Source of the DNA: Latilactobacillus sakei subsp. sakei DSM 20017 = JCM 1157
Lineage (GTDB): Bacteria; Bacillota; Bacilli; Lactobacillales; Lactobacillaceae
Assembly (NCBI RefSeq): GCF_002370355.1
Contig: NZ_AP017929.1
Location: 1-64,000, forward strand
Direction: 5' to 3'
DNA: 64,000 bases
Positions 1 through 64,000 of the stretch are shown here, piece after piece. A program made the translations under genes and the position numbers. Below the pieces are notes generated by a model, which did no database searches, had not been told where the DNA came from, and saw only the letters and a program-made list of their open reading frames with translations. Within the stretch, counting starts at the first letter, position 1. Every line of letters begins with the position of its first letter.

Positions 1-26
1 ATCTACTGTGTCGAAACAGCTTAATT

Positions 27-56
27 AATATATCATCTTTCATGGTGAGCTGTCAA
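27..56 (-). promoter_or_regulatory. rRNA operon promoter P2 (operon lies left of window)
   Basis: Minus-strand TTGACA (51-56), an 18-base spacer and TATATT (27-32). The surrounding 1-200 is closely similar to 33560-33760, the promoter region of the complete rRNA operon in this window, so another rRNA operon should start just left of base 1, transcribed leftwards. Confidence 0.85.
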
Positions 57-155
57 GCACTTTTTATAAATATTTTTTGAATAAATATTCAAAGTTCTTA
101 ATATAAATCACTTGTTATCGGATGAATATCTTTTATCTCGCTGACAACATAGACT

Positions 156-184
156 ACTATACCAACATCTATAATCATCGTCAA
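156..184 (-). promoter_or_regulatory. rRNA operon promoter P1 (operon lies left of window)
   Basis: Minus-strand TTGACG (179-184), 17-base spacer, TATAGT (156-161). It matches the distal promoter at 33714-33742 in sequence and spacing. No hairpin terminator is visible between the perR stop (237) and this promoter, so perR transcripts may run into the rRNA leader. Confidence 0.8.
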
Positions 185-236
185 GTAAAAAATGCATCTT
201 TTTTATTTTTTCTAAATATTCACTAAATTCACTTAA

Positions 237-671
237 TTAGCGATTGGCTAACTGACATTCTGGACAGATGCCATGAACTTCCATCCGATGACCCGTCACC
301 ATAAAACCGGTTAAGTTCTGGGCAACTATCTCAACATCTTCTAGTCCTGGGTAAAAAATATCAACCACTTTCCCACAACGATCACAGATTGCATGGTAAT
401 GTTTGGTCTGCGCAAAATTAAAATGACTCGAAGCATCCCCGTAAGTCATTTCTTCTATAACACCCAGTTCTGTAAATAACCGCAAATTATTATAAATCGT
501 CGCAACACTCATATTAGGAAAGCGTCCTGCTAAGGCCTGATAAACATCATCAGCGGTTGGATGCATGTGCGTGCCAATCATAAATTCTAAAACAGCCTGT
601 CTTTGCGGTGTAATTCGTACATTATTAGCTTTCAACTTCCGAAGCGTCTGATCCACAATTGTTTGACTCAT
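237..671 (-). CDS. perR: Fur-family peroxide-stress repressor PerR
   Basis: Metal-dependent dimeric repressor of peroxide-defence genes (144 aa, normal length). The winged helix covers roughly residues 10-80 and the dimerisation/metal domain follows. Structural zinc Cys pairs are C96/C99 and C136/C139. Regulatory-site residues align with Bacillus subtilis PerR: H37, H91, H93 and D104; the Asp at 104 is the PerR rather than Fur signature. The fifth ligand, Asp85 in B. subtilis, is Asn here (HFNF, residue 85), an unusual change that could alter Fe/Mn selectivity or peroxide sensing. A perfect 7-1-7 PerR/Fur box lies at 695-709 in its own promoter, so autoregulation is likely. PerR assignment is firm; the consequence of N85 is unknown. 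Confidence 0.93.
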   Translation of the reverse strand: MSQTIVDQTLRKLKANNVRITPQRQAVLEFMIGTHMHPTADDVYQALAGRFPNMSVATIYNNLRLFTELGVIEEMTYGDASSHFNFAQTKHYHAICDRCGKVVDIFYPGLEDVEIVAQNLTGFMVTGHRMEVHGICPECQLANR

Positions 672-694
672 ATCAAATAAGCTCCTTTCTTAAT

Positions 695-709
695 TGATAA
701 TCATTATCA
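695..709. promoter_or_regulatory. PerR/Fur box
   Basis: TGATAATCATTATCA, a perfect 7-1-7 inverted repeat 24 bases upstream of the perR start. The minus-strand -10-like GATAAT lies inside it, so bound PerR would block the perR promoter. Confidence 0.85.
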
Positions 710-782
710 TGTGTATTGATTGATGTAATCGTACCTTTTTTTAACGACTCTGACAAGTAAAATGATTGTAAAAAGGCAGCAA

Positions 783-816
783 AAAAACCAGAGTGATTAA
801 TCACTCTGGTTTTTCT
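783..816. terminator. Intrinsic terminator after ltaS
   Basis: AAAACCAGAGTGATTAATCA arm with its complement ending in GGTTTTT; a symmetric hairpin with A-run and T-run on either side. It serves ltaS (stop at 821). Confidence 0.85.
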
Positions 817-820
817 AAAC

Positions 821-2878
821 TTATTTCAATTCAGGTGCATCTGTTTGATAGAGATTCATCGTCGATTTACCATTATTCTTTTGGATAACACTCGTTTTAG
901 TCTTATCAGCTTTCAGTTGTGCTTTAGCATCACTGACCTTATAGCTTAACTTCGTTTTATCAGTTGCTTCAAAGCCTGTTGGCGTATAGAAACGAAGTAA
1001 ATCACCGGTAATCACCTTATCAGACAATGAGAGTTCCTTTGTAACGTGTTCACTAAGCGCTAAGACACGGAGTTTTTGCGCTTTGGTCATCTTAGTCAAT
1101 TCCTTACCCGTCTTTGTATCGTAGTAAGTACTGCCGACCTTCGTGTAATCTGGTGCCACGTAATCCCCATTTCTAAAGACCACGGTTTGATTACGGTTAG
1201 CCGCTAGGAGATCAGATCCAAATTGGATCGTATCCGTGTTCTTAACGCCTAAGAGATTTAATAAGGTTGGTAAGACATCGATTTCGCCACCATAAGTATG
1301 GTTAACGCCACCTTTTAAGCCTGGCATATGGACCATAAATGGTACCCGTTGGAACTGAGCGTTATCAAAGTCGTTGAATTCATCCTTCTTCAATAACTTG
1401 GCAACGGCCTTCTTATGATTCCCAGAAATACCGTAATGATCCCCGTATAAGACCAACATACTATTCTTATCCAGGCCTGTCTTTTGTAACCAGGTCATGA
1501 ATTCGCCTAGTGCTTGATCTAAATACTTAGCCGTTTGAACATAGCCATCGACGGTATCATCACCAGTATCGGTTTTAGCAATCGATTGGTTCTTCTTATC
1601 CAATAAGTATGGATAGTGGTTCGTAACTGTGATTAATTTTGCATAGAATGGTTGTGGTAATTGTTCAATATAGCGGGCTGAATCTTGCATGAAGATCTTA
1701 TCCTTCAAACCATAGCCAACATTGTAATCCTTACCTTCTTTAAAGTACTGTGAGCTAAAGAAATAATCATAGCCCCATGACTTGTAGGTATTATCCCGGT
1801 TCCAGAAACTTGGGACATCCCCATGGAATGATGCGGTTGTGTAACCTTGTTGATTTAAAATCGCTGGTGCTGCTTGGAAAGTATTGGTTGTCCCCTGTGT
1901 AACCATGGCGGCCCCTTCAGGTAAACCGAATAACGAGTTTTCAAGCATTAATTCGGCATCAGCAGTCTTCCCTTGCCCAACTTGGTTAAAGAAGTTATCA
2001 AAGCTTAATGTGTTTTGATCATGATAAAGCTTATTGATATTTGGTGTGACCTCTTGGCCATCCCACTTGTAGTCAATCAAGAATTGTTGGAAACTTTCCA
2101 AATGAATGACAAAGACGTTCTTACCTTTAGCAACCCCTGTGTATTCAACATTGGGTGACACGCGGTTTTCTTTTAAATATTTCAAGACGCCGCTCATATT
2201 ACTACTATCAGCGTTAGCCTTAATCGCGTTATTCTTAGTAGTCTTAACACCATCGTAAACCGTGTAGGCATTCATCCCTAAGTATTTAACAATATAGTTA
2301 TTATCAAATGTCCGGGTTAATAATCCAGAACGATCCGCTTCAGCCATCCCCAGGTTAGCGCCGAATAAAACGACTGATAATCCAGTAATCGCAAAAGCAT
2401 TCCGTTTCATGAAAACACGCCGATCAATCTTAATTAGTTTAGTCGCTAATAAGATTAATAATAACAGCACATCCGCAAAAACTAAGAAATCGGAATATTC
2501 AATAATGCCGGCAATACTCTTACCCAGGTTATTAGAAACAGCGCCTGAGCCCTTCATTAAGTTAAAGGTTAAAAAATCAGAAAATTCTCGGTAATAGAGA
2601 ATATTCGAAAACAACCAGACTGACGTTAATAAATCGATAATCATCAACGTTATGTATGATTTGCGGCCATTCATAAATAGCGCAATCCCAAATAACAATA
2701 AGGTTGTTGGAATGGGGTTAATCGTCATTAAGAAGGCTTGCATACCACCTTTGACACCCAAGTTAAATTTCGTTTGATACGCATAAATCGTTTTAAGCCA
2801 GAATAAAGCCACCGCAAATAGGAAAAAGCCCCAGCGCGTACTCAATCCGGCCTGAATTTTATGACCAATCTGTTTCAT
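821..2878 (-). CDS. ltaS: Lipoteichoic acid synthase (LtaS-type membrane sulfatase fold)
   Basis: Polymerises glycerol phosphate from phosphatidylglycerol onto a membrane glycolipid to make the lipoteichoic acid backbone, on the outer face of the membrane. The 685-aa protein has about five hydrophobic segments in residues 15-180, then an extracellular alkaline-phosphatase/sulfatase-like domain. Visible active-site features are a Glu in HLESFQ (about 261), the catalytic Thr in QGKTADAE (about 305), and YGDHYG with downstream metal ligands. Length is typical, and no lipobox or extra domain is seen. It is monocistronic, with its own terminator at 783-816. Distinguishing a polymerase from a primase paralogue (LtaP) cannot be done by eye. 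Confidence 0.9.
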   Translation of the reverse strand: MKQIGHKIQAGLSTRWGFFLFAVALFWLKTIYAYQTKFNLGVKGGMQAFLMTINPIPTTLLLFGIALFMNGRKSYITLMIIDLLTSVWLFSNILYYREFSDFLTFNLMKGSGAVSNNLGKSIAGIIEYSDFLVFADVLLLLILLATKLIKIDRRVFMKRNAFAITGLSVVLFGANLGMAEADRSGLLTRTFDNNYIVKYLGMNAYTVYDGVKTTKNNAIKANADSSNMSGVLKYLKENRVSPNVEYTGVAKGKNVFVIHLESFQQFLIDYKWDGQEVTPNINKLYHDQNTLSFDNFFNQVGQGKTADAELMLENSLFGLPEGAAMVTQGTTNTFQAAPAILNQQGYTTASFHGDVPSFWNRDNTYKSWGYDYFFSSQYFKEGKDYNVGYGLKDKIFMQDSARYIEQLPQPFYAKLITVTNHYPYLLDKKNQSIAKTDTGDDTVDGYVQTAKYLDQALGEFMTWLQKTGLDKNSMLVLYGDHYGISGNHKKAVAKLLKKDEFNDFDNAQFQRVPFMVHMPGLKGGVNHTYGGEIDVLPTLLNLLGVKNTDTIQFGSDLLAANRNQTVVFRNGDYVAPDYTKVGSTYYDTKTGKELTKMTKAQKLRVLALSEHVTKELSLSDKVITGDLLRFYTPTGFEATDKTKLSYKVSDAKAQLKADKTKTSVIQKNNGKSTMNLYQTDAPELK

Positions 2879-3056
2879 CGATACAATAGCCTCCGTTAAA
2901 GGTCATTTAGCTTCGTTAAAAGCTATTGACAATCTGACAGTTAGTTTACACATGTCAGTATTAAAAATCAATATGAAACCGAATGCAGTTTCAAATATTA
3001 ACCCATTTTTAAGAATCTCAATGACTGTTAGATAAAGCGCTAAGCGCCCTAAGTAG

Positions 3057-3092
3057 CAAAAAAACCACCAAGTAATTTGATACTCAATGGTT
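3057..3092 (-). terminator. Intrinsic terminator after the YkuJ-like gene
   Basis: Eleven-pair stem (arms 3063-3073 and 3082-3092, with G-U pairs on the RNA) followed on the minus strand by a run of seven T. Confidence 0.65.
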
Positions 3093-3098
3093 AATTAA

Positions 3099-3332
3099 CT
3101 AGTCTGCTAATAAATCGTATAGTTCCATTGCGACTAAATCAATATTGTCAAATTGGAATTGTTGATGTGTGCTACTGTCTTCAAGTTCAAAGGCTTGTGC
3201 TTGTGGATCATAGCTAACAGTCGCTTTTAAATCGCCTTCCTTTTCAAAACGTCTTTCTTGAACCTCAGCGCTTTGATCTTCTTGCATTGCTACCAGACGT
3301 TTGATAATCGCAACTAACTGTGATGATTGCAT
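3099..3332 (-). CDS. YkuJ-family small protein (DUF1797)
   Basis: 77-aa cytosolic protein. The C-terminal FDNIDLVAMELYDLL block matches the YkuJ/DUF1797 family of Firmicutes, whose biochemical role is unknown. The start has a strong ribosome site (AAAGGAGG). It sits 71 bases downstream of the beta-hydroxyacid dehydrogenase gene on the same strand and is followed by its own terminator. Family assignment is from recognised motifs; function cannot be stated. Confidence 0.75.
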   Translation of the reverse strand: MQSSQLVAIIKRLVAMQEDQSAEVQERRFEKEGDLKATVSYDPQAQAFELEDSSTHQQFQFDNIDLVAMELYDLLAD

Positions 3333-3403
3333 GGCGAATCCTCCTTTAATAACTATCTACCAGTTTATCAGAAAAAGGCCCCGACTGCACCGTTTATATG
3401 CAA

Positions 3404-4282
3404 TTATTTTATAGAATCTGTCCATAATTTAATCAAGGCTTGTGTCCCATCATCGCCAAGGCCCGCTTCATTCACTAATCTTGCGTATAATTTCTTGGCT
3501 TGATGTGTGGCTGGTAAATTAAGCCCCATTTTCTCAGATTCTTCTAAGGCAATCTTCAAATCCTTCAAGAAATGTTTTGCAAAAAAGCCAGGTGTGTAAT
3601 CGCCCGCTAGAATCCGAGGACCATAATTTGCGAGACTCCAATTTTGAGCACTCCCACCATTGACGGTTTTTAAAACAGCTGGTAAATCTAGGCCGGCCGC
3701 CTGAGCATAAACCAACATTTCAGTCATCCCAGTCATTGTGCCGGCAATCATAATTTGATTAGCCATCTTAGTGTGTTGACCCTTACCGGCTTCGCCGAAA
3801 CGTTGTACGGTTTGCCCAACTGCTTCAAAAACGGGCTTAACTTGTTCGTAAGCGGCTTGATTACCACCGACCATCACCGTTAGCGTCCCATTTTGAGCAC
3901 CGATGTCGCCACCTGAAACGGGTGCATCTAATGCTTGTAACCCTAATTCACTGGCTGTGGCCGCAATTTTTTGCGCCAAAGTTGGTGTACTAGTTGTCAT
4001 ATCCACGACAATTTTATCTGGCGTGACCGCACTAAAAATACCGTCATCCCCATAATAAATTGCTTCCACATCTTGTGGATAACCAACCATTGATAAGACA
4101 ACATCACTTTGTGCCGTGACAGCTGCTGGTGTGTCCGCCCACTTAGCACCTAAACTGACAACTTCATCTGCCTTTTGTTTCGTTCGATTGTAAACGACAA
4201 CTGAGTAGTTTGCTTTCAATAGATTTTTAACCATACTGCTCCCCATTACACCGATACCGATAAAACCGATTGTTGGTTGCAT
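3404..4282 (-). CDS. NAD(P)-dependent beta-hydroxyacid dehydrogenase family protein
   Basis: 292-aa Rossmann-fold oxidoreductase of the 3-hydroxyisobutyrate / tartronate-semialdehyde reductase family. The N-terminal GFIGIGVMGSSM is the dinucleotide-binding loop. DAPVSGGDIGAQNGTL (about 119-134) is the substrate-binding signature and GKGQHTKMANQ carries the catalytic Lys. Length is standard. The substrate is not predictable: this family includes GarR-like, succinic-semialdehyde and beta-hydroxyisobutyrate enzymes. It begins 12 bases after the flippase-like gene at 4295-5311, so the two are probably co-transcribed. Confidence 0.85.
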   Translation of the reverse strand: MQPTIGFIGIGVMGSSMVKNLLKANYSVVVYNRTKQKADEVVSLGAKWADTPAAVTAQSDVVLSMVGYPQDVEAIYYGDDGIFSAVTPDKIVVDMTTSTPTLAQKIAATASELGLQALDAPVSGGDIGAQNGTLTVMVGGNQAAYEQVKPVFEAVGQTVQRFGEAGKGQHTKMANQIMIAGTMTGMTEMLVYAQAAGLDLPAVLKTVNGGSAQNWSLANYGPRILAGDYTPGFFAKHFLKDLKIALEESEKMGLNLPATHQAKKLYARLVNEAGLGDDGTQALIKLWTDSIK

Positions 4283-4294
4283 GTTAATAACCTC

Positions 4295-5311
4295 CTATTT
4301 TTTAGCACTTAACTTGGGTTTGACCGCTAAAGCGCCAATCCCCATAAACATTCCTAGATAATAAGTGAAAAGTCGCCATAACAACATGGCTAATACCAGT
4401 TTACTCGAACTCAGCGTAAAGGTGGCAAATAAAGTCTTGAAACTGTATTCCGCACCACCAGAACCACCTGGAACTGGGAAGAGCGATACAATCATGACGA
4501 TCATGACGTGTAAAACCATGACTTCTAAGTAATTCACATTCGGACTACCTAACGCCAATAACACGAAGTACGGCACACTATAGTAGAAAAAGAGTTGGCA
4601 TAGCGTTAATAAACAGCCTTTGATGAGTTTCTTCTTTTCCTTTTTGAGATGGAGACTCTCGGCATAAAACGTATCAATTTTAGTTAACAGGATACCACGC
4701 CATTCAGCCATCCGCTTTTTGGAAACGAACCAGCTAACCGGAATTAACAACCAATGTACCAATTGCTTAGTAAATTTATTGTAGTACATCACCAATAATA
4801 AGACCGCTAGAACAACGACGTGGACAATCAAACCAAAGTTAATTAAAATCGCCAGCGTGCCAAAGTGCTTGGAAACCTGTGAAAAGCCGATGACCATACT
4901 TAATAGGAAGTTGACCAACACCATGAACTGATAGACGATGAATTTCATTAATAAAGCGGAACTCGCCTGGCCCGCTTCCACTCGTGACTGCATCAGTGCG
5001 ACTAGTTGTGCAGGTTGACCCCCAGAAGAAAATGGCGTAATCGCGTTAAAGAGCTGCGCAATCAATGGAATCCGCAAGGCGTTGAATAATGAAAAATCCG
5101 TCGTCCGCCCCTTTAAAAAGACGCGCAGTACTAATGCTTCAAAGAACCAAGAAACTAACATACATAAAAGTGCGACTAGTAGCCAGCCGACTTTTAACCG
5201 GCTAATATCTGCCACCAATTGATTTAACTGTAACGTGCGACTCTCATAAGCGAATATGCCGCAGCCAATCGCTAACATGACTGCAAAAACAATTTTATTT
5301 GTTCGACTCAT
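4295..5311 (-). CDS. UPF0104 / lysylphosphatidylglycerol-synthase-like flippase domain protein
   Basis: 338-aa integral membrane protein with about eight hydrophobic segments and no soluble C-terminal transferase domain. It corresponds to the N-terminal flippase part of MprF and to the YbhN family. The motif FNAITPFSSGGQPAQL (about 90-105) and the later FPVPGGSGGAEYSF are the conserved signatures. In this class of bacteria such genes often lie beside glycolipid glucosyltransferases, as here (5389-6591). A role in moving a lipid or glycolipid across the membrane is inferred, not shown. Confidence 0.8.
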   Translation of the reverse strand: MSRTNKIVFAVMLAIGCGIFAYESRTLQLNQLVADISRLKVGWLLVALLCMLVSWFFEALVLRVFLKGRTTDFSLFNALRIPLIAQLFNAITPFSSGGQPAQLVALMQSRVEAGQASSALLMKFIVYQFMVLVNFLLSMVIGFSQVSKHFGTLAILINFGLIVHVVVLAVLLLVMYYNKFTKQLVHWLLIPVSWFVSKKRMAEWRGILLTKIDTFYAESLHLKKEKKKLIKGCLLTLCQLFFYYSVPYFVLLALGSPNVNYLEVMVLHVMIVMIVSLFPVPGGSGGAEYSFKTLFATFTLSSSKLVLAMLLWRLFTYYLGMFMGIGALAVKPKLSAKK

Positions 5312-5342
5312 AACCGACCCTTTTTCTAATGATCATTGACCA

Positions 5343-5374
5343 ATAAAAAACTGCTGATTATGATCAACAGTTTC
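5343..5374 (-). terminator. Intrinsic terminator between glucosyltransferase and flippase genes
   Basis: Stem AAACTG-TGAT with complement at 5348-5373 and a T-run on the minus strand. It would cut most glucosyltransferase transcripts before 5311, making the downstream pair a partly separate unit. Confidence 0.65.
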
Positions 5375-5388
5375 TTCAATTATGTCAT

Positions 5389-6591
5389 TTATTTTTTAGT
5401 ATCCATATCTTCTAATTCTAACAACTCATCTTGATCTAGTTTCAGTTCATCGTATAACACTTGTGATTGCTTATAAAATTGAACCATTTGTTCCGCAAAA
5501 TAATCTGCCGATATCGCGTGCAACTTATTTTGCCGTGGTGCTGGGTCATCAAAAGCCCCCGGATGATTCAAATAGTTCAAGATTTGATGCAACATTTCAT
5601 CTTCGGTTGTAAAAGTCGTCCCAATTGACGGATCCGTCAATAATTCACTGGCATAGGGACTGGCCATCACAACAATTTTGACTTCAGCGGCCATTGCTTC
5701 AATATACGTTAGCCCTTGTGACTCGGAATCACTCGCTGAAACGAATAAATCTGCCATGTGATAGTAATTAGAAACATCATCGTTATCAATCATACCGGTA
5801 AAAATAACGTGTTCGCTCATCCCTAATCTAGCGACTTGTGCTTCCAAGTCTTCACGCGCGGGACCTTCACCAGCAATAACCAACATTAAATCTGGTTTCT
5901 GCGCCACCAAGCGTGGTAGCGCATCGATAATAACATCGATCCGTTTTTCATAAGCGACCCGACTGAGTGATAACAATACGGGTTGTTCTTTCGTTAGACC
6001 TAGTGATTCCCGTACATCCAAGGTCACTTGTTTTTCGTACCGGCTAATATCGACCCCGGTTGGAATAATCCGAATCGGCGCTTTGACCTGGTAACGATTC
6101 AACGTCTGTGACACCCGTTCGGACGGTGCCACAATCCCCGACATGTGATATAAAAAGGCCTTACTCATCTGTTTAACGTGATAAGGACGCAAGAGCTTCC
6201 CGTTTAACACATAATGTAAATAATCCTCATACATCGTGTGATACGTGTGCAGACACGGAATCTTCAAGTTCTTAGCAACAAACTTACCGATGTAACCCAT
6301 CGAAAATTCAGTTTGCGTATGAACGATATCTAAATCTAATTCTTTAGCAACCTGATAGGCATGAAAAAGGCCCCGAACAGCAATTCGCCGGTCCGTAAAT
6401 GACACAAACGGCACACTTGCAAATCGGAAAATGTTCGGTTCAATTGTTTCTTTATCAACATGTGGATCAGTTGTTGTAAATATGTAAACAGAGTGCCCCT
6501 TTTTCTCGAGCCCCTCTTTTAAAGTTTTAATGGAGGTTGCCACACCGCTGACTTGTGGAAAGTAGGTGTCCGTAAATATTCCAATATTCAA
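5389..6591 (-). CDS. GT4-family glucosyltransferase, likely diacylglycerol glucosyltransferase
   Basis: 400-aa GT-B glycosyltransferase, cytosolic with membrane association. The N-terminus GIFTDTYFPQVSGVATSI is characteristic of the streptococcal/enterococcal/lactobacillar enzymes that transfer glucose to diacylglycerol (LafA/BgsB type). The C-terminal half carries the retaining GT4 EX7E block (SESQGLTYIEAMA). The product, monoglucosyl-diacylglycerol, is a precursor of the lipoteichoic acid anchor, which fits ltaS and the flippase-like gene nearby. The second glucosyl/galactosyltransferase (LafB type) that often follows is not here. Substrate is inferred from family resemblance. Confidence 0.83.
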   Translation of the reverse strand: MNIGIFTDTYFPQVSGVATSIKTLKEGLEKKGHSVYIFTTTDPHVDKETIEPNIFRFASVPFVSFTDRRIAVRGLFHAYQVAKELDLDIVHTQTEFSMGYIGKFVAKNLKIPCLHTYHTMYEDYLHYVLNGKLLRPYHVKQMSKAFLYHMSGIVAPSERVSQTLNRYQVKAPIRIIPTGVDISRYEKQVTLDVRESLGLTKEQPVLLSLSRVAYEKRIDVIIDALPRLVAQKPDLMLVIAGEGPAREDLEAQVARLGMSEHVIFTGMIDNDDVSNYYHMADLFVSASDSESQGLTYIEAMAAEVKIVVMASPYASELLTDPSIGTTFTTEDEMLHQILNYLNHPGAFDDPAPRQNKLHAISADYFAEQMVQFYKQSQVLYDELKLDQDELLELEDMDTKK

Positions 6592-6731
6592 TTGGTTTCC
6601 TCCTCCTTATCTTTGGACATTTGATACCATTATAGTAATTAATTAAATCATATGCAATCAATGTTCTTAATTGTAATCTATTCATACTAGCATAAAAACC
6701 GACTTAAGACCTAAAAATGACCGAATTATCT

Positions 6732-6767
6732 AAAAAAGACACGCAAAACAACCGACTGGCCATTTTG
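6732..6767 (-). terminator. Probable terminator of the 30-codon mini-gene
   Basis: Minus-strand CAAAATGGCC, 4-base loop, GGTTGTTTTG (6744-6767; two G-U pairs at the junction), followed after six bases by a T-run (6732-6737). The gap before the T-run makes it moderate. Confidence 0.5.
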
Positions 6768-6774
6768 GTGCCTT

Positions 6775-6867
6775 TTAATATAACCAGCTGCTCATTACTA
6801 AGATTAACACGCCCCAGATGGGTAACGCGAGTAATAAGCCATTACGAATACCAGTGAAAAATTGCAT
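6775..6867 (-). CDS. Putative 30-aa single-span membrane protein
   Basis: Short ORF, MQFFTGIRNG followed by LLLALPIWGVLILVMSSWLY. The initiator ATG (6865-6867) is preceded by GAGGTGAT at ideal spacing, and a terminator-like hairpin follows at 6732-6767. One positively charged residue precedes a continuous hydrophobic stretch (about residues 11-30), so a single membrane span with N-in topology is expected. It lies in an otherwise empty 413-base gap between the glucosyltransferase and a divergent SHOCT gene. I do not recognise it. It could be a stress-related regulatory membrane peptide or a type I toxin-like peptide. Confidence 0.6.
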   Translation of the reverse strand: MQFFTGIRNGLLLALPIWGVLILVMSSWLY

Positions 6868-6913
6868 CCTAATCACCTCATTTTTTGACGAAAGACAAGA
6901 CTTGCTATTTACG

Positions 6914-6934
6914 CCTATTATCTACTATGATAGG
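6914..6934. promoter_or_regulatory. Imperfect palindrome in the divergent promoter region
   Basis: CCTAT at 6914-6918 and ATAGG at 6930-6934 flank a partly symmetric centre, giving about 8 matched positions per arm. It lies between the 30-codon mini-gene and the SHOCT gene and could be an operator for either. Confidence 0.35.
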
Positions 6935-6957
6935 GGTAAGTTTAGACGTTGTTTGTT

Positions 6958-6969
6958 AAGAACGTTCTT
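6958..6969. promoter_or_regulatory. 12-bp perfect palindrome AAGAACGTTCTT
   Basis: Perfect palindrome 36 bases ahead of the SHOCT-domain gene start. It lacks the 4-base gap of a Gram-positive LexA box (GAAC-N4-GTTC), so LexA is not proposed. The regulator is unknown. Confidence 0.4.
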
Positions 6970-7004
6970 GCTTTTACTTAAGTTTTATTAAAAGGAGCAG
7001 TCAT

Positions 7005-7436
7005 ATGCAGACTTATCGCATTAAGAAGCCACGCAAACTTGAAATCACTTATGATGATCAAATTCTCACACTTCACTACCCAGGACTCTTAAAGAAAAAT
7101 GACAAAGACGATCGTGAGATTGCCTTTAAAAAATTAAAATCCGTTCGTTTTTTTGAAGCCACTTACCGGCAAGGGCATCTCCAAATTCTCTATCAAAAAC
7201 CCAACCACGCCCTCGAAAAAATTATCATCAGCTTTGAGGCCGCTGATAACGATGACTTGCAAAAACTCTATCAACTGATGAACGATTACATCGAAAAGCC
7301 AGCTGAAGAAGATTTAAGTTTCGTCAAAAAAGGCGAACTAATCATGGCCTACCTCAAGATGAAAGAAGACGGCCTGATGACCGACGACGAATTTGAAGAA
7401 AAGAAAAAGCGCATTTTAGGTTTAGAAGATCAATAA
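7005..7436 (+). CDS. SHOCT-domain protein of unknown function
   Basis: 143-aa soluble protein. Residues 1-90 resemble a small PH-like/beta-rich domain rich in charged residues. The last 35 residues (ELIMAYLKMKEDGLMTDDEF, then an EKKKRILGL tail) form a clear SHOCT helix pair, a module of unknown function often fused to membrane or stress proteins. No signal or membrane segment is present. It has a good ribosome site (AAAGGAG) and its own terminator. Its promoter region carries two palindromes (6914-6934, 6958-6969), so it is probably regulated, but the signal is unknown. Confidence 0.75.
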   Translation: MQTYRIKKPRKLEITYDDQILTLHYPGLLKKNDKDDREIAFKKLKSVRFFEATYRQGHLQILYQKPNHALEKIIISFEAADNDDLQKLYQLMNDYIEKPAEEDLSFVKKGELIMAYLKMKEDGLMTDDEFEEKKKRILGLEDQ

Positions 7437-7443
7437 CCAAAAT

Positions 7444-7481
7444 AAGACCCAAGGCAAGAATTACTCTTGCCCTGGGTCTTT
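7444..7481. terminator. Bidirectional terminator
   Basis: AAGACCCAAGGCAAGA with near-complement TCTTGCCCTGGGTCTT, between convergent genes at 7436 and 7500. Confidence 0.85.
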
Positions 7482-7499
7482 TATGTTTAAACGTATTTT

Positions 7500-7865
7500 T
7501 TATTTGATAAACCCAATCGTCATCCCAATGATTAAAATCACCAAAACAATGACCGTAATCCAGACATATAGATAGTCTTCTTCTTTTGCAAAGGCATAGA
7601 TTGACACTATAACCCGTAAAACAGGTGTTAAAATCAAGCAGAATAAACCAAACATGATGACCGCGCCGGCTTTCAATTCAGCCATCCCTTGAAAAATCAT
7701 AGCAAAGGTTGTTGGAAATTGGTGTTCGCCATAACCTGTGCCACCATGCATTAAGAATAAAATCATCCCGATAATTAGAACGGTTGCTGACACCAAAACA
7801 CCAACCCGTAAGATTTTACCAATTACTAATTCAATTTGCGCCATTTCTTTTTTACGATCTGTCAT
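7500..7865 (-). CDS. DUF1634 membrane protein, partner of TauE-type permease
   Basis: 121 aa with three hydrophobic segments (about 17-40, 59-86, 98-119). DUF1634 proteins are typically encoded directly after a TauE/SafE permease, as here, where the ATG overlaps the permease stop by one base. The family is presumed to assist the permease, but no biochemical role is established. It is the last gene of the six-gene operon beginning at 11481, with the terminator at 7444-7481 after it. Confidence 0.8.
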   Translation of the reverse strand: MTDRKKEMAQIELVIGKILRVGVLVSATVLIIGMILFLMHGGTGYGEHQFPTTFAMIFQGMAELKAGAVIMFGLFCLILTPVLRVIVSIYAFAKEEDYLYVWITVIVLVILIIGMTIGFIK

Positions 7866-8710
7866 TAGATGTGCACCCCGAATCCTTTAAGCACCATTTG
7901 TAAGCCCATATACAGTAAAATCGGAATAAAAATCATCCGAATAAACTTCGGTTGCAAATGTTGCATAATTCTTGAACCAACTGTTGCGCCCGCTAAAATA
8001 CCAAGCGCTAACGGTGCGGCAATTTCTGGTAGGATCGCACCACTAAAGAAATAAACTGTTGCTGAAGCCGCTGCCGTCACACCCATCATTAGATTACTTG
8101 TTGCACTAGATGGTTTTAAAGGCATCTTCATAATGGTATCCATTGCAGTGACTTTGAAGACTCCACTACCAATCCCTAATAAACCAGAGGCAATCCCGGC
8201 GCCAAACATCATCGCAAAACCACCAGGTACTTTTTCAACTTGGTAATCAACTTGTTTTTGATTGGCCTTATCGTAATAAGTGCCATTTAAATTCAACTTT
8301 TCAGCCCACTGATCATTAGCTGCACCAACATGTTCTTCGGCCTTTTTACCACGCAGTTTTTGAATCATATTGTAAGTTGAGAATAATAGGAAGCTCCCAA
8401 ACAAAATGAATAAAAAGCCGGTTGGTACGACGCCGGTTAATAGCGCCCCGATAATCGCCCCCACGGTTGTCGCAATTTCTAGAAACATTGCCACCCGTAA
8501 ATTCAGCATATCGTCTTTTAAATAAGCAATTGTCGCACCAGAACTAGTGGCAATCACGGCGACAATACTAGCTCCGATTGCGTACTTGATGTCTAAACCA
8601 ATTGCGAGTGTTAAAACGGGTGTCAGGATAATCCCGCCACCAATGCCGAGAATTGCACCTAAAATACCGGCTAAAATCCCCACCGCCAATAATAATATAA
8701 TCTGTTGCAT
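7865..8710 (-). CDS. TauE/SafE-family anion exporter
   Basis: 281-aa integral membrane protein with about eight hydrophobic segments arranged as two related halves. Each half has the family glycine-rich motif (GAILGIGGGIILTPVL near residue 20, SGLLGIGSGVFKV near 180). Known family members export sulfite, sulfoacetate or other small anions; the substrate here is unknown. The central loop (about 115-160) is longer and charged. It is 36 bases downstream of the DUF438/hemerythrin gene and overlaps the DUF1634 gene, so it belongs to the redox-flavoured operon 7500-11481. Confidence 0.85.
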   Translation of the reverse strand: MQQIILLLAVGILAGILGAILGIGGGIILTPVLTLAIGLDIKYAIGASIVAVIATSSGATIAYLKDDMLNLRVAMFLEIATTVGAIIGALLTGVVPTGFLFILFGSFLLFSTYNMIQKLRGKKAEEHVGAANDQWAEKLNLNGTYYDKANQKQVDYQVEKVPGGFAMMFGAGIASGLLGIGSGVFKVTAMDTIMKMPLKPSSATSNLMMGVTAAASATVYFFSGAILPEIAAPLALGILAGATVGSRIMQHLQPKFIRMIFIPILLYMGLQMVLKGFGVHI

Positions 8711-8746
8711 AACTTTTCTCTCTCCTCTATGCCATTAAAGCATGTA

Positions 8747-10276
8747 CTACAAGCGCTTCTCGCCTGTTAGTGCTTGAATCTCGGTAATATCTTGACTGAC
8801 TTCTAAACAACCCAGATACCGTTGTTGTGGATCTCTAACTGCGAAATATCTAATATACACTAATTTACCGCGGAAGTTAATCCAAAAATCGGCGTGATCC
8901 TCAGTTCCAGCATGAAAATCGGCTAAAATCTTTTCAACTTTATCCACACTCTTTGGTGGATGACAGTTAACAACTGCTCGGCCGAGGACCGCCCGCGTTC
9001 TTGGGAAAATACGGTGATTATTATCAGAGAACCACCGCACGATATCGTCTTGATCGACGAACGTTAAATCAAGTGGTAAAACTTGTAGAATTGCCGTGAG
9101 CTCACTCAAGTTCATTGTCCCTGAAGGCAATACAATTGTTGCCTGGTTGTCAGTTCCAATCTCGATATGCGGTTGAGGGGCTTCCCGATTTCGACTCACT
9201 TTAGCAGGCCGCTTCTCAGCCGGCGCCTTATCCGCCAACATCGCCTTCACAAAATCAGGCATCTCTGCTGACTTAGGTTCAGCCGCAGTTGCTTGTGTTA
9301 CAGGTGTTTCAACAGGTGTCCCCTGAATGGCAAAGGGGATTTGGCTAGCCGCCTCTAATTTAGTGGGTGTCGTCTTTACTTCTGGTAGCACTCGACTAAC
9401 CGGTGCCTGCTTATCTGCTAAAGATTGCGCCATCGCATTTAATTCCTTGGCGATAGCTGGTACTGCCCGCTGTTCTGAAGCCTCTAAATCAGCCTGACTC
9501 GGTTGCCAAGGAAGTGGCTCAGGAATCAATGTATAGCCAATTGGTTGACTTTCATCTGCCATCAAGCCCCAATCCGCTGGCGTAAAGACTTCATTGACCA
9601 TTGGCACCATGATTTCTTCTTCTTTAAAGATCATTTCTTGGATTTCCTTGGTCATTTTTTCAATGGCCGCTTCAACTTCATATTTATCAGGAACCGGTTC
9701 ACTGATCACCATTTGATAGACGGTCTTCACCAAACCCCGAATTTGATCATCAACGCCCCACATCACTTTTGGTGGCGCAGTGATGCCATATTTATCCATT
9801 AATGGAAATAACAGATTTTCCTTGCGTGAATAATGCCGATCAATCGTCAATAAATCTTTTAGCGCTTGTTGCATTCGGTTTAAGTAAGCTTGATCTGAAC
9901 CCGATTGTTGCCATTTCTTAAGACAAGGTAACAATTCATCCACTAATAACGAATTGATCACTAAATTTTCCAATTTCAAAACAGCGACTGGGTGCCCCGG
10001 TTGTTCTTGTGCTGGTGTTTCAGCACCGTTAGGGTTAATTGCACCCTTAAAAACGGCCGCATGAACGTTGCGCAAATGCTGAATTTCCATGGGATTTAAG
10101 CCACTGGCAATTAATTCCCGCTCAGCAGACGTAATCTCGGACACATCGACCCCTGAAAATGATTCATCGAAAATCCGCTTAGCTTCCTCGAAAGATCCGC
10201 CGTTATGTAACATCTTTAAAATTTCGACAATTCTTTTTTGCCGGTACGCACTGCTATGTTGATCAGTCATCCGCAA
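8747..10276 (-). CDS. DUF438 - hemerythrin - PAS sensor-like protein
   Basis: 509 aa with three modules. Residues about 12-80 form DUF438 (GGSFEEAKRIFDESFSGV, then ASGLNPMEIQHL). Residues about 93-240 form a hemerythrin-like four-helix bundle with His/Glu ligands in GHPV (H95), RHYSRKE (H148, E153) and EEEIMVP. A Pro/Ala-rich linker (240-375) follows. Residues about 378-505 are a PAS domain with the family motif CHPPKSV. Proteins of this build are presumed di-iron or haem-linked sensors of oxygen, nitric oxide or redox state, but none of the output is known. It overlaps the DUF1858 gene by 14 bases, indicating translational coupling. No kinase or DNA-binding domain is attached. Confidence 0.85.
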   Translation of the reverse strand: MRMTDQHSSAYRQKRIVEILKMLHNGGSFEEAKRIFDESFSGVDVSEITSAERELIASGLNPMEIQHLRNVHAAVFKGAINPNGAETPAQEQPGHPVAVLKLENLVINSLLVDELLPCLKKWQQSGSDQAYLNRMQQALKDLLTIDRHYSRKENLLFPLMDKYGITAPPKVMWGVDDQIRGLVKTVYQMVISEPVPDKYEVEAAIEKMTKEIQEMIFKEEEIMVPMVNEVFTPADWGLMADESQPIGYTLIPEPLPWQPSQADLEASEQRAVPAIAKELNAMAQSLADKQAPVSRVLPEVKTTPTKLEAASQIPFAIQGTPVETPVTQATAAEPKSAEMPDFVKAMLADKAPAEKRPAKVSRNREAPQPHIEIGTDNQATIVLPSGTMNLSELTAILQVLPLDLTFVDQDDIVRWFSDNNHRIFPRTRAVLGRAVVNCHPPKSVDKVEKILADFHAGTEDHADFWINFRGKLVYIRYFAVRDPQQRYLGCLEVSQDITEIQALTGEKRL

Positions 10277-10496
10277 TCACCTCGAAGTCATTTTCTGTCA
10301 AAGTTGCCACGATTTGTGAAAGTGGGATCTGCTTCATCTGCGCACCTTTGGGTAACGTCATAAACCGCCCTGCTGTGTTCAATAATGCAGGATTCGTCAC
10401 ACCGTCCAACCCGATTGAAACGAGTACGGGGACAATCTCTGGATATGCAGTCACTAACTCATAAACCGTTTGACTAAGTTTAATTTGTTTTGCCAT
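10263..10496 (-). CDS. DUF1858 domain protein
   Basis: 77-aa soluble protein consisting only of a DUF1858 domain (YELVTAYPEIVPVLVSIGLD, then GRFMTLPKGAQM). Many relatives (the hybrid-cluster-protein-associated type) carry a redox CxxC; this one has no cysteine at all, so a thiol role is excluded. It is encoded directly before, and overlapping, the DUF438-hemerythrin gene. This pairing recurs in Firmicutes, suggesting the two proteins act together. Specific function unknown. Confidence 0.8.
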   Translation of the reverse strand: MAKQIKLSQTVYELVTAYPEIVPVLVSIGLDGVTNPALLNTAGRFMTLPKGAQMKQIPLSQIVATLTENDFEVIADD

Positions 10497-10516
10497 CCCT
10501 AATACCTTGCCTTTCG

Positions 10517-11257
10517 TTATTTTTCAAGCCAACCACCATCGATTGGTACCACGGTTCCGTGGATGTAATCAGAGGCTTGACTTGCTAAATACAAACTTAA
10601 CTGAGCAACCTCTGCCGGTTGTGCCCAGCGACCAGCTGGCGTTTGACGCGCCACCTCTTTGGCCATTTCACCAGCGCCCGCAAAATCGGCAGCGTTCATC
10701 GGTGTTTCAATTGCGCCTGGTGCGATGCAATTCGCCCGAATACCTTGGCTTGCGTAATCGTAATCCAGCTGCTTAGTATAACCGATAATCGCATGCTTAG
10801 AAGCCGTATAGGCCGCACCGCCGCCGCCAGCCACTAATCCGGCAATTGAAGCCATGTTAACAAAAACGCCTTCGTGGCGAGCTAGCATACTTGGTAGTAC
10901 CGCATTAGTCACTAAAAACTGGCTTTTCAAATTGACCGCCATCAGATTATCCCAATCAGCCTCACTTGTTTCAAGCGTTGGTGTGTATTGGTCCAATATG
11001 CCCGCTGTATTACAGACAATATCAAATGACGACACTGTCGCTAACAAATTTTTTAACGTTGCCGTTAATTGGGGAGCGTCCCGAATATCGACTTGTACCG
11101 TTTTTAAACCGTCTGCCGTCTGCGTAATCGGCGCCTTATCTAATGCAATAACCATCGCACCCTCCGCCAAAAAAGCTAGCATTTGGGCCTTGCCAATACC
11201 GGAAGCGGCGCCAGTGACTAAAACCGTCTTTTGTTTTAAATCCGCAAAATGACCCAT
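10517..11257 (-). CDS. Short-chain dehydrogenase/reductase (FabG-like)
   Basis: 246-aa classical SDR. TGAASGIGKAQ (about 16-26) is the NAD(P) loop, the NxA segment is CNTAG, and the catalytic Tyr-Lys pair lies in AYTASKHA; the C-terminal IDGGW is typical. Automatic annotation would call it 3-oxoacyl-ACP reductase, but it is not in a fatty-acid cluster, so the substrate is unknown. Its ATG overlaps the stop of the upstream DUF2829 gene (TAATG), so translation is coupled. The DUF1858 gene starts 20 bases downstream. Confidence 0.85.
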   Translation of the reverse strand: MGHFADLKQKTVLVTGAASGIGKAQMLAFLAEGAMVIALDKAPITQTADGLKTVQVDIRDAPQLTATLKNLLATVSSFDIVCNTAGILDQYTPTLETSEADWDNLMAVNLKSQFLVTNAVLPSMLARHEGVFVNMASIAGLVAGGGGAAYTASKHAIIGYTKQLDYDYASQGIRANCIAPGAIETPMNAADFAGAGEMAKEVARQTPAGRWAQPAEVAQLSLYLASQASDYIHGTVVPIDGGWLEK

Positions 11258-11481
11258 TAATCAACTAACTGCCAATCTTCGGCTAATACATCACAAGAAG
11301 TTGGTTGGAACATTGAATAAGCTGGTTCTTCAGTCGTTTTAATCAATAGGTATGGACTGATTGTTTCTCCTTGGTACGTGTCGCCACTAACTTGAACGAT
11401 GAATAGTTCTGGACCACCCCAGCCTGTCCGCACTACTTTTTTGCCTGCTTTTAACGCAATAATCGCTTTATCGAATCCCAT
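11257..11481 (-). CDS. DUF2829 / Tad2-like small protein
   Basis: 74 aa. The start at 11479-11481 is chosen because AGAGGGGAT precedes it; a longer 95-aa reading frame upstream has no ribosome site. The body (FDKAIIALKAGKKVVRTGW, ...YLLIKTTEEPAYSMFQPT..., DVLAEDWQLVD) is a clear DUF2829 domain. Phage members (Tad2) sequester the Thoeris signalling nucleotide; related domains are also found in bacteria with no known role. Here it is the first gene of a six-gene chromosomal operon with no phage genes nearby, so a phage counter-defence role is not assumed. The family call is good; function is open. Confidence 0.8.
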   Translation of the reverse strand: MGFDKAIIALKAGKKVVRTGWGGPELFIVQVSGDTYQGETISPYLLIKTTEEPAYSMFQPTSCDVLAEDWQLVD

Positions 11482-11582
11482 TTGAATCCCCTCTTCTATC
11501 CTAATTGATCGGATATAAATTAACCTTATATGGTATTTTAGCACGCCCTAGATAGAGTCGCAATTTTCCCTTTTTTGCACAA

Positions 11583-11622
11583 AAAGAGACCTGAGATAAA
11601 AAAATTTATCTTAGGTCTCTGA
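11583..11622. terminator. Terminator after manO
   Basis: AGAGACCTGAGATAAA with complement ending TAGGTCTCT, flanked by A- and T-runs. Confidence 0.85.
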
Positions 11623-11632
11623 CTTTAACATT

Positions 11633-12001
11633 TTATTTTGCGCGGCGCGTAAAAACCCGTTTAATAACATCCCACACACCGAGTGATTGTACTAATCTTT
11701 CAGCTGGTACGTGTTCTCTGATAGCGCGTAACACTTTCTTAGGTTCCTTTGAAGCAAAAGTATAGGTCCCGTTTTTCTTGGTCTGAATTGCGTACCGAGG
11801 AATCCATTTGCCTTTGAACATGACAGAAGCAATCACGTAATCAACTTCTTCCCACGGAATTTGAATAAACTGACGGGCGTCACGATCATTGAAGAATTCA
11901 AAGCCCTTATCGCCAATCATGATTTTGCCGTAATCTGTTAACGCAGTAAAAGAGGTCGCATTGATCACTAATTCGACCTTTGTATTAATTGATTGAACCA
12001 T
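11633..12001 (-). CDS. manO: DUF956 family protein ManO
   Basis: 122-aa cytosolic protein recognised as DUF956/ManO, which nearly always follows the mannose-class PTS genes in lactic acid bacteria. Conserved stretches include GDKGFEFFNDRDARQFIQIP and KVLRAIREHVP. Proposed to influence mannose PTS expression or activity; mechanism not established. Here it is separated from manN by 344 bases containing two structured repeat units and a strong terminator, so it is likely transcribed mainly by itself. Confidence 0.85.
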   Translation of the reverse strand: MVQSINTKVELVINATSFTALTDYGKIMIGDKGFEFFNDRDARQFIQIPWEEVDYVIASVMFKGKWIPRYAIQTKKNGTYTFASKEPKKVLRAIREHVPAERLVQSLGVWDVIKRVFTRRAK

Positions 12002-12050
12002 TATATCGACTCCATTTCCAAAAAGCTTACTTTCATTATACGCTTTTATA

Positions 12051-12103
12051 AAAAGGAAGGGCTAGGACAAAGTAAATTTGCCCTAGCCCTTCCTTTGTTT
12101 TTT
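12051..12103 (-). terminator. Strong terminator of the manLMN transcript
   Basis: Fifteen-base arms (AAAGGAAGGGCTAGG and complement, 12052-12066 / 12081-12095) with a minus-strand T-run. It lies after the two structured repeat units that follow manN. Confidence 0.9.
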
Positions 12104-12222
12104 TAACGTGCTTTTCAAGCTAACTTTCTGTGCTTAGCGTCGTGAATCAAATAATCGACTGCGTCGCTCATTCGCTTCCCTATGCTAATGCTCAAAAGTT
12201 GACCAAGCTTGAACGCACTTTT
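12104..12222 (-). repeat. Structured 3' repeat, array A unit 2
   Basis: About 119 bp on the minus strand, from GTGC (12215-12218) to GCAC (12108-12111). Paired arms: TTCAAGCT/AGCTTGAA, AACTTT/AAAGTT, TTAGC/GCTAA and apical CGAC/GTCG. It has the family internal motifs TTTGAGCATTAGC and CACAGAAA. Confidence 0.8.
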
Positions 12223-12225
12223 TTT

Positions 12226-12345
12226 TAAACGTGCTTCAGCAGGCATATTTCTGCGGTTAACCAAATTTGCCAAATCGGTACTTTCAGCCCCAATTCGTCA
12301 AATCCAGTTAATCCTCAAAATATAAACACCTGCTTACGCACTCTT
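12226..12345 (-). repeat. Structured 3' repeat, array A unit 1
   Basis: About 120 bp starting directly after the manN stop codon, same strand as manN, from GTGC (12338-12341) to GCAC (12231-12234). Paired arms: AGCAGG/CCTGCT, ATATTT/AAATAT, TTAAC/GTTAA. The apex is more irregular than in other units. The 12002-12345 gap holds this, unit 2 and the manLMN terminator; no gene is seen. Confidence 0.8.
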
Positions 12346-13257
12346 TTACATTAAGTGTAATAGATGGAAAACAATTCCGACTACGAATAAGCCAAGAATA
12401 ATAACGATTGGTGATACTTTCTTCTTAAGTAACCACATACAGAATAATGTTAAACCTAATGCAGCTAAACCAGGAATCAAGCTATCTAAGTTATCTTGTA
12501 AAGTTGTAATCTTATGATCTGTCAATGACAAGCCTTGTGCTTGTTGTTGTAATGCAGATTGAATGCCTTTAGCACCACTTGGTAATTTATCCCAATCGAT
12601 GAAAGCACCCTTATCTAATTTAACAGATGAGACAGTTGGTGTGAACTTAACTGATACCCATCTATTAACCAGTGATCCCAAGATGAACATCCCAAGGATT
12701 GAAGCACCCTTAGTAATATCTTGTAAAATACCACCAGATAAATCTTCAGTAATCTTAGAACCAGCACGGTAGCCGAATTCTTGTGTGTACCATGTAAATG
12801 CCATACGGATGGCATTCCATGCAACGAAATAAATGATTGGGCCAAGAATGTTACCACTCATAGCAAGTGAAGCAGCTAAAGCACCGATAATTGGTTTAAC
12901 AGTAAACCAGAAAACGGGATCGCCGATACCAGCTAAAGGTCCCATCATACCAACTTTAACCCCTTGAATCGTAACATCATCAATTGGTGCACCATTAGCA
13001 CGTTCTTCTTCAAGAGCTAAAGTAACCCCAAGAATTGGTGCAGCAACATAAGGATGAGTATTAAAGAATTCCATGTGACGAACTAAAGCTGCTGAACGAT
13101 CTTCTTTAGTCTTATATAACTTCTTAAGTGCTGGGATTAATGTATAAGCCCAACCACCATTTTGCATACGTTCATAATTCCAAGAACCTTGAAGGAAAGT
13201 TGAACGTAACCAAACAGAGATACGATCTTTTTTTGTTAATTTTAGTTGTTCTGCCAT
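12346..13257 (-). CDS. manN: Mannose-class PTS transporter subunit IID
   Basis: 303-aa EIID membrane subunit that forms the sugar channel with EIIC. The N-terminal WNYERMQNGGWAYTLIPALK and GVKVGMMGPLAGIGDPVFWF are hallmark EIID signatures; C-terminal membrane spans follow. It is 18 bases downstream of manM. The complex imports and phosphorylates mannose, glucose, fructose or glucosamine, and in lactic acid bacteria is also a receptor for class IIa bacteriocins. A pair of structured repeats begins at its stop codon. Confidence 0.96.
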   Translation of the reverse strand: MAEQLKLTKKDRISVWLRSTFLQGSWNYERMQNGGWAYTLIPALKKLYKTKEDRSAALVRHMEFFNTHPYVAAPILGVTLALEEERANGAPIDDVTIQGVKVGMMGPLAGIGDPVFWFTVKPIIGALAASLAMSGNILGPIIYFVAWNAIRMAFTWYTQEFGYRAGSKITEDLSGGILQDITKGASILGMFILGSLVNRWVSVKFTPTVSSVKLDKGAFIDWDKLPSGAKGIQSALQQQAQGLSLTDHKITTLQDNLDSLIPGLAALGLTLFCMWLLKKKVSPIVIILGLFVVGIVFHLLHLM

Positions 13258-13275
13258 TTTTTGTCAGCCTCCTTC

Positions 13276-14082
13276 TTAGTAGTTGTCAATGATATCGCCT
13301 AGCGGATCACCAGTATTTGAGCCACCGCCGTTATTACCTGAGCCTTGTTTTGAAAGGGCTAAGTAGATAAGAGCGAGTGAAATACCGATTGCGCCAAGTC
13401 CGATAAGTGTCAATTGAGAGATAGTTGCAAGTACGAAACCAATTGCGAAGAATGGCCATACTTCTTTAGTTGCCATCATGTTGATAACCATTGCGTAACC
13501 AACAGCAACAACCATCCCACCACCGATTGCTAAACCATCTGTTAACCATACTGGCATTGCTGTCAACATTTCTTTAACAGGGCCAGCACCGATTGCTAAG
13601 ATTAAGCCTGCAGGAATAGCGATACGAACACCTTGCATGATAATAGCGATGTATTGCCACATTTCGATCTTACGGAAGTTACCTTCTTTAGCAGCAGCAT
13701 CCATGATGTGCACGATACCTGTTGCTAATGTCCGTACGATGATTGTTAATAATAAACCAGCTACTGCAAGAGGTACAGCAATAGCGATAGCTGATGTGAC
13801 GCCGGCTTTGCCTTGGCCACCAAGTACTAAAATAATTGCAGATGCGATTGATGCTAAAGCAGCATCGGGTGCAACAGCGGCACCAACGTTAGCCCAACCT
13901 AAGGCGATCATTTGTAATGTCCCGCCTAAGATAAGACATGGTAATAAGTTACCGGTTACAAGGCCGATTAATGTACAAGCAATTACTGGTTGATGGAAAT
14001 GGAATTGATCTAAGATACCTTCCACACCAGCTAGAAATGCAACAAAAATGACCAAAATCACTTGAATGAAATTCAAATCCAT
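13276..14082 (-). CDS. manM: Mannose-class PTS transporter subunit IIC
   Basis: 268-aa EIIC membrane subunit with about seven spans. GNLLPCLILGGTLQMIALGW (about 45-64) and GAAVAPDAALASI are the family signatures. The C-terminal tail is Gly/Asn-rich (KQGSGNNGGGSNTGDPLG). It pairs with ManN as the translocating unit and as the extracellular target for class IIa bacteriocins. Operon order manL-manM-manN is canonical; spacing to manL is 34 bases and to manN 18. Confidence 0.96.
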   Translation of the reverse strand: MDLNFIQVILVIFVAFLAGVEGILDQFHFHQPVIACTLIGLVTGNLLPCLILGGTLQMIALGWANVGAAVAPDAALASIASAIILVLGGQGKAGVTSAIAIAVPLAVAGLLLTIIVRTLATGIVHIMDAAAKEGNFRKIEMWQYIAIIMQGVRIAIPAGLILAIGAGPVKEMLTAMPVWLTDGLAIGGGMVVAVGYAMVINMMATKEVWPFFAIGFVLATISQLTLIGLGAIGISLALIYLALSKQGSGNNGGGSNTGDPLGDIIDNY

Positions 14083-14116
14083 GATTATTAATCCTCCGTT
14101 TTCTTCTGATAGTTAA

Positions 14117-15094
14117 TTATTTATTGTTTTGTTTGTCTAATTCTGATTGTGCCTTTTTAAGGATGCTATCCATATTACCGTTTGAATCACTTGGAACCTT
14201 ACGAACATCAAACTTGATGCCCTTTTCCTTTAGTTTTTCAAATGTATCGATATCATCTTGGTCAAAGGCCAAAACAGTATTAGGTTGTACTTTACCAGTT
14301 GAGTGGGCCATTGAACCAACGTTAATTGTTTCTAATGGTACGCCACCTTCAACGGCTCTGAGTGCATCTTGTGGTGATTCGAATAATAATAAAGCACGTT
14401 CCTTACCAAAATGTTGATCATCCTTTGCCAACTTGATCATTTGATCGATTGGCACAACATGCGCTTTAATGCCACCAGGAGCAGCTTGCTTAATTAAGTT
14501 TGTCCGTAATTCATCTTTAGCAACGTTGTCTGAAACAACAATAATCCGTGTTGGGTTAGTTGTCTTAGACCAAGTTGTTGCCACTTGACCATGTAATAGA
14601 CGTGAATCAATACGTGCCAAGACATATTTGAACTTACCAGGAGTACCTGTATTAGCAGCTTGTTTTGCTTCTGCCTTTGGTGCTTCTTTTGGTTCTAAGT
14701 CTTCAGGTTTAACCCGAACACCAGCCTTAGCTTCATCAATAATATGTGCTGCGATTTCATGAGCAGATGTCATAGATAAACGTGATGCGTATGCTTCAAT
14801 CAACATTGGTAAGTTCAAACCAGTAACGATTGCCCATTTATCTTTATGAGCTTCGAACAAGCCATTTGCTTGATTAAATGGTGAACCTCCCCAAAGATCG
14901 ACTAAGAACAAGACGTCATCATCTGCGTCAAACGTTGCAACGGCAGCTTCTAAATGCGCTTTCAAATCATCCGGTCCTTCATTAGGCATAAAAGTAACAG
15001 CTTGTACTTTTTCTTGTTCGCCAAAAATCATTGAACCAGATTGCATGATACCTTTAGCAAACTCCCCGTGACTTGCAATAACGATTCCAACCAT
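14117..15094 (-). CDS. manL: Mannose-class PTS subunit IIAB
   Basis: 325-aa cytosolic phosphocarrier with fused EIIA and EIIB domains. EIIA covers residues 1-130 with the phosphorylatable His in IASHGEFA (H9). An Ala/Lys/Glu-rich linker spans about 130-152. EIIB follows with the phosphorylatable His in [10 protein letters not shown] (about H168). The phosphate goes HPr to H9 to H168 to the incoming sugar. First gene of manLMN. Its promoter shows a minus-strand TATAAT (15151-15156) immediately followed by a cre-like site (15137-15150), pointing to CcpA control. Confidence 0.96.
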
Positions 15095-15136
15095 TCACAA
15101 AAACCTCCTTATAAAATAGTTGTAATAACACACTGA

Positions 15137-15156
15137 TAAAAACGCTAACAATTATA
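15137..15156 (-). promoter_or_regulatory. manL -10 box with overlapping cre-like site
   Basis: TATAAT (minus strand of 15151-15156) and TGTTAGCGTTTTTA (minus strand of 15137-15150), which fits the TGWNANCGNTNWCA cre consensus at 13 of 14 positions. The position at the likely transcription start suggests CcpA repression. The -35 is weak. No sigma-54 -24/-12 motif was found in the upstream gap. Confidence 0.6.
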
Positions 15157-15433
15157 ATGAAATATTATGGCATTAATCCCTATCAATCTATTATCACACC
15201 AAAACGTTTTTCTTTTTAAAACGCTTTACTCATTTATTCTACCACAAATCTCTAATCTGTCTAATCATTTTTACGTTATCTGTGAAATTGGTCTAGATAA
15301 TGCCGTTGTTATCCGTTTTCATAAACATACATTGTTCTCAAGTATTTAACGACAACAACATTTCAATGTAGCTTATTTAAATACGTCCCATTAACTCGAA
15401 TCAATCATAGACCGGTCTATACCCAGATACAGC
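15157..15433. other. Long AT-rich intergenic region with an orphan palindrome
   Basis: The 15095-15498 gap contains the manL promoter, a 14-bp perfect palindrome ATAGACCGGTCTAT at 15407-15420 (TetR-operator-like, no obvious cognate gene), and a terminator at 15434-15471. A 60-codon plus-strand ORF inside has no ribosome site and is not called. Nothing else is seen. Confidence 0.5.
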
Positions 15434-15472
15434 AAAAGGACTAGGAGACAATTTCTATCCTAGTCCTTTTTT
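15434..15472. terminator. Terminator after the dicarboxylate/amino-acid symporter gene
   Basis: AAAGGACTAGGAGA with complement TATCCTAGTCCTTT and T-runs on both strands. Confidence 0.85.
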
Positions 15473-15498
15473 TGTCGGCTGACTACTATCAAGCCTTG

Positions 15499-16779
15499 TT
15501 ATTTTTTAGCACTTAATTGTGCTAAGTATTTCGTTCGTTTTGTTTCGTCAAATTCGTTTTCAGATTTAGCGATAATCACGGCTGCTAATGAGTTTCCCAT
15601 CACATTGACGGCAGTCCGGCCCATGTCGACTAACCGATCAATCCCAGCGATAAAGGCCACACCAGCAGCTGGCACTCCGATTGTTGTAATGGTTGCGAGT
15701 AATACCACAAATGAAGCCCCAGGTACACCGGCCATCCCTTTAGACGTAATCATCAAGACCACCAATAGTGTTAGTTGTTGCATTAGACTGAGATGAATAT
15801 GGTAAGCTTGCGCCAAAAAGAGCGCTGCTAATGATTGATAGATTGCGGAACCATCAAGATTAAATGTATAACCGGTTGGAATGACAAAAGAAGCAATTCC
15901 TTGGCTCACACCGTAATCTTGAATTTTTTCCATTACTTTAGGTAATGCAGCTTCTGAACTGGCTGTTGAAAAAGATAGCACTAATTCTTCTTTGAAGACT
16001 TTCAATAATTCCAAGATATTAATATGCCAGATTCGTGCCACTAGCCCCGCCACAACGACGACGAAGAAAATCATCGTTAAGTAGCAAATGACTAAGAAAT
16101 AAACCAAAGGCTTCAATGCATCGAAACCAAATTGGGCAATCGTCACACCGATTAAGGCAAAAACCCCAATTGGCGCTAATTGCATAATCCAGTTAGTTAG
16201 TTTGAACATTACTTCTGAAATCATTTCAAAAGCGTTAATGAGCGGTTCACTGCGTTTGCCAAATGTTGCAAGCCCTAATCCAAACAAGACCGTAAAGAAG
16301 ATAATTGGAATCATATCCCCTTCACTAAGGGCCTTAAAAATGTTAGTCGGCACAATATTCATAATAATATCGCCCAAACCATGATTGCTAGCTGATTTAG
16401 CAGCAGCTGTATATTGACCAATTGATCCTTGGCTCAAACTATGGATGTTGATTAACGCGCCAGGTTTCGTTAAGTTACCGACCGTCAATCCTAATGCAAT
16501 CGCAATAGTGGTCATCATTTCAAAATACAAAAGCGTCTTGCCACCAATTCGACCCAACTTCTTGATATCGCCCATTTTAGCGATCCCGACTACCAAGCAA
16601 GAAACAACGATTGGTAATACAATCATCTTAATTAAATTAATAAACAACGTCCCTATCGCTTGCATCACCGCAATTGCAGCTTTGTTTTGGTAGAAAATCC
16701 CACCGGCAACTAATCCTAGTGCAATCCCGATTAAAATCCGCCAGCCTAAACTAATTCTAAAATAACGTTGCTTTTTCAT
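15499..16779 (-). CDS. Dicarboxylate/amino acid:cation symporter (DAACS family)
   Basis: 426-aa glutamate-transporter-fold symporter. Visible signatures are LSFSTASSEAALPKVME (re-entrant hairpin 1 serine-rich tip), TFNLDGSAIYQ (TM7 NMDGT-equivalent) and a VDMGRTAVNVMGNSLAA stretch (TM8 substrate-binding, with the Arg and Asn). It imports glutamate, aspartate or C4-dicarboxylates with protons or sodium; which of these cannot be fixed by eye. It follows the HAD gene by 56 bases and may be co-transcribed with pyrD, which needs aspartate-derived orotate precursors, though that link is only suggestive. Confidence 0.92.
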   Translation of the reverse strand: MKKQRYFRISLGWRILIGIALGLVAGGIFYQNKAAIAVMQAIGTLFINLIKMIVLPIVVSCLVVGIAKMGDIKKLGRIGGKTLLYFEMMTTIAIALGLTVGNLTKPGALINIHSLSQGSIGQYTAAAKSASNHGLGDIIMNIVPTNIFKALSEGDMIPIIFFTVLFGLGLATFGKRSEPLINAFEMISEVMFKLTNWIMQLAPIGVFALIGVTIAQFGFDALKPLVYFLVICYLTMIFFVVVVAGLVARIWHINILELLKVFKEELVLSFSTASSEAALPKVMEKIQDYGVSQGIASFVIPTGYTFNLDGSAIYQSLAALFLAQAYHIHLSLMQQLTLLVVLMITSKGMAGVPGASFVVLLATITTIGVPAAGVAFIAGIDRLVDMGRTAVNVMGNSLAAVIIAKSENEFDETKRTKYLAQLSAKK

Positions 16780-16835
16780 CTCTTGTCACTCCATCTTTTA
16801 ACGCACTCTAACGGTTGGCGCTTTGATTGTCACGC

Positions 16836-17534
16836 TTAAAGCGTCAATAGTTCTGTTAATTGTTTGATCTCATGTGTTGGCTGTAAAGCCCGATCATGAT
16901 TGATTTGCCCTGTTGGGTTGTACCAAGCTGTTGCCACACCCACGTTTTGGCCCCCCTGAACATCAGAAGTCAGTGAATCCCCTACGATCAATGACTGGGT
17001 CATTGGGACAGTTTCTAATTTCTGAAAAACAGTTTGAAAATAAGCTGGGTCCGGTTTTTGATAGCCTAATTCTTCTGATACGAAAATAGCATCGAAATAA
17101 TGGGCCAACCCTGAGTCTTGTAGTCGTTGGTATTGCGTACGCGCCACACCATTCGTTGTGATATATAATTTGGCGTGTTGTGCTTGTAACCCAGCTAATA
17201 ACTCTTCTGATTGTGGCATTAAATCGTGCCCTAATGCCAAATTATCTAAATATTGGCTTGATAATTGTTGACCATCGACCACTTTATTAAACTGTTTTTT
17301 GAAAAAAGTCGCAAAACGGGTGTTCAATAATATTTCCCGGGTTAATTCCCCTTGTTCATATTGACGCCACAATCCTTGGTTGAACGTTTGATAAGTTGTT
17401 TTAATATCACTCGTTAAGTCGATGTCTTGTGCGTTAAATAGCCGCTCTAATGCTTGGTCCTCATCCGCATCGAAGTCAAATAAGGTATTGTCCATGTCGA
17501 AAAATAAATGTTTATATTGCATCTTGCTAATCAC
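16836..17534 (-). CDS. YjjG-type noncanonical pyrimidine nucleotidase (HAD superfamily)
   Basis: 232-aa HAD phosphatase. Motif I is FFDMDNTLFDFD (nucleophile Asp), motif II is TTNG, motif III Lys is in YQKPDP, and motif IV is VGDSLTSDVQGG. The helical cap sits after motif I (about 20-90). The close family (YjjG/YfnB) dephosphorylates pyrimidine nucleoside monophosphates, preferring damaged or noncanonical ones. It starts five bases after the pyrD stop, strengthening a pyrimidine-related role. Confidence 0.88.
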   Translation of the reverse strand: MISKMQYKHLFFDMDNTLFDFDADEDQALERLFNAQDIDLTSDIKTTYQTFNQGLWRQYEQGELTREILLNTRFATFFKKQFNKVVDGQQLSSQYLDNLALGHDLMPQSEELLAGLQAQHAKLYITTNGVARTQYQRLQDSGLAHYFDAIFVSEELGYQKPDPAYFQTVFQKLETVPMTQSLIVGDSLTSDVQGGQNVGVATAWYNPTGQINHDRALQPTHEIKQLTELLTL

Positions 17535-17539
17535 TCTCT

Positions 17540-18481
17540 TTAATCTAAATATTTTAATTTGCCTTTAAAATCAGCTATTTTATTATACCCTTTTTGTTGC
17601 ATGATTGTTTGTAGTTCTGCCGTTAAGCGGTCAAAGATCTGTGGGCCTTCTTTGTGAAGTGCCGTCCCGACTTGAACCATGCTAGCACCACATAATAGAT
17701 GTTCAAAAACATCTTGACCAGACTTAACACCGCCAGTGCCGATAATTTGGATCTCGGGTTTCAACCGTTGGTAAAAGGCGTGGACATTCGCGAGGGCTGT
17801 TGGCTTAATATAATCACCACCAATACCGCCAAAACCATGCTTAGGTTTAATGCTGACCCGTTCGGTAGCAGCGTCAATCGTGAGGCCGTTACCGATGCTG
17901 TTGACAGAATTAATGAATGCCAATGGGAATTGGTTTAAAATGGCGGCCATTTGATCAAAATGAACAATATCAAAATAAGGTGGTAATTTAACCCCTAGTG
18001 GTCCTTCATACACTTCAAACACCCGTGTTAAAATTTGTTCAACTGTTTCAAAATCATAACCCGTTTGTGGTTTGCCCGGCACATTAGGGCAAGAAAGGTT
18101 TAACTCCACTAAGCCATTAAAATCAGAATCCGTAATCTGTTTCAAAAGCGCTTCGTCTTCATCGATATTAAATCCAGTAATCGATTGAAAATATCGTTTT
18201 TCAGGAAAGAGGGTCTGTTGTTGAGAAACATAGTCGAGATAATAGGGTAATCCCTTATTAGGAAGTCCCATCGAATTAATGCTCCCCCAAGGTGTTGATA
18301 AATAGCGTGGTTCTGGATTCCCCGCCCTTGGGACCACGGTAGCACTCTTCGTTACAAAAGTGCCTGCTGCAGATTTTTGAATCTGATTTAGTTCGTCTGC
18401 GTCATAACAATAAACGCCTGCTGCATTCATTAAACAATTATCAAAATGAATTCCTGCTAATGTTGTTTCAGTTAAAATCAA
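17540..18481 (-). CDS. pyrD: Dihydroorotate dehydrogenase, class 1A
   Basis: 313-aa FMN enzyme oxidising dihydroorotate to orotate in pyrimidine synthesis. The catalytic cysteine lies in [12 protein letters not shown], the class 1 signature; the length, absence of an N-terminal membrane anchor and absence of a nearby pyrK iron-sulfur subunit indicate class 1A, which uses fumarate. TTG is the likely start (TAGGGGCG ribosome site). It is unlinked to other pyr biosynthesis genes here, but coupled to a pyrimidine nucleotidase gene. Confidence 0.93.
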
Positions 18482-18631
18482 TATTTTCGCCCCTATTCCG
18501 CTTTATTTCTATTGATTATACGTGATTTAGTCAATAAATGCCACCCCTTATTCAACACACATATTAAAACACGAACTATTCAGCTTATTGACCAAATAGC
18601 ATCCTACTAGAGACACTTTTAAGTCATCCCC

Positions 18632-18660
18632 AATCGTTTTATACTAATAGGAGAACGATT
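18632..18660. promoter_or_regulatory. Inverted repeat around the AEC-transporter promoter
   Basis: AATCGTT (18632-18638) and AACGATT (18654-18660), perfect arms 15 bases apart, enclosing TATACT as a -10 box. This is a good operator candidate for the gene at 18683. Confidence 0.5.
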
Positions 18661-18682
18661 TTCAGATAGAAAGAAGCTTATT

Positions 18683-19630
18683 ATGCAAACCTTAGTTAAT
18701 AGTAGTGCCGGTGTTTTTATTATCATTATTATGATTGCGGTTGGCTATGCCTTAGCCGCACGTCATTGGTTTAATGAGGATAGCACAGCGCTTATCGCTA
18801 AACTTGTCACACAAGTTGCTCTACCACCTTATATGATCATTTCAATCACCAAAGACTTTTCACACGATCAGTTAGCCACCTTACTTCCCAACCTCCGTTT
18901 TCCAGTGCTCTCCATGTTACTCTTGTTTGGGATTTCAATTATTGTCGCACGCCTCATTAAAGTCGATGCCAGTCGGCGTGGCTTGTTTGAATCCATGTTC
19001 TTCAACTCCAATACGGTTTTTGTAGGCTTACCAATTAACCTGGCCCTCTTTGGTCAGCGCAGTCTGCCCTTTGTCTTAGTCTATTACATGGCTAATACCA
19101 CCATTTTTTGGACACTTGGCGTTTACTTAATTCAACGAGATGGTGCCAATCAAGAGGGTTTATCCCTTAAAACTGTTTTACAGAAGGTTTTCTCGGCGCC
19201 ACTAATCGGTTTTATTATCGGCGTTATCCTGGTCTTATTAGATTGGCACTTACCCAGTTTCTTAACACAGTCCTTCACTTATCTAGGCAACCTGACCACC
19301 CCACTATCCATGCTCTTCATTGGGATTTCAATTTATAATGCCGGACTCAAAAATATTCGCTTTGGCAAAGATCAACTAGGTGTCTTAGCCGGCCGGTTCA
19401 TCTTTGCGCCTTTATTAATGACTGCGTTAGTCTATCCAAGTCACATGCCACCCCTCATGAAACAAGTCTTCATTCTGCAATCCTGTATGCCCGTTATGAC
19501 AAATGCACCAGTTGTCGCACGACTTTATAATACAGACGCTGATTTTGCCGCTGTCATGGTGACCGAGACAACGCTCGGGGCTTTGTTGATGGTGCCGCTC
19601 ATGATGTTCCTCTTGGGACAACTATTTTAA
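18683..19630 (+). CDS. AEC-family (auxin efflux carrier type) transporter
   Basis: 315-aa integral membrane protein with about ten spans. NSNTVFVGLPINLALFG and PLSMLFIGISIYNAGL are the AEC/malate permease signatures. Related carriers move malate, lactate or other organic acids. It is clearly homologous to the mleP product at 21117-22088 but diverged, so it probably carries another acid. It is convergent with the L-2-hydroxyacid dehydrogenase gene and shares a bidirectional terminator. An inverted repeat surrounds its promoter. Confidence 0.87.
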   Translation: MQTLVNSSAGVFIIIIMIAVGYALAARHWFNEDSTALIAKLVTQVALPPYMIISITKDFSHDQLATLLPNLRFPVLSMLLLFGISIIVARLIKVDASRRGLFESMFFNSNTVFVGLPINLALFGQRSLPFVLVYYMANTTIFWTLGVYLIQRDGANQEGLSLKTVLQKVFSAPLIGFIIGVILVLLDWHLPSFLTQSFTYLGNLTTPLSMLFIGISIYNAGLKNIRFGKDQLGVLAGRFIFAPLLMTALVYPSHMPPLMKQVFILQSCMPVMTNAPVVARLYNTDADFAAVMVTETTLGALLMVPLMMFLLGQLF

Positions 19631-19633
19631 ACA

Positions 19634-19670
19634 AAAAAGACGCCATCCATTAATTTGGATGACGTCTTTT
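19634..19670. terminator. Bidirectional terminator between convergent genes
   Basis: AAAGACGCCATCCA with near-complement TGGATGACGTCTTTT, flanked by A- and T-runs. Confidence 0.85.
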
Positions 19671-19673
19671 CAT

Positions 19674-20579
19674 TTAGATAGCGGCATACATGTGTTTGAT
19701 CGTATCAATCGATGTTTGCCATTTTTGTTGTTCTGCTGTCGTTAACTGACTTGGATAATCCTGTAAGACACCTGCGGCACCAACCATAGCTGGATGGCCA
19801 ACATAGCATTGTACAGTGTCATCAAAGTTAGAAACGGGTAAGACTTGGCGCGTATTTTGTAAGATAGCTGCAGCACAATGCGCTGCTTGATTAGCAATCC
19901 CATAAGACGTATAGCCCTTGCCGCTGAGGATTTCCCAAGCACCTTGGCGAGCGTCAACTTCAAATTGTGCCAATTGTTCTGGTGATAATTGGGTTGCTAG
20001 TGGTTGCCCACCAACATGCACCCCAGACCAAGCGACAAATTGTGAATTACCATGTTCACCTAGCACATAGCCGTGCACACTATTAGGCGCAACGTTCAAA
20101 TAATGGCCGACTGCAACTTGCATCCGGGCTGTATCCAAAGTCGTTCCAGTTCCTAATACGCGTTCCTTAGGAAAGCCAGTTAAAGCTTGTAGATATTGGG
20201 TAATTACATCACATGGATTAGTGATGTTCAATAAGATTCCTTTGAAATTAGCGGCCTTTAATTTAGGTGCCCATTGTGCGACTGCTGTTTTCGTATAAGT
20301 TAATTCATCAAACCGATCAGCACTATGTTCAAGGATACTAATGTCACCAGCTGAGAAAATGACTAGGTCACAAGTGGCTAATTGACTTTCATCATTAGCT
20401 GTAATCTTAACAAATCCTGTATGATCAACTTGACCGGCTTCTAAATCGTTTCGTTCCGCTTCTGCTAATTTTGGCTTTTGGTCAAATAAAACTAATTCAC
20501 TACAAATGCGCCGGGAAACAAGCGTATAGGCAACTGTACTCCCAACATGACCAATACCGATAATGGCTACTTTATTCAT
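19674..20579 (-). CDS. L-2-hydroxyacid dehydrogenase (L-HicDH / lactate dehydrogenase family)
   Basis: 301 aa from the ATG at 20579, preferred over an upstream TTG because GGGAG precedes it correctly. N-terminal VAIIGIGHVGSTVAY binds NAD; NITNPCDVITQY and the active-site His in GYVLGEHGNSQFVAW are LDH-family signatures. The long LFDQKPKLAEAERNDLEAG region resembles L-2-hydroxyisocaproate dehydrogenase, so branched-chain 2-oxo acids rather than pyruvate are the likely substrates. It lies 22 bases after ridA in a probable two-gene operon, consistent with amino-acid-derived 2-oxo acid reduction. Confidence 0.85.
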   Translation of the reverse strand: MNKVAIIGIGHVGSTVAYTLVSRRICSELVLFDQKPKLAEAERNDLEAGQVDHTGFVKITANDESQLATCDLVIFSAGDISILEHSADRFDELTYTKTAVAQWAPKLKAANFKGILLNITNPCDVITQYLQALTGFPKERVLGTGTTLDTARMQVAVGHYLNVAPNSVHGYVLGEHGNSQFVAWSGVHVGGQPLATQLSPEQLAQFEVDARQGAWEILSGKGYTSYGIANQAAHCAAAILQNTRQVLPVSNFDDTVQCYVGHPAMVGAAGVLQDYPSQLTTAEQQKWQTSIDTIKHMYAAI

Positions 20580-20601
20580 TGATCCAACTCCCAATCAAAT
20601 A

Positions 20602-20979
20602 TTATCGAACAGCGATGGCTTCAATTTCAACAATCCCACCAGCTGGTAGTTTGCCGACTTGAACAGCACTTCTAGCAGGTGCAATGTCGCCGAAAAATTC
20701 TGCATAAACTTGATTAAATTCATTAAAGTCATCTAGGTTGGTTAAGAAGCAGTTGGTTTTAACGATATTTTCTAAACTTAAGCCAGCTTCTTTTAAAACA
20801 CTTTGTAAGTTCATAATGGCTTGTTTCGTTTGCCCTGCTAAATCAGGTGCGAGTTTGCCGTCTTTTAACCCCAGTTGACCTGACATAAAGACAATCTTAT
20901 CCGTTGCAATTGCTTGGCTGTATGGTCCTAATGGTTCTGGCGCTTGTTTCGTATAAATCTTTTCTGACATATTAATCAA
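20602..20979 (-). CDS. ridA: RidA-family enamine/imine deaminase
   Basis: 125-aa trimeric cytosolic protein that hydrolyses reactive 2-aminoacrylate and related enamines from amino-acid catabolism. The family signatures GPYSQAI (near 20), a QAIMNLQSVLKEAGLSLENI stretch and the catalytic Arg in PARSAVQVGKLP (about 102) are intact, as is the closing EIEAIA. It is the first gene of a pair with the hydroxyacid dehydrogenase; products of transaminase and dehydratase chemistry link the two. Confidence 0.92.
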   Translation of the reverse strand: MINMSEKIYTKQAPEPLGPYSQAIATDKIVFMSGQLGLKDGKLAPDLAGQTKQAIMNLQSVLKEAGLSLENIVKTNCFLTNLDDFNEFNQVYAEFFGDIAPARSAVQVGKLPAGGIVEIEAIAVR

Positions 20980-21069
20980 CCTCTCTTGTTTATTGACTAC
21001 GCTTTCATTGTAGTCCAGATAGCCTCGTTTATCAACCGAGATTGTGTATTATTACACATTTATACACAA

Positions 21070-21105
21070 AAAAAGAACGTTAGATACTCGGAATATCTAA
21101 CGCTC
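21070..21105 (-). terminator. Terminator after mleP
   Basis: Arms AACGTTAGATA / TATCTAACGCT followed on the minus strand by a T-run. Confidence 0.8.
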
Positions 21106-21116
21106 TTATTATGAAA

Positions 21117-22088
21117 CTAGATGAATTGAACGATTTGCATTAAGATAGGCACAACGACGACGAACAAGACAGTACTTGTTGTAACGACGTTTGTTGCATA
21201 TTCAACGTCCCCGTGTGATTGACCGACTAAGATTGGTAAGACAGCCAAACCTGGTGTTGCGGCTTGAATAATTAATGTGCTTTGTTCAATTGTTGGAATT
21301 GAAGTTGTATTCTTGAAGAACATCATAATCGCAATCATGATTGCTGGTGCAACAACGAAGCGACCTAATAGGGCTAAGATTGTATCGCGGTCGAAATGGA
21401 TTGATTTCAAACCAGCATCAGCTAAGATAATCCCAATGTAGATCAATGACATTGGTGTAACGATCCCACCAACCATTGAGAATGTCTTATCAACAAGTTC
21501 TGGCAATGGTAAACCAGTTAAAAGATAAATTAATGCGGCTAAGAAACCGATTAATGGAGAAGGTAATAATTTACGCCAGTTAAATTTGCCTTTAGCAGCG
21601 CCTTTTTCTTTTGTAGGATCATCATTTGAGATGAAGAAGACACCGATTGCCCATGTTGAAACAGTGTTAGCAACATAGTAGATCAAGAAGTAAGGTAAAC
21701 TCTTGTCACCGAATAGTGCCAAGTTCAATGGTAAACCAATGAAGATTGTATTGGCATTAACGAACATATTGATAAATGTCCCACGACGACCTGGACGAAT
21801 CCGGAAAGCCTTTGTTAATAACCAAGCAACTAAGTAACCTAGGGCGAAACTAATTAAAACGTAGATTAAGCCGCCAGATAAACCGACCAACTTTTCACGT
21901 GTTAAGTTATCTAGAACTGAAACGAAAATTGATAATGGTAAAGCAACGTTCATGATTAAAAATGAAATTGTACCCTTAAAGTTATCATCGAACTTTTTAG
22001 AACTCCGTAGCCAAAACCCCAAAGCAATGACTAAGACGATTTCGACGACACTTGATAATGATGTTAGAAATGCTGCCAACTCTTTCAC
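21117..22088 (-). CDS. mleP: Malate permease (AEC family) of the malolactic operon
   Basis: 323-aa ten-span AEC transporter that takes up L-malate and, as known for lactic acid bacteria, supports electrogenic malate/lactate exchange. NANTIFIGLPLNLALFG and TPMSLIYIGIILADAGL are the conserved motifs. It begins 24 bases after the malolactic enzyme gene and ends at an intrinsic terminator, so the two form an operon. The assignment rests mostly on operon context; AEC substrate specificity is not readable from sequence. Confidence 0.9.
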   Translation of the reverse strand: MKELAAFLTSLSSVVEIVLVIALGFWLRSSKKFDDNFKGTISFLIMNVALPLSIFVSVLDNLTREKLVGLSGGLIYVLISFALGYLVAWLLTKAFRIRPGRRGTFINMFVNANTIFIGLPLNLALFGDKSLPYFLIYYVANTVSTWAIGVFFISNDDPTKEKGAAKGKFNWRKLLPSPLIGFLAALIYLLTGLPLPELVDKTFSMVGGIVTPMSLIYIGIILADAGLKSIHFDRDTILALLGRFVVAPAIMIAIMMFFKNTTSIPTIEQSTLIIQAATPGLAVLPILVGQSHGDVEYATNVVTTSTVLFVVVVPILMQIVQFI

Positions 22089-22112
22089 TCTCCTACCAAA
22101 TTAATATTTAAA

Positions 22113-23744
22113 TTATAGTGCTTTGTATTCTGGTTCCCATTTCATGTCTGCAACGGCTTTTTGCACGTCAGTAATTTCTTCTTTATTCAAACCTTGGTCA
22201 ACAGCGCTTTGTGCAACAGCTGTCGCAACAGTTTGTGAGAAGATATCTAATTTTGTAACAGGAGGCAATACGGCTGCGCCGGCTTCTGTTGGGTCAACGA
22301 TACCACCCAATGAGTGAGCTGCCTTACTGATCATTTCGTCATTTAAGACTTTTGCAGTTGAAGCGATTGTCCCTAAACCAAGACCTGGGTATACTAAAGC
22401 GTTGTTTGCTTGACCAATTTCGTATGTGACACCGTTGTATTCAACAGGTGCGGCAGGAATACCAGTAGCAACTAAGGCTTTACCATCAGTCCATTTAATT
22501 AAGTCTTCAGCAGTTGCTTCAGCTAATTTAGTTGGGTTTGATAATGGGAAGATAATTGGACGTTCTGTGTGAGCGGCCATTTCCTTCACGATTGATTCTG
22601 TAAATGTACCAGGTTGTGTTGAAGTACCAACCAAGATTGTTGGGTGGATTGCTTTCATAGCAGCTTCTAATGTTGTTAATTCATCAGCATTAGCGAATTC
22701 ACTACGTTTGCGAGCAAATGGTTTTTGTTCTGGTGTTAACTCTGGATCATCATCGAACAATAGACCTTGCTTGTCAACCATGTAGAAACGGCTACGTGCT
22801 TGTTCTTCAGTTAAACCTTCTTGTAACATTTCTTCGAAGATCCGGTGTGTAATACCAGCACCGGCAGTACCAGCACCAAAGCTCATGTAAACTTGGTCTG
22901 TCATCTTGCCACCAGAAATATTTAAAGCACCCATGATACCAGCTAATGTGATAATCCCTGTACCTTGGATATCATCATTGAAAGTAACGATTTGATCTTT
23001 GTACTTGTTCAAGATGTTAGCAGCATTGCTACGGCCAAAATCTTCAAAGTGAAGATACATGTTAGGGAATAATTCTTCAGCGGTTTGAACGAATTGATCA
23101 ACGAAATCGTAGTAACGATCGCCGCGAACACGTTCATGACGGTTTCCTAAGTATAATTCATCATTTAATAAGCTTTCACGGTTTGTACCAGCATCTAAAA
23201 CAACTGGCAATACTTGGCTAGGATCAATCCCTGCAGCAGCTGTATAAACCATTAATTTACCAACTGAGATATCGACACCTTGTGTACCCCAGTCACCAAT
23301 CCCTAAAATACCTTCGCCATCAGTCACAACGATTAATTTAATTTCGCGACCATCAGCAGCATTTGCCAATGTTGTCTTCATTGAATCAGGATCGTCGATT
23401 GATAAGAATGCTGCGTGTTGTGGGTTAACATATAAAGCACTGTAGTTTTCGATTGTGTCAGCGATCGTTGGATCGTAAACAACTGGCATGAATTCAGCAA
23501 CGTGTTGGCTGAATAACTTGTAGAATAAAACGCGGTTTTCGTTAAAAATTGACATTAAGAAAATACGTTGTTCTAACATATTAGCTTTTGATTGATATTG
23601 TGCATAAGCTTGTTTAACTTGATCATCAATTGTTTGAACGTGAGGTGGTAACATCCCCGTTAAACCAAATTGTGCACGTTCTTCAGCAGTGAATGCTGTG
23701 CCTTTATTTAAAAATGGATCATTTAAAATTTGTTGTGCTTTCAT
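22113..23744 (-). CDS. mleS: Malolactic enzyme
   Basis: 543-aa NAD- and Mn-dependent enzyme converting L-malate directly to L-lactate and CO2, deacidifying the cytosol and generating proton-motive force with the permease. It has the malic-enzyme fold: [14 protein letters not shown] near residue 150, [11 protein letters not shown] as the metal-binding segment, [10 protein letters not shown] before the NAD domain, and [11 protein letters not shown] as the dinucleotide loop. Placement beside mleP and divergent mleR supports malolactic rather than decarboxylating malic enzyme. The ribosome site (GGAGA) is good. Confidence 0.95.
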
Positions 23745-23779
23745 ATTAAAAATCTCCTTTACGTCTTATCGATGAACCC

Positions 23780-23809
23780 AGTGTAACGCGAGTAATATTT
23801 GATAGTCAA
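23780..23809 (-). promoter_or_regulatory. mleS promoter
   Basis: Minus-strand TTGACT (23804-23809), 18-base spacer, TACACT (23780-23785). The -35 overlaps the LysR-type box at 23802-23822. Confidence 0.65.
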
Positions 23810-23822
23810 AACTTACAACTAT
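23802..23822. promoter_or_regulatory. LysR-type T-N11-A operator (MleR box)
   Basis: Perfect ATAGT-N11-ACTAT between divergent mleS and mleR. It overlaps the mleS -35, the expected position for a LysR activator that also controls its own gene. Confidence 0.75.
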
Positions 23823-23873
23823 GATAAAATAGATTTATATGAGCTTTTCAAATCGCATTAAATAGGAGTTTCT

Positions 23874-24794
23874 ATGAAGATTAAAGATTTAGAATATTTT
23901 GTCGCTTTAATTAAATTAAAAAATTTTACAGCAGTTGCCGATCAATTTGGTGTCAGCCAACCAACAATCACCTATGCGGTCAAGCGCTTAGAAGAAGAAT
24001 TCGACACTAAATTAATTCGCCGCGACCAGTCCCATCAATCAATTATTATTACGGATAGCGGTGAACAACTCAATCGACACGCTGTCAACATTCTAAATGA
24101 AATTCAATTAACAACTAATGATATGCAAAATCTCTCTGCAACTGAGCTTCGTTTTGGACTTCCGCCGATTATCGGCACCTACTACTTCTCTAAATTAGCG
24201 CAGAAATTAGTCAAGGCTGGGAGTATTCAACATTTTGCGACAGTTGATGGTGGTTCTACTGAATTATTAGCTAGTCTAGAAGCTGGACGTTTGGATGCTG
24301 CCCTACTTGGCTCTGCAACCCCATTAGAAAATGATGCGCTAACGGCTGAGATTATCGAGCAACATCACTTCAAAATCGTCGTCAGCCCCAAATCACCGCT
24401 AGCAACCGCTAAAAAGGTTGCCTTTCGTGATTTAGCCAACGAAAACTTCATTATGTTGGCAGAGGGCTTCGTCCACCCCGTCGTCTTTGATACGCTTTCG
24501 ACGATGAACCAAATGAACCCTGACATTATTTATCAAACCAATGACGTGAGCATCCTCAAAAGTATGGTCCATGAAAATGTCGGAGTCGGTTTTTTAACTG
24601 AAACGGCCATCACACCAGCTGATGATCTTATTGTTTTAGACTTACTTGATCAACCGCAACCAACCTTTTATATCTCATTAGCTTATCGCAAGACACAACT
24701 CTTCTCAGCGACTCAACAAGCCTTATTAGGGACTTTAACAACCGCTGCTAAAGAATACCGTCTTGAACAACAAAACAGCGACACCAACTTATAA
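23874..24794 (+). CDS. mleR: LysR-family activator of malolactic genes
   Basis: 306-aa LysR-type regulator. The N-terminal winged helix (MKIKDLEYFVALIKLKNFTA through RRD, residues 1-60) is followed by a periplasmic-binding-like effector domain (about 88-295). It is divergent from mleS with a perfect T-N11-A box in the 129-base gap, so it likely activates mleSP in response to L-malate, as described for lactococcal MleR. The effector is inferred. Confidence 0.9.
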   Translation: MKIKDLEYFVALIKLKNFTAVADQFGVSQPTITYAVKRLEEEFDTKLIRRDQSHQSIIITDSGEQLNRHAVNILNEIQLTTNDMQNLSATELRFGLPPIIGTYYFSKLAQKLVKAGSIQHFATVDGGSTELLASLEAGRLDAALLGSATPLENDALTAEIIEQHHFKIVVSPKSPLATAKKVAFRDLANENFIMLAEGFVHPVVFDTLSTMNQMNPDIIYQTNDVSILKSMVHENVGVGFLTETAITPADDLIVLDLLDQPQPTFYISLAYRKTQLFSATQQALLGTLTTAAKEYRLEQQNSDTNL

Positions 24795-24818
24795 TGAAGT
24801 TGATGCCGCTGTTTTTGT
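24772..24818. terminator. Bidirectional terminator mleR / alpha-beta hydrolase
   Basis: AACAGCGACACCAACTT with complement AAGTTGATGCCGCTGTT; its left arm overlaps the last codons of mleR. Confidence 0.8.
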
Positions 24819-25676
24819 TTACCATAGAAAATCGATCACCGTTTTATTAACAGCCTCGTTTTCATGTAGCTGACTATGTTGTGCTTTACGTCCCTTAAAT
24901 TCAACCTCACGATATGATTTAGCCCTTGGCGCCACTAAATATCGTAACGATTGCGAAGAGACATTGCTGACGCGTCCGTCAGAATCACTACCATCGGATA
25001 GGTCCCCATAAACATTTAAGAATTGAACCTGATTTTTTGGCAATCTATGCCTTAATCCCATTAATTGCCGATAAGTAGCGTTAATCTGCTGCGGGCGACC
25101 ATCTTTAGCTAAATGATTTTGATTAGCACGATCATCCATTCCGATAATACCAGCATAATGACCTGCAATTGAAACAAATTTAGCTAACTGCGGCATTTTT
25201 TTGTTTTGGGCATTATTGGCTAGGTAGAAGGCTAACGTTAAATTGCCCATCGAGTGAGCGACAACATTGAACTGCTTAAAATGATGTTGTCGATTGACCG
25301 CAATCAATACCCGTTTAAACCATTCACCATTTTGCCGATAATTCGGATTCCGATTATTTTTATAAATAACCTGAATAATGGGCCGGGTAGTACTATCTGT
25401 CCAATGTCCCTCTAACGCAACTTGTCCAGTACGACTGACAATTGCCGTTAACACTTTAGTCGCTCTGCCCCGCTCTTCTGCGGCCTCAATCATGCTATCG
25501 CTAGAGCGACCGGAACCACCATACCCATGTAAATAAAAGGTCGGTGCGCTGTCACGAACACGATTAGCCTGCTGTCGTGCTTGATTTGAACGCTGATTAA
25601 TCAGTAATATGCTTAAAATAATGACCAGTAAAAAACCACCGCTAAGTAAAAAGCCCCACTTCTTCATCTTGATCAC
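24819..25676 (-). CDS. Alpha/beta hydrolase of the DUF915 family, membrane-anchored
   Basis: 285 aa. Residues 7-27 form an uncleaved-type signal anchor, so the domain is extracellular. The fold is alpha/beta hydrolase: oxyanion segment FYLHGYGGSGRS (about 48-59), nucleophile Ser in VVAHSMGNL, a later Asp region (NVYGDLSDGSDSDGRVS) and a terminal His in QHSQLHEN. DUF915 proteins are common in lactobacilli; the natural substrate is unknown. Standalone gene between mleR and the tRNA cluster. Confidence 0.85.
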   Translation of the reverse strand: MIKMKKWGFLLSGGFLLVIILSILLINQRSNQARQQANRVRDSAPTFYLHGYGGSGRSSDSMIEAAEERGRATKVLTAIVSRTGQVALEGHWTDSTTRPIIQVIYKNNRNPNYRQNGEWFKRVLIAVNRQHHFKQFNVVAHSMGNLTLAFYLANNAQNKKMPQLAKFVSIAGHYAGIIGMDDRANQNHLAKDGRPQQINATYRQLMGLRHRLPKNQVQFLNVYGDLSDGSDSDGRVSNVSSQSLRYLVAPRAKSYREVEFKGRKAQHSQLHENEAVNKTVIDFLW

Positions 25677-25751
25677 CCTTTTGATGTGCTTAGTATATCC
25701 CTATCGTATCACACCACTTTCATACACGACAATAACTTATTTTTAGACAAC

Positions 25752-25780
25752 AAAAAAGCCCTATTACTAGGGCTTTTAAA
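25752..25780 (-). terminator. Terminator of the rRNA-tRNA operon
   Basis: AAAAGCCCTATTACTAGGGCTTTT hairpin after the last tRNA, with a T-run on the minus strand. It closes a unit starting near 33.7 kb. Confidence 0.85.
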
Positions 25781-25800
25781 ACTTGTATAATAATCCATTA

Positions 25801-25884
25801 TACCGGTGATCGGGGTCGAACCGATACTTCCGTGAGGAAACGGGATTTTGAATCCCGCGCGTCTGCCAATTCCGCCACACCGGC
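25801..25884 (-). tRNA. tRNA-Leu (CAA)
   Basis: Cloverleaf with long variable arm; anticodon CAA; acceptor GCCGGTG with a G-U first pair. CCA is not encoded. Last of 27 tRNAs after the 5S gene. Confidence 0.9.
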
Positions 25885-25921
25885 ATCTTACAGAACGTTT
25901 AAGGTTAGCGCCTAAACGCAA

Positions 25922-25992
<71 letters not shown>

Positions 25993-26019
25993 ATAAAAGA
26001 ACAAATCCTGTCCTTGAAA

Positions 26020-26091
26020 TTGGGCTAGCTGGATTCGAACCAACGCATGACAGGATCAAAACCTGTTGCCTTACCGCTTGGCCATAGCCCA
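26020..26091 (-). tRNA. tRNA-Gln (TTG)
   Basis: Cloverleaf with anticodon TTG; acceptor TGGGCTA/TAGCCCA. Confidence 0.92.
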
Positions 26092-26100
26092 ATAATAAAA

Positions 26101-26174
26101 GGCGGTATGTGGGAATCGAACCCACGTGTGTCGGATCCACAAACCGATGTGTTAACCACTTCACCAATACCGCC
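26101..26174 (-). tRNA. tRNA-His (GTG)
   Basis: Anticodon GTG; the extra G at -1 pairs with C73, the His identity element. Confidence 0.92.
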
Positions 26175-26232
26175 ATTATTAACATGAATAATTATACCAT
26201 AGTTGCAATGTTTATGCAACATATAATATAAA

Positions 26233-26303
26233 CAGGGATAGTAGGAATTGAACCCACACTGACGGTTTTGGAGACCGTAGTTCTACCTTTAAACTATATC
26301 CCT
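26233..26303 (-). tRNA. tRNA-Trp (CCA)
   Basis: Anticodon CCA; G73 discriminator; acceptor AGGGATA/TATCCCT. Confidence 0.92.
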
Positions 26304-26310
26304 ATAAATA

Positions 26311-26391
26311 TGGAGGAGAGTGGATTCGAACCACCGAACCCGAAGGAGCGGATTTACAGTCCGCCGCGTTTAGCCACTTCGCTACTCCTCC
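26311..26391 (-). tRNA. tRNA-Tyr (GTA)
   Basis: Anticodon GTA with the long variable arm expected of bacterial tRNA-Tyr. Confidence 0.92.
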
Positions 26392-26396
26392 AAAAA

Positions 26397-26469
26397 TGGC
26401 GCAGGACAGAATCGAACTGCCGACACATGGAGCTTCAATCCATTGCTCTACCAACTGAGCTACTGAGCC
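26397..26469 (-). tRNA. tRNA-Phe (GAA), copy 1
   Basis: Anticodon GAA. The acceptor stem GGCTCAG/CTGCGCC has a U-C mismatch at position 4-69, shared with copy 2. Part of a duplicated Phe-Asp-fMet block. Confidence 0.92.
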
Positions 26470-26478
26470 ATTTTGAAA

Positions 26479-26552
26479 CGGTCACAACGGGACTCGAACC
26501 CGTGATCTCCTGCGTGACAGGCAGGCGTCCTAACCAGCTAGACCATGCGACC
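26479..26552 (-). tRNA. tRNA-Asp (GTC), copy 1
   Basis: Anticodon GTC; G73; part of the duplicated block. Confidence 0.92.
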
Positions 26553-26555
26553 AAA

Positions 26556-26629
<74 letters not shown>

Positions 26630-26638
26630 ATAATATAA

Positions 26639-26729
26639 AGGAGAATGAGAGATTCGAACTCTCGCGTGGGCAGAACCCACCTGACGGTTTTCAAGACCGT
26701 TCCCTTCAGCCAGACTTGGGTAATTCTCC
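26639..26729 (-). tRNA. tRNA-Ser (TGA)
   Basis: Anticodon TGA, long variable arm; acceptor GGAGAAT/ATTCTCC. Confidence 0.92.
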
Positions 26730-26759
26730 ATAAAAACTATAAATGTAACAATGTTACAA

Positions 26760-26831
26760 TGACCCGTACGGGATTTGAACCCATGATACCGCCGTGAAAG
26801 GGCGGTGTCTTAACCACTTGACCAACGGGCC
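26760..26831 (-). tRNA. tRNA-Glu (TTC)
   Basis: Anticodon TTC in stem CCGCC/GGCGG; acceptor GGCCCGT with one G-U pair. Confidence 0.92.
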
Positions 26832-26839
26832 ATACAAAA

Positions 26840-26927
26840 CGGAGAAGGAGGGATTTGAACCCTCGCGCCAGTTTCCCGACCTACACCCTTAGCAGGGGCG
26901 CCTCTTCAGCCACTTGAGTACTTCTCC
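26840..26927 (-). tRNA. tRNA-Ser (GCT)
   Basis: Anticodon GCT, long variable arm, G73. Confidence 0.92.
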
Positions 26928-26941
26928 AAATATTTAGATAA

Positions 26942-27015
<74 letters not shown>

Positions 27016-27021
27016 ATGAAA

Positions 27022-27092
27022 AGCGGGTGACGAGAATCGGACTCGCGACAACAGCTTGGAAGGCTGTGGTTTTACCACTAAACTACACCCGC
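27022..27092 (-). tRNA. tRNA-Gly (TCC)
   Basis: Anticodon TCC; acceptor GCGGGTG/CACCCGC; U73. Confidence 0.92.
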
Positions 27093-27104
27093 ATATTCAT
27101 GATA

Positions 27105-27177
27105 TGGCGCAGGACAGAATCGAACTGCCGACACATGGAGCTTCAATCCATTGCTCTACCAACTGAGCTACTGAGCC
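27105..27177 (-). tRNA. tRNA-Phe (GAA), copy 2
   Basis: Identical to copy 1 including the U4-C69 mismatch. Confidence 0.92.
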
Positions 27178-27184
27178 ATTTAAA

Positions 27185-27258
27185 CGGTCACAACGGGACT
27201 CGAACCCGTGATCTCCTGCGTGACAGGCAGGCGTCCTAACCAGCTAGACCATGCGACC
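27185..27258 (-). tRNA. tRNA-Asp (GTC), copy 2
   Basis: Identical to copy 1. Confidence 0.92.
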
Positions 27259-27260
27259 AA

Positions 27261-27334
<74 letters not shown>

Positions 27335-27379
27335 ATAATATAAAAATATTATAACCACCTACAAAATCTCACCAAACGA

Positions 27380-27453
27380 TGGACCTTGTAGGACTCGAAC
27401 CTACGACCGGGCGGTTATGAGCCGTCTGCTCTAACCAACTGAGCTAAAGGTCC
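27380..27453 (-). tRNA. tRNA-Ile2 (CAT, lysidine type)
   Basis: Anticodon CAT, but the body (GGACCTTTAGCTCAGTTGG start, extended identity with the B. subtilis minor Ile tRNA) indicates the AUA-reading tRNA modified by TilS, not Met. Anticodon stem GACGG/CCGCC holds an A28-C42 mismatch. Confidence 0.85.
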
Positions 27454-27467
27454 AAGTTTTTTGAAAA

Positions 27468-27541
27468 TAGCGGCGAAGGGGATCGAACCCCCGACCTCCC
27501 GGGTATGAACCGGACGCTCTAGCCAGCTGAGCTACACCGCC
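27468..27541 (-). tRNA. tRNA-Met (CAT), elongator
   Basis: Anticodon CAT; the body matches the elongator Met of Bacilli; acceptor GGCGGTG/CGCCGCT. Confidence 0.88.
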
Positions 27542-27579
27542 AAAAAACTTAAATTTATAACATGTAACTTACGTTACAA

Positions 27580-27653
27580 TCGGGAAAACAGGATTCGAAC
27601 CTGCGACCCCCTGGTCCCAAACCAGGTGCTCTACCAAGCTGAGCTATTTCCCG
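27580..27653 (-). tRNA. tRNA-Pro (TGG)
   Basis: Anticodon TGG in stem CTGGT/ACCAG; acceptor CGGGAAA/TTTCCCG. Confidence 0.92.
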
Positions 27654-27658
27654 TTATA

Positions 27659-27732
27659 TGCACCCAGTAGGAGTCGAACCTACAACCTTCTGATTCGTAG
27701 TCAGACACTCTATCCAGTTGCGCTATGGGTGC
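27659..27732 (-). tRNA. tRNA-Arg (ACG)
   Basis: Anticodon ACG (inosine at the wobble position expected); acceptor GCACCCA. Confidence 0.92.
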
Positions 27733-27746
27733 ATTTTTCATTATGA

Positions 27747-27832
27747 TGCCGAGGACCGGAATCGAACCGGTACGGTAGTCACCTACCGCGGGATTTTAAG
27801 TCCCGTGCGTCTGCCAGTTCCGCCACCCCGGC
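27747..27832 (-). tRNA. tRNA-Leu (TAA)
   Basis: Anticodon TAA, long variable arm, A73. Confidence 0.92.
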
Positions 27833-27846
27833 TTAATCATAATGAA

Positions 27847-27918
27847 AGCGGAAGACGGGATTCGAACCCGCGACCCCCACCATGGCAAGGTGATGTTCTA
27901 CCACTGAACTACTTCCGC
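27847..27918 (-). tRNA. tRNA-Gly (GCC)
   Basis: Anticodon GCC; acceptor GCGGAAG/CTTCCGC. Confidence 0.92.
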
Positions 27919-27925
27919 ATCTTAA

Positions 27926-27998
27926 TGCCGACTAGACGATTCGAACGCCCGACCCTCTGATTACAAATCAGATGCTCTACCAACTGAGCTAAGTCGGC
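27926..27998 (-). tRNA. tRNA-Thr (TGT)
   Basis: Anticodon TGT; the T-stem contains two G-U pairs. Confidence 0.9.
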
Positions 27999-28033
27999 AT
28001 AATAAGATAACTTTCATTGAATATTCAATTGAA

Positions 28034-28117
28034 TGCGGGTGAAGGGACTTGAACCCCCACGTCTATATAGACACTAGAACCTAAATCTAGCGCGTCTGCC
28101 AATTCCGCCACACCCGC
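28034..28117 (-). tRNA. tRNA-Leu (TAG)
   Basis: Anticodon TAG, long variable arm. The third leucine isoacceptor of the cluster. Confidence 0.92.
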
Positions 28118-28140
28118 ATTTTGGCGTGTAACTTGGCCGA

Positions 28141-28213
28141 TGAGTCGTGACAGGCTCGAACTGTCGACCCTCTGATTAAAAGTCAGATGCTCTACCAACT
28201 GAGCTAACGACTC
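28141..28213 (-). tRNA. tRNA-Lys (TTT)
   Basis: Anticodon TTT; acceptor GAGTCGT/ACGACTC. Confidence 0.92.
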
Positions 28214-28215
28214 AA

Positions 28216-28288
28216 TGGAGGTTACAGGGCTCGAACCTGTGACCCTCTGCTTGTAAGGCAGACGCTCTCCCAACTGAGCTAAACCTCC
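28216..28288 (-). tRNA. tRNA-Val (TAC)
   Basis: Anticodon TAC. First tRNA after 5S rRNA, 11 bases from it. Confidence 0.92.
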
Positions 28289-28299
28289 ATTAAATATAG

Positions 28300-28416
28300 C
28301 GTGGCAACGTCCTATCCTCGCAGGTAGTTTCCCACCAACTACTATCGGCGCTAAGAAGCTTAACTACTGTGTTCGACATGGGAACAGGTGTATCCTTCTT
28401 GCTATCGCCACCACAC
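28300..28416 (-). rRNA. rrf: 5S ribosomal RNA
   Basis: About 117 bases beginning TGTGGTGGCGATAGCAAGAA on the minus strand, with matching 3' end GCCAC. Conserved 5S elements (GAACACAG region, CCCATG) are present. It lies between 23S and the tRNA cluster. Confidence 0.95.
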
Positions 28417-28452
28417 TATTTGTGCTTGCGCACTGAGAAGAACTTCGTTCTC

Positions 28453-28504
28453 TCAAAACTGCATAATAAGTAATATTTTCATTTCAAAAGCCAAACATTG
28501 CACC
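28453..28504 (-). other. 3' half of the pre-23S processing stem
   Basis: AAAACTGCATAATAAGTAAT (from about 28455) is complementary to the region near 31535-31567 upstream of 23S, forming the long helix cut by RNase III-type enzymes. Confidence 0.7.
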
Positions 28505-31424
<2,920 letters not shown>

Positions 31425-31596
31425 TATCTTTACCTACGGTAAAGGGTTATTATTTGAGTTTAGCGATATGAACTAATTCATATTTCTATTATTAAAAAAC
31501 TCTTTAAAACGCAATGTTTTTCTCGGCTTTTAAAACTAATATATTACTTATTATCCAGTTTTCAAAGAACAAAGTTACGATGACTATTGTCATCAA

Positions 31597-31669
31597 TGGA
31601 GGATAACGGGATCGAACCGATGACCTCCTGCGTGCAAAGCAGGCGCTCTCCCAGCTGAGCTAATCCCCC
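31597..31669 (-). tRNA. tRNA-Ala (TGC) in the 16S-23S spacer
   Basis: Anticodon TGC; acceptor GGGGGAT/ATCCTCC with one G-U pair. It and the Ile tRNA are the usual spacer pair. Confidence 0.94.
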
Positions 31670-31695
31670 ATAATGAAACTATTAAATTGGTACAA

Positions 31696-31769
<74 letters not shown>

Positions 31770-31802
31770 AAAAACGTCCTTAATGATGAGAGTAGACCTC
31801 TC

Positions 31803-31826
31803 AAAACTAAACAAAGTTTTGATTTC
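31803..31826 (-). other. 3' half of the pre-16S processing stem
   Basis: AAAACTAAACAAAGTTTTGA is complementary (one mismatch) to the stretch at 33535-33557 upstream of 16S, forming the pre-16S processing helix. Confidence 0.75.
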
Positions 31827-31853
31827 GCAAATGTACAAGGTTTTCCGTATTAT

Positions 31854-33437
<1,584 letters not shown>

Positions 33438-33534
33438 TTTGTAGCTCTTGTTTTGTTACTTAATTTATTTGCTAGCGAAATTGACTTCGCAAATATGTTG
33501 TGCCCCGAAGGGCGACCCTACACATTTGGTTTAT

Positions 33535-33558
33535 CAAAACTTTGTTCAGTTTTCAAAG
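33535..33558 (-). other. 5' half of the pre-16S processing stem
   Basis: ATCAAAACTTTGTTCAGTTT pairs with 31803-31826. The 33438-33826 gap otherwise holds the rRNA leader, two promoters and the terminator of the upstream gene; no gene is seen. Confidence 0.75.
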
Positions 33559-33584
33559 ATCTACTGTGTTGAAACAGCTTAATT

Positions 33585-33614
33585 AATATATCATCTTTCG
33601 TACTAACTTGTCAA
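33585..33614 (-). promoter_or_regulatory. rRNA promoter P2
   Basis: Minus-strand TTGACA (33609-33614), 18-base spacer, TATATT (33585-33590). A/T-rich upstream sequence resembles an UP element. Confidence 0.85.
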
Positions 33615-33713
33615 GAACTTTTTTTAAATATTTTTTGAATAAATATTCAAAACTTTTAAATTCGATGACGTCGTTTTTGATGATTATCAATTGCCTCGCT
33701 GACAACATAGACT

Positions 33714-33742
33714 ACTATACCAACATTCCAATATATCGTCAA
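33714..33742 (-). promoter_or_regulatory. rRNA promoter P1
   Basis: Minus-strand TTGACG (33737-33742), 17-base spacer, TATAGT (33714-33719); the same as the copy at 156-184. Confidence 0.85.
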
Positions 33743-33782
33743 GCATTTATTTACATTTTTTTGAATAAAAATGTAAAAAGTT

Positions 33783-33824
33783 ATAAAAACGGACATTTTT
33801 GAATAGATATGCAGTGATTGTCCG
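33783..33824 (-). terminator. Terminator after the 128-aa gene
   Basis: CGGACA / TGTCCG stem with a 23-base loop and TTTTT on the minus strand, separating the upstream genes from the rRNA promoters. Confidence 0.6.
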
Positions 33825-33826
33825 AA

Positions 33827-34213
33827 TTAATTTAGGTGTGGAACGCCTGTTACTTCCAGTTTATCAAGCAATTCCGTGATTTCACTAGGATTTGCGAACT
33901 GATAGCCCGATTCTGCAATTATTTGCAATTGTTCGTCATAGAATTCGGCCGGATGTTCACTCCATTGAAAGACAAAAAACGAAACATTCTCACCTTCAAG
34001 GTTAATATTAGCTAAATTAATCAATCTTAGCTCATTAACATCAATTTTAATCGTCGCTTTAATGGCATTTAAAACTGCAGCTAATGGTGTTTGATCCGAA
34101 TTTTTATGTGTTGATAACATTTTATAATCCGTATCGGCTTGTTTTTGCACTAAAAAATCATATTGACCTTGCTTTGTCTTGTACATGATTGTTCCTGCTA
34201 CTTTAGCACTCAT
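33827..34213 (-). CDS. Hypothetical 128-aa protein (possible Nudix-like fold)
   Basis: Soluble acidic protein starting directly after the cvfD stop, with its ribosome site (AAGGGG) inside the end of cvfD, so translation is coupled. The alternating beta pattern at the N-terminus (VAGTIMYKTKQGQYDFLVQK) and the later LINLANINLEGENVSFFVFQW resemble Nudix hydrolase strands. However, the GX5EX7REUXEEXGU Nudix box is absent, so catalytic activity of that type is unlikely. It may be a degenerate Nudix-like binding protein. I do not recognise a named family. Confidence 0.65.
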   Translation of the reverse strand: MSAKVAGTIMYKTKQGQYDFLVQKQADTDYKMLSTHKNSDQTPLAAVLNAIKATIKIDVNELRLINLANINLEGENVSFFVFQWSEHPAEFYDEQLQIIAESGYQFANPSEITELLDKLEVTGVPHLN

Positions 34214-34591
34214 CTATTTACCCCTTTGGTTTAATTCTTCAATTGCCGCTTTAGTCCATCCCGGTAATCGCTCCGCAATCGGTGCAAAACCTGTTTGAAT
34301 CCGACGGTTAGTCCAGTAATGCTTCTTTGCTCGTTGTGGTAGTAGATCCTGTGCCTTATGAAGTGCACGTAATGACAAACTAATCTTATGCGTGTATTCA
34401 TCAACATCTAACACTAATACCTCTAATTGCTGTCCTACTGTAAATTGCTCGTCTAGCGCCTTCACAAAACCATGACCGCACTCTGAGATATGAATCAAGC
34501 CTTGAACTGATTCATCTAATGCCACAAAGACACCATACGGTTGAATTCCTGTTACGGTGCCTGTCACTTTTTGTCCAATTCGATAAACCAT
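34214..34591 (-). CDS. cvfD: S1-domain RNA-binding protein of the CvfD/GSP13 family
   Basis: 125 aa from the ATG at 34591 (GGAGGACA ribosome site; a TTG four codons upstream is not used). A single S1 domain spans residues 2-75: GQKVTGTVTGIQPYGVFVAL and GLIHISECG are the OB-fold signatures. The basic C-terminal tail (RAKKHYWTNRRIQTGF) is typical of CvfD / YugI / general stress protein 13, which bind ribosomes or mRNA and affect stress and virulence regulation. Co-transcribed with the 128-aa gene. Confidence 0.85.
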   Translation of the reverse strand: MVYRIGQKVTGTVTGIQPYGVFVALDESVQGLIHISECGHGFVKALDEQFTVGQQLEVLVLDVDEYTHKISLSLRALHKAQDLLPQRAKKHYWTNRRIQTGFAPIAERLPGWTKAAIEELNQRGK

Positions 34592-34695
34592 ATTGTCCTC
34601 CAACTTTAATTATCCTATCTATTCTAATCCTTGTCCTTGGTAAAAGGCAAGCCATCTGAAACAACCTACCCTATCTTTATAAAAAACCAATAAAA

Positions 34696-34725
34696 AATAC
34701 CCAGTTTACGAATCAACTGGGTATC
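34696..34725. terminator. Terminator after the cyclophilin gene
   Basis: ATACCCAGTTTACGAATCAA, then CTGGGTAT; hairpin with an A-run on the left that becomes a T-run on the minus strand. Confidence 0.8.
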
Positions 34726-34738
34726 ACGATTATCATTT

Positions 34739-35323
34739 TTAGTGTTTGATTGAAATGTGATTGATAACCACTGGATCAACAGGTTTGTCTTGCATCCCTG
34801 TTTCAACAGCATTAATTTCATTAACAACGTCCATACCACTTAAAACTTGGCCAAAGACAGTATGTTTGTGATCTAACCAAGGTGTACCACCTTTTTCGTA
34901 AGCTGCAATCACTTCTTCAGGATAGCCAGCACCAGGCATTTGAGACATCATGCTTGGGTTGATGTGTTCATTAGTCACGATAAAGAATTGGCTACCATTT
35001 GTATTAGGACCAGCATTAGCCATCGATAAAGCACCATTTAAGTTGAAAAGTTCTTGGCTAAATTCATCACCAAAAGCTTGGCCCCATAAACTTTCGCCAC
35101 CCATACCTGTACCTGTAGGATCGCCACCTTGAATCATGAAGTCGTTAATTACTCGATGGAAGACGATACCGTCATAGTAATCTTTTTCAGCTAAGCCGAT
35201 GAAGTTTTCAACCGTCTTAGGCGCTTGTTCTGGGAATAGCGCAACAGTGAATTCACCATGGTTGGTGTCAAAAGTTGCTGTTGGTCCTGCAAAGTTTTCT
35301 AAATCTAATTGTGGAAATGTCAT
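34739..35323 (-). CDS. ppiB: Peptidyl-prolyl cis-trans isomerase, cyclophilin type
   Basis: 194-aa cytosolic cyclophilin. YDGIVFHRVINDFMIQGGD (catalytic Arg and Phe region), NTNGSQFFIVT and HTVFGQVLSGMDVV are diagnostic. An insertion of about 25 residues (PSMMSQMPGAGYPEEVIAAY) between the substrate loops is characteristic of the Lactobacillales form. No signal peptide, so it acts on cytosolic proteins. Monocistronic. Confidence 0.94.
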   Translation of the reverse strand: MTFPQLDLENFAGPTATFDTNHGEFTVALFPEQAPKTVENFIGLAEKDYYDGIVFHRVINDFMIQGGDPTGTGMGGESLWGQAFGDEFSQELFNLNGALSMANAGPNTNGSQFFIVTNEHINPSMMSQMPGAGYPEEVIAAYEKGGTPWLDHKHTVFGQVLSGMDVVNEINAVETGMQDKPVDPVVINHISIKH

Positions 35324-35468
35324 GATAGACCTCCTAAATGTTTTTAATTCACAGTATATAATAGCGAATTAATCTAGAAATTACTATTATTATTTCTTTT
35401 TAACATGCTTTCCTAATTTTTTTCTAGTATACTATTTCAGAAGTCTACTATAAGAAGGAAGTTATCCT

Positions 35469-36455
35469 ATGCTTGATCCTAACCATCTTTTTGATATTAC
35501 CGTAATCGGTGGCGGTCCCGTTGGCATGTTTGCTGCTTACTACGCAGGCATGCGTAAAGCCGATGTGCAAATCATCGAGAGCCTCCCTGAACTAGGCGGC
35601 CAAGTCGCAACGCTCTATCCTGAAAAAGAAATCTTCGATGTGGCCGGTTTTAAAGGCATTACTGGTGCTCAGCTCACTGCTAACTTGGCTGAACAATTAG
35701 CCGTCTTTGAACCGACAACCCAATTAGAAACATCTGTTAAGGCCATCCTACCCCAAGAAGACGGGACTTACATCTTAGAAACATCTAAAGGAACGACGCA
35801 TACACGCGGTGTGATTGTTGCCGTCGGAAATGGTGCCTTTACGCCCCGAAAACTAGCCGTTGATTATCAACCTGAATGGGAAAATAACTATATCCACTAC
35901 TTCGCTAAAGAAATGGCACAGTTTAAAGATCAAACCGTAGCCGTTGCTGGTGGTGGCGATTCTGCGATTGATTGGGCCCTCATGCTCGAAAAAGTCGCCA
36001 AACAAGTCTATATCATCCACCGTCGTGATCAGTTCCGGGGTCTGGAAAGCAGTGTCGATGCTTTGATGAACTCTTCTATTCAAATTAAGACACCATTTTT
36101 AATTGACGGTCTCACAGAAGTTGATCATCAACTCGCCCTTTCACTCAATAAAATGAAATCAACCGATCAAGAACAACTGGTTGTCGATAAATTACTCGTC
36201 AACTACGGTTTTATCTCCGATACACGGATTCTCCGTGATTGGGGCTTAACGCTTGATCACCACCAAGTCAGTGTTAACCAACAAATGGCAACCAACTTAC
36301 CAAACGTCTATGCGATTGGCGATATTGCCACTTATCCTGGTAAGGTGAAGTTAATTGCGAGCGGCTTTGGTGAAGCACCGGTTGCCGTGACCGAACTTTT
36401 AACCAAACTCTACCCTGAAAAGCGCCAACCACTTCACAGTACTTCTATTATGTAA
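35469..36455 (+). CDS. Ferredoxin/flavodoxin-NADP reductase, thioredoxin-reductase-like (YumC type)
   Basis: 328-aa FAD/NAD(P) oxidoreductase. FAD loop TVIGGGPVGMFAAYYAG at the N-terminus, NADPH loop VAVAGGGDSAIDWAL in the middle, and YAIGDIATYPGK near the C-terminus for FAD closure. The thioredoxin-reductase CxxC is absent, which places it in the TrxR-like ferredoxin-NADP reductase group. It supplies or removes reducing equivalents via ferredoxin or flavodoxin. Monocistronic, with a strong terminator after it. Confidence 0.9.
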   Translation: MLDPNHLFDITVIGGGPVGMFAAYYAGMRKADVQIIESLPELGGQVATLYPEKEIFDVAGFKGITGAQLTANLAEQLAVFEPTTQLETSVKAILPQEDGTYILETSKGTTHTRGVIVAVGNGAFTPRKLAVDYQPEWENNYIHYFAKEMAQFKDQTVAVAGGGDSAIDWALMLEKVAKQVYIIHRRDQFRGLESSVDALMNSSIQIKTPFLIDGLTEVDHQLALSLNKMKSTDQEQLVVDKLLVNYGFISDTRILRDWGLTLDHHQVSVNQQMATNLPNVYAIGDIATYPGKVKLIASGFGEAPVAVTELLTKLYPEKRQPLHSTSIM

Positions 36456-36458
36456 TTT

Positions 36459-36508
36459 AAAAGCGCACCGTCTGATCTCAAACGAGAATCAGGCGGTGCG
36501 CTTTTTTA
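36459..36508. terminator. Bidirectional terminator
   Basis: AAAAGCGCACCGTCTGAT with near-complement ending GGCGGTGCGCTTTT, between convergent genes. Confidence 0.9.
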
Positions 36509-36509
36509 A

Positions 36510-37163
36510 TTATGATTTAGCTTTTCGGCTCTTTAATTGGCTCTTAACCGCGGTGATGACCATTGGAATTAATGAAACGGCAATAATGCCTAAAACGACC
36601 AATGAGAAATGTTCCTTCACGACTGCGATGTTTCCGAAGAAGTAGCCGGCCCCACAACAAAGGACTACCCACAAGACACTCCCGATAACATCATAACGGA
36701 AGAACTTGCCAAATGACATTTGACTACCACCGGCGACAAATGGGACGAAGGTTCTGATAATTGGCATGAAACGGCCAATGGTAATCGTCTTGCCACCATA
36801 CTTGTTAAAGAAGACCTGGGCCTCTTCAATCTTTTCGGTATTGATAAACTTCCCGAAGAAACGGCTCTTGGTTGCAGCCATCCCAACTCTTTTACCAATT
36901 TGTTCGTTTAAAGAATCCCCCGCAATTGCGGCAACTAAGAATAATGCGGCAAATACCCAGATATTCAAATCATTATCTGTTCGAGCCGCTAAAGCAGCTG
37001 CGGCAAATAATAATGAATCCCCCGGTAGAAACGGTAAGATGACTGCCCCGGTTTCTACAAAAATAATCGCAAACAAGATCACATACGTCCAATTGCCAAA
37101 CTGATTGACAATATTGACCAGATGCGCGTCGATATGTAACACAAAATCAATTAACTGCGTCAT
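36510..37163 (-). CDS. DedA-family membrane protein, probable polyprenyl-phosphate transporter
   Basis: 217-aa DedA/SNARE-associated-Golgi-domain protein with about five spans. ETGAVILPFLPGDSLLFAAG-like start (ETGAVILPFLPGDSL), a re-entrant RFMPIIRTFVPFVAGG motif with the conserved Arg, and IGSVLWV are the family signatures. DedA members (UptA) recycle undecaprenyl phosphate across the membrane for wall and teichoic acid synthesis. A member of the other known family for this step, DUF368, is also in the window (60563-61459). It lies 86 bases after the yun/yut operon on the same strand. Confidence 0.87.
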   Translation of the reverse strand: MTQLIDFVLHIDAHLVNIVNQFGNWTYVILFAIIFVETGAVILPFLPGDSLLFAAAALAARTDNDLNIWVFAALFLVAAIAGDSLNEQIGKRVGMAATKSRFFGKFINTEKIEEAQVFFNKYGGKTITIGRFMPIIRTFVPFVAGGSQMSFGKFFRYDVIGSVLWVVLCCGAGYFFGNIAVVKEHFSLVVLGIIAVSLIPMVITAVKSQLKSRKAKS

Positions 37164-37249
37164 GTTGATACTCCTATATTTTCATTTGTCGGTACTCACT
37201 TTTCTAGCATACCGAATATTAATCCTAAAACAATCATCATTAGAGCTTC

Positions 37250-37891
37250 TTAATAAATTTTCAATGACTTCTTTGCCCGCCACAAAATAATCAGAAAAAG
37301 ACCTTCGAGGATGACAAAAAAGCAGATAAAGCACAGCATAAAATACTGCTCGGGTAACACTAAAATAATGGGATCTAACAGCGGGTCAAACTGCCAGTCG
37401 AGGTTGCGAAATAGCAATTCATGAAATAACACGAAAAAGCGATCAAAGCTAACACTGGCAATCAACCCAATTACAATCGGCATAACCAGTGCGACTTGCA
37501 TCGGTCGAATATAGCGCCATTGCCTCCCCGACTTAAAATCACGCCGCCAGCCTCTAAGTGCCGGCACAATCGTCACCAGGAAAATGACCGCCGTTAATAA
37601 GAAGAGGTGTTTAACTTCCTTAAAATGCGCCAAGCCATTTGCTGACATCTTGAAATGTGGCAACACTAGCGATTGTCCACCCGGCAAAACCAAATAACGC
37701 ATCAAGCGGTTAAACTCGTGCATTAACGTCGCCTGGCTCATCTGCATTTGCGCTGCCAAATGAAGTTGTCGGCTTACCAAGTCATAGCTCAACCAACCGA
37801 TAACAATCGCCGCTAGAATACTCCCACTAACGATACTGAGATAAAAAACTAGCCAGTTGCCCGTTTTTTTGACGCCGTTTAAACTTCCCAT
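37250..37891 (-). CDS. TIGR01906-family integral membrane protein (DUF1461)
   Basis: 213 aa with four hydrophobic segments (about 14-38, 95-113, 129-150, 181-203) and a large extracytoplasmic loop containing YLVLPGGQSLVLPHFKMSANG. The HFKEVKHLF stretch and overall plan match TIGR01906/DUF1461, a Lactobacillales/Bacilli family of unknown role. Overlaps the NagD-like gene by 13 bases; last gene of the phosphatase operon. Confidence 0.8.
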   Translation of the reverse strand: MGSLNGVKKTGNWLVFYLSIVSGSILAAIVIGWLSYDLVSRQLHLAAQMQMSQATLMHEFNRLMRYLVLPGGQSLVLPHFKMSANGLAHFKEVKHLFLLTAVIFLVTIVPALRGWRRDFKSGRQWRYIRPMQVALVMPIVIGLIASVSFDRFFVLFHELLFRNLDWQFDPLLDPIILVLPEQYFMLCFICFFVILEGLFLIILWRAKKSLKIY

Positions 37892-38664
37892 TCAGCTAAA
37901 CTATTGATAATATGCGTTGGTTGCGCCGTGACTTTTGCCAAATCAGCCGGTGTTGAAACGCCCGTATAAACTAATAAGGTTGCCATTTCAGCATTTAAAC
38001 CCGCTTTGATGTCTGTATTATAGTTATCGCCGACCATTACCACTTGGTCCTTAGTTAACCCGAATTGTTCGAGTGCCATTTCCATAATAATTTTTTCTGG
38101 TTTACCGATATAAAGCGCTGATTGTTGTGTTGCGCGTTCAACTAAGGCAATCACTGAACCTGCACCAGGCACTAAGCCACGTTCATTAGGTAAGTTGGTA
38201 TCGGCATTCGTCCCAATAAAAAGAGCGCCGCGTTTAATCGCGAGCGTTGCCAATTCAAATTTGTGGTAAGTGACATCGTAGTCTAAGCCAACCACCACGT
38301 AGTCTGGATCATATTCGTTAGTTCTAAAACCAGCATCTAATAAAGCTTGTTTCAAACCAATTTCGCCGATGACATACACTGTCTTGCCATTTGCTTGACC
38401 GCCATTTAGGTTTAACAAATAACGCGCCGTTGCCAATGATGGGGTGTAAACTTGGTCTTCGGTTGCATGAATATCATGGTTATCTGCTAAATTTTTGATC
38501 ACCGCTGCGGGTGATTTAGTGGTGTTATTCGTTAAAAACATAAAAGGGATGTTCTTAGCTTGGAGCCGTTCAATAAAATCACGTGCTTCTGGCATCTGTT
38601 CGCTACCGCGATAAACTGTCCCGTCTAAATCGATTAAGTAGCCTGCGTAGTTTGTTTTTGTCAT
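37879..38664 (-). CDS. NagD/AraL-like HAD phosphatase (TIGR01457)
   Basis: 261-aa class IIA HAD phosphatase. Motif I is YLIDLDGTVYRG, motif II is FLTNNTTKS, motif III Lys lies in YIGKPEKII, and motif IV is MVGDNYNTDIKAG; the C2-type cap sits between II and III. TIGR01457 members hydrolyse small phosphometabolites with broad specificity. Eight bases downstream of yutD and overlapping the next gene, in the order yutD-yutF typical of Bacilli. Confidence 0.87.
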   Translation of the reverse strand: MTKTNYAGYLIDLDGTVYRGSEQMPEARDFIERLQAKNIPFMFLTNNTTKSPAAVIKNLADNHDIHATEDQVYTPSLATARYLLNLNGGQANGKTVYVIGEIGLKQALLDAGFRTNEYDPDYVVVGLDYDVTYHKFELATLAIKRGALFIGTNADTNLPNERGLVPGAGSVIALVERATQQSALYIGKPEKIIMEMALEQFGLTKDQVVMVGDNYNTDIKAGLNAEMATLLVYTGVSTPADLAKVTAQPTHIINSLAEWEV

Positions 38665-38672
38665 TTAGTTAC

Positions 38673-39290
38673 TCACTTTCCAGTTTCCTTTGGGGAATTA
38701 CTCTCTAATGGTCGAATCTTAAAGTGGCGCTTATTAACGGATTTTTTATTCTCCGTGACCGCTTTTTGCGGCTGTTCTTTAGTCACTTTTTGATTAGGTG
38801 TTACTTTACGTTCCGTGAAGCCTTGCTTTTGCCGGCGTTGTTTCTGTGGTCCTCGCCGGCGATTACTACGGCGATTTTCGTTGCGAATCTGTGGTTTACC
38901 TTGTCGTTCTAAGACAAAATAGGCACAACCAAAATTACAATATTCATATAGGTAGTCTTGGAGTGTATCAATTAATTGATCCTTATTGGCCCGTCGATTA
39001 GTTGATTTGTAGAATCCCTTAAGGCGTAGTTGTTCAAAACCCCAGTCCGCCACAATATAATCGTACTTCGCAAGAACCTCGTTATAGCGTTCGTTTAGCT
39101 TTTCAGCATCAAAACCATCGCGATAATTGGCGACCACTTCGTAGGCACACTTATCGATGTCAATCATGGTTTCACTCTTAACAACGACGTGCTGTGGTAC
39201 TTCCGGTTGTTTAGCCGCTGCAATCATTTCTTTTTCAAGCGCCCGAGTTACCTTCTTAGCAATCTTCGGTTTTGTTTTTGTATCCGCCAC
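38673..39290 (-). CDS. yutD: YutD-family protein (DUF1027)
   Basis: 205 aa. Residues about 40-125 form the YutD domain (KCAYEVVANYRDGFDAEKLNERY... and YLYEYCNFGCAYFVLE). The C-terminal 75 residues are a strongly basic low-complexity tail (RRSNRRRGPQKQRRQKQG), suggesting nucleic-acid contact. This extension is longer than in B. subtilis YutD. The family is essential-associated or wall-linked in some reports, but no biochemical function is fixed. Confidence 0.82.
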   Translation of the reverse strand: MADTKTKPKIAKKVTRALEKEMIAAAKQPEVPQHVVVKSETMIDIDKCAYEVVANYRDGFDAEKLNERYNEVLAKYDYIVADWGFEQLRLKGFYKSTNRRANKDQLIDTLQDYLYEYCNFGCAYFVLERQGKPQIRNENRRSNRRRGPQKQRRQKQGFTERKVTPNQKVTKEQPQKAVTENKKSVNKRHFKIRPLESNSPKETGK

Positions 39291-39308
39291 GGCGAACCTC
39301 CTCTTCCC

Positions 39309-40688
39309 TTAAACGGGATATTTTTGTGTTAAATAGGTAGCAACTGCATTTCTCAGAAAATCAGGGAACATAATTTCAGTCTCCCCGACAATTTCAATGG
39401 TTGGGAAAAACGGAATAAAGAGATAATGATCAACTGTCGTCAACGTATAGCTAGCTTCAGGATCAATCTCCTGACCATGCCAAAAGACGCGGCGTAATGT
39501 CATATCCACTGTAATCCCATCATAAACGATGTCTCCAAAGATTTTACCACGGAAACTCATCCCTTTAATCGGGAACTTACGTAAGAATAACCGATTTTTT
39601 TCCATTTCTAAGACTAACCGCCATAAATCGTAGCCCTTTAAAGTGACTTTAATCAAATGCATCGGATGCGGTAATTGACTCTGCAGGTCATCTTTGGTGA
39701 CCAAACCTGCTTCGAGCCCCCCTAAAAATAGGCCGGTGTTCAAAACAGCGGCTTCTGTTTGCGTTGCCGCTTCAATCGCTTTTAACCCGGCCGTCATCAT
39801 CGGTGACTCTCCAATGGTAGCAATCGGCAGTGCTTCTGGCAAGTCGGCCACCACTTGGGCTGCTAATTGGGCATGCCCTTGTGCTAAATAACCCGCAATT
39901 TCAGCCTCATCCGCCGCTTCTTCTGGTAAATCGGCCGTCAAGACAGTGCGGGCTTTCCGGTCAACCGGGCGATGGTTAGCATCGAGTGTTAACGTGATAT
40001 CGCCAATATAATGACCGTACTTTTCGGCAGCCGTTAATAATGTTTGATTCACCATCAGCCCATCTTTTAAGAGATGATGTGTGTGGGCGCCGCAGATAAC
40101 GTCGATTTCAGGATAGTGTTCTGCCAACCATTGATCTGTTGTTAAGCCCAGATGTGATAGTAATACTAAGACATCGTACTGCCCTTCAATTTGCGCCAGT
40201 AATTGTGGCATTTCTTCACTAATTGTGACAGGATCCCAACCATTAGGTCGATATGTCAAAAAGAATGGCGCCGTTAATCCGACAACCGCAATCCGCGTCC
40301 CTTGATCAGTTGTGATAATGCGGTACGGTTGCGCAAATTTAGCGAGGGTGTTTGTGGATTGTTCATAGAGATTTGCTAACAATACGGGGAAATTCGCATG
40401 ATCGTATAGATGTTCCAACTGTGCATGACTATTGCCAATGCCTTCATTATTACCAATTGTCACACCATCATAACCAATTTGATTCAACAGGGTCGTATTA
40501 ATCTGGCCGTCTGTTGCTTCAGTTAAAGGGTGACTACGATCCATTGCATCCCCGATATCAAACGTTAAGACCGTTTCACCTTTTTGCCGATAGGCCGCTT
40601 GGTGGGCTAACAAGAAGCGGCGCATTCGAGGCCAATTTTCAAAATGCGAGTGTAAGTCGTTCGTGTGTAAGATGTGAATAGTTTCCAT
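39309..40688 (-). CDS. yunD: Cytosolic metallophosphatase/5'-nucleotidase (YunD type)
   Basis: 459 aa with no signal peptide, so cytosolic unlike UshA. The N-terminal calcineurin-like domain has HTNDLHSH (9-16), FDIGDAMD, GNNEG and SHLG, with the metal-binding GAHTHH near 202; the C-terminal 5'-nucleotidase domain (about 280-455) carries the substrate-stacking aromatics. It is expected to hydrolyse nucleotides or UDP-sugars. Co-transcribed with a second metallophosphoesterase gene upstream (12-base spacing) and with yutD. Confidence 0.88.
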   Translation of the reverse strand: METIHILHTNDLHSHFENWPRMRRFLLAHQAAYRQKGETVLTFDIGDAMDRSHPLTEATDGQINTTLLNQIGYDGVTIGNNEGIGNSHAQLEHLYDHANFPVLLANLYEQSTNTLAKFAQPYRIITTDQGTRIAVVGLTAPFFLTYRPNGWDPVTISEEMPQLLAQIEGQYDVLVLLSHLGLTTDQWLAEHYPEIDVICGAHTHHLLKDGLMVNQTLLTAAEKYGHYIGDITLTLDANHRPVDRKARTVLTADLPEEAADEAEIAGYLAQGHAQLAAQVVADLPEALPIATIGESPMMTAGLKAIEAATQTEAAVLNTGLFLGGLEAGLVTKDDLQSQLPHPMHLIKVTLKGYDLWRLVLEMEKNRLFLRKFPIKGMSFRGKIFGDIVYDGITVDMTLRRVFWHGQEIDPEASYTLTTVDHYLFIPFFPTIEIVGETEIMFPDFLRNAVATYLTQKYPV

Positions 40689-40700
40689 TTTGTCATCCTC

Positions 40701-41303
40701 TTATTTTAATTGCGTTAACGCCTTTTGTTTTGCCGTCAAGATTGCTTCAATCTCCGCTACTGATAAAGGTGTCCCAAATGGTAGTGGTGTTTTCAATAAT
40801 TCACGTTCTGGGGCGTCAATCCCCACGTTGATATTCTCAGCAATTGGTAGCATGTTGTGGTGAATGTGGCCATGCAAGTTAACCGTTTGGCTAACTTTAC
40901 CGAGTAACAGCGGATAATGGGTTAAGAAATACTGCCGGTGATTAATCTTAATTAGCGCCCCGACATCGACAAATTGATAGTGCGGGTGTGCCTCTGTTCC
41001 CGGATCGTGCTTCTTCAAATATTTAAAGAAGGCACGGTTGTCATGATTGCCCTTCACCAGAATAATCTGACCATTCAATGCGCCGAGCAAAGCATTAACT
41101 TGCGCAAAAGCAGTTGGTTTATTCGGGACTAATGCAACGTCTCCTAATAGGTAAACCTGATCCTCCGATTGAACACGCTGATTCCAGTTAGTCACAATCG
41201 TCTCATTCATGGTGGCCACATCCGCAAACGGTCGTGGCGCAAAGTCATTCATCCCGAGTAATTCTTCATGATAGAAATGGGTATCCGCTGTAAAATAAAT
41301 CAT
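40701..41303 (-). CDS. Calcineurin-like metallophosphoesterase
   Basis: 200 aa from the ATG at 41303, chosen over a GTG four codons upstream because GGTGG lies at the right distance. All five motifs are present: FTADTHFYH, LLGDVAL, KGNHDNR, LTHYPLL and LHGHIHH. The compact single domain resembles phage-type and YfcE-like phosphoesterases, with unknown physiological substrate. Second gene of the operon that begins at 41630. Confidence 0.85.
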   Translation of the reverse strand: MIYFTADTHFYHEELLGMNDFAPRPFADVATMNETIVTNWNQRVQSEDQVYLLGDVALVPNKPTAFAQVNALLGALNGQIILVKGNHDNRAFFKYLKKHDPGTEAHPHYQFVDVGALIKINHRQYFLTHYPLLLGKVSQTVNLHGHIHHNMLPIAENINVGIDAPERELLKTPLPFGTPLSVAEIEAILTAKQKALTQLK

Positions 41304-41315
41304 TTTATCAACCAC

Positions 41316-41630
41316 CTAGCCAATATGATTTGCTTTTAAAACTTCTTTAAAAGCCTCTTCGACAGGCCCCGGTGTTTTCTCCCATTCTTCCCATTCTGTA
41401 AAATCAACAGCGGGCATCGTATAAGTATTATTAATATAGTCTTCGTAAGTTTGAACGGCATTAGAATGTGGAATGTTTAATTGCAAAATCCGCACACCCT
41501 TAATTAACCCGCGATTAGCGGCGAGTTCTGCCCGCCCATTCATAAAAATATTGCCTAACTCATAGTACGTTGAACCGTCTAAGCGTGTAATTTCTTCAAT
41601 AATATCAAACACTTGTTGTTTCTCTGCCAT
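41316..41630 (-). CDS. Conserved hypothetical 104-aa protein
   Basis: Soluble acidic protein, first structural gene of the phosphatase operon. It has a mixed alpha/beta pattern with GLIKGVRILQLNIPHSNAVQ centrally and an aromatic/acidic segment FTEWEEWEKTPGP near the end. I do not recognise the family. The upstream region to 41684 lacks an obvious promoter, so expression should depend on read-through of the terminator at 41684-41717. Confidence 0.7.
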   Translation of the reverse strand: MAEKQQVFDIIEEITRLDGSTYYELGNIFMNGRAELAANRGLIKGVRILQLNIPHSNAVQTYEDYINNTYTMPAVDFTEWEEWEKTPGPVEEAFKEVLKANHIG

Positions 41631-41683
41631 AGTGTGACTCCCTATTCTTATCCGATTTCAGTTACGTTCATTTTACCAATATG

Positions 41684-41717
41684 TACGCAAAAAAACCACT
41701 ATCCGTAGACAGTGGTT
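41684..41717 (-). terminator. Terminator/attenuator ahead of the phosphatase operon
   Basis: Minus-strand AACCACT, 10-base loop, AGTGGTT (41694-41717), then a run of seven T. It lies between a strong promoter (41776-41804) and the first gene (41630), and the stop codon of a 19-codon leader ORF falls in it. This is the architecture of transcription attenuation. Confidence 0.75.
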
Positions 41718-41758
41718 GGCATAAGAGAGAAAGAGAATTGATAAAAAGGTAATTGCAT
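41699..41758 (-). CDS. Putative 19-aa leader peptide
   Basis: ATG at 41756-41758, stop TAG at 41699-41701, encoding MQLPFYQFSFSLMPTTVYG. AAGG lies five bases before the ATG and the predicted RNA 5' end is only about a dozen bases upstream. The RNA can also fold AAGGTA (41762-41767) onto TACCTT (41746-41751), hiding the ribosome site. A ribosome finishing the ORF would sit on the terminator stem, so translation should favour read-through. Aromatic-rich (three Phe, two Tyr), but there is no run of one amino acid. It could instead be a short independent RNA. Confidence 0.5.
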   Translation of the reverse strand: MQLPFYQFSFSLMPTTVYG

Positions 41759-41775
41759 AAGTACCTTACAGACAT

Positions 41776-41804
41776 AATATACCGCTCAATGTAAGCGTTG
41801 TCAA
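41776..41804 (-). promoter_or_regulatory. Strong sigma-A promoter of the leader
   Basis: Minus-strand TTGACA (41799-41804), 17-base spacer, TATATT (41776-41781). It is the only convincing promoter before the operon at 41630. Confidence 0.85.
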
Positions 41805-41923
41805 TTATTATTTAGTAATAATTCGATTAATTTATAACTGGGTTCTAACACGATGATAGGTTTTTTAGAAAAATAATGGTATCTTAATTAGTAGTTTTAA
41901 ATTTAATTAGGAGGCCGTTAACT

Positions 41924-43251
41924 TTGTTAAAGTCCAAATCACAACTGGGCATCGTGCTCTTTTGCTGCTTTTACTTTCTCTTATTATCTGGCTTTACAGT
42001 TGTTGGTCATCGCGGTGATCCCATTAATGCCCCGGAAGAAACATTCCAGAGTATTGATATGGCCTTTTCGCAAGGTGCCAACTACGTCGAACTCGATTTA
42101 CATGAGTCTCAAGATGGCGTCTTAGTCATCTCGCACGATCGTAATCTAAAACGTGTCACCGGTGTCGACACCATTGTTTCTCAAAACACGTTTGCCAAAT
42201 TAAGCACACTAAAAATGAGTAATGGTGAACCTGTCCATAGCGTTGAACAGTTATTCCAACACTATCAGAACAACCCCAATGCGAAATTCTTAATTGAAAC
42301 CAAGAAAACAAAAAGGGTAACCCGCAGGACATGGAAGCCAAATTAGTTGCGCTCATTCAAAAGTATCACCTGCAAAAGCGGATCATGGTCCATTCCTTCT
42401 CGTTACCAAGTTTAATCAATATGCAAAAACTAATGCCTGAGATTCCCCGCATTTTTATCGTGGGTAGTCTCAAGCGGATTTCATTTGAAAGCTTCAAATA
42501 TGCGGACGGAATTAACATTTCTTCCGAATTAGTGACGCCGACGATTATCAAACAATTGCATTACCTCCACCAAAAAGTCTACGTCTGGAATGAAATGGCC
42601 GAAAATCAAGCCACTTGGAACTGGCTCGTTAACCTCGATGTGGATGGCGTCGTCACTAATTATCCCGCGCTAGGCCGACATTACCAAGCCGCCCAAGATC
42701 AATCCCAGATTGAATCCTTAGAAACGACTGGTCAGGTCAATAGCGTTCACGATTTAACCACCGTTGAAAACCCCTACGAACAAGTGCCCACTAAAGCACC
42801 GGCTAAGGCTGGTCATAGCTACGACGTAACCCAAACCGTCACGGTTGCCGATCAGACCTATTATCGAATTGGCACTAACCGGTTTGTATTAAGCGATGCG
42901 ATTAATGTTGGCCAAACCGCCCAAGCAGCTTCCTTATTGGTAGGCAAAACAGCCCAGATCAAACCCAATCCGATGACTGTTGCGACTTGGAATAGTCCCT
43001 TGCATCCGACCCAGACAACCGGTCAGCTGCTAGCTAATAGTCGCCACAAAATATTAGCCGTTCGCTATGTTGGCAATCAGGTTTGGCTCCAAACCGCAAC
43101 CGGCTGGTTCAAAAGTCGCCAAGCATTGATTCAATTGGATCCTAATACTGATTTACCAACCATTGCATTAGCTTATTACCGGCAATTGCCAAAACAACTC
43201 CGCCCCACAAACCTACTATTAAAACATTCCTTTTTTAACACTAAATTCTAA
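41924..43251 (+). pseudogene. Frameshifted membrane glycerophosphodiester phosphodiesterase
   Basis: Two reading frames (41924-42346 and 42331-43251) together form one GDPD protein of about 440 aa. The first encodes an N-terminal membrane anchor, VVGHRGDPINAPEETFQSI and ELDLHESQDGVLVISHD (catalytic His, Glu, Asp). The second continues the barrel (VYVWNEM, NLDVDGVVTNYP) and ends in a surface SH3/SLAP-like region with repeated TVADQTYYRIGTNRFVLSD-type strands. The break is at an A-run near 42306-42318: a -1 shift restores the frame. Either a genuine inactivating indel or a sequencing error. TTG start with TAGGAGG. Confidence 0.8.
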
Positions 43252-43265
43252 CAAGGCAGGCTATT

Positions 43266-43598
43266 ATGACAATCGACCACGATCAACTGATTCGCTCCGT
43301 TCAAAAAACACTTCCGAAAGAAGACACGCTCGATCATATCTCAACACTTTTTAAAATTCTTGGCGATAAGACCCGCGCTAAAATTCTGTACGCACTCTTC
43401 CAATCAGAATTACGGGTTTACGATATCGTCAGCGTTTTAGAGATGTCACAATCTTCAATCTCACATCAACTACGGGTACTCAAACAAGCAAAGCTCGTTA
43501 AGAGTCGCAAAGAAGGCAAAGAAGTTTACTACTCCCTTGCTGACAACCATGTGATTAACATCTTCTCACAAGTCATCGCGCACGTTAACGAGCACTAA
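43266..43598 (+). CDS. ArsR/SmtB-family zinc-type repressor
   Basis: 110-aa winged-helix repressor. HTH residues about 50-72 (YDIVSVLEMSQSSISHQLRVL). The C-terminal helix has D93-x-H95-x10-H106-x2-E109, exactly the alpha-5 interfacial Zn(II) site of SmtB/CzrA, and there is no cysteine at all, excluding a CadC-type Cd/Pb alpha-3 site. It should dissociate from DNA on zinc (or cobalt) excess and derepress the P-type ATPase downstream, whose operator is at 43709-43732. Starts 14 bases after the GDPD gene. Confidence 0.9.
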   Translation: MTIDHDQLIRSVQKTLPKEDTLDHISTLFKILGDKTRAKILYALFQSELRVYDIVSVLEMSQSSISHQLRVLKQAKLVKSRKEGKEVYYSLADNHVINIFSQVIAHVNEH

Positions 43599-43602
43599 TT
43601 AT

Positions 43603-43648
43603 TACAAGAGGCTGCAGCAAATTAACTTTTGCTGCAGCCTCTTTTTCT
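43603..43648 (+). terminator. Terminator between the ArsR gene and the ATPase gene
   Basis: GAGGCTGCAGCAAA / TTTGCTGCAGCCTC followed by TTTTTCTC. It separates the regulator transcript from the ATPase unit, which has its own promoter. Confidence 0.9.
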
Positions 43649-43672
43649 CTAAACGACTACAAACTAAACGGG

Positions 43673-43732
43673 TTGCATTTTATAGGTTGTGGTGTTATCT
43701 TATAGGTAACATATGAATATATGCTCATATGT
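43673..43732 (+). promoter_or_regulatory. ATPase promoter with ArsR-type operator
   Basis: TTGCAT (43673-43678), 17-base spacer, TATCTT (43696-43701). It is followed by an imperfect palindrome at 43709-43732, ACATATGA and TCATATGT separated by 8 bases, similar to ArsR/SmtB operators (ATATGAA-N6-TTCATAT). Its position over the start point fits repression. Confidence 0.75.
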
Positions 43733-43803
43733 ATATCTAATTCGTAAATATAACGATTTAGATCCGAATTGACAGTTCATTAACCAATAAGGAGGACTCA
43801 TCA

Positions 43804-45894
43804 ATGACACAAATTCAATTAGCAGGTATCGATTGTGCCGCCTGCGCTACCAAAATCGAAACAAACGTCAAAAAATTACCGCAAGTCCAAGATTGCGCGG
43901 TTAACTTTGCGACGCAAAAACTGAGTTATGAATTAACCGGTGATCAAGCCGCCACCGCGTTTGAATTAGAGCTTCAACAATTGTTAACGACAATTGAACC
44001 AGATGTCACCATTCAAAAATCATTACCGGCTGCGGGCCAAACACCCCCTAAGAAATTTAAATTTAATCTAGACTTGGTTCGAATTATCATTAGCGGCCTT
44101 TTACTATTAGGAAGCTACGTCTTACCACTTAGTCAGCCGCTACTAATCAGCTTGTTGCTAGTCGCTTTTGTCCTCATCGGTTACGATATTATCTGGACAG
44201 CCATCCGGAATATTCTTCACGGCCAATGGTTTGACGAAAACTTCCTAATGACCGTTGCCACCATTGGGGCCTTTGGGATTGGCGAATACGCTGAAGCAGT
44301 TGGCGTAATGCTGTTCTATCAAGTCGGTGAATATTTCCAAAGTTTAGCAATCAATCGCTCACGGGATTCAATCGCTAGTTTGGTTGCGATTAAACCGACT
44401 TTTGCCAACCTCCAAACTAGCCAAGGCCTCCAACAAGTTGCGCCTGAAGCCGTTCAAGTTGGTGCAACCATTTTAATTAAGCCTGGTGAAAAAGTACCAC
44501 TAGATGGGACCGTCATCGCGGGCAGTAGTTTTGTCGATACCGCTGCGGTCACCGGTGAATCGGTGCCTCGTTCATTTAACGTTGGCGATACCCTCTTGAG
44601 TGGCAGCATTAATCAATCCGGTCTTTTGACCCTTCAAGTCACAAAACCTTACGCTGACTCGACGGTCGCTAAGATTTTAGACCTGGTTGAAAATGCTAGC
44701 AGCCAAAAAGCGCCGACTGAAAACTTCATCACTCGCTTTGCGAAAGTCTATACCCCAATCGTGGTAGGCTTTGCCGTATTATTAGCAGTTGTACCACCAC
44801 TCTTTTTAGGACAACCCTTCTCAGATTGGCTCTACCGGGCACTCATCTTCTTAGTGATTTCTTGTCCATGTGCGTTAGTCATTTCAATTCCGCTCGGCTT
44901 TTTTGCCGGTATTGGGACTGCTTCTAAAAACGGCATCCTGGTCAAAGGGAGCAATTACCTCGAAGCTTTAAACGATGTGCGGACAGTTGTTTTCGATAAA
45001 ACAGGAACGTTAACCCAAGGTAGTTTTACCGTTACAGCAATTCACGCTGTCGATCATCAACCGAAACATTTACTCGCATTAGCCGCTTTAGCAGAACAAC
45101 ACTCAACACATCCGATTGCACAATCCATCATTGCTGCTAATCAAGCACCACTCAATCAAACACTCAGTGCGGTCACAGAAGTTGCTGGTCACGGCGTTAG
45201 TGCAACTCTTGACGGCCAATCCCTAAAAGTGGGTAAAGCTAGCTGGCTCAAGGAACAAGGGTTAACACCACTCACACCTACTGAAGTCGGTACTGCGGTG
45301 CACATCGCTTATGGCACTGATTATCTTGGTTACCTCGTTATTTCAGATCAGCTTAAAAAAGATGCTGCCACAGCAATTGCGCAACTGAAAAAAGTCGGCA
45401 TCCGCCAAACGATGATGCTAACTGGTGATAACGACGCAATCGCTAAACAAGTCAGCCAATCATTGGGAATTGATCATTATCAAAGTGAACTACTTCCTCA
45501 AGACAAAGTGGCTACTTTAGCCAGCCTGACTGATAACCGTGCACAAAACGGCAAGGTGGCCTTCGTTGGTGACGGGATTAATGATACCCCCGTTCTTGCT
45601 CGAGCCGATGTCGGTGTTGCGATGGGCGGTTTAGGTTCCGACGCTGCGATTGAAGCAGCCGACATCGTTTTGATGTCCGATGAACCAACTAAGTTAGCAA
45701 CTGCCATCGATATTGCCCGTTTCACCCGCAAAATCGTCTGGCAAAACATTGCTTTTGCGCTCATCGTTAAAGCAATCTTCTTATTACTAGGTGCATTTGG
45801 CATTGCAACCATGTGGGAAGCCGTTTTTGCAGACGTTGGCGTAACCCTAATTGCCATTTTAAATGCCTTGCGTATTATGAGAAAATCGAACTAA
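43804..45894 (+). CDS. Heavy-metal-exporting P1B-type ATPase (Zn/Cd/Co class)
   Basis: 696 aa. One HMA domain at residues 1-70 with the CAAC metal-binding pair (C11, C14), then membrane helices, the CPC motif (354-356) in the transport site, phosphorylated Asp in DKTGTLT (D398), the HP dipeptide in THPIAQS, and GDGINDTPVL. The CPC with Lys/Asp-rich final helix and a Zn-type repressor next door indicate Zn/Cd/Co(II) export rather than copper. It has its own promoter and operator. Confidence 0.92.
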   Translation: MTQIQLAGIDCAACATKIETNVKKLPQVQDCAVNFATQKLSYELTGDQAATAFELELQQLLTTIEPDVTIQKSLPAAGQTPPKKFKFNLDLVRIIISGLLLLGSYVLPLSQPLLISLLLVAFVLIGYDIIWTAIRNILHGQWFDENFLMTVATIGAFGIGEYAEAVGVMLFYQVGEYFQSLAINRSRDSIASLVAIKPTFANLQTSQGLQQVAPEAVQVGATILIKPGEKVPLDGTVIAGSSFVDTAAVTGESVPRSFNVGDTLLSGSINQSGLLTLQVTKPYADSTVAKILDLVENASSQKAPTENFITRFAKVYTPIVVGFAVLLAVVPPLFLGQPFSDWLYRALIFLVISCPCALVISIPLGFFAGIGTASKNGILVKGSNYLEALNDVRTVVFDKTGTLTQGSFTVTAIHAVDHQPKHLLALAALAEQHSTHPIAQSIIAANQAPLNQTLSAVTEVAGHGVSATLDGQSLKVGKASWLKEQGLTPLTPTEVGTAVHIAYGTDYLGYLVISDQLKKDAATAIAQLKKVGIRQTMMLTGDNDAIAKQVSQSLGIDHYQSELLPQDKVATLASLTDNRAQNGKVAFVGDGINDTPVLARADVGVAMGGLGSDAAIEAADIVLMSDEPTKLATAIDIARFTRKIVWQNIAFALIVKAIFLLLGAFGIATMWEAVFADVGVTLIAILNALRIMRKSN

Positions 45895-45937
45895 TTCATA
45901 TTTGAGATTAGTTTCACATAATAGATACATTAATAAA

Positions 45938-45980
45938 AGAACGACCGTTAAAAGTAATTGTTAACAGCCGTTCTTTTTTA
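45938..45980 (+). terminator. Terminator after the P-type ATPase gene
   Basis: AAGAACG and CGTTCTT, with inner GTTAA/TTAAC pairing, then TTTTTT. Confidence 0.75.
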
Positions 45981-46086
45981 GTAGGAAGCGCTTTTTAATT
46001 GTGAGCAAATATGCTAGAATGAGGTTATCCTAATTTTAGATTAACCGCACCTTGGTTAAAATTTAACAAAGAAAGCTGGGACTGCA

Positions 46087-47490
46087 ATGACATTGAATTG
46101 GCAACAAGAAGCGGCAAAGTATAAGGATCAAATGCTTACCGACTTAACAAGTTTACTCAAGATTAATAGCGCGCGTGACGTTGAACATAAAGAAGACGAT
46201 GCACCGCTTGGCCCTGGCCCTCGTGATGCTTTGCTACAAATGTTAGCAATTGCTGATCGTGACGGTTTTACAACTAAAAACATCGAAAACGTTGCTGGCC
46301 GGATTGAATTTGGTAGTGGCGACGAAATTTTTGGTATTTTAGGTCACGTTGACGTGGTTCCTGCCGGTGACGGTTGGGAAACAAATCCTTTTGAACCAGT
46401 TATCAAAGACGGCAAGATTTATGCCCGTGGTTCATCAGATGACAAAGGCCCATCAATTGCAGCATACTATGCGCTTAAATTATTAAAAGACAACGATATT
46501 AAATTAAACAAAAAAGTCCACTTCATTTTCGGGACTGACGAAGAAAGTGAATGGGTTGGTATCAACCGTTATCTAGAAGTTGAACCAAAACCTGATTTTG
46601 CTATCTCTCCAGATGCTAACTTCCCAATCATCAATGGTGAAAAAGGAATTGTGTCATACATGATCACTTTCAAACCAGTTGATGGCGCTGATGGTGAAAT
46701 GACATTAGTAAGCTTCAAGTCTGGTTTACGTGCTAACATGGTTCCTCAAACTGCTAAGGCAATCTTAACTGGTGCAATGCCAGCTGATTTCCAAGCTAAA
46801 TTTGATGCTTATGTAGCTGAACACAAACTACAAGGTACTATCACAACTGATGGTGACCAAACAGTAATCGATTTAATCGGTAAAGGCTCACATGCCCAAG
46901 AACCTAAAGCTGGCGTAAATGCTGCAACTCACTTGGCAACATTCTTAGCTGACTTTGCATTAGATGCTAAAGGTGGCAACTACATCGGTACAATCGCTCG
47001 TTTAATGCACGAAGACTCACGTGGTCACCTCTTAAACATCAACCATACAGACGATGTGATGGGTGATTTAACAGCTTGCCCTGCTGTCTTCAACTACACA
47101 CAAGACGGTGTTGCATCTGTTCTCTTGAACGTTCGCTACCCTAAAGGTGTAACTGATGAAAGTACACGCGAAGGCCTTGCTAAGACACTTAGTGATGTTG
47201 CCGACGTAACAATCGAAGGCCATGCACAAGCACCTCACTATGTTCCTGGTGATGACGAATTAGTAGCAACTTTATTACAAGTCTTTGAAGATCAAACAGG
47301 TCTTAAAGGTCACGAACAAGTTATCGGTGGTGGCACATACGGTCGAATCTTAGAACGTGGTGTTGCTTTCGGTGCTTTACCAGAAGAACGCGAAAATGTT
47401 ATGCATCAAGCAAATGAATACATGCATATCGAAGATATCATGAACGCAATTGCCATCTATGCAGACGCAATTTATCGTTTAACACGTTAA
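46087..47490 (+). CDS. pepV: Dipeptidase PepV
   Basis: 467-aa cytosolic zinc dipeptidase of family M20 with broad dipeptide specificity, central to peptide utilisation by lactobacilli. ILGHVDVVPAGDGW and GSSDDKGPSIAAYYAL give the first metal ligands, GTDEESEWVG the catalytic Glu pair, SPDANFPIINGEKG the lid hinge, and HQANEYMHIED the last His. A lid domain (about 185-330) and full length are typical. Monocistronic with a terminator. Confidence 0.95.
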   Translation: MTLNWQQEAAKYKDQMLTDLTSLLKINSARDVEHKEDDAPLGPGPRDALLQMLAIADRDGFTTKNIENVAGRIEFGSGDEIFGILGHVDVVPAGDGWETNPFEPVIKDGKIYARGSSDDKGPSIAAYYALKLLKDNDIKLNKKVHFIFGTDEESEWVGINRYLEVEPKPDFAISPDANFPIINGEKGIVSYMITFKPVDGADGEMTLVSFKSGLRANMVPQTAKAILTGAMPADFQAKFDAYVAEHKLQGTITTDGDQTVIDLIGKGSHAQEPKAGVNAATHLATFLADFALDAKGGNYIGTIARLMHEDSRGHLLNINHTDDVMGDLTACPAVFNYTQDGVASVLLNVRYPKGVTDESTREGLAKTLSDVADVTIEGHAQAPHYVPGDDELVATLLQVFEDQTGLKGHEQVIGGGTYGRILERGVAFGALPEERENVMHQANEYMHIEDIMNAIAIYADAIYRLTR

Positions 47491-47507
47491 AACTAACTTA
47501 ATTGTAC

Positions 47508-47545
47508 TAAAAAGAGACGACCAACATTGGTCGTCTCTTTTTTTA
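47508..47545. terminator. Bidirectional terminator after pepV
   Basis: AAGAGACGACCAACATTGGT and complement GTCGTCTCTTTTTTT. Confidence 0.9.
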
Positions 47546-47550
47546 TACTG

Positions 47551-48981
47551 TTATTCATTAGCAAATTCCATAATGGCCGGTAATAATTCGTCTAATGGAA
47601 CTTCCTGCAAGACACATTGACCATCGACTAGCAAATCATAGCGCGTTTCTGCCGCCGTCTTCATTTGAGCAGCATAAATCTGTTGTGCCGCGCTCAATGC
47701 CTCTTCCGATTGACTATCTTCAAGCGCTAAATCAACATTAACAACGTCTTCTAGTACTAAAAATTGGCGCGTGGCTTTTCGAACCTGCCAAGCTGATTGC
47801 TTCAAAATACGACGCAACGCGTTAGTCAATTGTTGATTAAATGCCAGCATGAGGGCTGCTGCCGGTGCTGGTTGGCCAAAGTCCTCCGGCATAATAGCCT
47901 TACCATAACGCATTAAATCACGAGGCGACCACCGCCAATATTCACTAATCGTTTGCGTTGTATCTACTGAGCACAGTGCCACCTTTTTAATATCGGTTAA
48001 GGTTTCAATTGGCACTTCAGCCGAGCAAGCCAATCGATCATACATAAAGTAATCCTCCCCCGCTTTAAATGACGCTTTTGGATCCGTTAAAAAAGCGACT
48101 TGAATCTGTTCGAGTGGTAACTGTTGCCCCACACAAAATAAAATCGTGCCAAGGATATCCAACGTCAAACGGTCAAAGACGACTTGCCCCGCTGCATCCC
48201 GAATTTTAAAATACAGTTCATCATCCCGCCCGAACTGTTGACTTGATTCTTTATTGAAAACCGGTATTTTCAACTGATCGTCGTAACACAACAAACTACG
48301 ATAATCCGTTTTAATATTCAGCAAGTCGTTGATTGGCTCAAAAGTGGGTTGGTGCGTCTCTTGCTGATGGTTGATAAGTGCCGTGAGGAGCGCCGGTTCG
48401 ACGACCGGATAAGATTCTATGTGACTTAGATGATAGCCCACTACCGTATACCCCAATTGTTTAACCTGCTCGATCAACATTAAAATTCCAGCAACATGTG
48501 GTTGTTCAAAATCGAGCACCTCCGTAGGCAGTGCATTTAACTGTTGTTCAAATTGATCTTGGGGCACATCAAAAAGATAATACTGACCGCTGTTATCGAA
48601 AAGGCGATACCGTGGTTGCCGCGTGACAAAAGTCGGCGTTGTCGTCGTCAGACATGTTGCTCCCTGTTCATCAACCAATTCAGGTTGGCTATAAGCATAA
48701 TACACTCGCTGAACACCTAATTCCTGATGATCCAAATCAAATTGATATTGCTTAGCGTCTTCATGTCCCTGATGTTGCTTCGCAAACATCTCAGGATACA
48801 TTTGTTTGAGTTTATGCCGTCTAATCGCCGTATAAGCCACACCATTTTCTTCAAGGATCGTTTTAAATTCCCGTTCAGTTGGATAGCTGCCGTTAAAATC
48901 TGCGACAAAGCCGACGAGGTTCAAATAAAATTCAAAGCCGTACCCTTCGTTGATAAACTGCAAATATTGTCGTTTTTCCAT
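47551..48981 (-). CDS. Unrecognised 476-aa soluble protein
   Basis: No family recognised. The protein is acidic, without signal or membrane segments. It seems to have an N-terminal helical region (GFEFYLNLVGFVADF..., residues 10-60, followed by a basic KLKQMYPEMF), a central mixed region rich in Gln/Leu, and a C-terminal segment (QQLTNALRRILKQSAWQVRK). DDELYFKIRDAAGQVVFDRL suggests a beta-rich core. Standalone between pepV and the merR gene, with a terminator-like structure shared with pepV. No nuclease, protease or ATP motif is visible. Confidence 0.7.
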   Translation of the reverse strand: MEKRQYLQFINEGYGFEFYLNLVGFVADFNGSYPTEREFKTILEENGVAYTAIRRHKLKQMYPEMFAKQHQGHEDAKQYQFDLDHQELGVQRVYYAYSQPELVDEQGATCLTTTTPTFVTRQPRYRLFDNSGQYYLFDVPQDQFEQQLNALPTEVLDFEQPHVAGILMLIEQVKQLGYTVVGYHLSHIESYPVVEPALLTALINHQQETHQPTFEPINDLLNIKTDYRSLLCYDDQLKIPVFNKESSQQFGRDDELYFKIRDAAGQVVFDRLTLDILGTILFCVGQQLPLEQIQVAFLTDPKASFKAGEDYFMYDRLACSAEVPIETLTDIKKVALCSVDTTQTISEYWRWSPRDLMRYGKAIMPEDFGQPAPAAALMLAFNQQLTNALRRILKQSAWQVRKATRQFLVLEDVVNVDLALEDSQSEEALSAAQQIYAAQMKTAAETRYDLLVDGQCVLQEVPLDELLPAIMEFANE

Positions 48982-49081
48982 CAGTAATCAGCCCCTATGT
49001 TTAAATTAATAACGTTATTATAAACAACGGACCCGACACATTAAGTCGTTTCAAGCGATGCGTACTGAATTTTTAGACAAT

Positions 49082-49135
49082 AAAAAAGTGATTGTTAGGA
49101 CCCAATTACCCGAGTCCTAGCAATCACTTTTTGCC
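49082..49135 (-). terminator. Terminator after the MerR-family gene
   Basis: Stem of at least 18 pairs, AAAAAGTGATTG... and complement ...CAATCACTTTTT, bulged in the middle. Confidence 0.85.
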
Positions 49136-49137
49136 AT

Positions 49138-49578
49138 TTATTCTTTAGTCGGTGCATCCACTAATTTAAAGGTTGAATGCCCTTCTTTGACAATCGCATA
49201 TAAAATTTGTTGTTTTGTATCATCGAAATACCCGAGATTCACAGCCATTTCGCCATCTAGTTCTTCAATCCCTTCGAAATGTTCCCGAATAATCGATCGC
49301 ACAATCTTCATATTAGCCATGTGCTTTTGAATTTTTTGGACCGCAACGCTCAACGTGTACCCTTCATCTAAGAAATGCTTGATGAAAATGGCCTTAATCA
49401 TCATTTGAGCGTCGTACTCACGGGCCTTATTGCCATCTGCTTCGCGGGCCTTAATGTAGCCCTTTTGTTCCCAGTAGCGGAGTTGACGCGGCGTCACCCC
49501 TGCCATCTTACAAACTTCACTAATCCCAAAAATTAATCGATCCGTATCTATCAACTTTAAAAAAAGGTCTTTTTGCAA
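49138..49578 (-). CDS. MerR-family transcriptional regulator
   Basis: 146 aa. Winged-helix HTH residues about 15-85 (GISEVCKMAGVTPRQLRYWE, KGYIKA), a long dimerisation helix (about 85-115) and a short effector tail with no conserved cysteines, so not a metal sensor. Divergent from a DHA2-type MFS pump and a DUF4811 gene; this trio is conserved in Lactobacillales and is probably a drug or lipophile response unit. It should act at the inverted repeats at 49628-49669. Confidence 0.85.
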   Translation of the reverse strand: MQKDLFLKLIDTDRLIFGISEVCKMAGVTPRQLRYWEQKGYIKAREADGNKAREYDAQMMIKAIFIKHFLDEGYTLSVAVQKIQKHMANMKIVRSIIREHFEGIEELDGEMAVNLGYFDDTKQQILYAIVKEGHSTFKLVDAPTKE

Positions 49579-49608
49579 GTCCCCACTCCGTTCCTATTAA
49601 TAAATTTC

Positions 49609-49638
49609 ATTATAGATTATCTACAAAACTTGTCAAGT
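49609..49638 (-). promoter_or_regulatory. merR promoter and palindrome
   Basis: Minus-strand TTGACA (49631-49636), 16-base spacer, TATAAT (49609-49614). The -35 lies inside the palindrome ACTTGTCAAGT (49628-49638). Confidence 0.8.
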
Positions 49639-49650
49639 CGAATGACATCT

Positions 49651-49691
49651 TTGTCAACTTACTTGACAAAGGCTAAAAATGCGACTAAACT
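49651..49691 (+). promoter_or_regulatory. MFS-pump promoter with inverted repeat
   Basis: TTGTCAA-N5-TTGACAA (49651-49669); the right arm provides TTGACA (49663-49668), then a 17-base spacer and TAAACT (49686-49691). The same half-site occurs in the divergent merR promoter, so one regulator can cover both. Confidence 0.75.
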
Positions 49692-49730
49692 AATAAATCG
49701 CATCAACAAAACGTAAAGGAGATTTTTATC

Positions 49731-51206
49731 TTGTCAGACTCTAGACCATTAGATATTCATGGGAAACCATACAACCGGACAGTCTTAGTCTTGGTCTTAT
49801 TGATTGGTACTTTTTGTACTGTCTTAAACCAGACGATTTTATCAACTGCTTTCCCCACATTAATGAAAGCATTTGACGTGTCCACTTCAGCCGTTCAATG
49901 GCTCACAACCGGTTTCTTGCTAGTCAACGGGATTATGATCCCCATTAGTGCTTGGTTAATTAACCGATTCAACTCAAAGGTCCTCTACATGTCAGCAATG
50001 ACTGTCTTTTTACTTGGGACCATTATTTGTTACATCGCACCAACGAGCTCATTTGCAACTTTATTAATCGGCCGTCTTATTCAAGCCGCCGGTGTTGGGA
50101 TTTCAATGCCCATCTTGCAAACCATTATGCTCACGATTTTCCCACCTGAAAAACGGGGCACAGCCATGGGGATGGCCGGGATCGTTATCGGTCTTGCACC
50201 TGCCTTAGGACCTACTCTTTCAGGTTGGATTATTGATTCATACAACTGGCGGGTCTTATTCGGAATGATTATTCCAATCGTCCTACTCGTCTTAGTGCTA
50301 GCGAGCTTCCAAATGAAGAGCGTTATCCAACTTTCGAAACCTAAAATCGATATTCCTTCTATTATTTTATCAACCGTCGGCTTTGGTAGTTTACTCTATG
50401 GCTTCTCTGAAGTTGGAGATAAAGGTTGGGGCGACATGCTTGTCCTCGCTACCTTGGCAGTCGGCGTCATCGTAATTGCCCTCTTTGTTTGGCGTCAACT
50501 CACAATGGAAAATCCATTCTTGGAACTACGCGTCTTCAAATCACCCGTTTTCACAATTGCCGCTATTTTAAGTGGTGTGACAAACATGGCGATGGTCGGT
50601 GCCGAAATGGTCTTACCATTATATATTCAAAATATTCGTGGCGAATCTGCCTTCCATTCTGGCTTAACCTTATTAGCTGGTTCCCTCATGATGGGAATTA
50701 TGATGCCAATTACGGGTCGTATTTTTGATAAGTACGGCGCAAAACGTTTGGCCATGACCGGGATGTTCTTATTAATGGCTGCTACTGCACCATTTATCTT
50801 TTTAACTGCTAAGACACCAATCATCTACATCGTCGTTTTATATGCCGTTCGGATGTTTGGGATTTCAATGGTCATGATGCCTGTTACAACTTCTGGGATG
50901 AATGCTTTACCAATGAACTTAATCAGTCATGGGACAGCGGTTAATAATACTTTCCGGCAAGTTGCCAGCTCAATCGGGACAGCCATCTTAATCAGTGTGC
51001 TTTCAAGTGTTACCAAAAACAATATGCCAAGCACACACATGGTCAAGACCTTACCATTGGCCTTCCGTGATAAAATGATTAATGCAACCCTTTCAGGTTA
51101 TCACGCCGCCTTTATCGTCGCCGTGATTTTCTGTGTGATCGGCTTCATTATCACATTCTTCCTCTCCTCTAAGAAATCAACTACTAATGGAGGTGCCAAA
51201 GCATGA
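49731..51206 (+). CDS. DHA2-family MFS efflux transporter (14 TM)
   Basis: 491 aa, fourteen hydrophobic segments. LNQTILSTAFPTLMKAF near 35 and GRLIQAAGVGISMPILQ near 105 are DHA2/EmrB motifs; motif C-like GLAPALGPTLSGWIID is present. Exports drugs or lipophilic compounds; substrate unknown. TTG start with AAAGGAG. Its end overlaps the DUF4811 gene by four bases. Confidence 0.88.
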   Translation: MSDSRPLDIHGKPYNRTVLVLVLLIGTFCTVLNQTILSTAFPTLMKAFDVSTSAVQWLTTGFLLVNGIMIPISAWLINRFNSKVLYMSAMTVFLLGTIICYIAPTSSFATLLIGRLIQAAGVGISMPILQTIMLTIFPPEKRGTAMGMAGIVIGLAPALGPTLSGWIIDSYNWRVLFGMIIPIVLLVLVLASFQMKSVIQLSKPKIDIPSIILSTVGFGSLLYGFSEVGDKGWGDMLVLATLAVGVIVIALFVWRQLTMENPFLELRVFKSPVFTIAAILSGVTNMAMVGAEMVLPLYIQNIRGESAFHSGLTLLAGSLMMGIMMPITGRIFDKYGAKRLAMTGMFLLMAATAPFIFLTAKTPIIYIVVLYAVRMFGISMVMMPVTTSGMNALPMNLISHGTAVNNTFRQVASSIGTAILISVLSSVTKNNMPSTHMVKTLPLAFRDKMINATLSGYHAAFIVAVIFCVIGFIITFFLSSKKSTTNGGAKA

Positions 51207-51907
51207 TCGTTATTACACTCATTATTAGTACACTTGCGTTATTCTTTGCTTCAATCTTCGGTCAAAAAATGTGGCGCCCAATTTTAATGACCATTTTCGG
51301 TCTCACTTTTATCGCGTCACTCTTTTTCATCGTTCAAAATGATCACAATCATTATGGCATGAAAACTGTGACCGAAACTAAGACACAAACCCTTGTTTCA
51401 AGTGCCGATGCTAAGGGCATGTCAATGTTGCTCTATCACCCACTTGGCAATGGTACCGAAAAAGTTTACCTTTATCGGACTGATATCCACCAAAGTAAAC
51501 CTAAAGCAACCCAAACTGAAAAGACAACCAACAGTGTTCAAAAGAATGCTGATAAGGCTGCCTTAGTAACCACTACCAAATACCGTGTGTATAAAAATGA
51601 CATGGCTAAATTCTGGTTTGGTATTTCTGGCAATGACCACGAATTCGTGAGCCGCCACAATACCTTCAAAGTTGCTAAGGGCTGGCTCGTTTTAAGCGAC
51701 GCTCAAGCTAAACAACTCGCTAAAACATTAAAGAGTCAACAAGCACAACTCAAAGCGGGCGCAACTAACGCCGGTAAACAAGCTGTGATGGCAGCCATGC
51801 AAGCTAATCCAGCAATGACTGCAACGCAACGACAAGCAGTTGCTAAAAATGCAGCGATGGCCTATCAACAAGCCGCAATGGCAAAAGTGATGGCAACGTT
51901 GAAATAA
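51203..51907 (+). CDS. DUF4811 membrane-anchored protein
   Basis: 234 aa. Two hydrophobic segments at the N-terminus (about 2-20 and 27-45), then an extracytoplasmic domain (50-175) and an Ala/Gln/Met-rich tail (QAVMAAMQANPAMTATQRQA). DUF4811 genes follow MFS pumps of this type in lactobacilli; it is presumably an accessory subunit. Translationally coupled to the pump (ATGA overlap). Confidence 0.8.
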   Translation: MIVITLIISTLALFFASIFGQKMWRPILMTIFGLTFIASLFFIVQNDHNHYGMKTVTETKTQTLVSSADAKGMSMLLYHPLGNGTEKVYLYRTDIHQSKPKATQTEKTTNSVQKNADKAALVTTTKYRVYKNDMAKFWFGISGNDHEFVSRHNTFKVAKGWLVLSDAQAKQLAKTLKSQQAQLKAGATNAGKQAVMAAMQANPAMTATQRQAVAKNAAMAYQQAAMAKVMATLK

Positions 51908-51912
51908 TAGCA

Positions 51913-51960
51913 TTACAAAAAGCCCCCACATCTTGATTGGATGTGGGGGCTTATTTTTTT
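51913..51960. terminator. Bidirectional terminator
   Basis: AAGCCCCCACATC / GATGTGGGGGCTT with flanking A- and T-runs, between convergent DUF4811 and nagB units. Confidence 0.9.
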
Positions 51961-51961
51961 T

Positions 51962-51990
51962 GGAAACGCGCTTCCTGTCGCAGCACTCTT
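51962..51990 (-). repeat. Truncated structured 3' repeat, array B unit 2
   Basis: Only the base of a unit: AGAGTGC, a short linker and AAGCGCGTTTCC on the minus strand. The middle of the unit is missing. Confidence 0.55.
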
Positions 51991-51995
51991 ATTCT

Positions 51996-52114
51996 TAAAC
52001 ATGCTCCTTCAGGCATACTCTTCCGGTTAGTTACACATCGCAAACGATCGCCTTTGGCGCTCATTCACGATATGCCACTAATCCTCAGAGTATAACCGCC
52101 TGCTGTCGCACTCT
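51996..52114 (-). repeat. Structured 3' repeat, array B unit 1
   Basis: Begins inside the nagB stop codon (TAG-AGTGCG), same strand as nagB. Paired arms: CAGGC/GCCTG, TATACTC/GAGTAT, TTAGT/ACTAA, ATCG/CGAT and apical CGCC/GGCG. The closing GCAC has become GCAT. Confidence 0.8.
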
Positions 52115-52820
52115 ATTTTGATAACAAGCTTGCTGCTGCTTCGTCCACGATGATTGTCACGTCGTCGTGTAGTTGTAAAGCACTTGCTGGAACGTCTGTT
52201 GTTTGTGGGCCTTCTACTGTGCCTTTGATGGCTTCAGCTTTTGATTCGCCGTATGCGAACAAGACGATCTTCTTAGCCTTTAAGATTGAGCCAATGCCCA
52301 TTGAGATTGCTTTTGTTGGTACATCTGCTTCGTTTTCGAAGAAACGAGCGTTAGCCTTAATTGTTGATTCTGTCAATTGCACTTCTTGTGTGTTGCTGTC
52401 AAAAGCAGCACCTGGTTCGTTAAAACCGATGTGACCATTTTGGCCGATACCAAGAATTTGGATGTCTACTGGGTTATCGGCAATGACTTGGTCATAACGT
52501 TTTAATTCAGCAGGAATATCACTTGCCAAACCGTTTGGTAAGTATGATTTTGCAAATGGTTTCTTATTAAATAGGTTTTCTTTCATGAAGTAGTGGTAAC
52601 TTTGGCTGTTATCAGCTGATAAACCAACATATTCATCCAAGTTAACTGATGTACAGTTTGTGAAGTCTAGGTCACTTGCAACAACTGTTTCGTAGAATTT
52701 GATTGGTGAACTACCAGTTGCCAAACCGAATACTTTCGCGTCGTTTGCTAAACCTTCTTTGAAGATTTCAAAGCCTTTTTGGCCGCCTTCTACTTGATCT
52801 TTTACTTTAATAATTTTCAT
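52113..52820 (-). CDS. nagB: Glucosamine-6-phosphate deaminase
   Basis: 235-aa cytosolic enzyme converting glucosamine-6-phosphate to fructose-6-phosphate and ammonia. [12 protein letters not shown] near 35, NLDEYVGL (catalytic Asp region), [16 protein letters not shown] (catalytic loop) are signatures. The short Gram-positive form without the allosteric C-terminus. Its promoter is overlapped by a NagR/YvoA-type operator (52858-52873), so induction by amino sugars is likely. A structured repeat unit begins in its stop codon. Confidence 0.95.
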
Positions 52821-52857
52821 CGTGATAGTCTCCTCATAATTTAGAATTCAAAGAACC

Positions 52858-52900
52858 ATTGGTATAGTCCAATTATAAAGCAGGCCCCTTTCATTTGCAA
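52858..52900 (-). promoter_or_regulatory. nagB promoter with NagR-type (dre) operator
   Basis: Minus-strand TTGCAA (52895-52900), 17-base spacer, TATAAT (52872-52877). ATTGGTATAGTCCAAT (52858-52873) immediately follows the -10 and fits the GntR-family NagR/YvoA site. A second, weaker copy, ATTGGTATACCTACCA, is at 52930-52945. Confidence 0.8.
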
Positions 52901-53103
52901 GCATTTTAAATTTAATTCTGTGTCTAAATATTGGTATACCTACCAGTTAGCGTTTCCACTACCGTGCTAATTAGCTATCAATTATTGATTGGTCTGGCGA
53001 TTTCATATTTTTCATTTACCTTACAAATTTAAATACAGGTATAATATTCAGAAAAACTATTATATAATATTGGACAGTATGAGAAAAAAGGTGGCGTTAT
53101 TAT

Positions 53104-55659
53104 TTGAAAGATTCAAAGCAGCGTTCCAGCCAACGGCAAAAGCACGCATCAGCCCTCATCTCTAAAGGGCGTCGCAAAGTCAATACGCTATTTTCCAAGA
53201 TTAAAACGAAATTATCACATTCAATGCCTTGGCTTAACAATTGGTTTAAACATCAAGACAAAGACCAAAATCGAACATTTGTCGATCAATTTAGTGCCAA
53301 ACCCCTCACTTTTAAGCTTAATGTCTTTTTAGAAGCACTTAAAAGTTTAATCCTCTACGGCATTTCAATCGGTTTGATTATGTTTGCCTTAGGTCTTGGG
53401 ATTGGTGCCGGCTACTTTGCCGCATTGATGAAGGATGAACCGGTCCCAAGTTATCAAGTGCTTAAACAACAACTTGATAACACTGATCAAGCGGCCGGTC
53501 TTTACTTTGCCAAGAACACAAAATTCGGCGCAATTAAGACTGATCTCTCGCGGACACCCGTCAGCATCAATGAAATGTCGCCTTATCTAACCGATGCGAT
53601 TGTCGCAACTGAAGATGAAGACTTCTATAAACATCAAGGGGTCGTTCCAAAGGCCCTCTTACGAGCTGTCATCTCTGATTTAACCGGCTTTGGTTCTCAA
53701 ACCGGTGGTTCGACTTTAACACAACAGTTAATTAAGATGCAGGTCTTAACGTCTCAAGTAACCTTCAAACGGAAAGCGACTGAAGTCTTACTTGCTTTAC
53801 GTGTCGATAAATACTTCACGAAAAAGGAAATCTTACAAGACTACCTCAACATTGCAACCCTAGGTCGAAATAATAAAGGCCAAAACGTTGCTGGTGTACA
53901 AGAAGCCGCTCAAGGGTTATTCGGTAAAGATGCCAAGAACTTGTCTTTAGCCGAAGCCGCCTATATTGCCGGTCTTCCGCAGAGCCCTTCCGTCTATACA
54001 CCATATGACCAAGATGGTACCTTGAAAGATCCTGAATACTTGAAATACGGACTAGACCGTAAGAATACCGTTTTATTCCGGATGTATCGTGATGACCGCA
54101 TTACCAAAGCAGAATACAAAGCTGCTAAGAAAGTCGATTTAACGAGTGAATTCCAAGCTAAAGCAGAACCTGAATCAACTTCTAAGCGTTATGGTTACGT
54201 TTATAACCTTTTGGAATCACAAGCAACCGACATCATGACGAAACAACTCGCTAATGAAGCTAATGTTTCGACTGAAAAGCTTAATAGTAGCCCAACGCTC
54301 TACAAACAATATGAAACAAAGGCAACTGAACTCCTAAGTACTAAGGGCTATCAAATCCATAGTACAATTGACAAAGATATCTATGATTCAATGCAAGAAA
54401 TCGTCAAACAAGAAGGCAGTTCTTTTGGACCAACCTATCAAGATGCAACGACCGATCCAATTACTGGTTTGCAATCAGTGGGCGACACACCGGTTCAAAA
54501 CGGGAGTGTCTTACTTGATAACCAGACTGGTAAAGTCATTTCATTTGTTGGGGGTCGCGACTTCTCCCTCAAACAAACTAACTACATGTTAACCAAACGA
54601 TCACCGGGTTCAACCATTAAACCACTCTTGGTTTATGGTCCAGCGATTGATCAAAAACTAATCGGTTCTAAAACGATGTTGGCTGACTTTAAAACTAACT
54701 TCAAAACTTATGCGCCAACCGATTACGGTAACACCATCCAAAACAAGTTCATCCCTGCGGATAAGGCTTTAGCGCAATCCCTCAATATCCCAACCGTTAA
54801 CTTATACAATAAGTTACGTAAAACGACTAACCCTGCGACCTATATGGATAAGATGGGGATTCACCTTTCTGATGATGAATATAGTCAATTGGGACTTGCC
54901 TTAGGGGGAACCAAAGATGGGATTAGCGTGCTCGCCCAAGCAAGTGCCTTTACAACATTTGCCGATGAAGGCCAACACGTTGATGCTTACGTGATCGATA
55001 AGATTACTGACCCTGCTGGTAATATCATTTATAAACATCACACTAAGAAAACACAAGTCTTCTCGAAGGCGACAAGTTACATCATGAACCAAATGTTATC
55101 AGGTGTTTTAACGGATACGGATGGGACCGCAACACAATTGAGCGATCAACTCTACTTCAACACTAATAACCTAGTTGGTAAAACCGGGACTAATAATGAT
55201 AACCGGGATGTTTGGTTTATCGGTAGCACGCCAGGGATTACCCTAGCTTCTTGGATGGGCTATGACAGTACCGGTCGTAACTTAACCGATAGTTCTAGCA
55301 CGATTAATCAAAACTATTGGGCTAAGTTAGCCAATAGCGTCTATCAAAATGATCCAAGTATCATGAAGCTTGAAGAAGATCATGAAAAACCAAGTACCGT
55401 TACAAGTAGCAAAGTTGTTAAAGCAACTGGTCAACTGCCAGGTATTGTTTCTATTAATGGTAATACGCGAACCGTTGACAGTGGTAAGGTCACTTCGCTT
55501 TACAATAATTGGACACCAGAAGCAACGCAATACGAATTCGGAATTGGTGGCACAAGCAGCAATTACGAAACCTTCTGGAATCATTATATGGGTTATAATA
55601 ACGGCTACGGTACAATTACGTACGGTGAAACAAAAGCTAGTCAATCAGAATCAGAGTAA
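53104..55659 (+). CDS. Class A penicillin-binding protein (PBP1A/2A type)
   Basis: 851-aa bifunctional peptidoglycan synthase. A basic cytosolic N-terminus (1-75) is followed by a membrane span (about 80-105). The GT51 transglycosylase (about 130-320) has EDEDFYKHQGV and TGGSTLTQQLIKMQ; the transpeptidase (about 460-760) has SPGSTIKP (SxxK), a SLN-like motif in SLNIPTV, and KTGTNNDN. Ends in a Thr/Ser/Gly-rich tail. TTG start with AAAGGTGG. Which of the paralogous class A PBPs it is cannot be settled from one sequence. Confidence 0.9.
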   Translation: MKDSKQRSSQRQKHASALISKGRRKVNTLFSKIKTKLSHSMPWLNNWFKHQDKDQNRTFVDQFSAKPLTFKLNVFLEALKSLILYGISIGLIMFALGLGIGAGYFAALMKDEPVPSYQVLKQQLDNTDQAAGLYFAKNTKFGAIKTDLSRTPVSINEMSPYLTDAIVATEDEDFYKHQGVVPKALLRAVISDLTGFGSQTGGSTLTQQLIKMQVLTSQVTFKRKATEVLLALRVDKYFTKKEILQDYLNIATLGRNNKGQNVAGVQEAAQGLFGKDAKNLSLAEAAYIAGLPQSPSVYTPYDQDGTLKDPEYLKYGLDRKNTVLFRMYRDDRITKAEYKAAKKVDLTSEFQAKAEPESTSKRYGYVYNLLESQATDIMTKQLANEANVSTEKLNSSPTLYKQYETKATELLSTKGYQIHSTIDKDIYDSMQEIVKQEGSSFGPTYQDATTDPITGLQSVGDTPVQNGSVLLDNQTGKVISFVGGRDFSLKQTNYMLTKRSPGSTIKPLLVYGPAIDQKLIGSKTMLADFKTNFKTYAPTDYGNTIQNKFIPADKALAQSLNIPTVNLYNKLRKTTNPATYMDKMGIHLSDDEYSQLGLALGGTKDGISVLAQASAFTTFADEGQHVDAYVIDKITDPAGNIIYKHHTKKTQVFSKATSYIMNQMLSGVLTDTDGTATQLSDQLYFNTNNLVGKTGTNNDNRDVWFIGSTPGITLASWMGYDSTGRNLTDSSSTINQNYWAKLANSVYQNDPSIMKLEEDHEKPSTVTSSKVVKATGQLPGIVSINGNTRTVDSGKVTSLYNNWTPEATQYEFGIGGTSSNYETFWNHYMGYNNGYGTITYGETKASQSESE

Positions 55660-55663
55660 AAAA

Positions 55664-55700
55664 TAAGCGGTGATTACATAATCTGTAATCACCGCTTGTT
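55664..55700. terminator. Bidirectional terminator
   Basis: AAGCGGTGATTACA with complement TGTAATCACCGCTT and T-run, between pbp and ccpA. Confidence 0.9.
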
Positions 55701-55706
55701 TTTGTT

Positions 55707-56708
55707 TTATTTAGTTGATTGACGATCAACAATACTATATGGCAATAGGATTGTCTTATCATCGATTTCTTCTTTGTTCATCATCTTCGTTAACAGACGC
55801 ATCCCAACAGCACCCATATCATATAAAGGTTGTGAGATTGATGTCATCTTAGGACGAACCATTTCAGTTAACTTCGTGTTATTACTTGTCACAATTTCAA
55901 AGTCAGTTGGAATATTAACCCCTGCATCAACAGCAGCATTTAAAACACCTACGGCTAATTCATCGTCACTGACAACAGCAGCAGTTGCGCCAGTTGCTTG
56001 AACCTTACCGAATAAGGCTTCACCAGCACTGTAACTGTATTCTGTTTCGAAAATTAAGCTTTCGTCATAAGGAATACCAGCTTCGTTCAAGGCATCTTTA
56101 TAGCCACGTAAACGATATTTGCTGTTGATTGGAAAATCTAAGTTGCCACAGATGAAGGCGACTTTTTCGTTACCGTTCTTGATTAACTTCAAAGTTGCGT
56201 CCTTAACGGCTGCAACGTAGTCAATATTAACACTACCGACTTGTTCGTCTGGATCGATTGAACCAGCTAATACGATTGGTGTCTTAGAACGGGCGAATTC
56301 AGCACGGATTGCATCTGAGATACTGTGACCCATGTAGATTAAACCATCTACTTGTTTTGCCAATAAGGTATTCAATACTTGAACTTCCTTTTGGTTGTTT
56401 TCATCTGAGTTCGCTAAAATGATGTTGTACTTGTACATTGTGGCAACATCATCAATCCCGCGTGCTAATGAAGCAAAGTAGATATCACTAACGTCTGGGA
56501 TAATAACCCCAACAGTTGTTGTTTTCTTACTTGCCAAACCACGAGCAACAGCGTTAGGACGATAGTCTAAACGGTCGATCACTTCAAGCACTTTCTTGCG
56601 AGTGGCAGGCTTAACGTTGGGGTTCCCGTTAACAACCCGTGAGACAGTCGCCATTGATACGTCAGCTTCACGCGCAACGTCGTAAATTGTAATTGTTTGT
56701 TTTTCCAT
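55707..56708 (-). CDS. ccpA: Catabolite control protein A
   Basis: 333-aa LacI-family master regulator of carbon metabolism. HTH residues 5-55 (ITIYDVAREADVSMATVSRV, hinge PNAVARGLA) and a periplasmic-binding core that takes the HPr-Ser-P corepressor. Length and sequence match lactobacillar CcpA, and the divergent pepQ neighbour is the classical arrangement. Two cre-like sites in the divergent region suggest autoregulation. Confidence 0.96.
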   Translation of the reverse strand: MEKQTITIYDVAREADVSMATVSRVVNGNPNVKPATRKKVLEVIDRLDYRPNAVARGLASKKTTTVGVIIPDVSDIYFASLARGIDDVATMYKYNIILANSDENNQKEVQVLNTLLAKQVDGLIYMGHSISDAIRAEFARSKTPIVLAGSIDPDEQVGSVNIDYVAAVKDATLKLIKNGNEKVAFICGNLDFPINSKYRLRGYKDALNEAGIPYDESLIFETEYSYSAGEALFGKVQATGATAAVVSDDELAVGVLNAAVDAGVNIPTDFEIVTSNNTKLTEMVRPKMTSISQPLYDMGAVGMRLLTKMMNKEEIDDKTILLPYSIVDRQSTK

Positions 56709-56748
56709 TTTAAAATGATTCCTTTCATTCGCAAAATAAAATATATTG

Positions 56749-56860
56749 TATTTTCATTTGTTTTCATTTCACTTCTTGATTAATTTAACAGATATTTAAG
56801 GCAAATGCAAGCGGTTTACATCATTTTTGTGAAATTTTCATTTTTGTTTTCATTTGCAGT
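56749..56860. promoter_or_regulatory. ccpA-pepQ divergent region with TTTTCATTT repeats
   Basis: The motif TTTTCATTT occurs at least four times in two pairs (56750-56770 and 56835-56857), bracketing the cre-like site at 56806-56820. It could be a separate regulator's operator or A/T-rich promoter sequence. Confidence 0.4.
56806..56820. promoter_or_regulatory. cre-like site
   Basis: TGCAAGCGGTTTACA matches the cre core (TGNAANCGNTNNCA) except for one inserted base near the 3' end. Confidence 0.4.
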
Positions 56861-56863
56861 TTA

Positions 56864-56877
56864 CATTAACGTTTACA
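56864..56877. promoter_or_regulatory. cre-like site near pepQ promoter
   Basis: Minus-strand TGTAAACGTTAATG agrees with the cre consensus at 12 of 14 positions, 47 bases before the pepQ start. Confidence 0.45.
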
Positions 56878-56924
56878 TTTTCTGTGCTATACTGTGATTA
56901 TCAACTGTAAAGGAAGTGCTTTAG

Positions 56925-58022
56925 ATGAATAATCAATTAGCCCAATTACAAAATTGGCTTGTCGAGAATAATATGGATGTGGCTTACATTAGTAATCCAA
57001 CGAACATCCTCTATTTCACTGGTTTTGAAAGTGATCCTGCAGAACGGGTTTTAGCCCTCTTTGTTTTTGCAGATCAGGACCCATTCCTATTTACACCACA
57101 ACTAGAAGTTGAATCTGCTAAGAAGGCTGGCTGGAAACTTGATGTTTATGGTTACCTTGATCATGAAGATCCATATGCCATCATCGCAGATCAAATCAAG
57201 AAACGGATGGCCAACCCAACACGTTGGGCTCTTGAAAAAGACGACCTTCCCGTTCAACGTTATGAAGCAATTCTAAAGCAATTCCCTAACGCAACATTCC
57301 CTGGTGATGCATCACGCTTCATGGAAAACTTAAAATTAATCAAAACACCTGAAGAAATTGCTTTAATGGAAGCAGCCGGCCGCGAAGCTGACTACGCCTT
57401 TGAAGTTGGTTTCAACGCTTTAAAAGCTGGCAAAACAGAACAAGACATCGTTGCTGAAATCGAATATGCTTTAATGCGTAAAGGCGTTATGCATATGAGT
57501 TTCGATACAATTGTACAATCAGGCATCAACGCTGCTAACCCACATGGTGGCCCAGAAGCTAATATCTTAACACCTGATGCATTAGTGCTCTTTGATCTTG
57601 GGACATTACACAAAGGTTATATGAGTGATGCGACACGGACTGTTGCTTTTGGTAAACCAGATGCTAAGTCACTTGAAATCCACAAAGTTTGTCTTGAAGC
57701 AAACTTAGCTGCACAAGATGCTGTTAAACCCGGCATTACAGCTGCTGAATTAGATAAGATTGCCCGCGACGTGATTACGAAGGCCGGTTATGGCGAATAC
57801 TTTATTCACCGTTTAGGTCATGGGATTGGGACTTCAGAACACGAATTCCCATCAATCATGGAAGGTAACGACATGATTATCAAACCAGGCATGTGCTTCT
57901 CAATCGAACCAGGGATTTACATCCCAGGTGTTGCCGGTGTCCGGATTGAAGACTGTGTCCACGTTACAGAAACAGGCGCAGAATCATTCACACACATGAC
58001 AAAAGAACTACAAACATTCTAA
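56925..58022 (+). CDS. pepQ: Xaa-Pro dipeptidase
   Basis: 365-aa M24-family prolidase, cytosolic. N-terminal creatinase-like domain (1-125), then the pita-bread metal domain with DLGTLHKGYMSDATRT (two Asp ligands), HRLGHGIG (His), FSIEPGIYIPG and VRIEDCVH (two Glu). Releases proline from dipeptides. Divergent from ccpA, as in many lactobacilli, where CcpA controls both. An array of four structured repeats starts at its stop codon. Confidence 0.95.
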   Translation: MNNQLAQLQNWLVENNMDVAYISNPTNILYFTGFESDPAERVLALFVFADQDPFLFTPQLEVESAKKAGWKLDVYGYLDHEDPYAIIADQIKKRMANPTRWALEKDDLPVQRYEAILKQFPNATFPGDASRFMENLKLIKTPEEIALMEAAGREADYAFEVGFNALKAGKTEQDIVAEIEYALMRKGVMHMSFDTIVQSGINAANPHGGPEANILTPDALVLFDLGTLHKGYMSDATRTVAFGKPDAKSLEIHKVCLEANLAAQDAVKPGITAAELDKIARDVITKAGYGEYFIHRLGHGIGTSEHEFPSIMEGNDMIIKPGMCFSIEPGIYIPGVAGVRIEDCVHVTETGAESFTHMTKELQTF

Positions 58023-58139
58023 GAGTGCGTCATTAACGGGGAGCTTTTGAGCATTTGCCTAGTGTTGTGAATGAACGGCTCTGCCGGTCGTTTTGCAATA
58101 CGTAGCAAAGCACAGAAAGCTGTTAATGAAAGCACGTTT
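58023..58139 (+). repeat. Structured 3' repeat, array C unit 1
   Basis: Starts immediately after the pepQ stop. GTGC (58025-58028) to GCAC (58132-58135). Paired arms: CATTAAC (58031-58037) / GTTAATG (58122-58128), AGCTTT/AAAGCT, TTTGC (58054-58058) / GCAAA (58105-58109), and apical CGGC/GCCG. Confidence 0.85.
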
Positions 58140-58145
58140 CGGATA

Positions 58146-58265
58146 AAGTGCGTAAGCAAGCGGTTATATTTTGAGGACTAGCCTAGTCTGGTGAATGACC
58201 AACTCGTTGGTCGTTTAACGGACGTAGCTAGCCGCAGAAATATGCCTGCTGAAGCACGTTTCAAG
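58146..58265 (+). repeat. Structured 3' repeat, array C unit 2
   Basis: GTGC (58148-58151) to GCAC (58254-58257). Paired arms: ATATTT/AAATAT, CTAGC/GCTAG, apical GACCAAC/GTTGGTC. Lower-stem AGCAAGC / GCCTGCT has one mismatch. Confidence 0.85.
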
Positions 58266-58267
58266 TA

Positions 58268-58389
58268 AGAGTGCTGATTCGAACGAATTGGCTTTGAGGA
58301 TTAACTTAAAAACGCGGATTATGACGCTCTTGGTCATGATTCGCGTTTTTTGTTAACCGGAAAAGGCAGTTCGAAGAAGCACGTTTCAA
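58268..58389 (+). repeat. Structured 3' repeat, array C unit 3
   Basis: GTGC (58271-58274) to GCAC (58379-58382). Paired arms: TTCGAAC/GTTCGAA, TTAAC/GTTAA. The apical hairpin is replaced by an intrinsic-terminator-like one (AACGCG.../CGCGTTTTTT). Confidence 0.85.
58310..58352 (+). terminator. Terminator-like hairpin inside repeat unit C3
   Basis: AAACGCG-GATTATGAC, loop GCTCTTG, GTCATGATT-CGCG then TTTTTT. Likely terminates pepQ transcripts within the array. Confidence 0.7.
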
Positions 58390-58393
58390 ATAA

Positions 58394-58511
58394 GAGTGCC
58401 CTTAATTGCGTCTAGCAACTAAGCATTAATACAAAATGAGCCATAATCTTGGTTTTAAGATTATGGCTCATTTTAGATTAAGCGGAAGTTGTTGCAATTA
58501 ATGGCACGTTT
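58394..58511 (+). repeat. Structured 3' repeat, array C unit 4
   Basis: GTGC (58396-58399) to GCAC (58504-58507). Paired arms: TTAATTGC/GCAATTAA, CAACT/AGTTG, TTAAT/ATTAA, and a terminator-like apical hairpin AAAATGAGCC/GGCTCATTTT. Confidence 0.85.
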
Positions 58512-58516
58512 CAGAT

Positions 58517-58570
58517 AGAGTACTGTGCCAAACGGGTAACTTCTACGAAAGGTGTTACAATCACCCCTCC
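58517..58570 (+). repeat. Degenerate fragment of the structured 3' repeat, array C
   Basis: Begins GAGTACTGTGCC, resembling the 5' end of a unit, then loses similarity. The 58023-58615 gap contains only this array and the following terminator. Confidence 0.45.
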
Positions 58571-58576
58571 AAATTA

Positions 58577-58611
58577 AAAAGCCCTCACAATCAGTGAGGG
58601 CTTTTTAACAA
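58577..58611. terminator. Bidirectional terminator
   Basis: AAAAAGCCCTCACAA with complement TGTGAGGGCTTTTT equivalents; between the repeat array and the YtxH gene. Confidence 0.85.
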
Positions 58612-58615
58612 TCCT

Positions 58616-59053
58616 TTATTCACCTAATGAATCTGGTGCCATCTTTTCTTCTGCTTCATCTTTGGCTTGGCCAAAAGCACTCTTGCCTTCAATGACGATA
58701 TCATCAAAATCTTCAGCAGCTGGTTCTAAGCTACTACCGAATTGTGATTTTAAGTCTGCCGTCTTTTCATCAAATTGCGCTTTAGCTTGTTCTTTGATAT
58801 CCAATGCATTTTCTTGCCAATCACTCGCATAATCATGCACACGGTTCATATGGAACTTTGCTTCTCCTTTAAGATCAGCAGCCGTTTCGTTCATCAAGTA
58901 ATAATAGTCTTGTGCGCGATCAATGGCATCTTCGCCCAAGTCCACTAATTTATTTTGTAATTCTTTACCCGTTTTAGGTGTTAATAAAAGTGTGGCACCA
59001 ATTGCTGCTGCACCGCCCACTAAAACACCGAATAAAAAGCCTTTTTTTGCCAT
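58616..59053 (-). CDS. YtxH-domain protein
   Basis: 145 aa. N-terminal single hydrophobic segment with FLFGVLVGGAAAIGATLLLTPKTGKEL, the YtxH signature, followed by a long acidic amphipathic helix region. General-stress-type membrane-associated protein of unknown mechanism. Begins five bases after the DUF948 gene; the two are normally paired in Bacilli. Confidence 0.85.
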   Translation of the reverse strand: MAKKGFLFGVLVGGAAAIGATLLLTPKTGKELQNKLVDLGEDAIDRAQDYYYLMNETAADLKGEAKFHMNRVHDYASDWQENALDIKEQAKAQFDEKTADLKSQFGSSLEPAAEDFDDIVIEGKSAFGQAKDEAEEKMAPDSLGE

Positions 59054-59058
59054 GTGAA

Positions 59059-59493
59059 TTACTCCTTGTCTTTTGTTTGTCGTCTATTTTGATAGAATCT
59101 AAGGGCACTGGCCCCCATTTTAGAAGCAACTGTTGCTTTGGCGGTCGTGCGACCGACACTTGTTACTTTTTCAGTCAAACCGCGACTGGCAGCATTCAAA
59201 CTTGAAACACTCTCGCCTAATTCGCCGGCTGCACGGAAAACTGGATCTAAATCTGCTACTTTACCGTTGACATCGTCTAGTAAAACATTCGTTTTGTTCA
59301 ACAGACCTTCAACTTGTCTTGAAAGGACATCTACATCATTCGTAATTGTTGTCACGCTCTTATTGGCTTCGGTGACTGTCTCGGAAACACGCGTTAAAAC
59401 CTTAGTGACTTTTAATAACATCACTATTAGAAAAACAACCAAAACTGCAAAAGCCCCTGCAGCGATTAATGCTGCAATTTGACCACCCGTCAT
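59059..59493 (-). CDS. DUF948 membrane-anchored protein
   Basis: 144 aa from ATG 59493, chosen for its AGGAGGAAC ribosome site; the frame stays open 26 codons further without one. One N-terminal span (about 4-28), then a coiled-coil rich in Val/Thr heptads (VSETVTEANKSVTTITNDVD, LNKTNVLLDDVNGKV) like the YtxG/DUF948 family. Co-transcribed with the YtxH gene; the pair is usually a stress-inducible envelope module. Confidence 0.85.
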   Translation of the reverse strand: MTGGQIAALIAAGAFAVLVVFLIVMLLKVTKVLTRVSETVTEANKSVTTITNDVDVLSRQVEGLLNKTNVLLDDVNGKVADLDPVFRAAGELGESVSSLNAASRGLTEKVTSVGRTTAKATVASKMGASALRFYQNRRQTKDKE

Positions 59494-59650
59494 CAATTTG
59501 TTCCTCCTATTTCGTCGTCTATTATCTTGTTTCTCAGTCTCTAGGATAGCATTATTCGGTACAACCTTCAAATAATCATACTATATTAGATGTCATTTTT
59601 TTAAACATTTGCTAAACTAGAATTATGCACTTTTAAAGGAGTTTGTCAGC

Positions 59651-60538
59651 ATGTTCTTTCAATCACTAACCACCACACCCGTCGAGTCGGTTCAAAAGCA
59701 AACCAATATCTTTATGCGCTATATAACCAGCATCGATTGGGATCACCTCTTAGGCCTCTTCATCACTGGCTTTTTTCAAATCATTTTAATTTCACTACTT
59801 TTTTACTTGCTTAGTCGCATTGGGCGTTTTATTATCAAACGGGCCTTTCGCAAATATCGCGAAGCAGATGGTTTTTCCAACAATCGAATGAATACCATCT
59901 ATACCCTGATGACCAACGCTTTAGCTTATCTGCTAATTTTCTTTTACCTTTATGCACTGCTCAGCATTATCGGCGTTCCAGTCGGGACATTAATTGCCGG
60001 TGCTGGGATCTTCAGTTTAGCCGTTGGTCTTGGTGCCCAAGGATTTGTCAACGATATTGTCACTGGCTTTTTCATCCTTGCCGAACAACAATTTGACGTT
60101 GGCAATACCGTCCGAATTGGAACGATTGAAGGTACCGTTACAGCGATTGGCTTGCGAACCACACAAGTGCAAAGCTACGATGGCACGCTCAATTTCATCC
60201 CCAACCGTAACATCTCAATCGTCAGCAATCTCTCCCGTAATAATATGCGAGTGCTGATTAATATTCGCATCAACCCCGATACGGATATCGAACAGCTCGC
60301 AACGATTGTTAAGCAAGTTAACACCGAATTAGTCCCCCGCCATCCTGAGATCAAAGACGGCCCCACATTACTGGGGGTTTCAACCTTAACGGACGGCACA
60401 CTCGCTTATCAAGTGGTGATGCACACGCTTAACGGCGAACAAGCAACGACGCAACGCTTATTTTTACAGGGTTACTTGCAGGCAATTAACGCTGCTGGTA
60501 TCACCCTTCCCACCAGTTCATTGACTTTAACCAACTAA
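59651..60538 (+). CDS. Small-conductance mechanosensitive channel, MscS family
   Basis: 295 aa. Three or more N-terminal spans, then the pore helix and beta domain: VPVGTLIAGAGIFSLAVGLG (TM3 Gly/Ala-rich pore), AQGFVNDIVTGFFILAEQQF and VGNTVRIGTIEGTVTAIGLR are MscS signatures. Releases solutes on hypo-osmotic shock. AAAGGAG ribosome site; the DUF368 gene starts 24 bases downstream, so both are probably in one operon. Confidence 0.9.
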   Translation: MFFQSLTTTPVESVQKQTNIFMRYITSIDWDHLLGLFITGFFQIILISLLFYLLSRIGRFIIKRAFRKYREADGFSNNRMNTIYTLMTNALAYLLIFFYLYALLSIIGVPVGTLIAGAGIFSLAVGLGAQGFVNDIVTGFFILAEQQFDVGNTVRIGTIEGTVTAIGLRTTQVQSYDGTLNFIPNRNISIVSNLSRNNMRVLINIRINPDTDIEQLATIVKQVNTELVPRHPEIKDGPTLLGVSTLTDGTLAYQVVMHTLNGEQATTQRLFLQGYLQAINAAGITLPTSSLTLTN

Positions 60539-60562
60539 ATTATCCGCCAAAGGAGCACTCTT

Positions 60563-61459
60563 ATGCCACTAATTAATGCACTCAAAGGCGCCCTAATCGG
60601 TGTCGCACTCGTTATTCCTGGTTTATCTGGTAGTATCTTTGCCGTCATCGTTGGTTTATATGAACCATTATTAAAGGCCATCGCGCAGTTCAAACAAGAT
60701 TGGCGCCAAGCAATTGGCTTTTTATGGCCAATCGGTATTGGCGCGGGCATCGGTGTATTATTATCGACCAAAGTTATTTTATGGTTATGCACCGCTTATC
60801 CACTGGCCGCTTATAGTTTCTTCATCGGCCTCGTTTTAGGTAGCTTACCGTTCATCTGGCGCAAGCTTAAAAAGCTAAACTGGCAGCAAGTCTTAATTGC
60901 CATTGCCTGTGGTGGCTTGATGTTATTGATTACCAAAATTGGTGGTCATCAAAACGAATCTGACATTGCCATCAAACAACTAACGTCCCTCCAAGATTTC
61001 GGGATGTTAACCTTTACCGGCTTTTTCTCCGTTTCATTGATGGTGATTCCCGGTGTTTCGGGTTCGATCATGTTAATGATTATCAAACAATATGGTACCG
61101 TCTATCACGCCGTTAGCCAATTACTCGATTTGCTCGTTTATCTCGTTACCGGCCGCTTTGAACAGGCAGGCGAGGCTTTCAAAAGTGTCGCCCTCCTCTT
61201 GCCATTTATGCTAGGCGCTGTGATTGGGACCGTGATTGTCGCTAAAATCATGCATTACTTACTCGCTCACTATGCCCAATATGTTTATGCTGGCGTTTTA
61301 GGCGTGATCCTAGCAGCCATCTGGATCCTAGCTGAAACAGGCGTTGTACCCGCTTGGCCGGCCGTGGGTGGTTTAACCGCACTACTAGGGCCAATCGCAT
61401 TAATTGCCGTGATGCTCGTCTTAGGAGCCATTGCAACGATTTACTTCGATCGCGCCTAA
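60563..61459 (+). CDS. DUF368 membrane protein, probable polyprenyl-phosphate transporter
   Basis: 298 aa, about eight to nine spans. LKGALIGVALVIPGLSGSIF and the repeat-like FFSVSLMVIPGVSGSIMLMI are the two PG-x-SGS motifs that define DUF368 (PopT family), shown in other bacteria to translocate undecaprenyl phosphate back to the cytosolic face. A DedA-family gene (36510) in this window provides the alternative family. Two tandem structured repeats begin at its stop codon. Confidence 0.87.
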   Translation: MPLINALKGALIGVALVIPGLSGSIFAVIVGLYEPLLKAIAQFKQDWRQAIGFLWPIGIGAGIGVLLSTKVILWLCTAYPLAAYSFFIGLVLGSLPFIWRKLKKLNWQQVLIAIACGGLMLLITKIGGHQNESDIAIKQLTSLQDFGMLTFTGFFSVSLMVIPGVSGSIMLMIIKQYGTVYHAVSQLLDLLVYLVTGRFEQAGEAFKSVALLLPFMLGAVIGTVIVAKIMHYLLAHYAQYVYAGVLGVILAAIWILAETGVVPAWPAVGGLTALLGPIALIAVMLVLGAIATIYFDRA

Positions 61460-61582
61460 AGAGTGCGTTTGAAACGCTTTGACTTTGAGCATTAGCACAG
61501 CTCGGTGAATAACTGCTGCAAGCAGTTGTTTGACGAGTAACGCTAAGCGCAGAAAGATACTGACAAAAGCACGTTTAAAATC
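61460..61582 (+). repeat. Structured 3' repeat, array D unit 1
   Basis: Starts directly after the DUF368 stop. GTGC (61463-61466) to GCAC (61569-61572). TTAGC/GCTAA, CTCG/CGAG, apical AACTGCT/AGCAGTT pair, but the 3' outer arm does not complement its own 5' arm, unlike unit 2. Confidence 0.85.
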
Positions 61583-61700
61583 AGAGTGCGTTTGAAACGC
61601 TTTGGCTTTGAGCATTAGCACAGCTCGGTGAATAACTGCTGCAAGCAGTTGTTTGACGAGTGACGCTAAGCGCAGAAGGCAGTTTCAAAAAGCATATTTT
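61583..61700 (+). repeat. Structured 3' repeat, array D unit 2
   Basis: Near-identical tandem copy of unit 1 at a 123-base period through the first 100 bases; outer arms TTTGAAAC/GTTTCAAA pair perfectly. Closing GCAC is GCAT. The 61460-61764 gap contains the two units and the terminator; short ORFs inside are not genes. Confidence 0.85.
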
Positions 61701-61708
61701 AGCCATCA

Positions 61709-61752
61709 AAAAAAGCGTTACGACTGACTTTTGCCGCAACGCTTTTTTAATG
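61709..61752. terminator. Bidirectional terminator after array D
   Basis: AAAAAAAGCGTTACG with complement CGCAACGCTTTTTT. Confidence 0.8.
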
Positions 61753-61764
61753 CGCTAAAATAAA

Positions 61765-62250
61765 CTAATCTTGTTGTTTCTCTATTGGTAAAGCCTCAAT
61801 CTTATATTCTTTTTCAATATTATGGGCTACCCGGTTAAAACTCTTCATCATCTCGCGCCGAGTCACAATCCCTGTGAATTCGCCGTCGTCTGATAATACC
61901 GGTAAGTACGGATGATCAACCAACAAATGAAGTGTTTCTTCGATATCGTATGGATCTTTAATTGTCACGACATCCTTTTGCATCACATCTTGAACGGTCA
62001 TTTTACGGAGGTTATCGAAACTCAAGTGATCGAGTCCTAACATCGTCTCTGTGATCAGTGGCATGGTTAGCATCCCTTTAAACTTCGAATGATTATCGAG
62101 CACCGGAATACTTGAATATTTAACAGTTGTTAAGAGAATAAACGCATGTTCTAACGAGTTATTTTCCTGAACGCTAGCGACCATTTCACCAGGAATTAAA
62201 AAATGTTCTTTGTTTTCGAGTAATAAATTCTGAAACGCATCTGAAATCAT
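61765..62250 (-). CDS. cbpB: CBS-domain protein CbpB (c-di-AMP-binding type)
   Basis: 161 aa made of two CBS motifs (about 15-75 and 86-140): FLIPGEMVASVQENNSLEHA and TVQDVMQKDVVTIKDPYDIE. Matches the CbpB/DarB (YkuL) family, which binds cyclic di-AMP and in B. subtilis controls the stringent-response enzyme Rel and pyruvate carboxylase. No other domains. Upstream of it on the same strand are yfcE and rdgB, separated by 98 bases. Confidence 0.85.
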   Translation of the reverse strand: MISDAFQNLLLENKEHFLIPGEMVASVQENNSLEHAFILLTTVKYSSIPVLDNHSKFKGMLTMPLITETMLGLDHLSFDNLRKMTVQDVMQKDVVTIKDPYDIEETLHLLVDHPYLPVLSDDGEFTGIVTRREMMKSFNRVAHNIEKEYKIEALPIEKQQD

Positions 62251-62302
62251 GCAGTGTCCTCCTTCTGATTACCTACGTTTAATATTGTACCAAACCACTA
62301 AC

Positions 62303-62345
62303 TAAAAAGACTATCCACAGCGTCTAAACTTTGGATAGTCTTTAA
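62303..62345 (-). terminator. Terminator after yfcE
   Basis: AAAAAGACTATCCACAGCG with complement TTTGGATAGTCTTTA; T-run on the minus strand. Confidence 0.7.
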
Positions 62346-62347
62346 CT

Positions 62348-62869
62348 TTAAGCTCTTTTAAATTTAAATTGGAGTTGTGGTACTTTTTCAAAATGGCGGT
62401 CATAATATTGGACTTGATAGTCAGTCGCCGTGATATCCACAACAGCATAGGTGCCACCTAAGGGTTGGAATTGGCCCCGCGGTTGCGAAATACTGCCTGG
62501 ATTTAATACCAAGAGCCCTTGGTGCATTTCACAGGCTAACTGATGTGTGTGTCCGTAAAAAGCCAATTGCGCGCCTTCTGCTTGAGCCGCTAACATCAAC
62601 CGCGTTAAATCAAAATTAACACCGTACAAATGACCATGCGTTAAAAAAGCCTTTTGCGCCCCAACTGGCACCACCACTTGTTCTGGGAAGTGGCCATTAA
62701 AATCCATGTTGCCTTGCACAACCGTCATTTGTTGAAATAATGAATCGGTCGTCGTTAATTCGGAATCGCCACAATGTAAGAAAGTGACTACTTCGTCCTT
62801 ATAATGCGCAACCAATTGCACCAAAATATCCCGATCGCCATGACTATCACTGACTACTACTAACCGCAT
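62348..62869 (-). CDS. YfcE/MJ0936-type metallophosphoesterase
   Basis: 173 aa from ATG 62869, supported by AGGAGGGAT; an upstream TTG overlaps rdgB. Compact calcineurin-like fold: VVSDSHGD (metal ligands), LHCGDSE, VQGNMDF, LTHGHLYG and YGHTHQL. Manganese phosphodiesterase of unclear natural substrate. Directly after rdgB (the XTP pyrophosphatase), the usual arrangement in Lactobacillales. Confidence 0.88.
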   Translation of the reverse strand: MRLVVVSDSHGDRDILVQLVAHYKDEVVTFLHCGDSELTTTDSLFQQMTVVQGNMDFNGHFPEQVVVPVGAQKAFLTHGHLYGVNFDLTRLMLAAQAEGAQLAFYGHTHQLACEMHQGLLVLNPGSISQPRGQFQPLGGTYAVVDITATDYQVQYYDRHFEKVPQLQFKFKRA

Positions 62870-62880
62870 CTTAATCCCTC

Positions 62881-63996
62881 CTATTTTGCCAACCAATCAC
62901 GCCAAAGTGGTTCTAAATTTTCAATCGCTTTTGCACGATGGCTAATCGCATTTTTCTCGGCCATCGATAATTCGGCCATTGATTTATCTAGTTCTGGTAC
63001 GTAGAACAACGGATCGTAACCAAAGCCGTTATCGCCACGGGGAATTCCTAGAATCCGACCGTTAACACTACCTTCAACCACTAAATCATCGTTAGGTCGA
63101 TCTGGTTTCGCAAACACTAACGTTGTATGGAAATGGGCTGTCCGTTTTTCAGCAGGGACGCCCGTTAATTCGTATAATAACTTGGCATTATTGCCGGCAT
63201 CGTTATGATCACCCGCAAAACGTGCTGAATAAATGCCAGGACGACCATCTAAGGCATCGACCATTAAGCCTGAATCATCTGCCAAAACGGGGAGCTGTAA
63301 AATAGCAGCAATCTGATCAGCCTTTAAACGAGCGTTTTCTTCAAAGGTTTGACCGGTTTCATTAATTTCTGGTAATTCAGGGTAATCCAATAACGTTTTA
63401 ATTTGGATCCCCTCTTTTTCAAACATCGCATGGAATTCTTGGGCCTTGCCCGGGTTTTTAGTGGCAATCACAATTGTTGGCATCTCAGAGTGCTCCTTTT
63501 GAATGATTGGGTGGACAGCTTGTTGATAACTCGCTTGAATCTGTTCAGCAGTCCGTGTACCGCCTTGGCTAGCGACCAATAACAATTCGTTTAACTGACT
63601 GCTATTAACCGCCGTTGCGCCTTGTAATGTCATCGCTAAAACTTGTTCTTGATTATCAGTCACGACTAACAATGTGCTATCAGCAACCGCTTCTTCCGTG
63701 TCACTGGCATCAACTAAGGTTTCGTTACCGGTCAGAATAGCCGTAACGGCTGCTGCACGATTAGGTAAGAATTGTTCAGGTAATAATTGCAAGGCCCCAA
63801 AAACGGCATTGCTAGCTTCTGCTAGTAAACTACCACCGTCTTCTAAAACCGTCACTGACACCAGTAACCCCGTCTTTTCCAGAGCGGGCGCTAACAAAGT
63901 GGTTAGCGTCTGTTGTAACCAGTCACTTTGCACTTGCGTCAAGCCACTGCCAATTAGCGTGACTTTCTTAGTTGCTTGCTCAGTGACAGCTGCCAA
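62881..63996 (-). CDS. rdgB: XTP/dITP diphosphatase (RdgB/HAM1) with N-terminal extension, possibly 5'-truncated by window edge
   Basis: Residues about 172-371 form a complete HAM1 domain: VIATKNPGKAQEF, TFEENARLKA, LADDSGLMVDALDGRPGIYSAR (catalytic Asp), GFGYDPLFYVP and SHRAKAI. It removes deaminated purine nucleotides. Residues 1-165 are an Ala/Thr/Leu-rich extra domain with no recognised motif; streptococcal and some lactobacillar RdgB proteins also have an N-terminal extension. The start shown (TTG at 63996) sits at the window edge and the frame may continue beyond 64000, so length is provisional. The upstream neighbour is usually murI. Confidence 0.85.
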   Translation of the reverse strand: MAAVTEQATKKVTLIGSGLTQVQSDWLQQTLTTLLAPALEKTGLLVSVTVLEDGGSLLAEASNAVFGALQLLPEQFLPNRAAAVTAILTGNETLVDASDTEEAVADSTLLVVTDNQEQVLAMTLQGATAVNSSQLNELLLVASQGGTRTAEQIQASYQQAVHPIIQKEHSEMPTIVIATKNPGKAQEFHAMFEKEGIQIKTLLDYPELPEINETGQTFEENARLKADQIAAILQLPVLADDSGLMVDALDGRPGIYSARFAGDHNDAGNNAKLLYELTGVPAEKRTAHFHTTLVFAKPDRPNDDLVVEGSVNGRILGIPRGDNGFGYDPLFYVPELDKSMAELSMAEKNAISHRAKAIENLEPLWRDWLAK

Positions 63997-64000
63997 TACT

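Follow-up and report, generated by a model that had tools for sequence, protein, structure and literature searches.

Behind a gene for a PepQ-like peptidase in Latilactobacillus sakei subsp. sakei DSM 20017 lies a tandem array of repeats, each of about 117 nt and predicted to fold into one intricate hairpin. What kind of element are these repeats, and how did they come to lie at the end of a gene? The array is part of the stretch analysed here (the window), which is the first 64,000 bases of the 1.94-Mb genome. An earlier note, made from the sequence alone, had claimed that nine such units in four arrays share one fold, that their strong covariation means that the fold and not the sequence is conserved, that GTGAATGA facing TCGTTT is a core common to the units, and that they constitute an unrecognised family of 3' repeats.

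Nine units in four arrays of the window

The claim of nine full units in four arrays with one fold held: all are present on direct reading of the sequence, and a covariance model built from them (R1) has only these nine matches in the window at E <= 1e-5. A tandem-repeat finder returned no rows. Folded singly, the nine units have predicted folds that are all alike, at -38.7 to -63.3 kcal/mol; the folded stretch scoring -63.3 kcal/mol also includes a unit remnant at 51964-51989.

Array A, on the plus strand, contains four units. The first (58022-58138; R1 score 104.6 bits) starts on the last base of the stop codon of the PepQ-like gene (gene 56925-58022, TAA 58020-58022; stop distance -1) and is followed by units at 58145-58260 (116.3 bits), 58268-58385 (89.9 bits) and 58393-58510 (94.8 bits). 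The claim of a common core held only in part, because in units three and four a long perfect hairpin with an A-run and a T-run replaces GTGAATGA/TCGTTT, resulting in terminator-like cores with uninterrupted stems of 18 bp and 19 bp, respectively, that end in a T-run. The decayed left half of a fifth unit, recognised by its likeness to unit 5' ends and without a model match, lies at approximately 58515-58560, and a terminator-like hairpin at 58576-58607, read from the sequence as the inverted repeat AAAAAGCCCTCAC...GTGAGGGCTTTTT, closes the putative 3' UTR.

The other plus-strand array, B, has units at 61460-61575 (97.9 bits; distance 0 to the TAA at 61457-61459 of the gene 60563-61459) and 61583-61698 (110.7 bits), with a terminator-like hairpin at 61708-61749. 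Arrays C and D are on the minus strand. Array C begins with a unit at 12228-12344 (109 bits), at a distance of +1 nt from the TAA (12346-12348) of a PTS EIID gene (12346-13257), and continues with a unit at 12105-12221 (110.2 bits), a position that in the related genome G005 is occupied by a different, shorter unit; its terminator-like hairpin lies at 12052-12097. The single full unit of array D (51998-52114; 110.5 bits; distance -2) overlaps the TAG (52113-52115) of a NagB-like gene (52113-52820), and is followed by the remnant of a second unit, reduced to its outer ends (approximately 51964-51989), and by a terminator-like hairpin at 51916-51956. All four arrays therefore start -2 to +1 nt from the stop codon of the preceding gene and have a terminator-like hairpin on their 3' side, the hairpins and the array D remnant being read from the sequence.

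The host genes of the window, for a PepQ-like peptidase, a NagB-like deaminase, a PopT-like transporter and PTS EIID, resemble ordinary metabolic or transport genes; among their four products only the EIID protein exceeds a curated family cut-off. The PepQ-like protein is 95% identical to its counterpart in L. fragifolii, 93% in L. fuchuensis and 95% in L. graminis. Elsewhere in the window, an rRNA operon (5S, 23S, 16S) and a dense tRNA cluster occupy 25801-33434 on the minus strand, with no unit match within.

Copy number in the genome

R1 found at least 149 full-length matches at E <= 0.001 in the DSM 20017 genome (G000), a count that is a lower bound because only 150 of 532 candidates were scored; one place with E = 0.024 was dropped. 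The stretches around matches outside the window were searched again together with the window itself. We dropped duplicates where loci overlapped, together with five reverse-strand rows of low score on counted units, and added eight further places by hand, giving 157 units for examination. Together these make up roughly 18 kb, about 1% of the genome. They form 94 same-strand arrays, of which 55 are single, 22 double, 10 triple and 7 quadruple, with a spacing of mostly 122-126 nt (range 117-127) and hence a period of ~123 nt. Both array orientations are mixed along the chromosome, apart from a bin at 1.6-1.8 Mb in which 10 of 12 are on the minus strand. It is unlikely that chromosome position alone dictates orientation, though this is not ruled out in detail.

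A conserved fold with a bias to the sense strand

The units share a conserved fold, and their paired positions covary. Each has the layout 5'-AGA, hairpin, GTT-3'. From its base upwards, the hairpin comprises a base helix (GTGC/GCAC and variants), an outer helix, a bulge of 4-5 nt on the 5' side, an internal loop in which TGAG.A faces.CAG, an inner helix and a core stem. For the nine window units RNAalifold gave 38 pairs, 27 of which show compensating double changes. Across 142 distinct units of the genome, double changes occur in 34 of the 38 pairs, and 96.6% of 5381 pair cells are paired, compared with 72.6% in shuffles and 33-41% when the partner was slid by 1-3 columns. The covariation score of 0.696 for these units compares with 0.238 for shuffles and 0.05-0.10 for slid partners, and none of 500 shuffles reached any of five covariation measures. 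Chance palindromes are ruled out by these shuffle and slide controls. One of the alignments, A2, was fitted to the model and so leans towards it; the MAFFT alignments A1 and A4 were not fitted. Unpaired positions are among the most fixed of the unit, with one A present in all 142 units; within TGAG, the G is kept in 140 and the A in 138.

In a multi-genus set of 47 units, nine of which come from beyond the Lactobacillaceae, double changes were found in 34 of 36 pairs. The base helix also covaries across genera, appearing as GTGC/GCAC, GCGC/GCGC or GAGC/GCTC, and the outer AGA and GTT are mostly constant.

The fold is biased to the sense strand. In the 34 pairs without a dominant G-U, G-U combinations outnumber A-C by 216 to 63, and over all 38 pairs by 524 to 67; the exception is one loosely aligned outer pair (G-U 1, A-C 19). 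With RNA parameters, the sense strand is predicted to be more stable than its complement in all 154 units tested, by a mean of -10.6 kcal/mol. The strand of each unit was taken as assigned by the covariance model, and the test was confined to units of at least 105 nt, which left out 3 of the 157. The same preference is seen with DNA folding parameters (151 of 154 units), and stability therefore settles the strand and not the choice between RNA and single-stranded DNA. A terminator-like core, defined as a stem of 12 bp or more that has no interruption and leads into a T-run, is present in 12 of the 154 units.

Arrays lie behind stop codons in the sense of the gene

Within the genus Latilactobacillus, arrays are placed behind stop codons in the sense orientation of the gene. 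With ORFs of at least 60 aa, 69 of the 94 arrays start -15 to +30 nt from an upstream stop on the same strand and 25 do not; 66 of the 94 lie within -3 to +12 nt of a sense stop. The stops ahead of the 69 arrays are 50 TAA and 19 TAG, with no TGA. When only ORFs of at least 100 aa were considered, 66 of 94 arrays were behind a sense stop and 2 of 94 were in the mirrored arrangement, in which the stop of a converging gene lies at the 3' end of the array. Drawing free positions and orientations at random within these stretches gave 8.3 expected, with a maximum of 19 in 10,000 draws, against the 66 observed; for the narrower range of -3 to +11 nt the figures were 3.5 expected (maximum 12 in the draws) and 64 observed.

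The placement is repeated in relatives, with 26 of 39 arrays in G005 and 31 of 40 in G001 behind a sense stop and none mirrored in either genome; the stretches from these two genomes were picked partly around known matches and are not a random sample. In one annotated Latilactobacillus curvatus record the MutS2 coding sequence ends at base 1500 and a match, covering the unit from base 3 onward, starts at 1501. In a second, the last base of the trmB coding sequence is 1474; the match again starts at 1501 and covers the unit from base 29 onward. On the other side of the arrays, a strict rule found a terminator-like hairpin downstream of 33 of the 94, compared with 2 of 94 in a control stretch, and an ORF on the same strand starts within 60 nt downstream of 11. 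These counts, taken with the placement at stops, give a common order of stop codon, a variable number of units, and terminator or next gene. In one place in the DSM 20017 genome, a four-unit array (778027) lies about 30 nt downstream of the end of a T-box leader that is just at the gathering threshold (L185:1978-2171).

Beyond Latilactobacillus, placement at sense stops is weaker, holding at about half of the places or fewer. In one set of more distant loci, 13 of 24 units were behind a sense stop, although nine of the 24 are from L. fuchuensis and so from within the genus; two of the 26 loci in this set (L153, L154), read on the wrong strand, were left out. A set of short distant loci, examined with ORFs of at least 60 aa, gave 14 of 34 units, and further sets gave 5 of 11 and, within 30 nt of a sense stop, 6 of 20. 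The last set also had three units one unit length behind a sense stop and one mirrored. Some of the distant units that are not at a stop are second units of arrays.

Turnover between relatives and probable dispersal within the genome

We compared the same stops between DSM 20017 and its relatives. The flanks in G005 are mostly about 90-98% identical to those in G000. The number and identity of units nevertheless change at the same stop between close relatives. At orthologous stops in G000 and G005, respectively, there are four and two units at 58022, two and four at 838257, three and a stub at 793283, and two and none at 61460. By manual reading of the first 70 nt, the first unit was the same at 12 of the 28 stops comparable with G005, different at 12, and absent or a stub at 4; at the 15 stops comparable with G001 it was similar at 3, different at 6 and absent at 6. 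Relatives without any unit exist for the stops at 61460, 1069035 and 1122090. In L. fragifolii, L. fuchuensis and L. graminis the PepQ-like proteins terminate in identical residues, whether or not a full unit lies behind the gene. In L. graminis only the left half of a unit is kept there, fused to a terminator-like hairpin (L049 after base 11095), and it is possible that units decay into terminators, as this fusion suggests. Unit remnants were seen in the window and in relatives, but we have no sound count of them.

Units also seem to disperse within the genome. Arrays separated by tens to hundreds of kb or more contain single units that are 97-99% identical to each other, and their likeness ends at about the AGAGTGC and GCACGTT borders, at the base of the hairpin; the thing copied therefore seems to be the hairpin itself. 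The flanks of near-identical copies share no fixed duplication, and empty sites are blurred by remnants, with few clean ones. Tandem duplicates of 98-100% identity also exist.

Units that remain in place show pairing constraint. Orthologous pairs were accepted only at an identity of at least 0.80, which gave 35 pairs in G005 and 3 in G001. The G000/G005 pairs are 93.9% identical, and among single changes with at least one side paired, 52 of 98 keep pairing, against an expected share of 0.36 for random change from the paired state at the observed transition share (p = 4e-4). Counted over all single-side changes, 52 keep pairing, 46 leave one of the two units unpaired and 1 leaves both unpaired. 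Of 13 double changes, 12 are compensatory. In the three G001 pairs, 7 of 13 single changes keep pairing and 4 of 4 double changes are compensatory. Conversion of orthologous units could, however, have inflated the compensatory counts.

Distribution across genomes

At E <= 0.001, R1 matched in all six Latilactobacillus genomes, with 149, 150, 24, 150, 23 and 139 matches under a scoring ceiling of 150, so that the high counts are lower bounds. Copy number forms two groups, with 23-24 in G002 and G004 and at least 139 in G000, G001, G003 and G005, and these groups point to either an expansion or a mass loss. At the same threshold R1 matched in 72 of 151 Lactobacillaceae genomes, representing 19 of 40 genera. 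Of 80 loci taken around a single gene from named genomes, 10 contained a match, and the genera with a match at named loci include Companilactobacillus, Lactiplantibacillus, Lapidilactobacillus, Levilactobacillus and Liquorilactobacillus.

Matches in Bacilli beyond the Lactobacillaceae were weaker. In a sample of the order, 28 of 295 genomes matched at E <= 1e-4, 11 of them from outside the family. A broader model, R2, matched in 14 of 398 genomes of the class, DSM 20017 included; eight of these belong to one genus of a family (f17) that is probably Staphylococcaceae, since the Staphylococcus aureus sRNA family tsr24 matches beside one unit. R2 was built with units of the DSM 20017 genome, G160, G336, G220 and G263, so that the matches in G000 and G160 are not independent. 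The distant loci that we inspected share the unit architecture, several of them in tandem. We regard the homology of the matches within the Lactobacillales as firm; beyond that order it is likely. In one genome with six matches (G545), a distant R2 match (L304:1501-1619) lies 4 nt after the end of the 23S rRNA and before the 5S rRNA. This match could be an element of this kind placed at the 3' end of an RNA, or a similarly shaped spacer stem.

Searches of plasmid records with distant units gave no match, and neither did searches of a phage collection with a window array and with a distant unit. Two L. curvatus records called plasmids, CP117684.1 (592 kb) and NZ_CP016468.1 (220 kb), do contain matches. 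The genes beside the units in these records include mutS2, dltA and trmB, which are usual on chromosomes, and the records may be chromosome pieces.

Comparison with known elements

No Rfam 15 family matched over any unit at gathering score, in the window or in 33 loci. The only matches in the scanned sequence were rRNA, tRNA, T-box, 23S-methyl and tsr24, none of them over a unit, and below threshold there were only unrelated chance-like hits. The identification of the units with a known Rfam RNA was therefore rejected. Y1 transposase (PF01797) was above cut-off in none of the six Latilactobacillus genomes, with a positive control in 5 of 14 named genomes; G004 has one sub-threshold Y1 fragment with stops. 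Reverse transcriptase (PF00078) was found in none of the same six genomes, with a positive control in 3 of 14. On these grounds we rejected both a Y1-driven REP and a reverse-transcriptase retro-element (group II intron, retron or DGR). To look for an autonomous version that carries a gene within the hairpin, we scanned for half-units lying far apart and found nothing convincing. The scan returned mostly pairs from neighbouring units and a few distant ones, using a crude and insensitive pattern that recovers 99 full units against about 300 for the model; its left-only and right-only counts are therefore no evidence of half-units.

Among described repeats, the closest in kind are the REP/BIME elements of enterobacteria, mobilised with RAYT Y1 transposases, which are likewise small, high-copy extragenic hairpins in 3' UTRs and sometimes form arrays. 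REPs close to stop codons are reported to affect translation (Liang and Deutscher). REP/RAYT palindromes are defined by a GTAG (or CGTC) tag at one end (PMC3733652). The units lack this tag, having mostly AGAG, AAAG or GAAG at the 5' end and CGTT at the 3' end, and they differ further in their length of about 117 nt, their multi-loop architecture, their sense orientation behind stop codons and the absence of Y1 above cut-off. BOX, a named repeat family as is RUP (PMC2267715), resembles the units as a structured intergenic repeat of Bacilli, in this case of Streptococcus pneumoniae; BOX is built of boxA, boxB and boxC modules. The same likeness applies to Bcr1 of the Bacillus cereus group (PMC2267715, PMC3733652), with which no sequence comparison was made. 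In genera of the same class, the palindromic intergenic repeats Efa-1 of Enterococcus (163 nt, two adjacent stem-loops) and Sta-1 of S. aureus (105 nt, a single stem-loop) have been described (PMC2267715), and EFAR has been classed as a bacterial MITE (PMC3733652). A distant relationship of Efa-1/EFAR and Sta-1 to the units is possible, although their sequences were not compared. For Lactobacillus johnsonii, the relevant passages of PMC2267715 give only the genic family Lac-1. With regard to the terminal inverted repeats of MITEs, the units have GTGC/GCAC at the hairpin base, and their outer AGA and GTT are not complementary.

We found no description of these repeats in Lactobacillaceae in the open-access literature searched, which leaves most subscription papers outside. 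The 2005 genome paper of Lactobacillus sakei 23K reportedly mentions SINE-like repeats. The term 'LaSa-SINE' did not occur among the top-ranked papers of the open-access literature searched; if those SINE-like repeats are these units, the novelty falls. With this reservation, the claim of an unrecognised family is supported by the absence of any Rfam match over a unit and of a description in that literature, with Efa-1/EFAR and Sta-1 remaining as possible relatives. The claim of strong covariation held and was strengthened by the larger number of copies. The term 3' repeats held and can be refined, since most arrays in the genus abut stop codons in the sense orientation, and the family, with at least 149 places in the genome, is larger than the earlier note had recognised. 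Beyond what that note had proposed, the stop-codon placement in sense, the gain, loss or exchange of units at shared insertion points and the occurrence of near-identical single units in distant arrays are new.

What the units may be

We lean, by a modest margin, towards classifying the units as mobile, RNA-structured 3'-UTR repeats that are REP- or BOX-like in lifestyle and move by an unknown route. In this reading, they would be small non-autonomous mobile hairpin elements of ~117 nt that reside in mRNA 3' UTRs and are copied singly, either to new sites behind stops or beside an existing unit; insertion next to a resident unit would then generate arrays with a period of ~123 nt. Units would be co-transcribed between the stop codon and the terminator, for which we have no expression data, and the folded sense strand, most likely as RNA, would be recognised by a cellular factor. 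Their spread may be largely selfish and tolerated because a site behind a stop is harmless, and a resident unit may act as a structured 3' end, either as a barrier to 3'-to-5' exonucleases or as an insulator. Since neither Y1 above cut-off nor a reverse transcriptase was found in the genus, two familiar ways of moving repeats of this kind seem closed, and the units may spread by a different transposase or recombinase, or through recombination. As a whole, this explanation has the edge over its competitors without being secure. Counting against it are the 25 of 94 arrays away from a sense stop, the weaker placement outside the genus, and the fact that neither a mobilising enzyme nor a target-site duplication was identified. 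The sense placement is most readily understood if the transcript in its folded form matters, whether for movement or because antisense copies are harmful, two possibilities that cannot be separated here.

The most serious competitor is that the units are host-serving RNA elements of 3' UTRs, in which a conserved protein or nuclease binds the hairpin and sets the 3' ends or stability of mRNAs, so that selection keeps the copies and dispersal is secondary. The nearly invariant unpaired bases (A in 142/142, G in 140/142), the constraint on units in place, the precise placement at stop codons and the presence in 72 of 151 Lactobacillaceae genomes all speak for this possibility. Against it stand the turnover of first units at the 28 G005 and 15 G001 stops, the range of copy number within the genus from 23-24 to at least 139, and the remnants. 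A host function in mRNA 3'-end stability is nonetheless plausible and compatible with a mobile hairpin. Less probable is an element acting purely at the DNA level, with a folded single DNA strand as the substrate, as for REP/Y1 or attC/integrase, and no role for RNA. The DNA parameters that favour the sense strand (151/154) are consistent with such an element, and tandem arrays of fixed period recall cassette-like insertion. This reading is opposed by the lack of Y1 above cut-off in 6/6 Latilactobacillus genomes, bearing in mind that other recombinases, including integron integrases, were outside the search, and by the occurrence of both array orientations side by side in most of the chromosome, the exception being 1.6-1.8 Mb. 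A single-stranded DNA form as such cannot be excluded, given the result with DNA parameters.

It is very unlikely that the units serve as, or carry, intrinsic transcription terminators or attenuators. The 12 of 154 units with a terminator-like stem, which include 58268-58385 and 58393-58510, and the left half-unit followed by a terminator-like hairpin behind the L. graminis PepQ-like gene could be taken in its favour; however, 142 of 154 units have no such core, and separate hairpins follow at least 33 of the 94 arrays. The remaining proposal is that selection played no part and that the covariation arose as an artefact when template switching corrected quasi-palindromes. Quasi-palindrome correction can yield matching changes in both arms of a palindrome. 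It would, however, remove the 5' bulge and the loops of mismatched bases, yet the bases at these places are among the most conserved; nor would it produce an excess of G-U over A-C on one strand. This proposal is all but excluded.

A bolder version of the mobile-hairpin reading, which we put forward only as a possibility, is that the units represent RNA-level mobile hairpins found throughout the Bacilli that target the 3' ends of coding genes in sense (and, in a single genome, a position 4 nt after a 23S rRNA), that spread in a manner linked to transcription or RNA without Y1 or reverse transcriptase, and that shape many 3' UTRs. The precision at stops, the sense orientation and the lack of detectable Y1 or reverse transcriptase raise the question of how a hairpin finds the end of a gene. 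If transcribed, the 69 arrays determine the 3' UTRs of the genes that they directly follow, and the units would bear on mRNA stability, on termination and on strain typing in food bacteria. The unit alignment could become an Rfam family.

A second repeated feature is visible on the downstream side of some arrays. In the DSM 20017 genome several terminators, for example those downstream of 1083213, 811868, 902478, 127537 and 1063378, share sequence around GACAAAATTACTTTTGTC, and a common lead (like ATCAATATTYGGATATC) stands directly after a unit. These terminators could be a second repeated module, or units and terminators could have been copied together.
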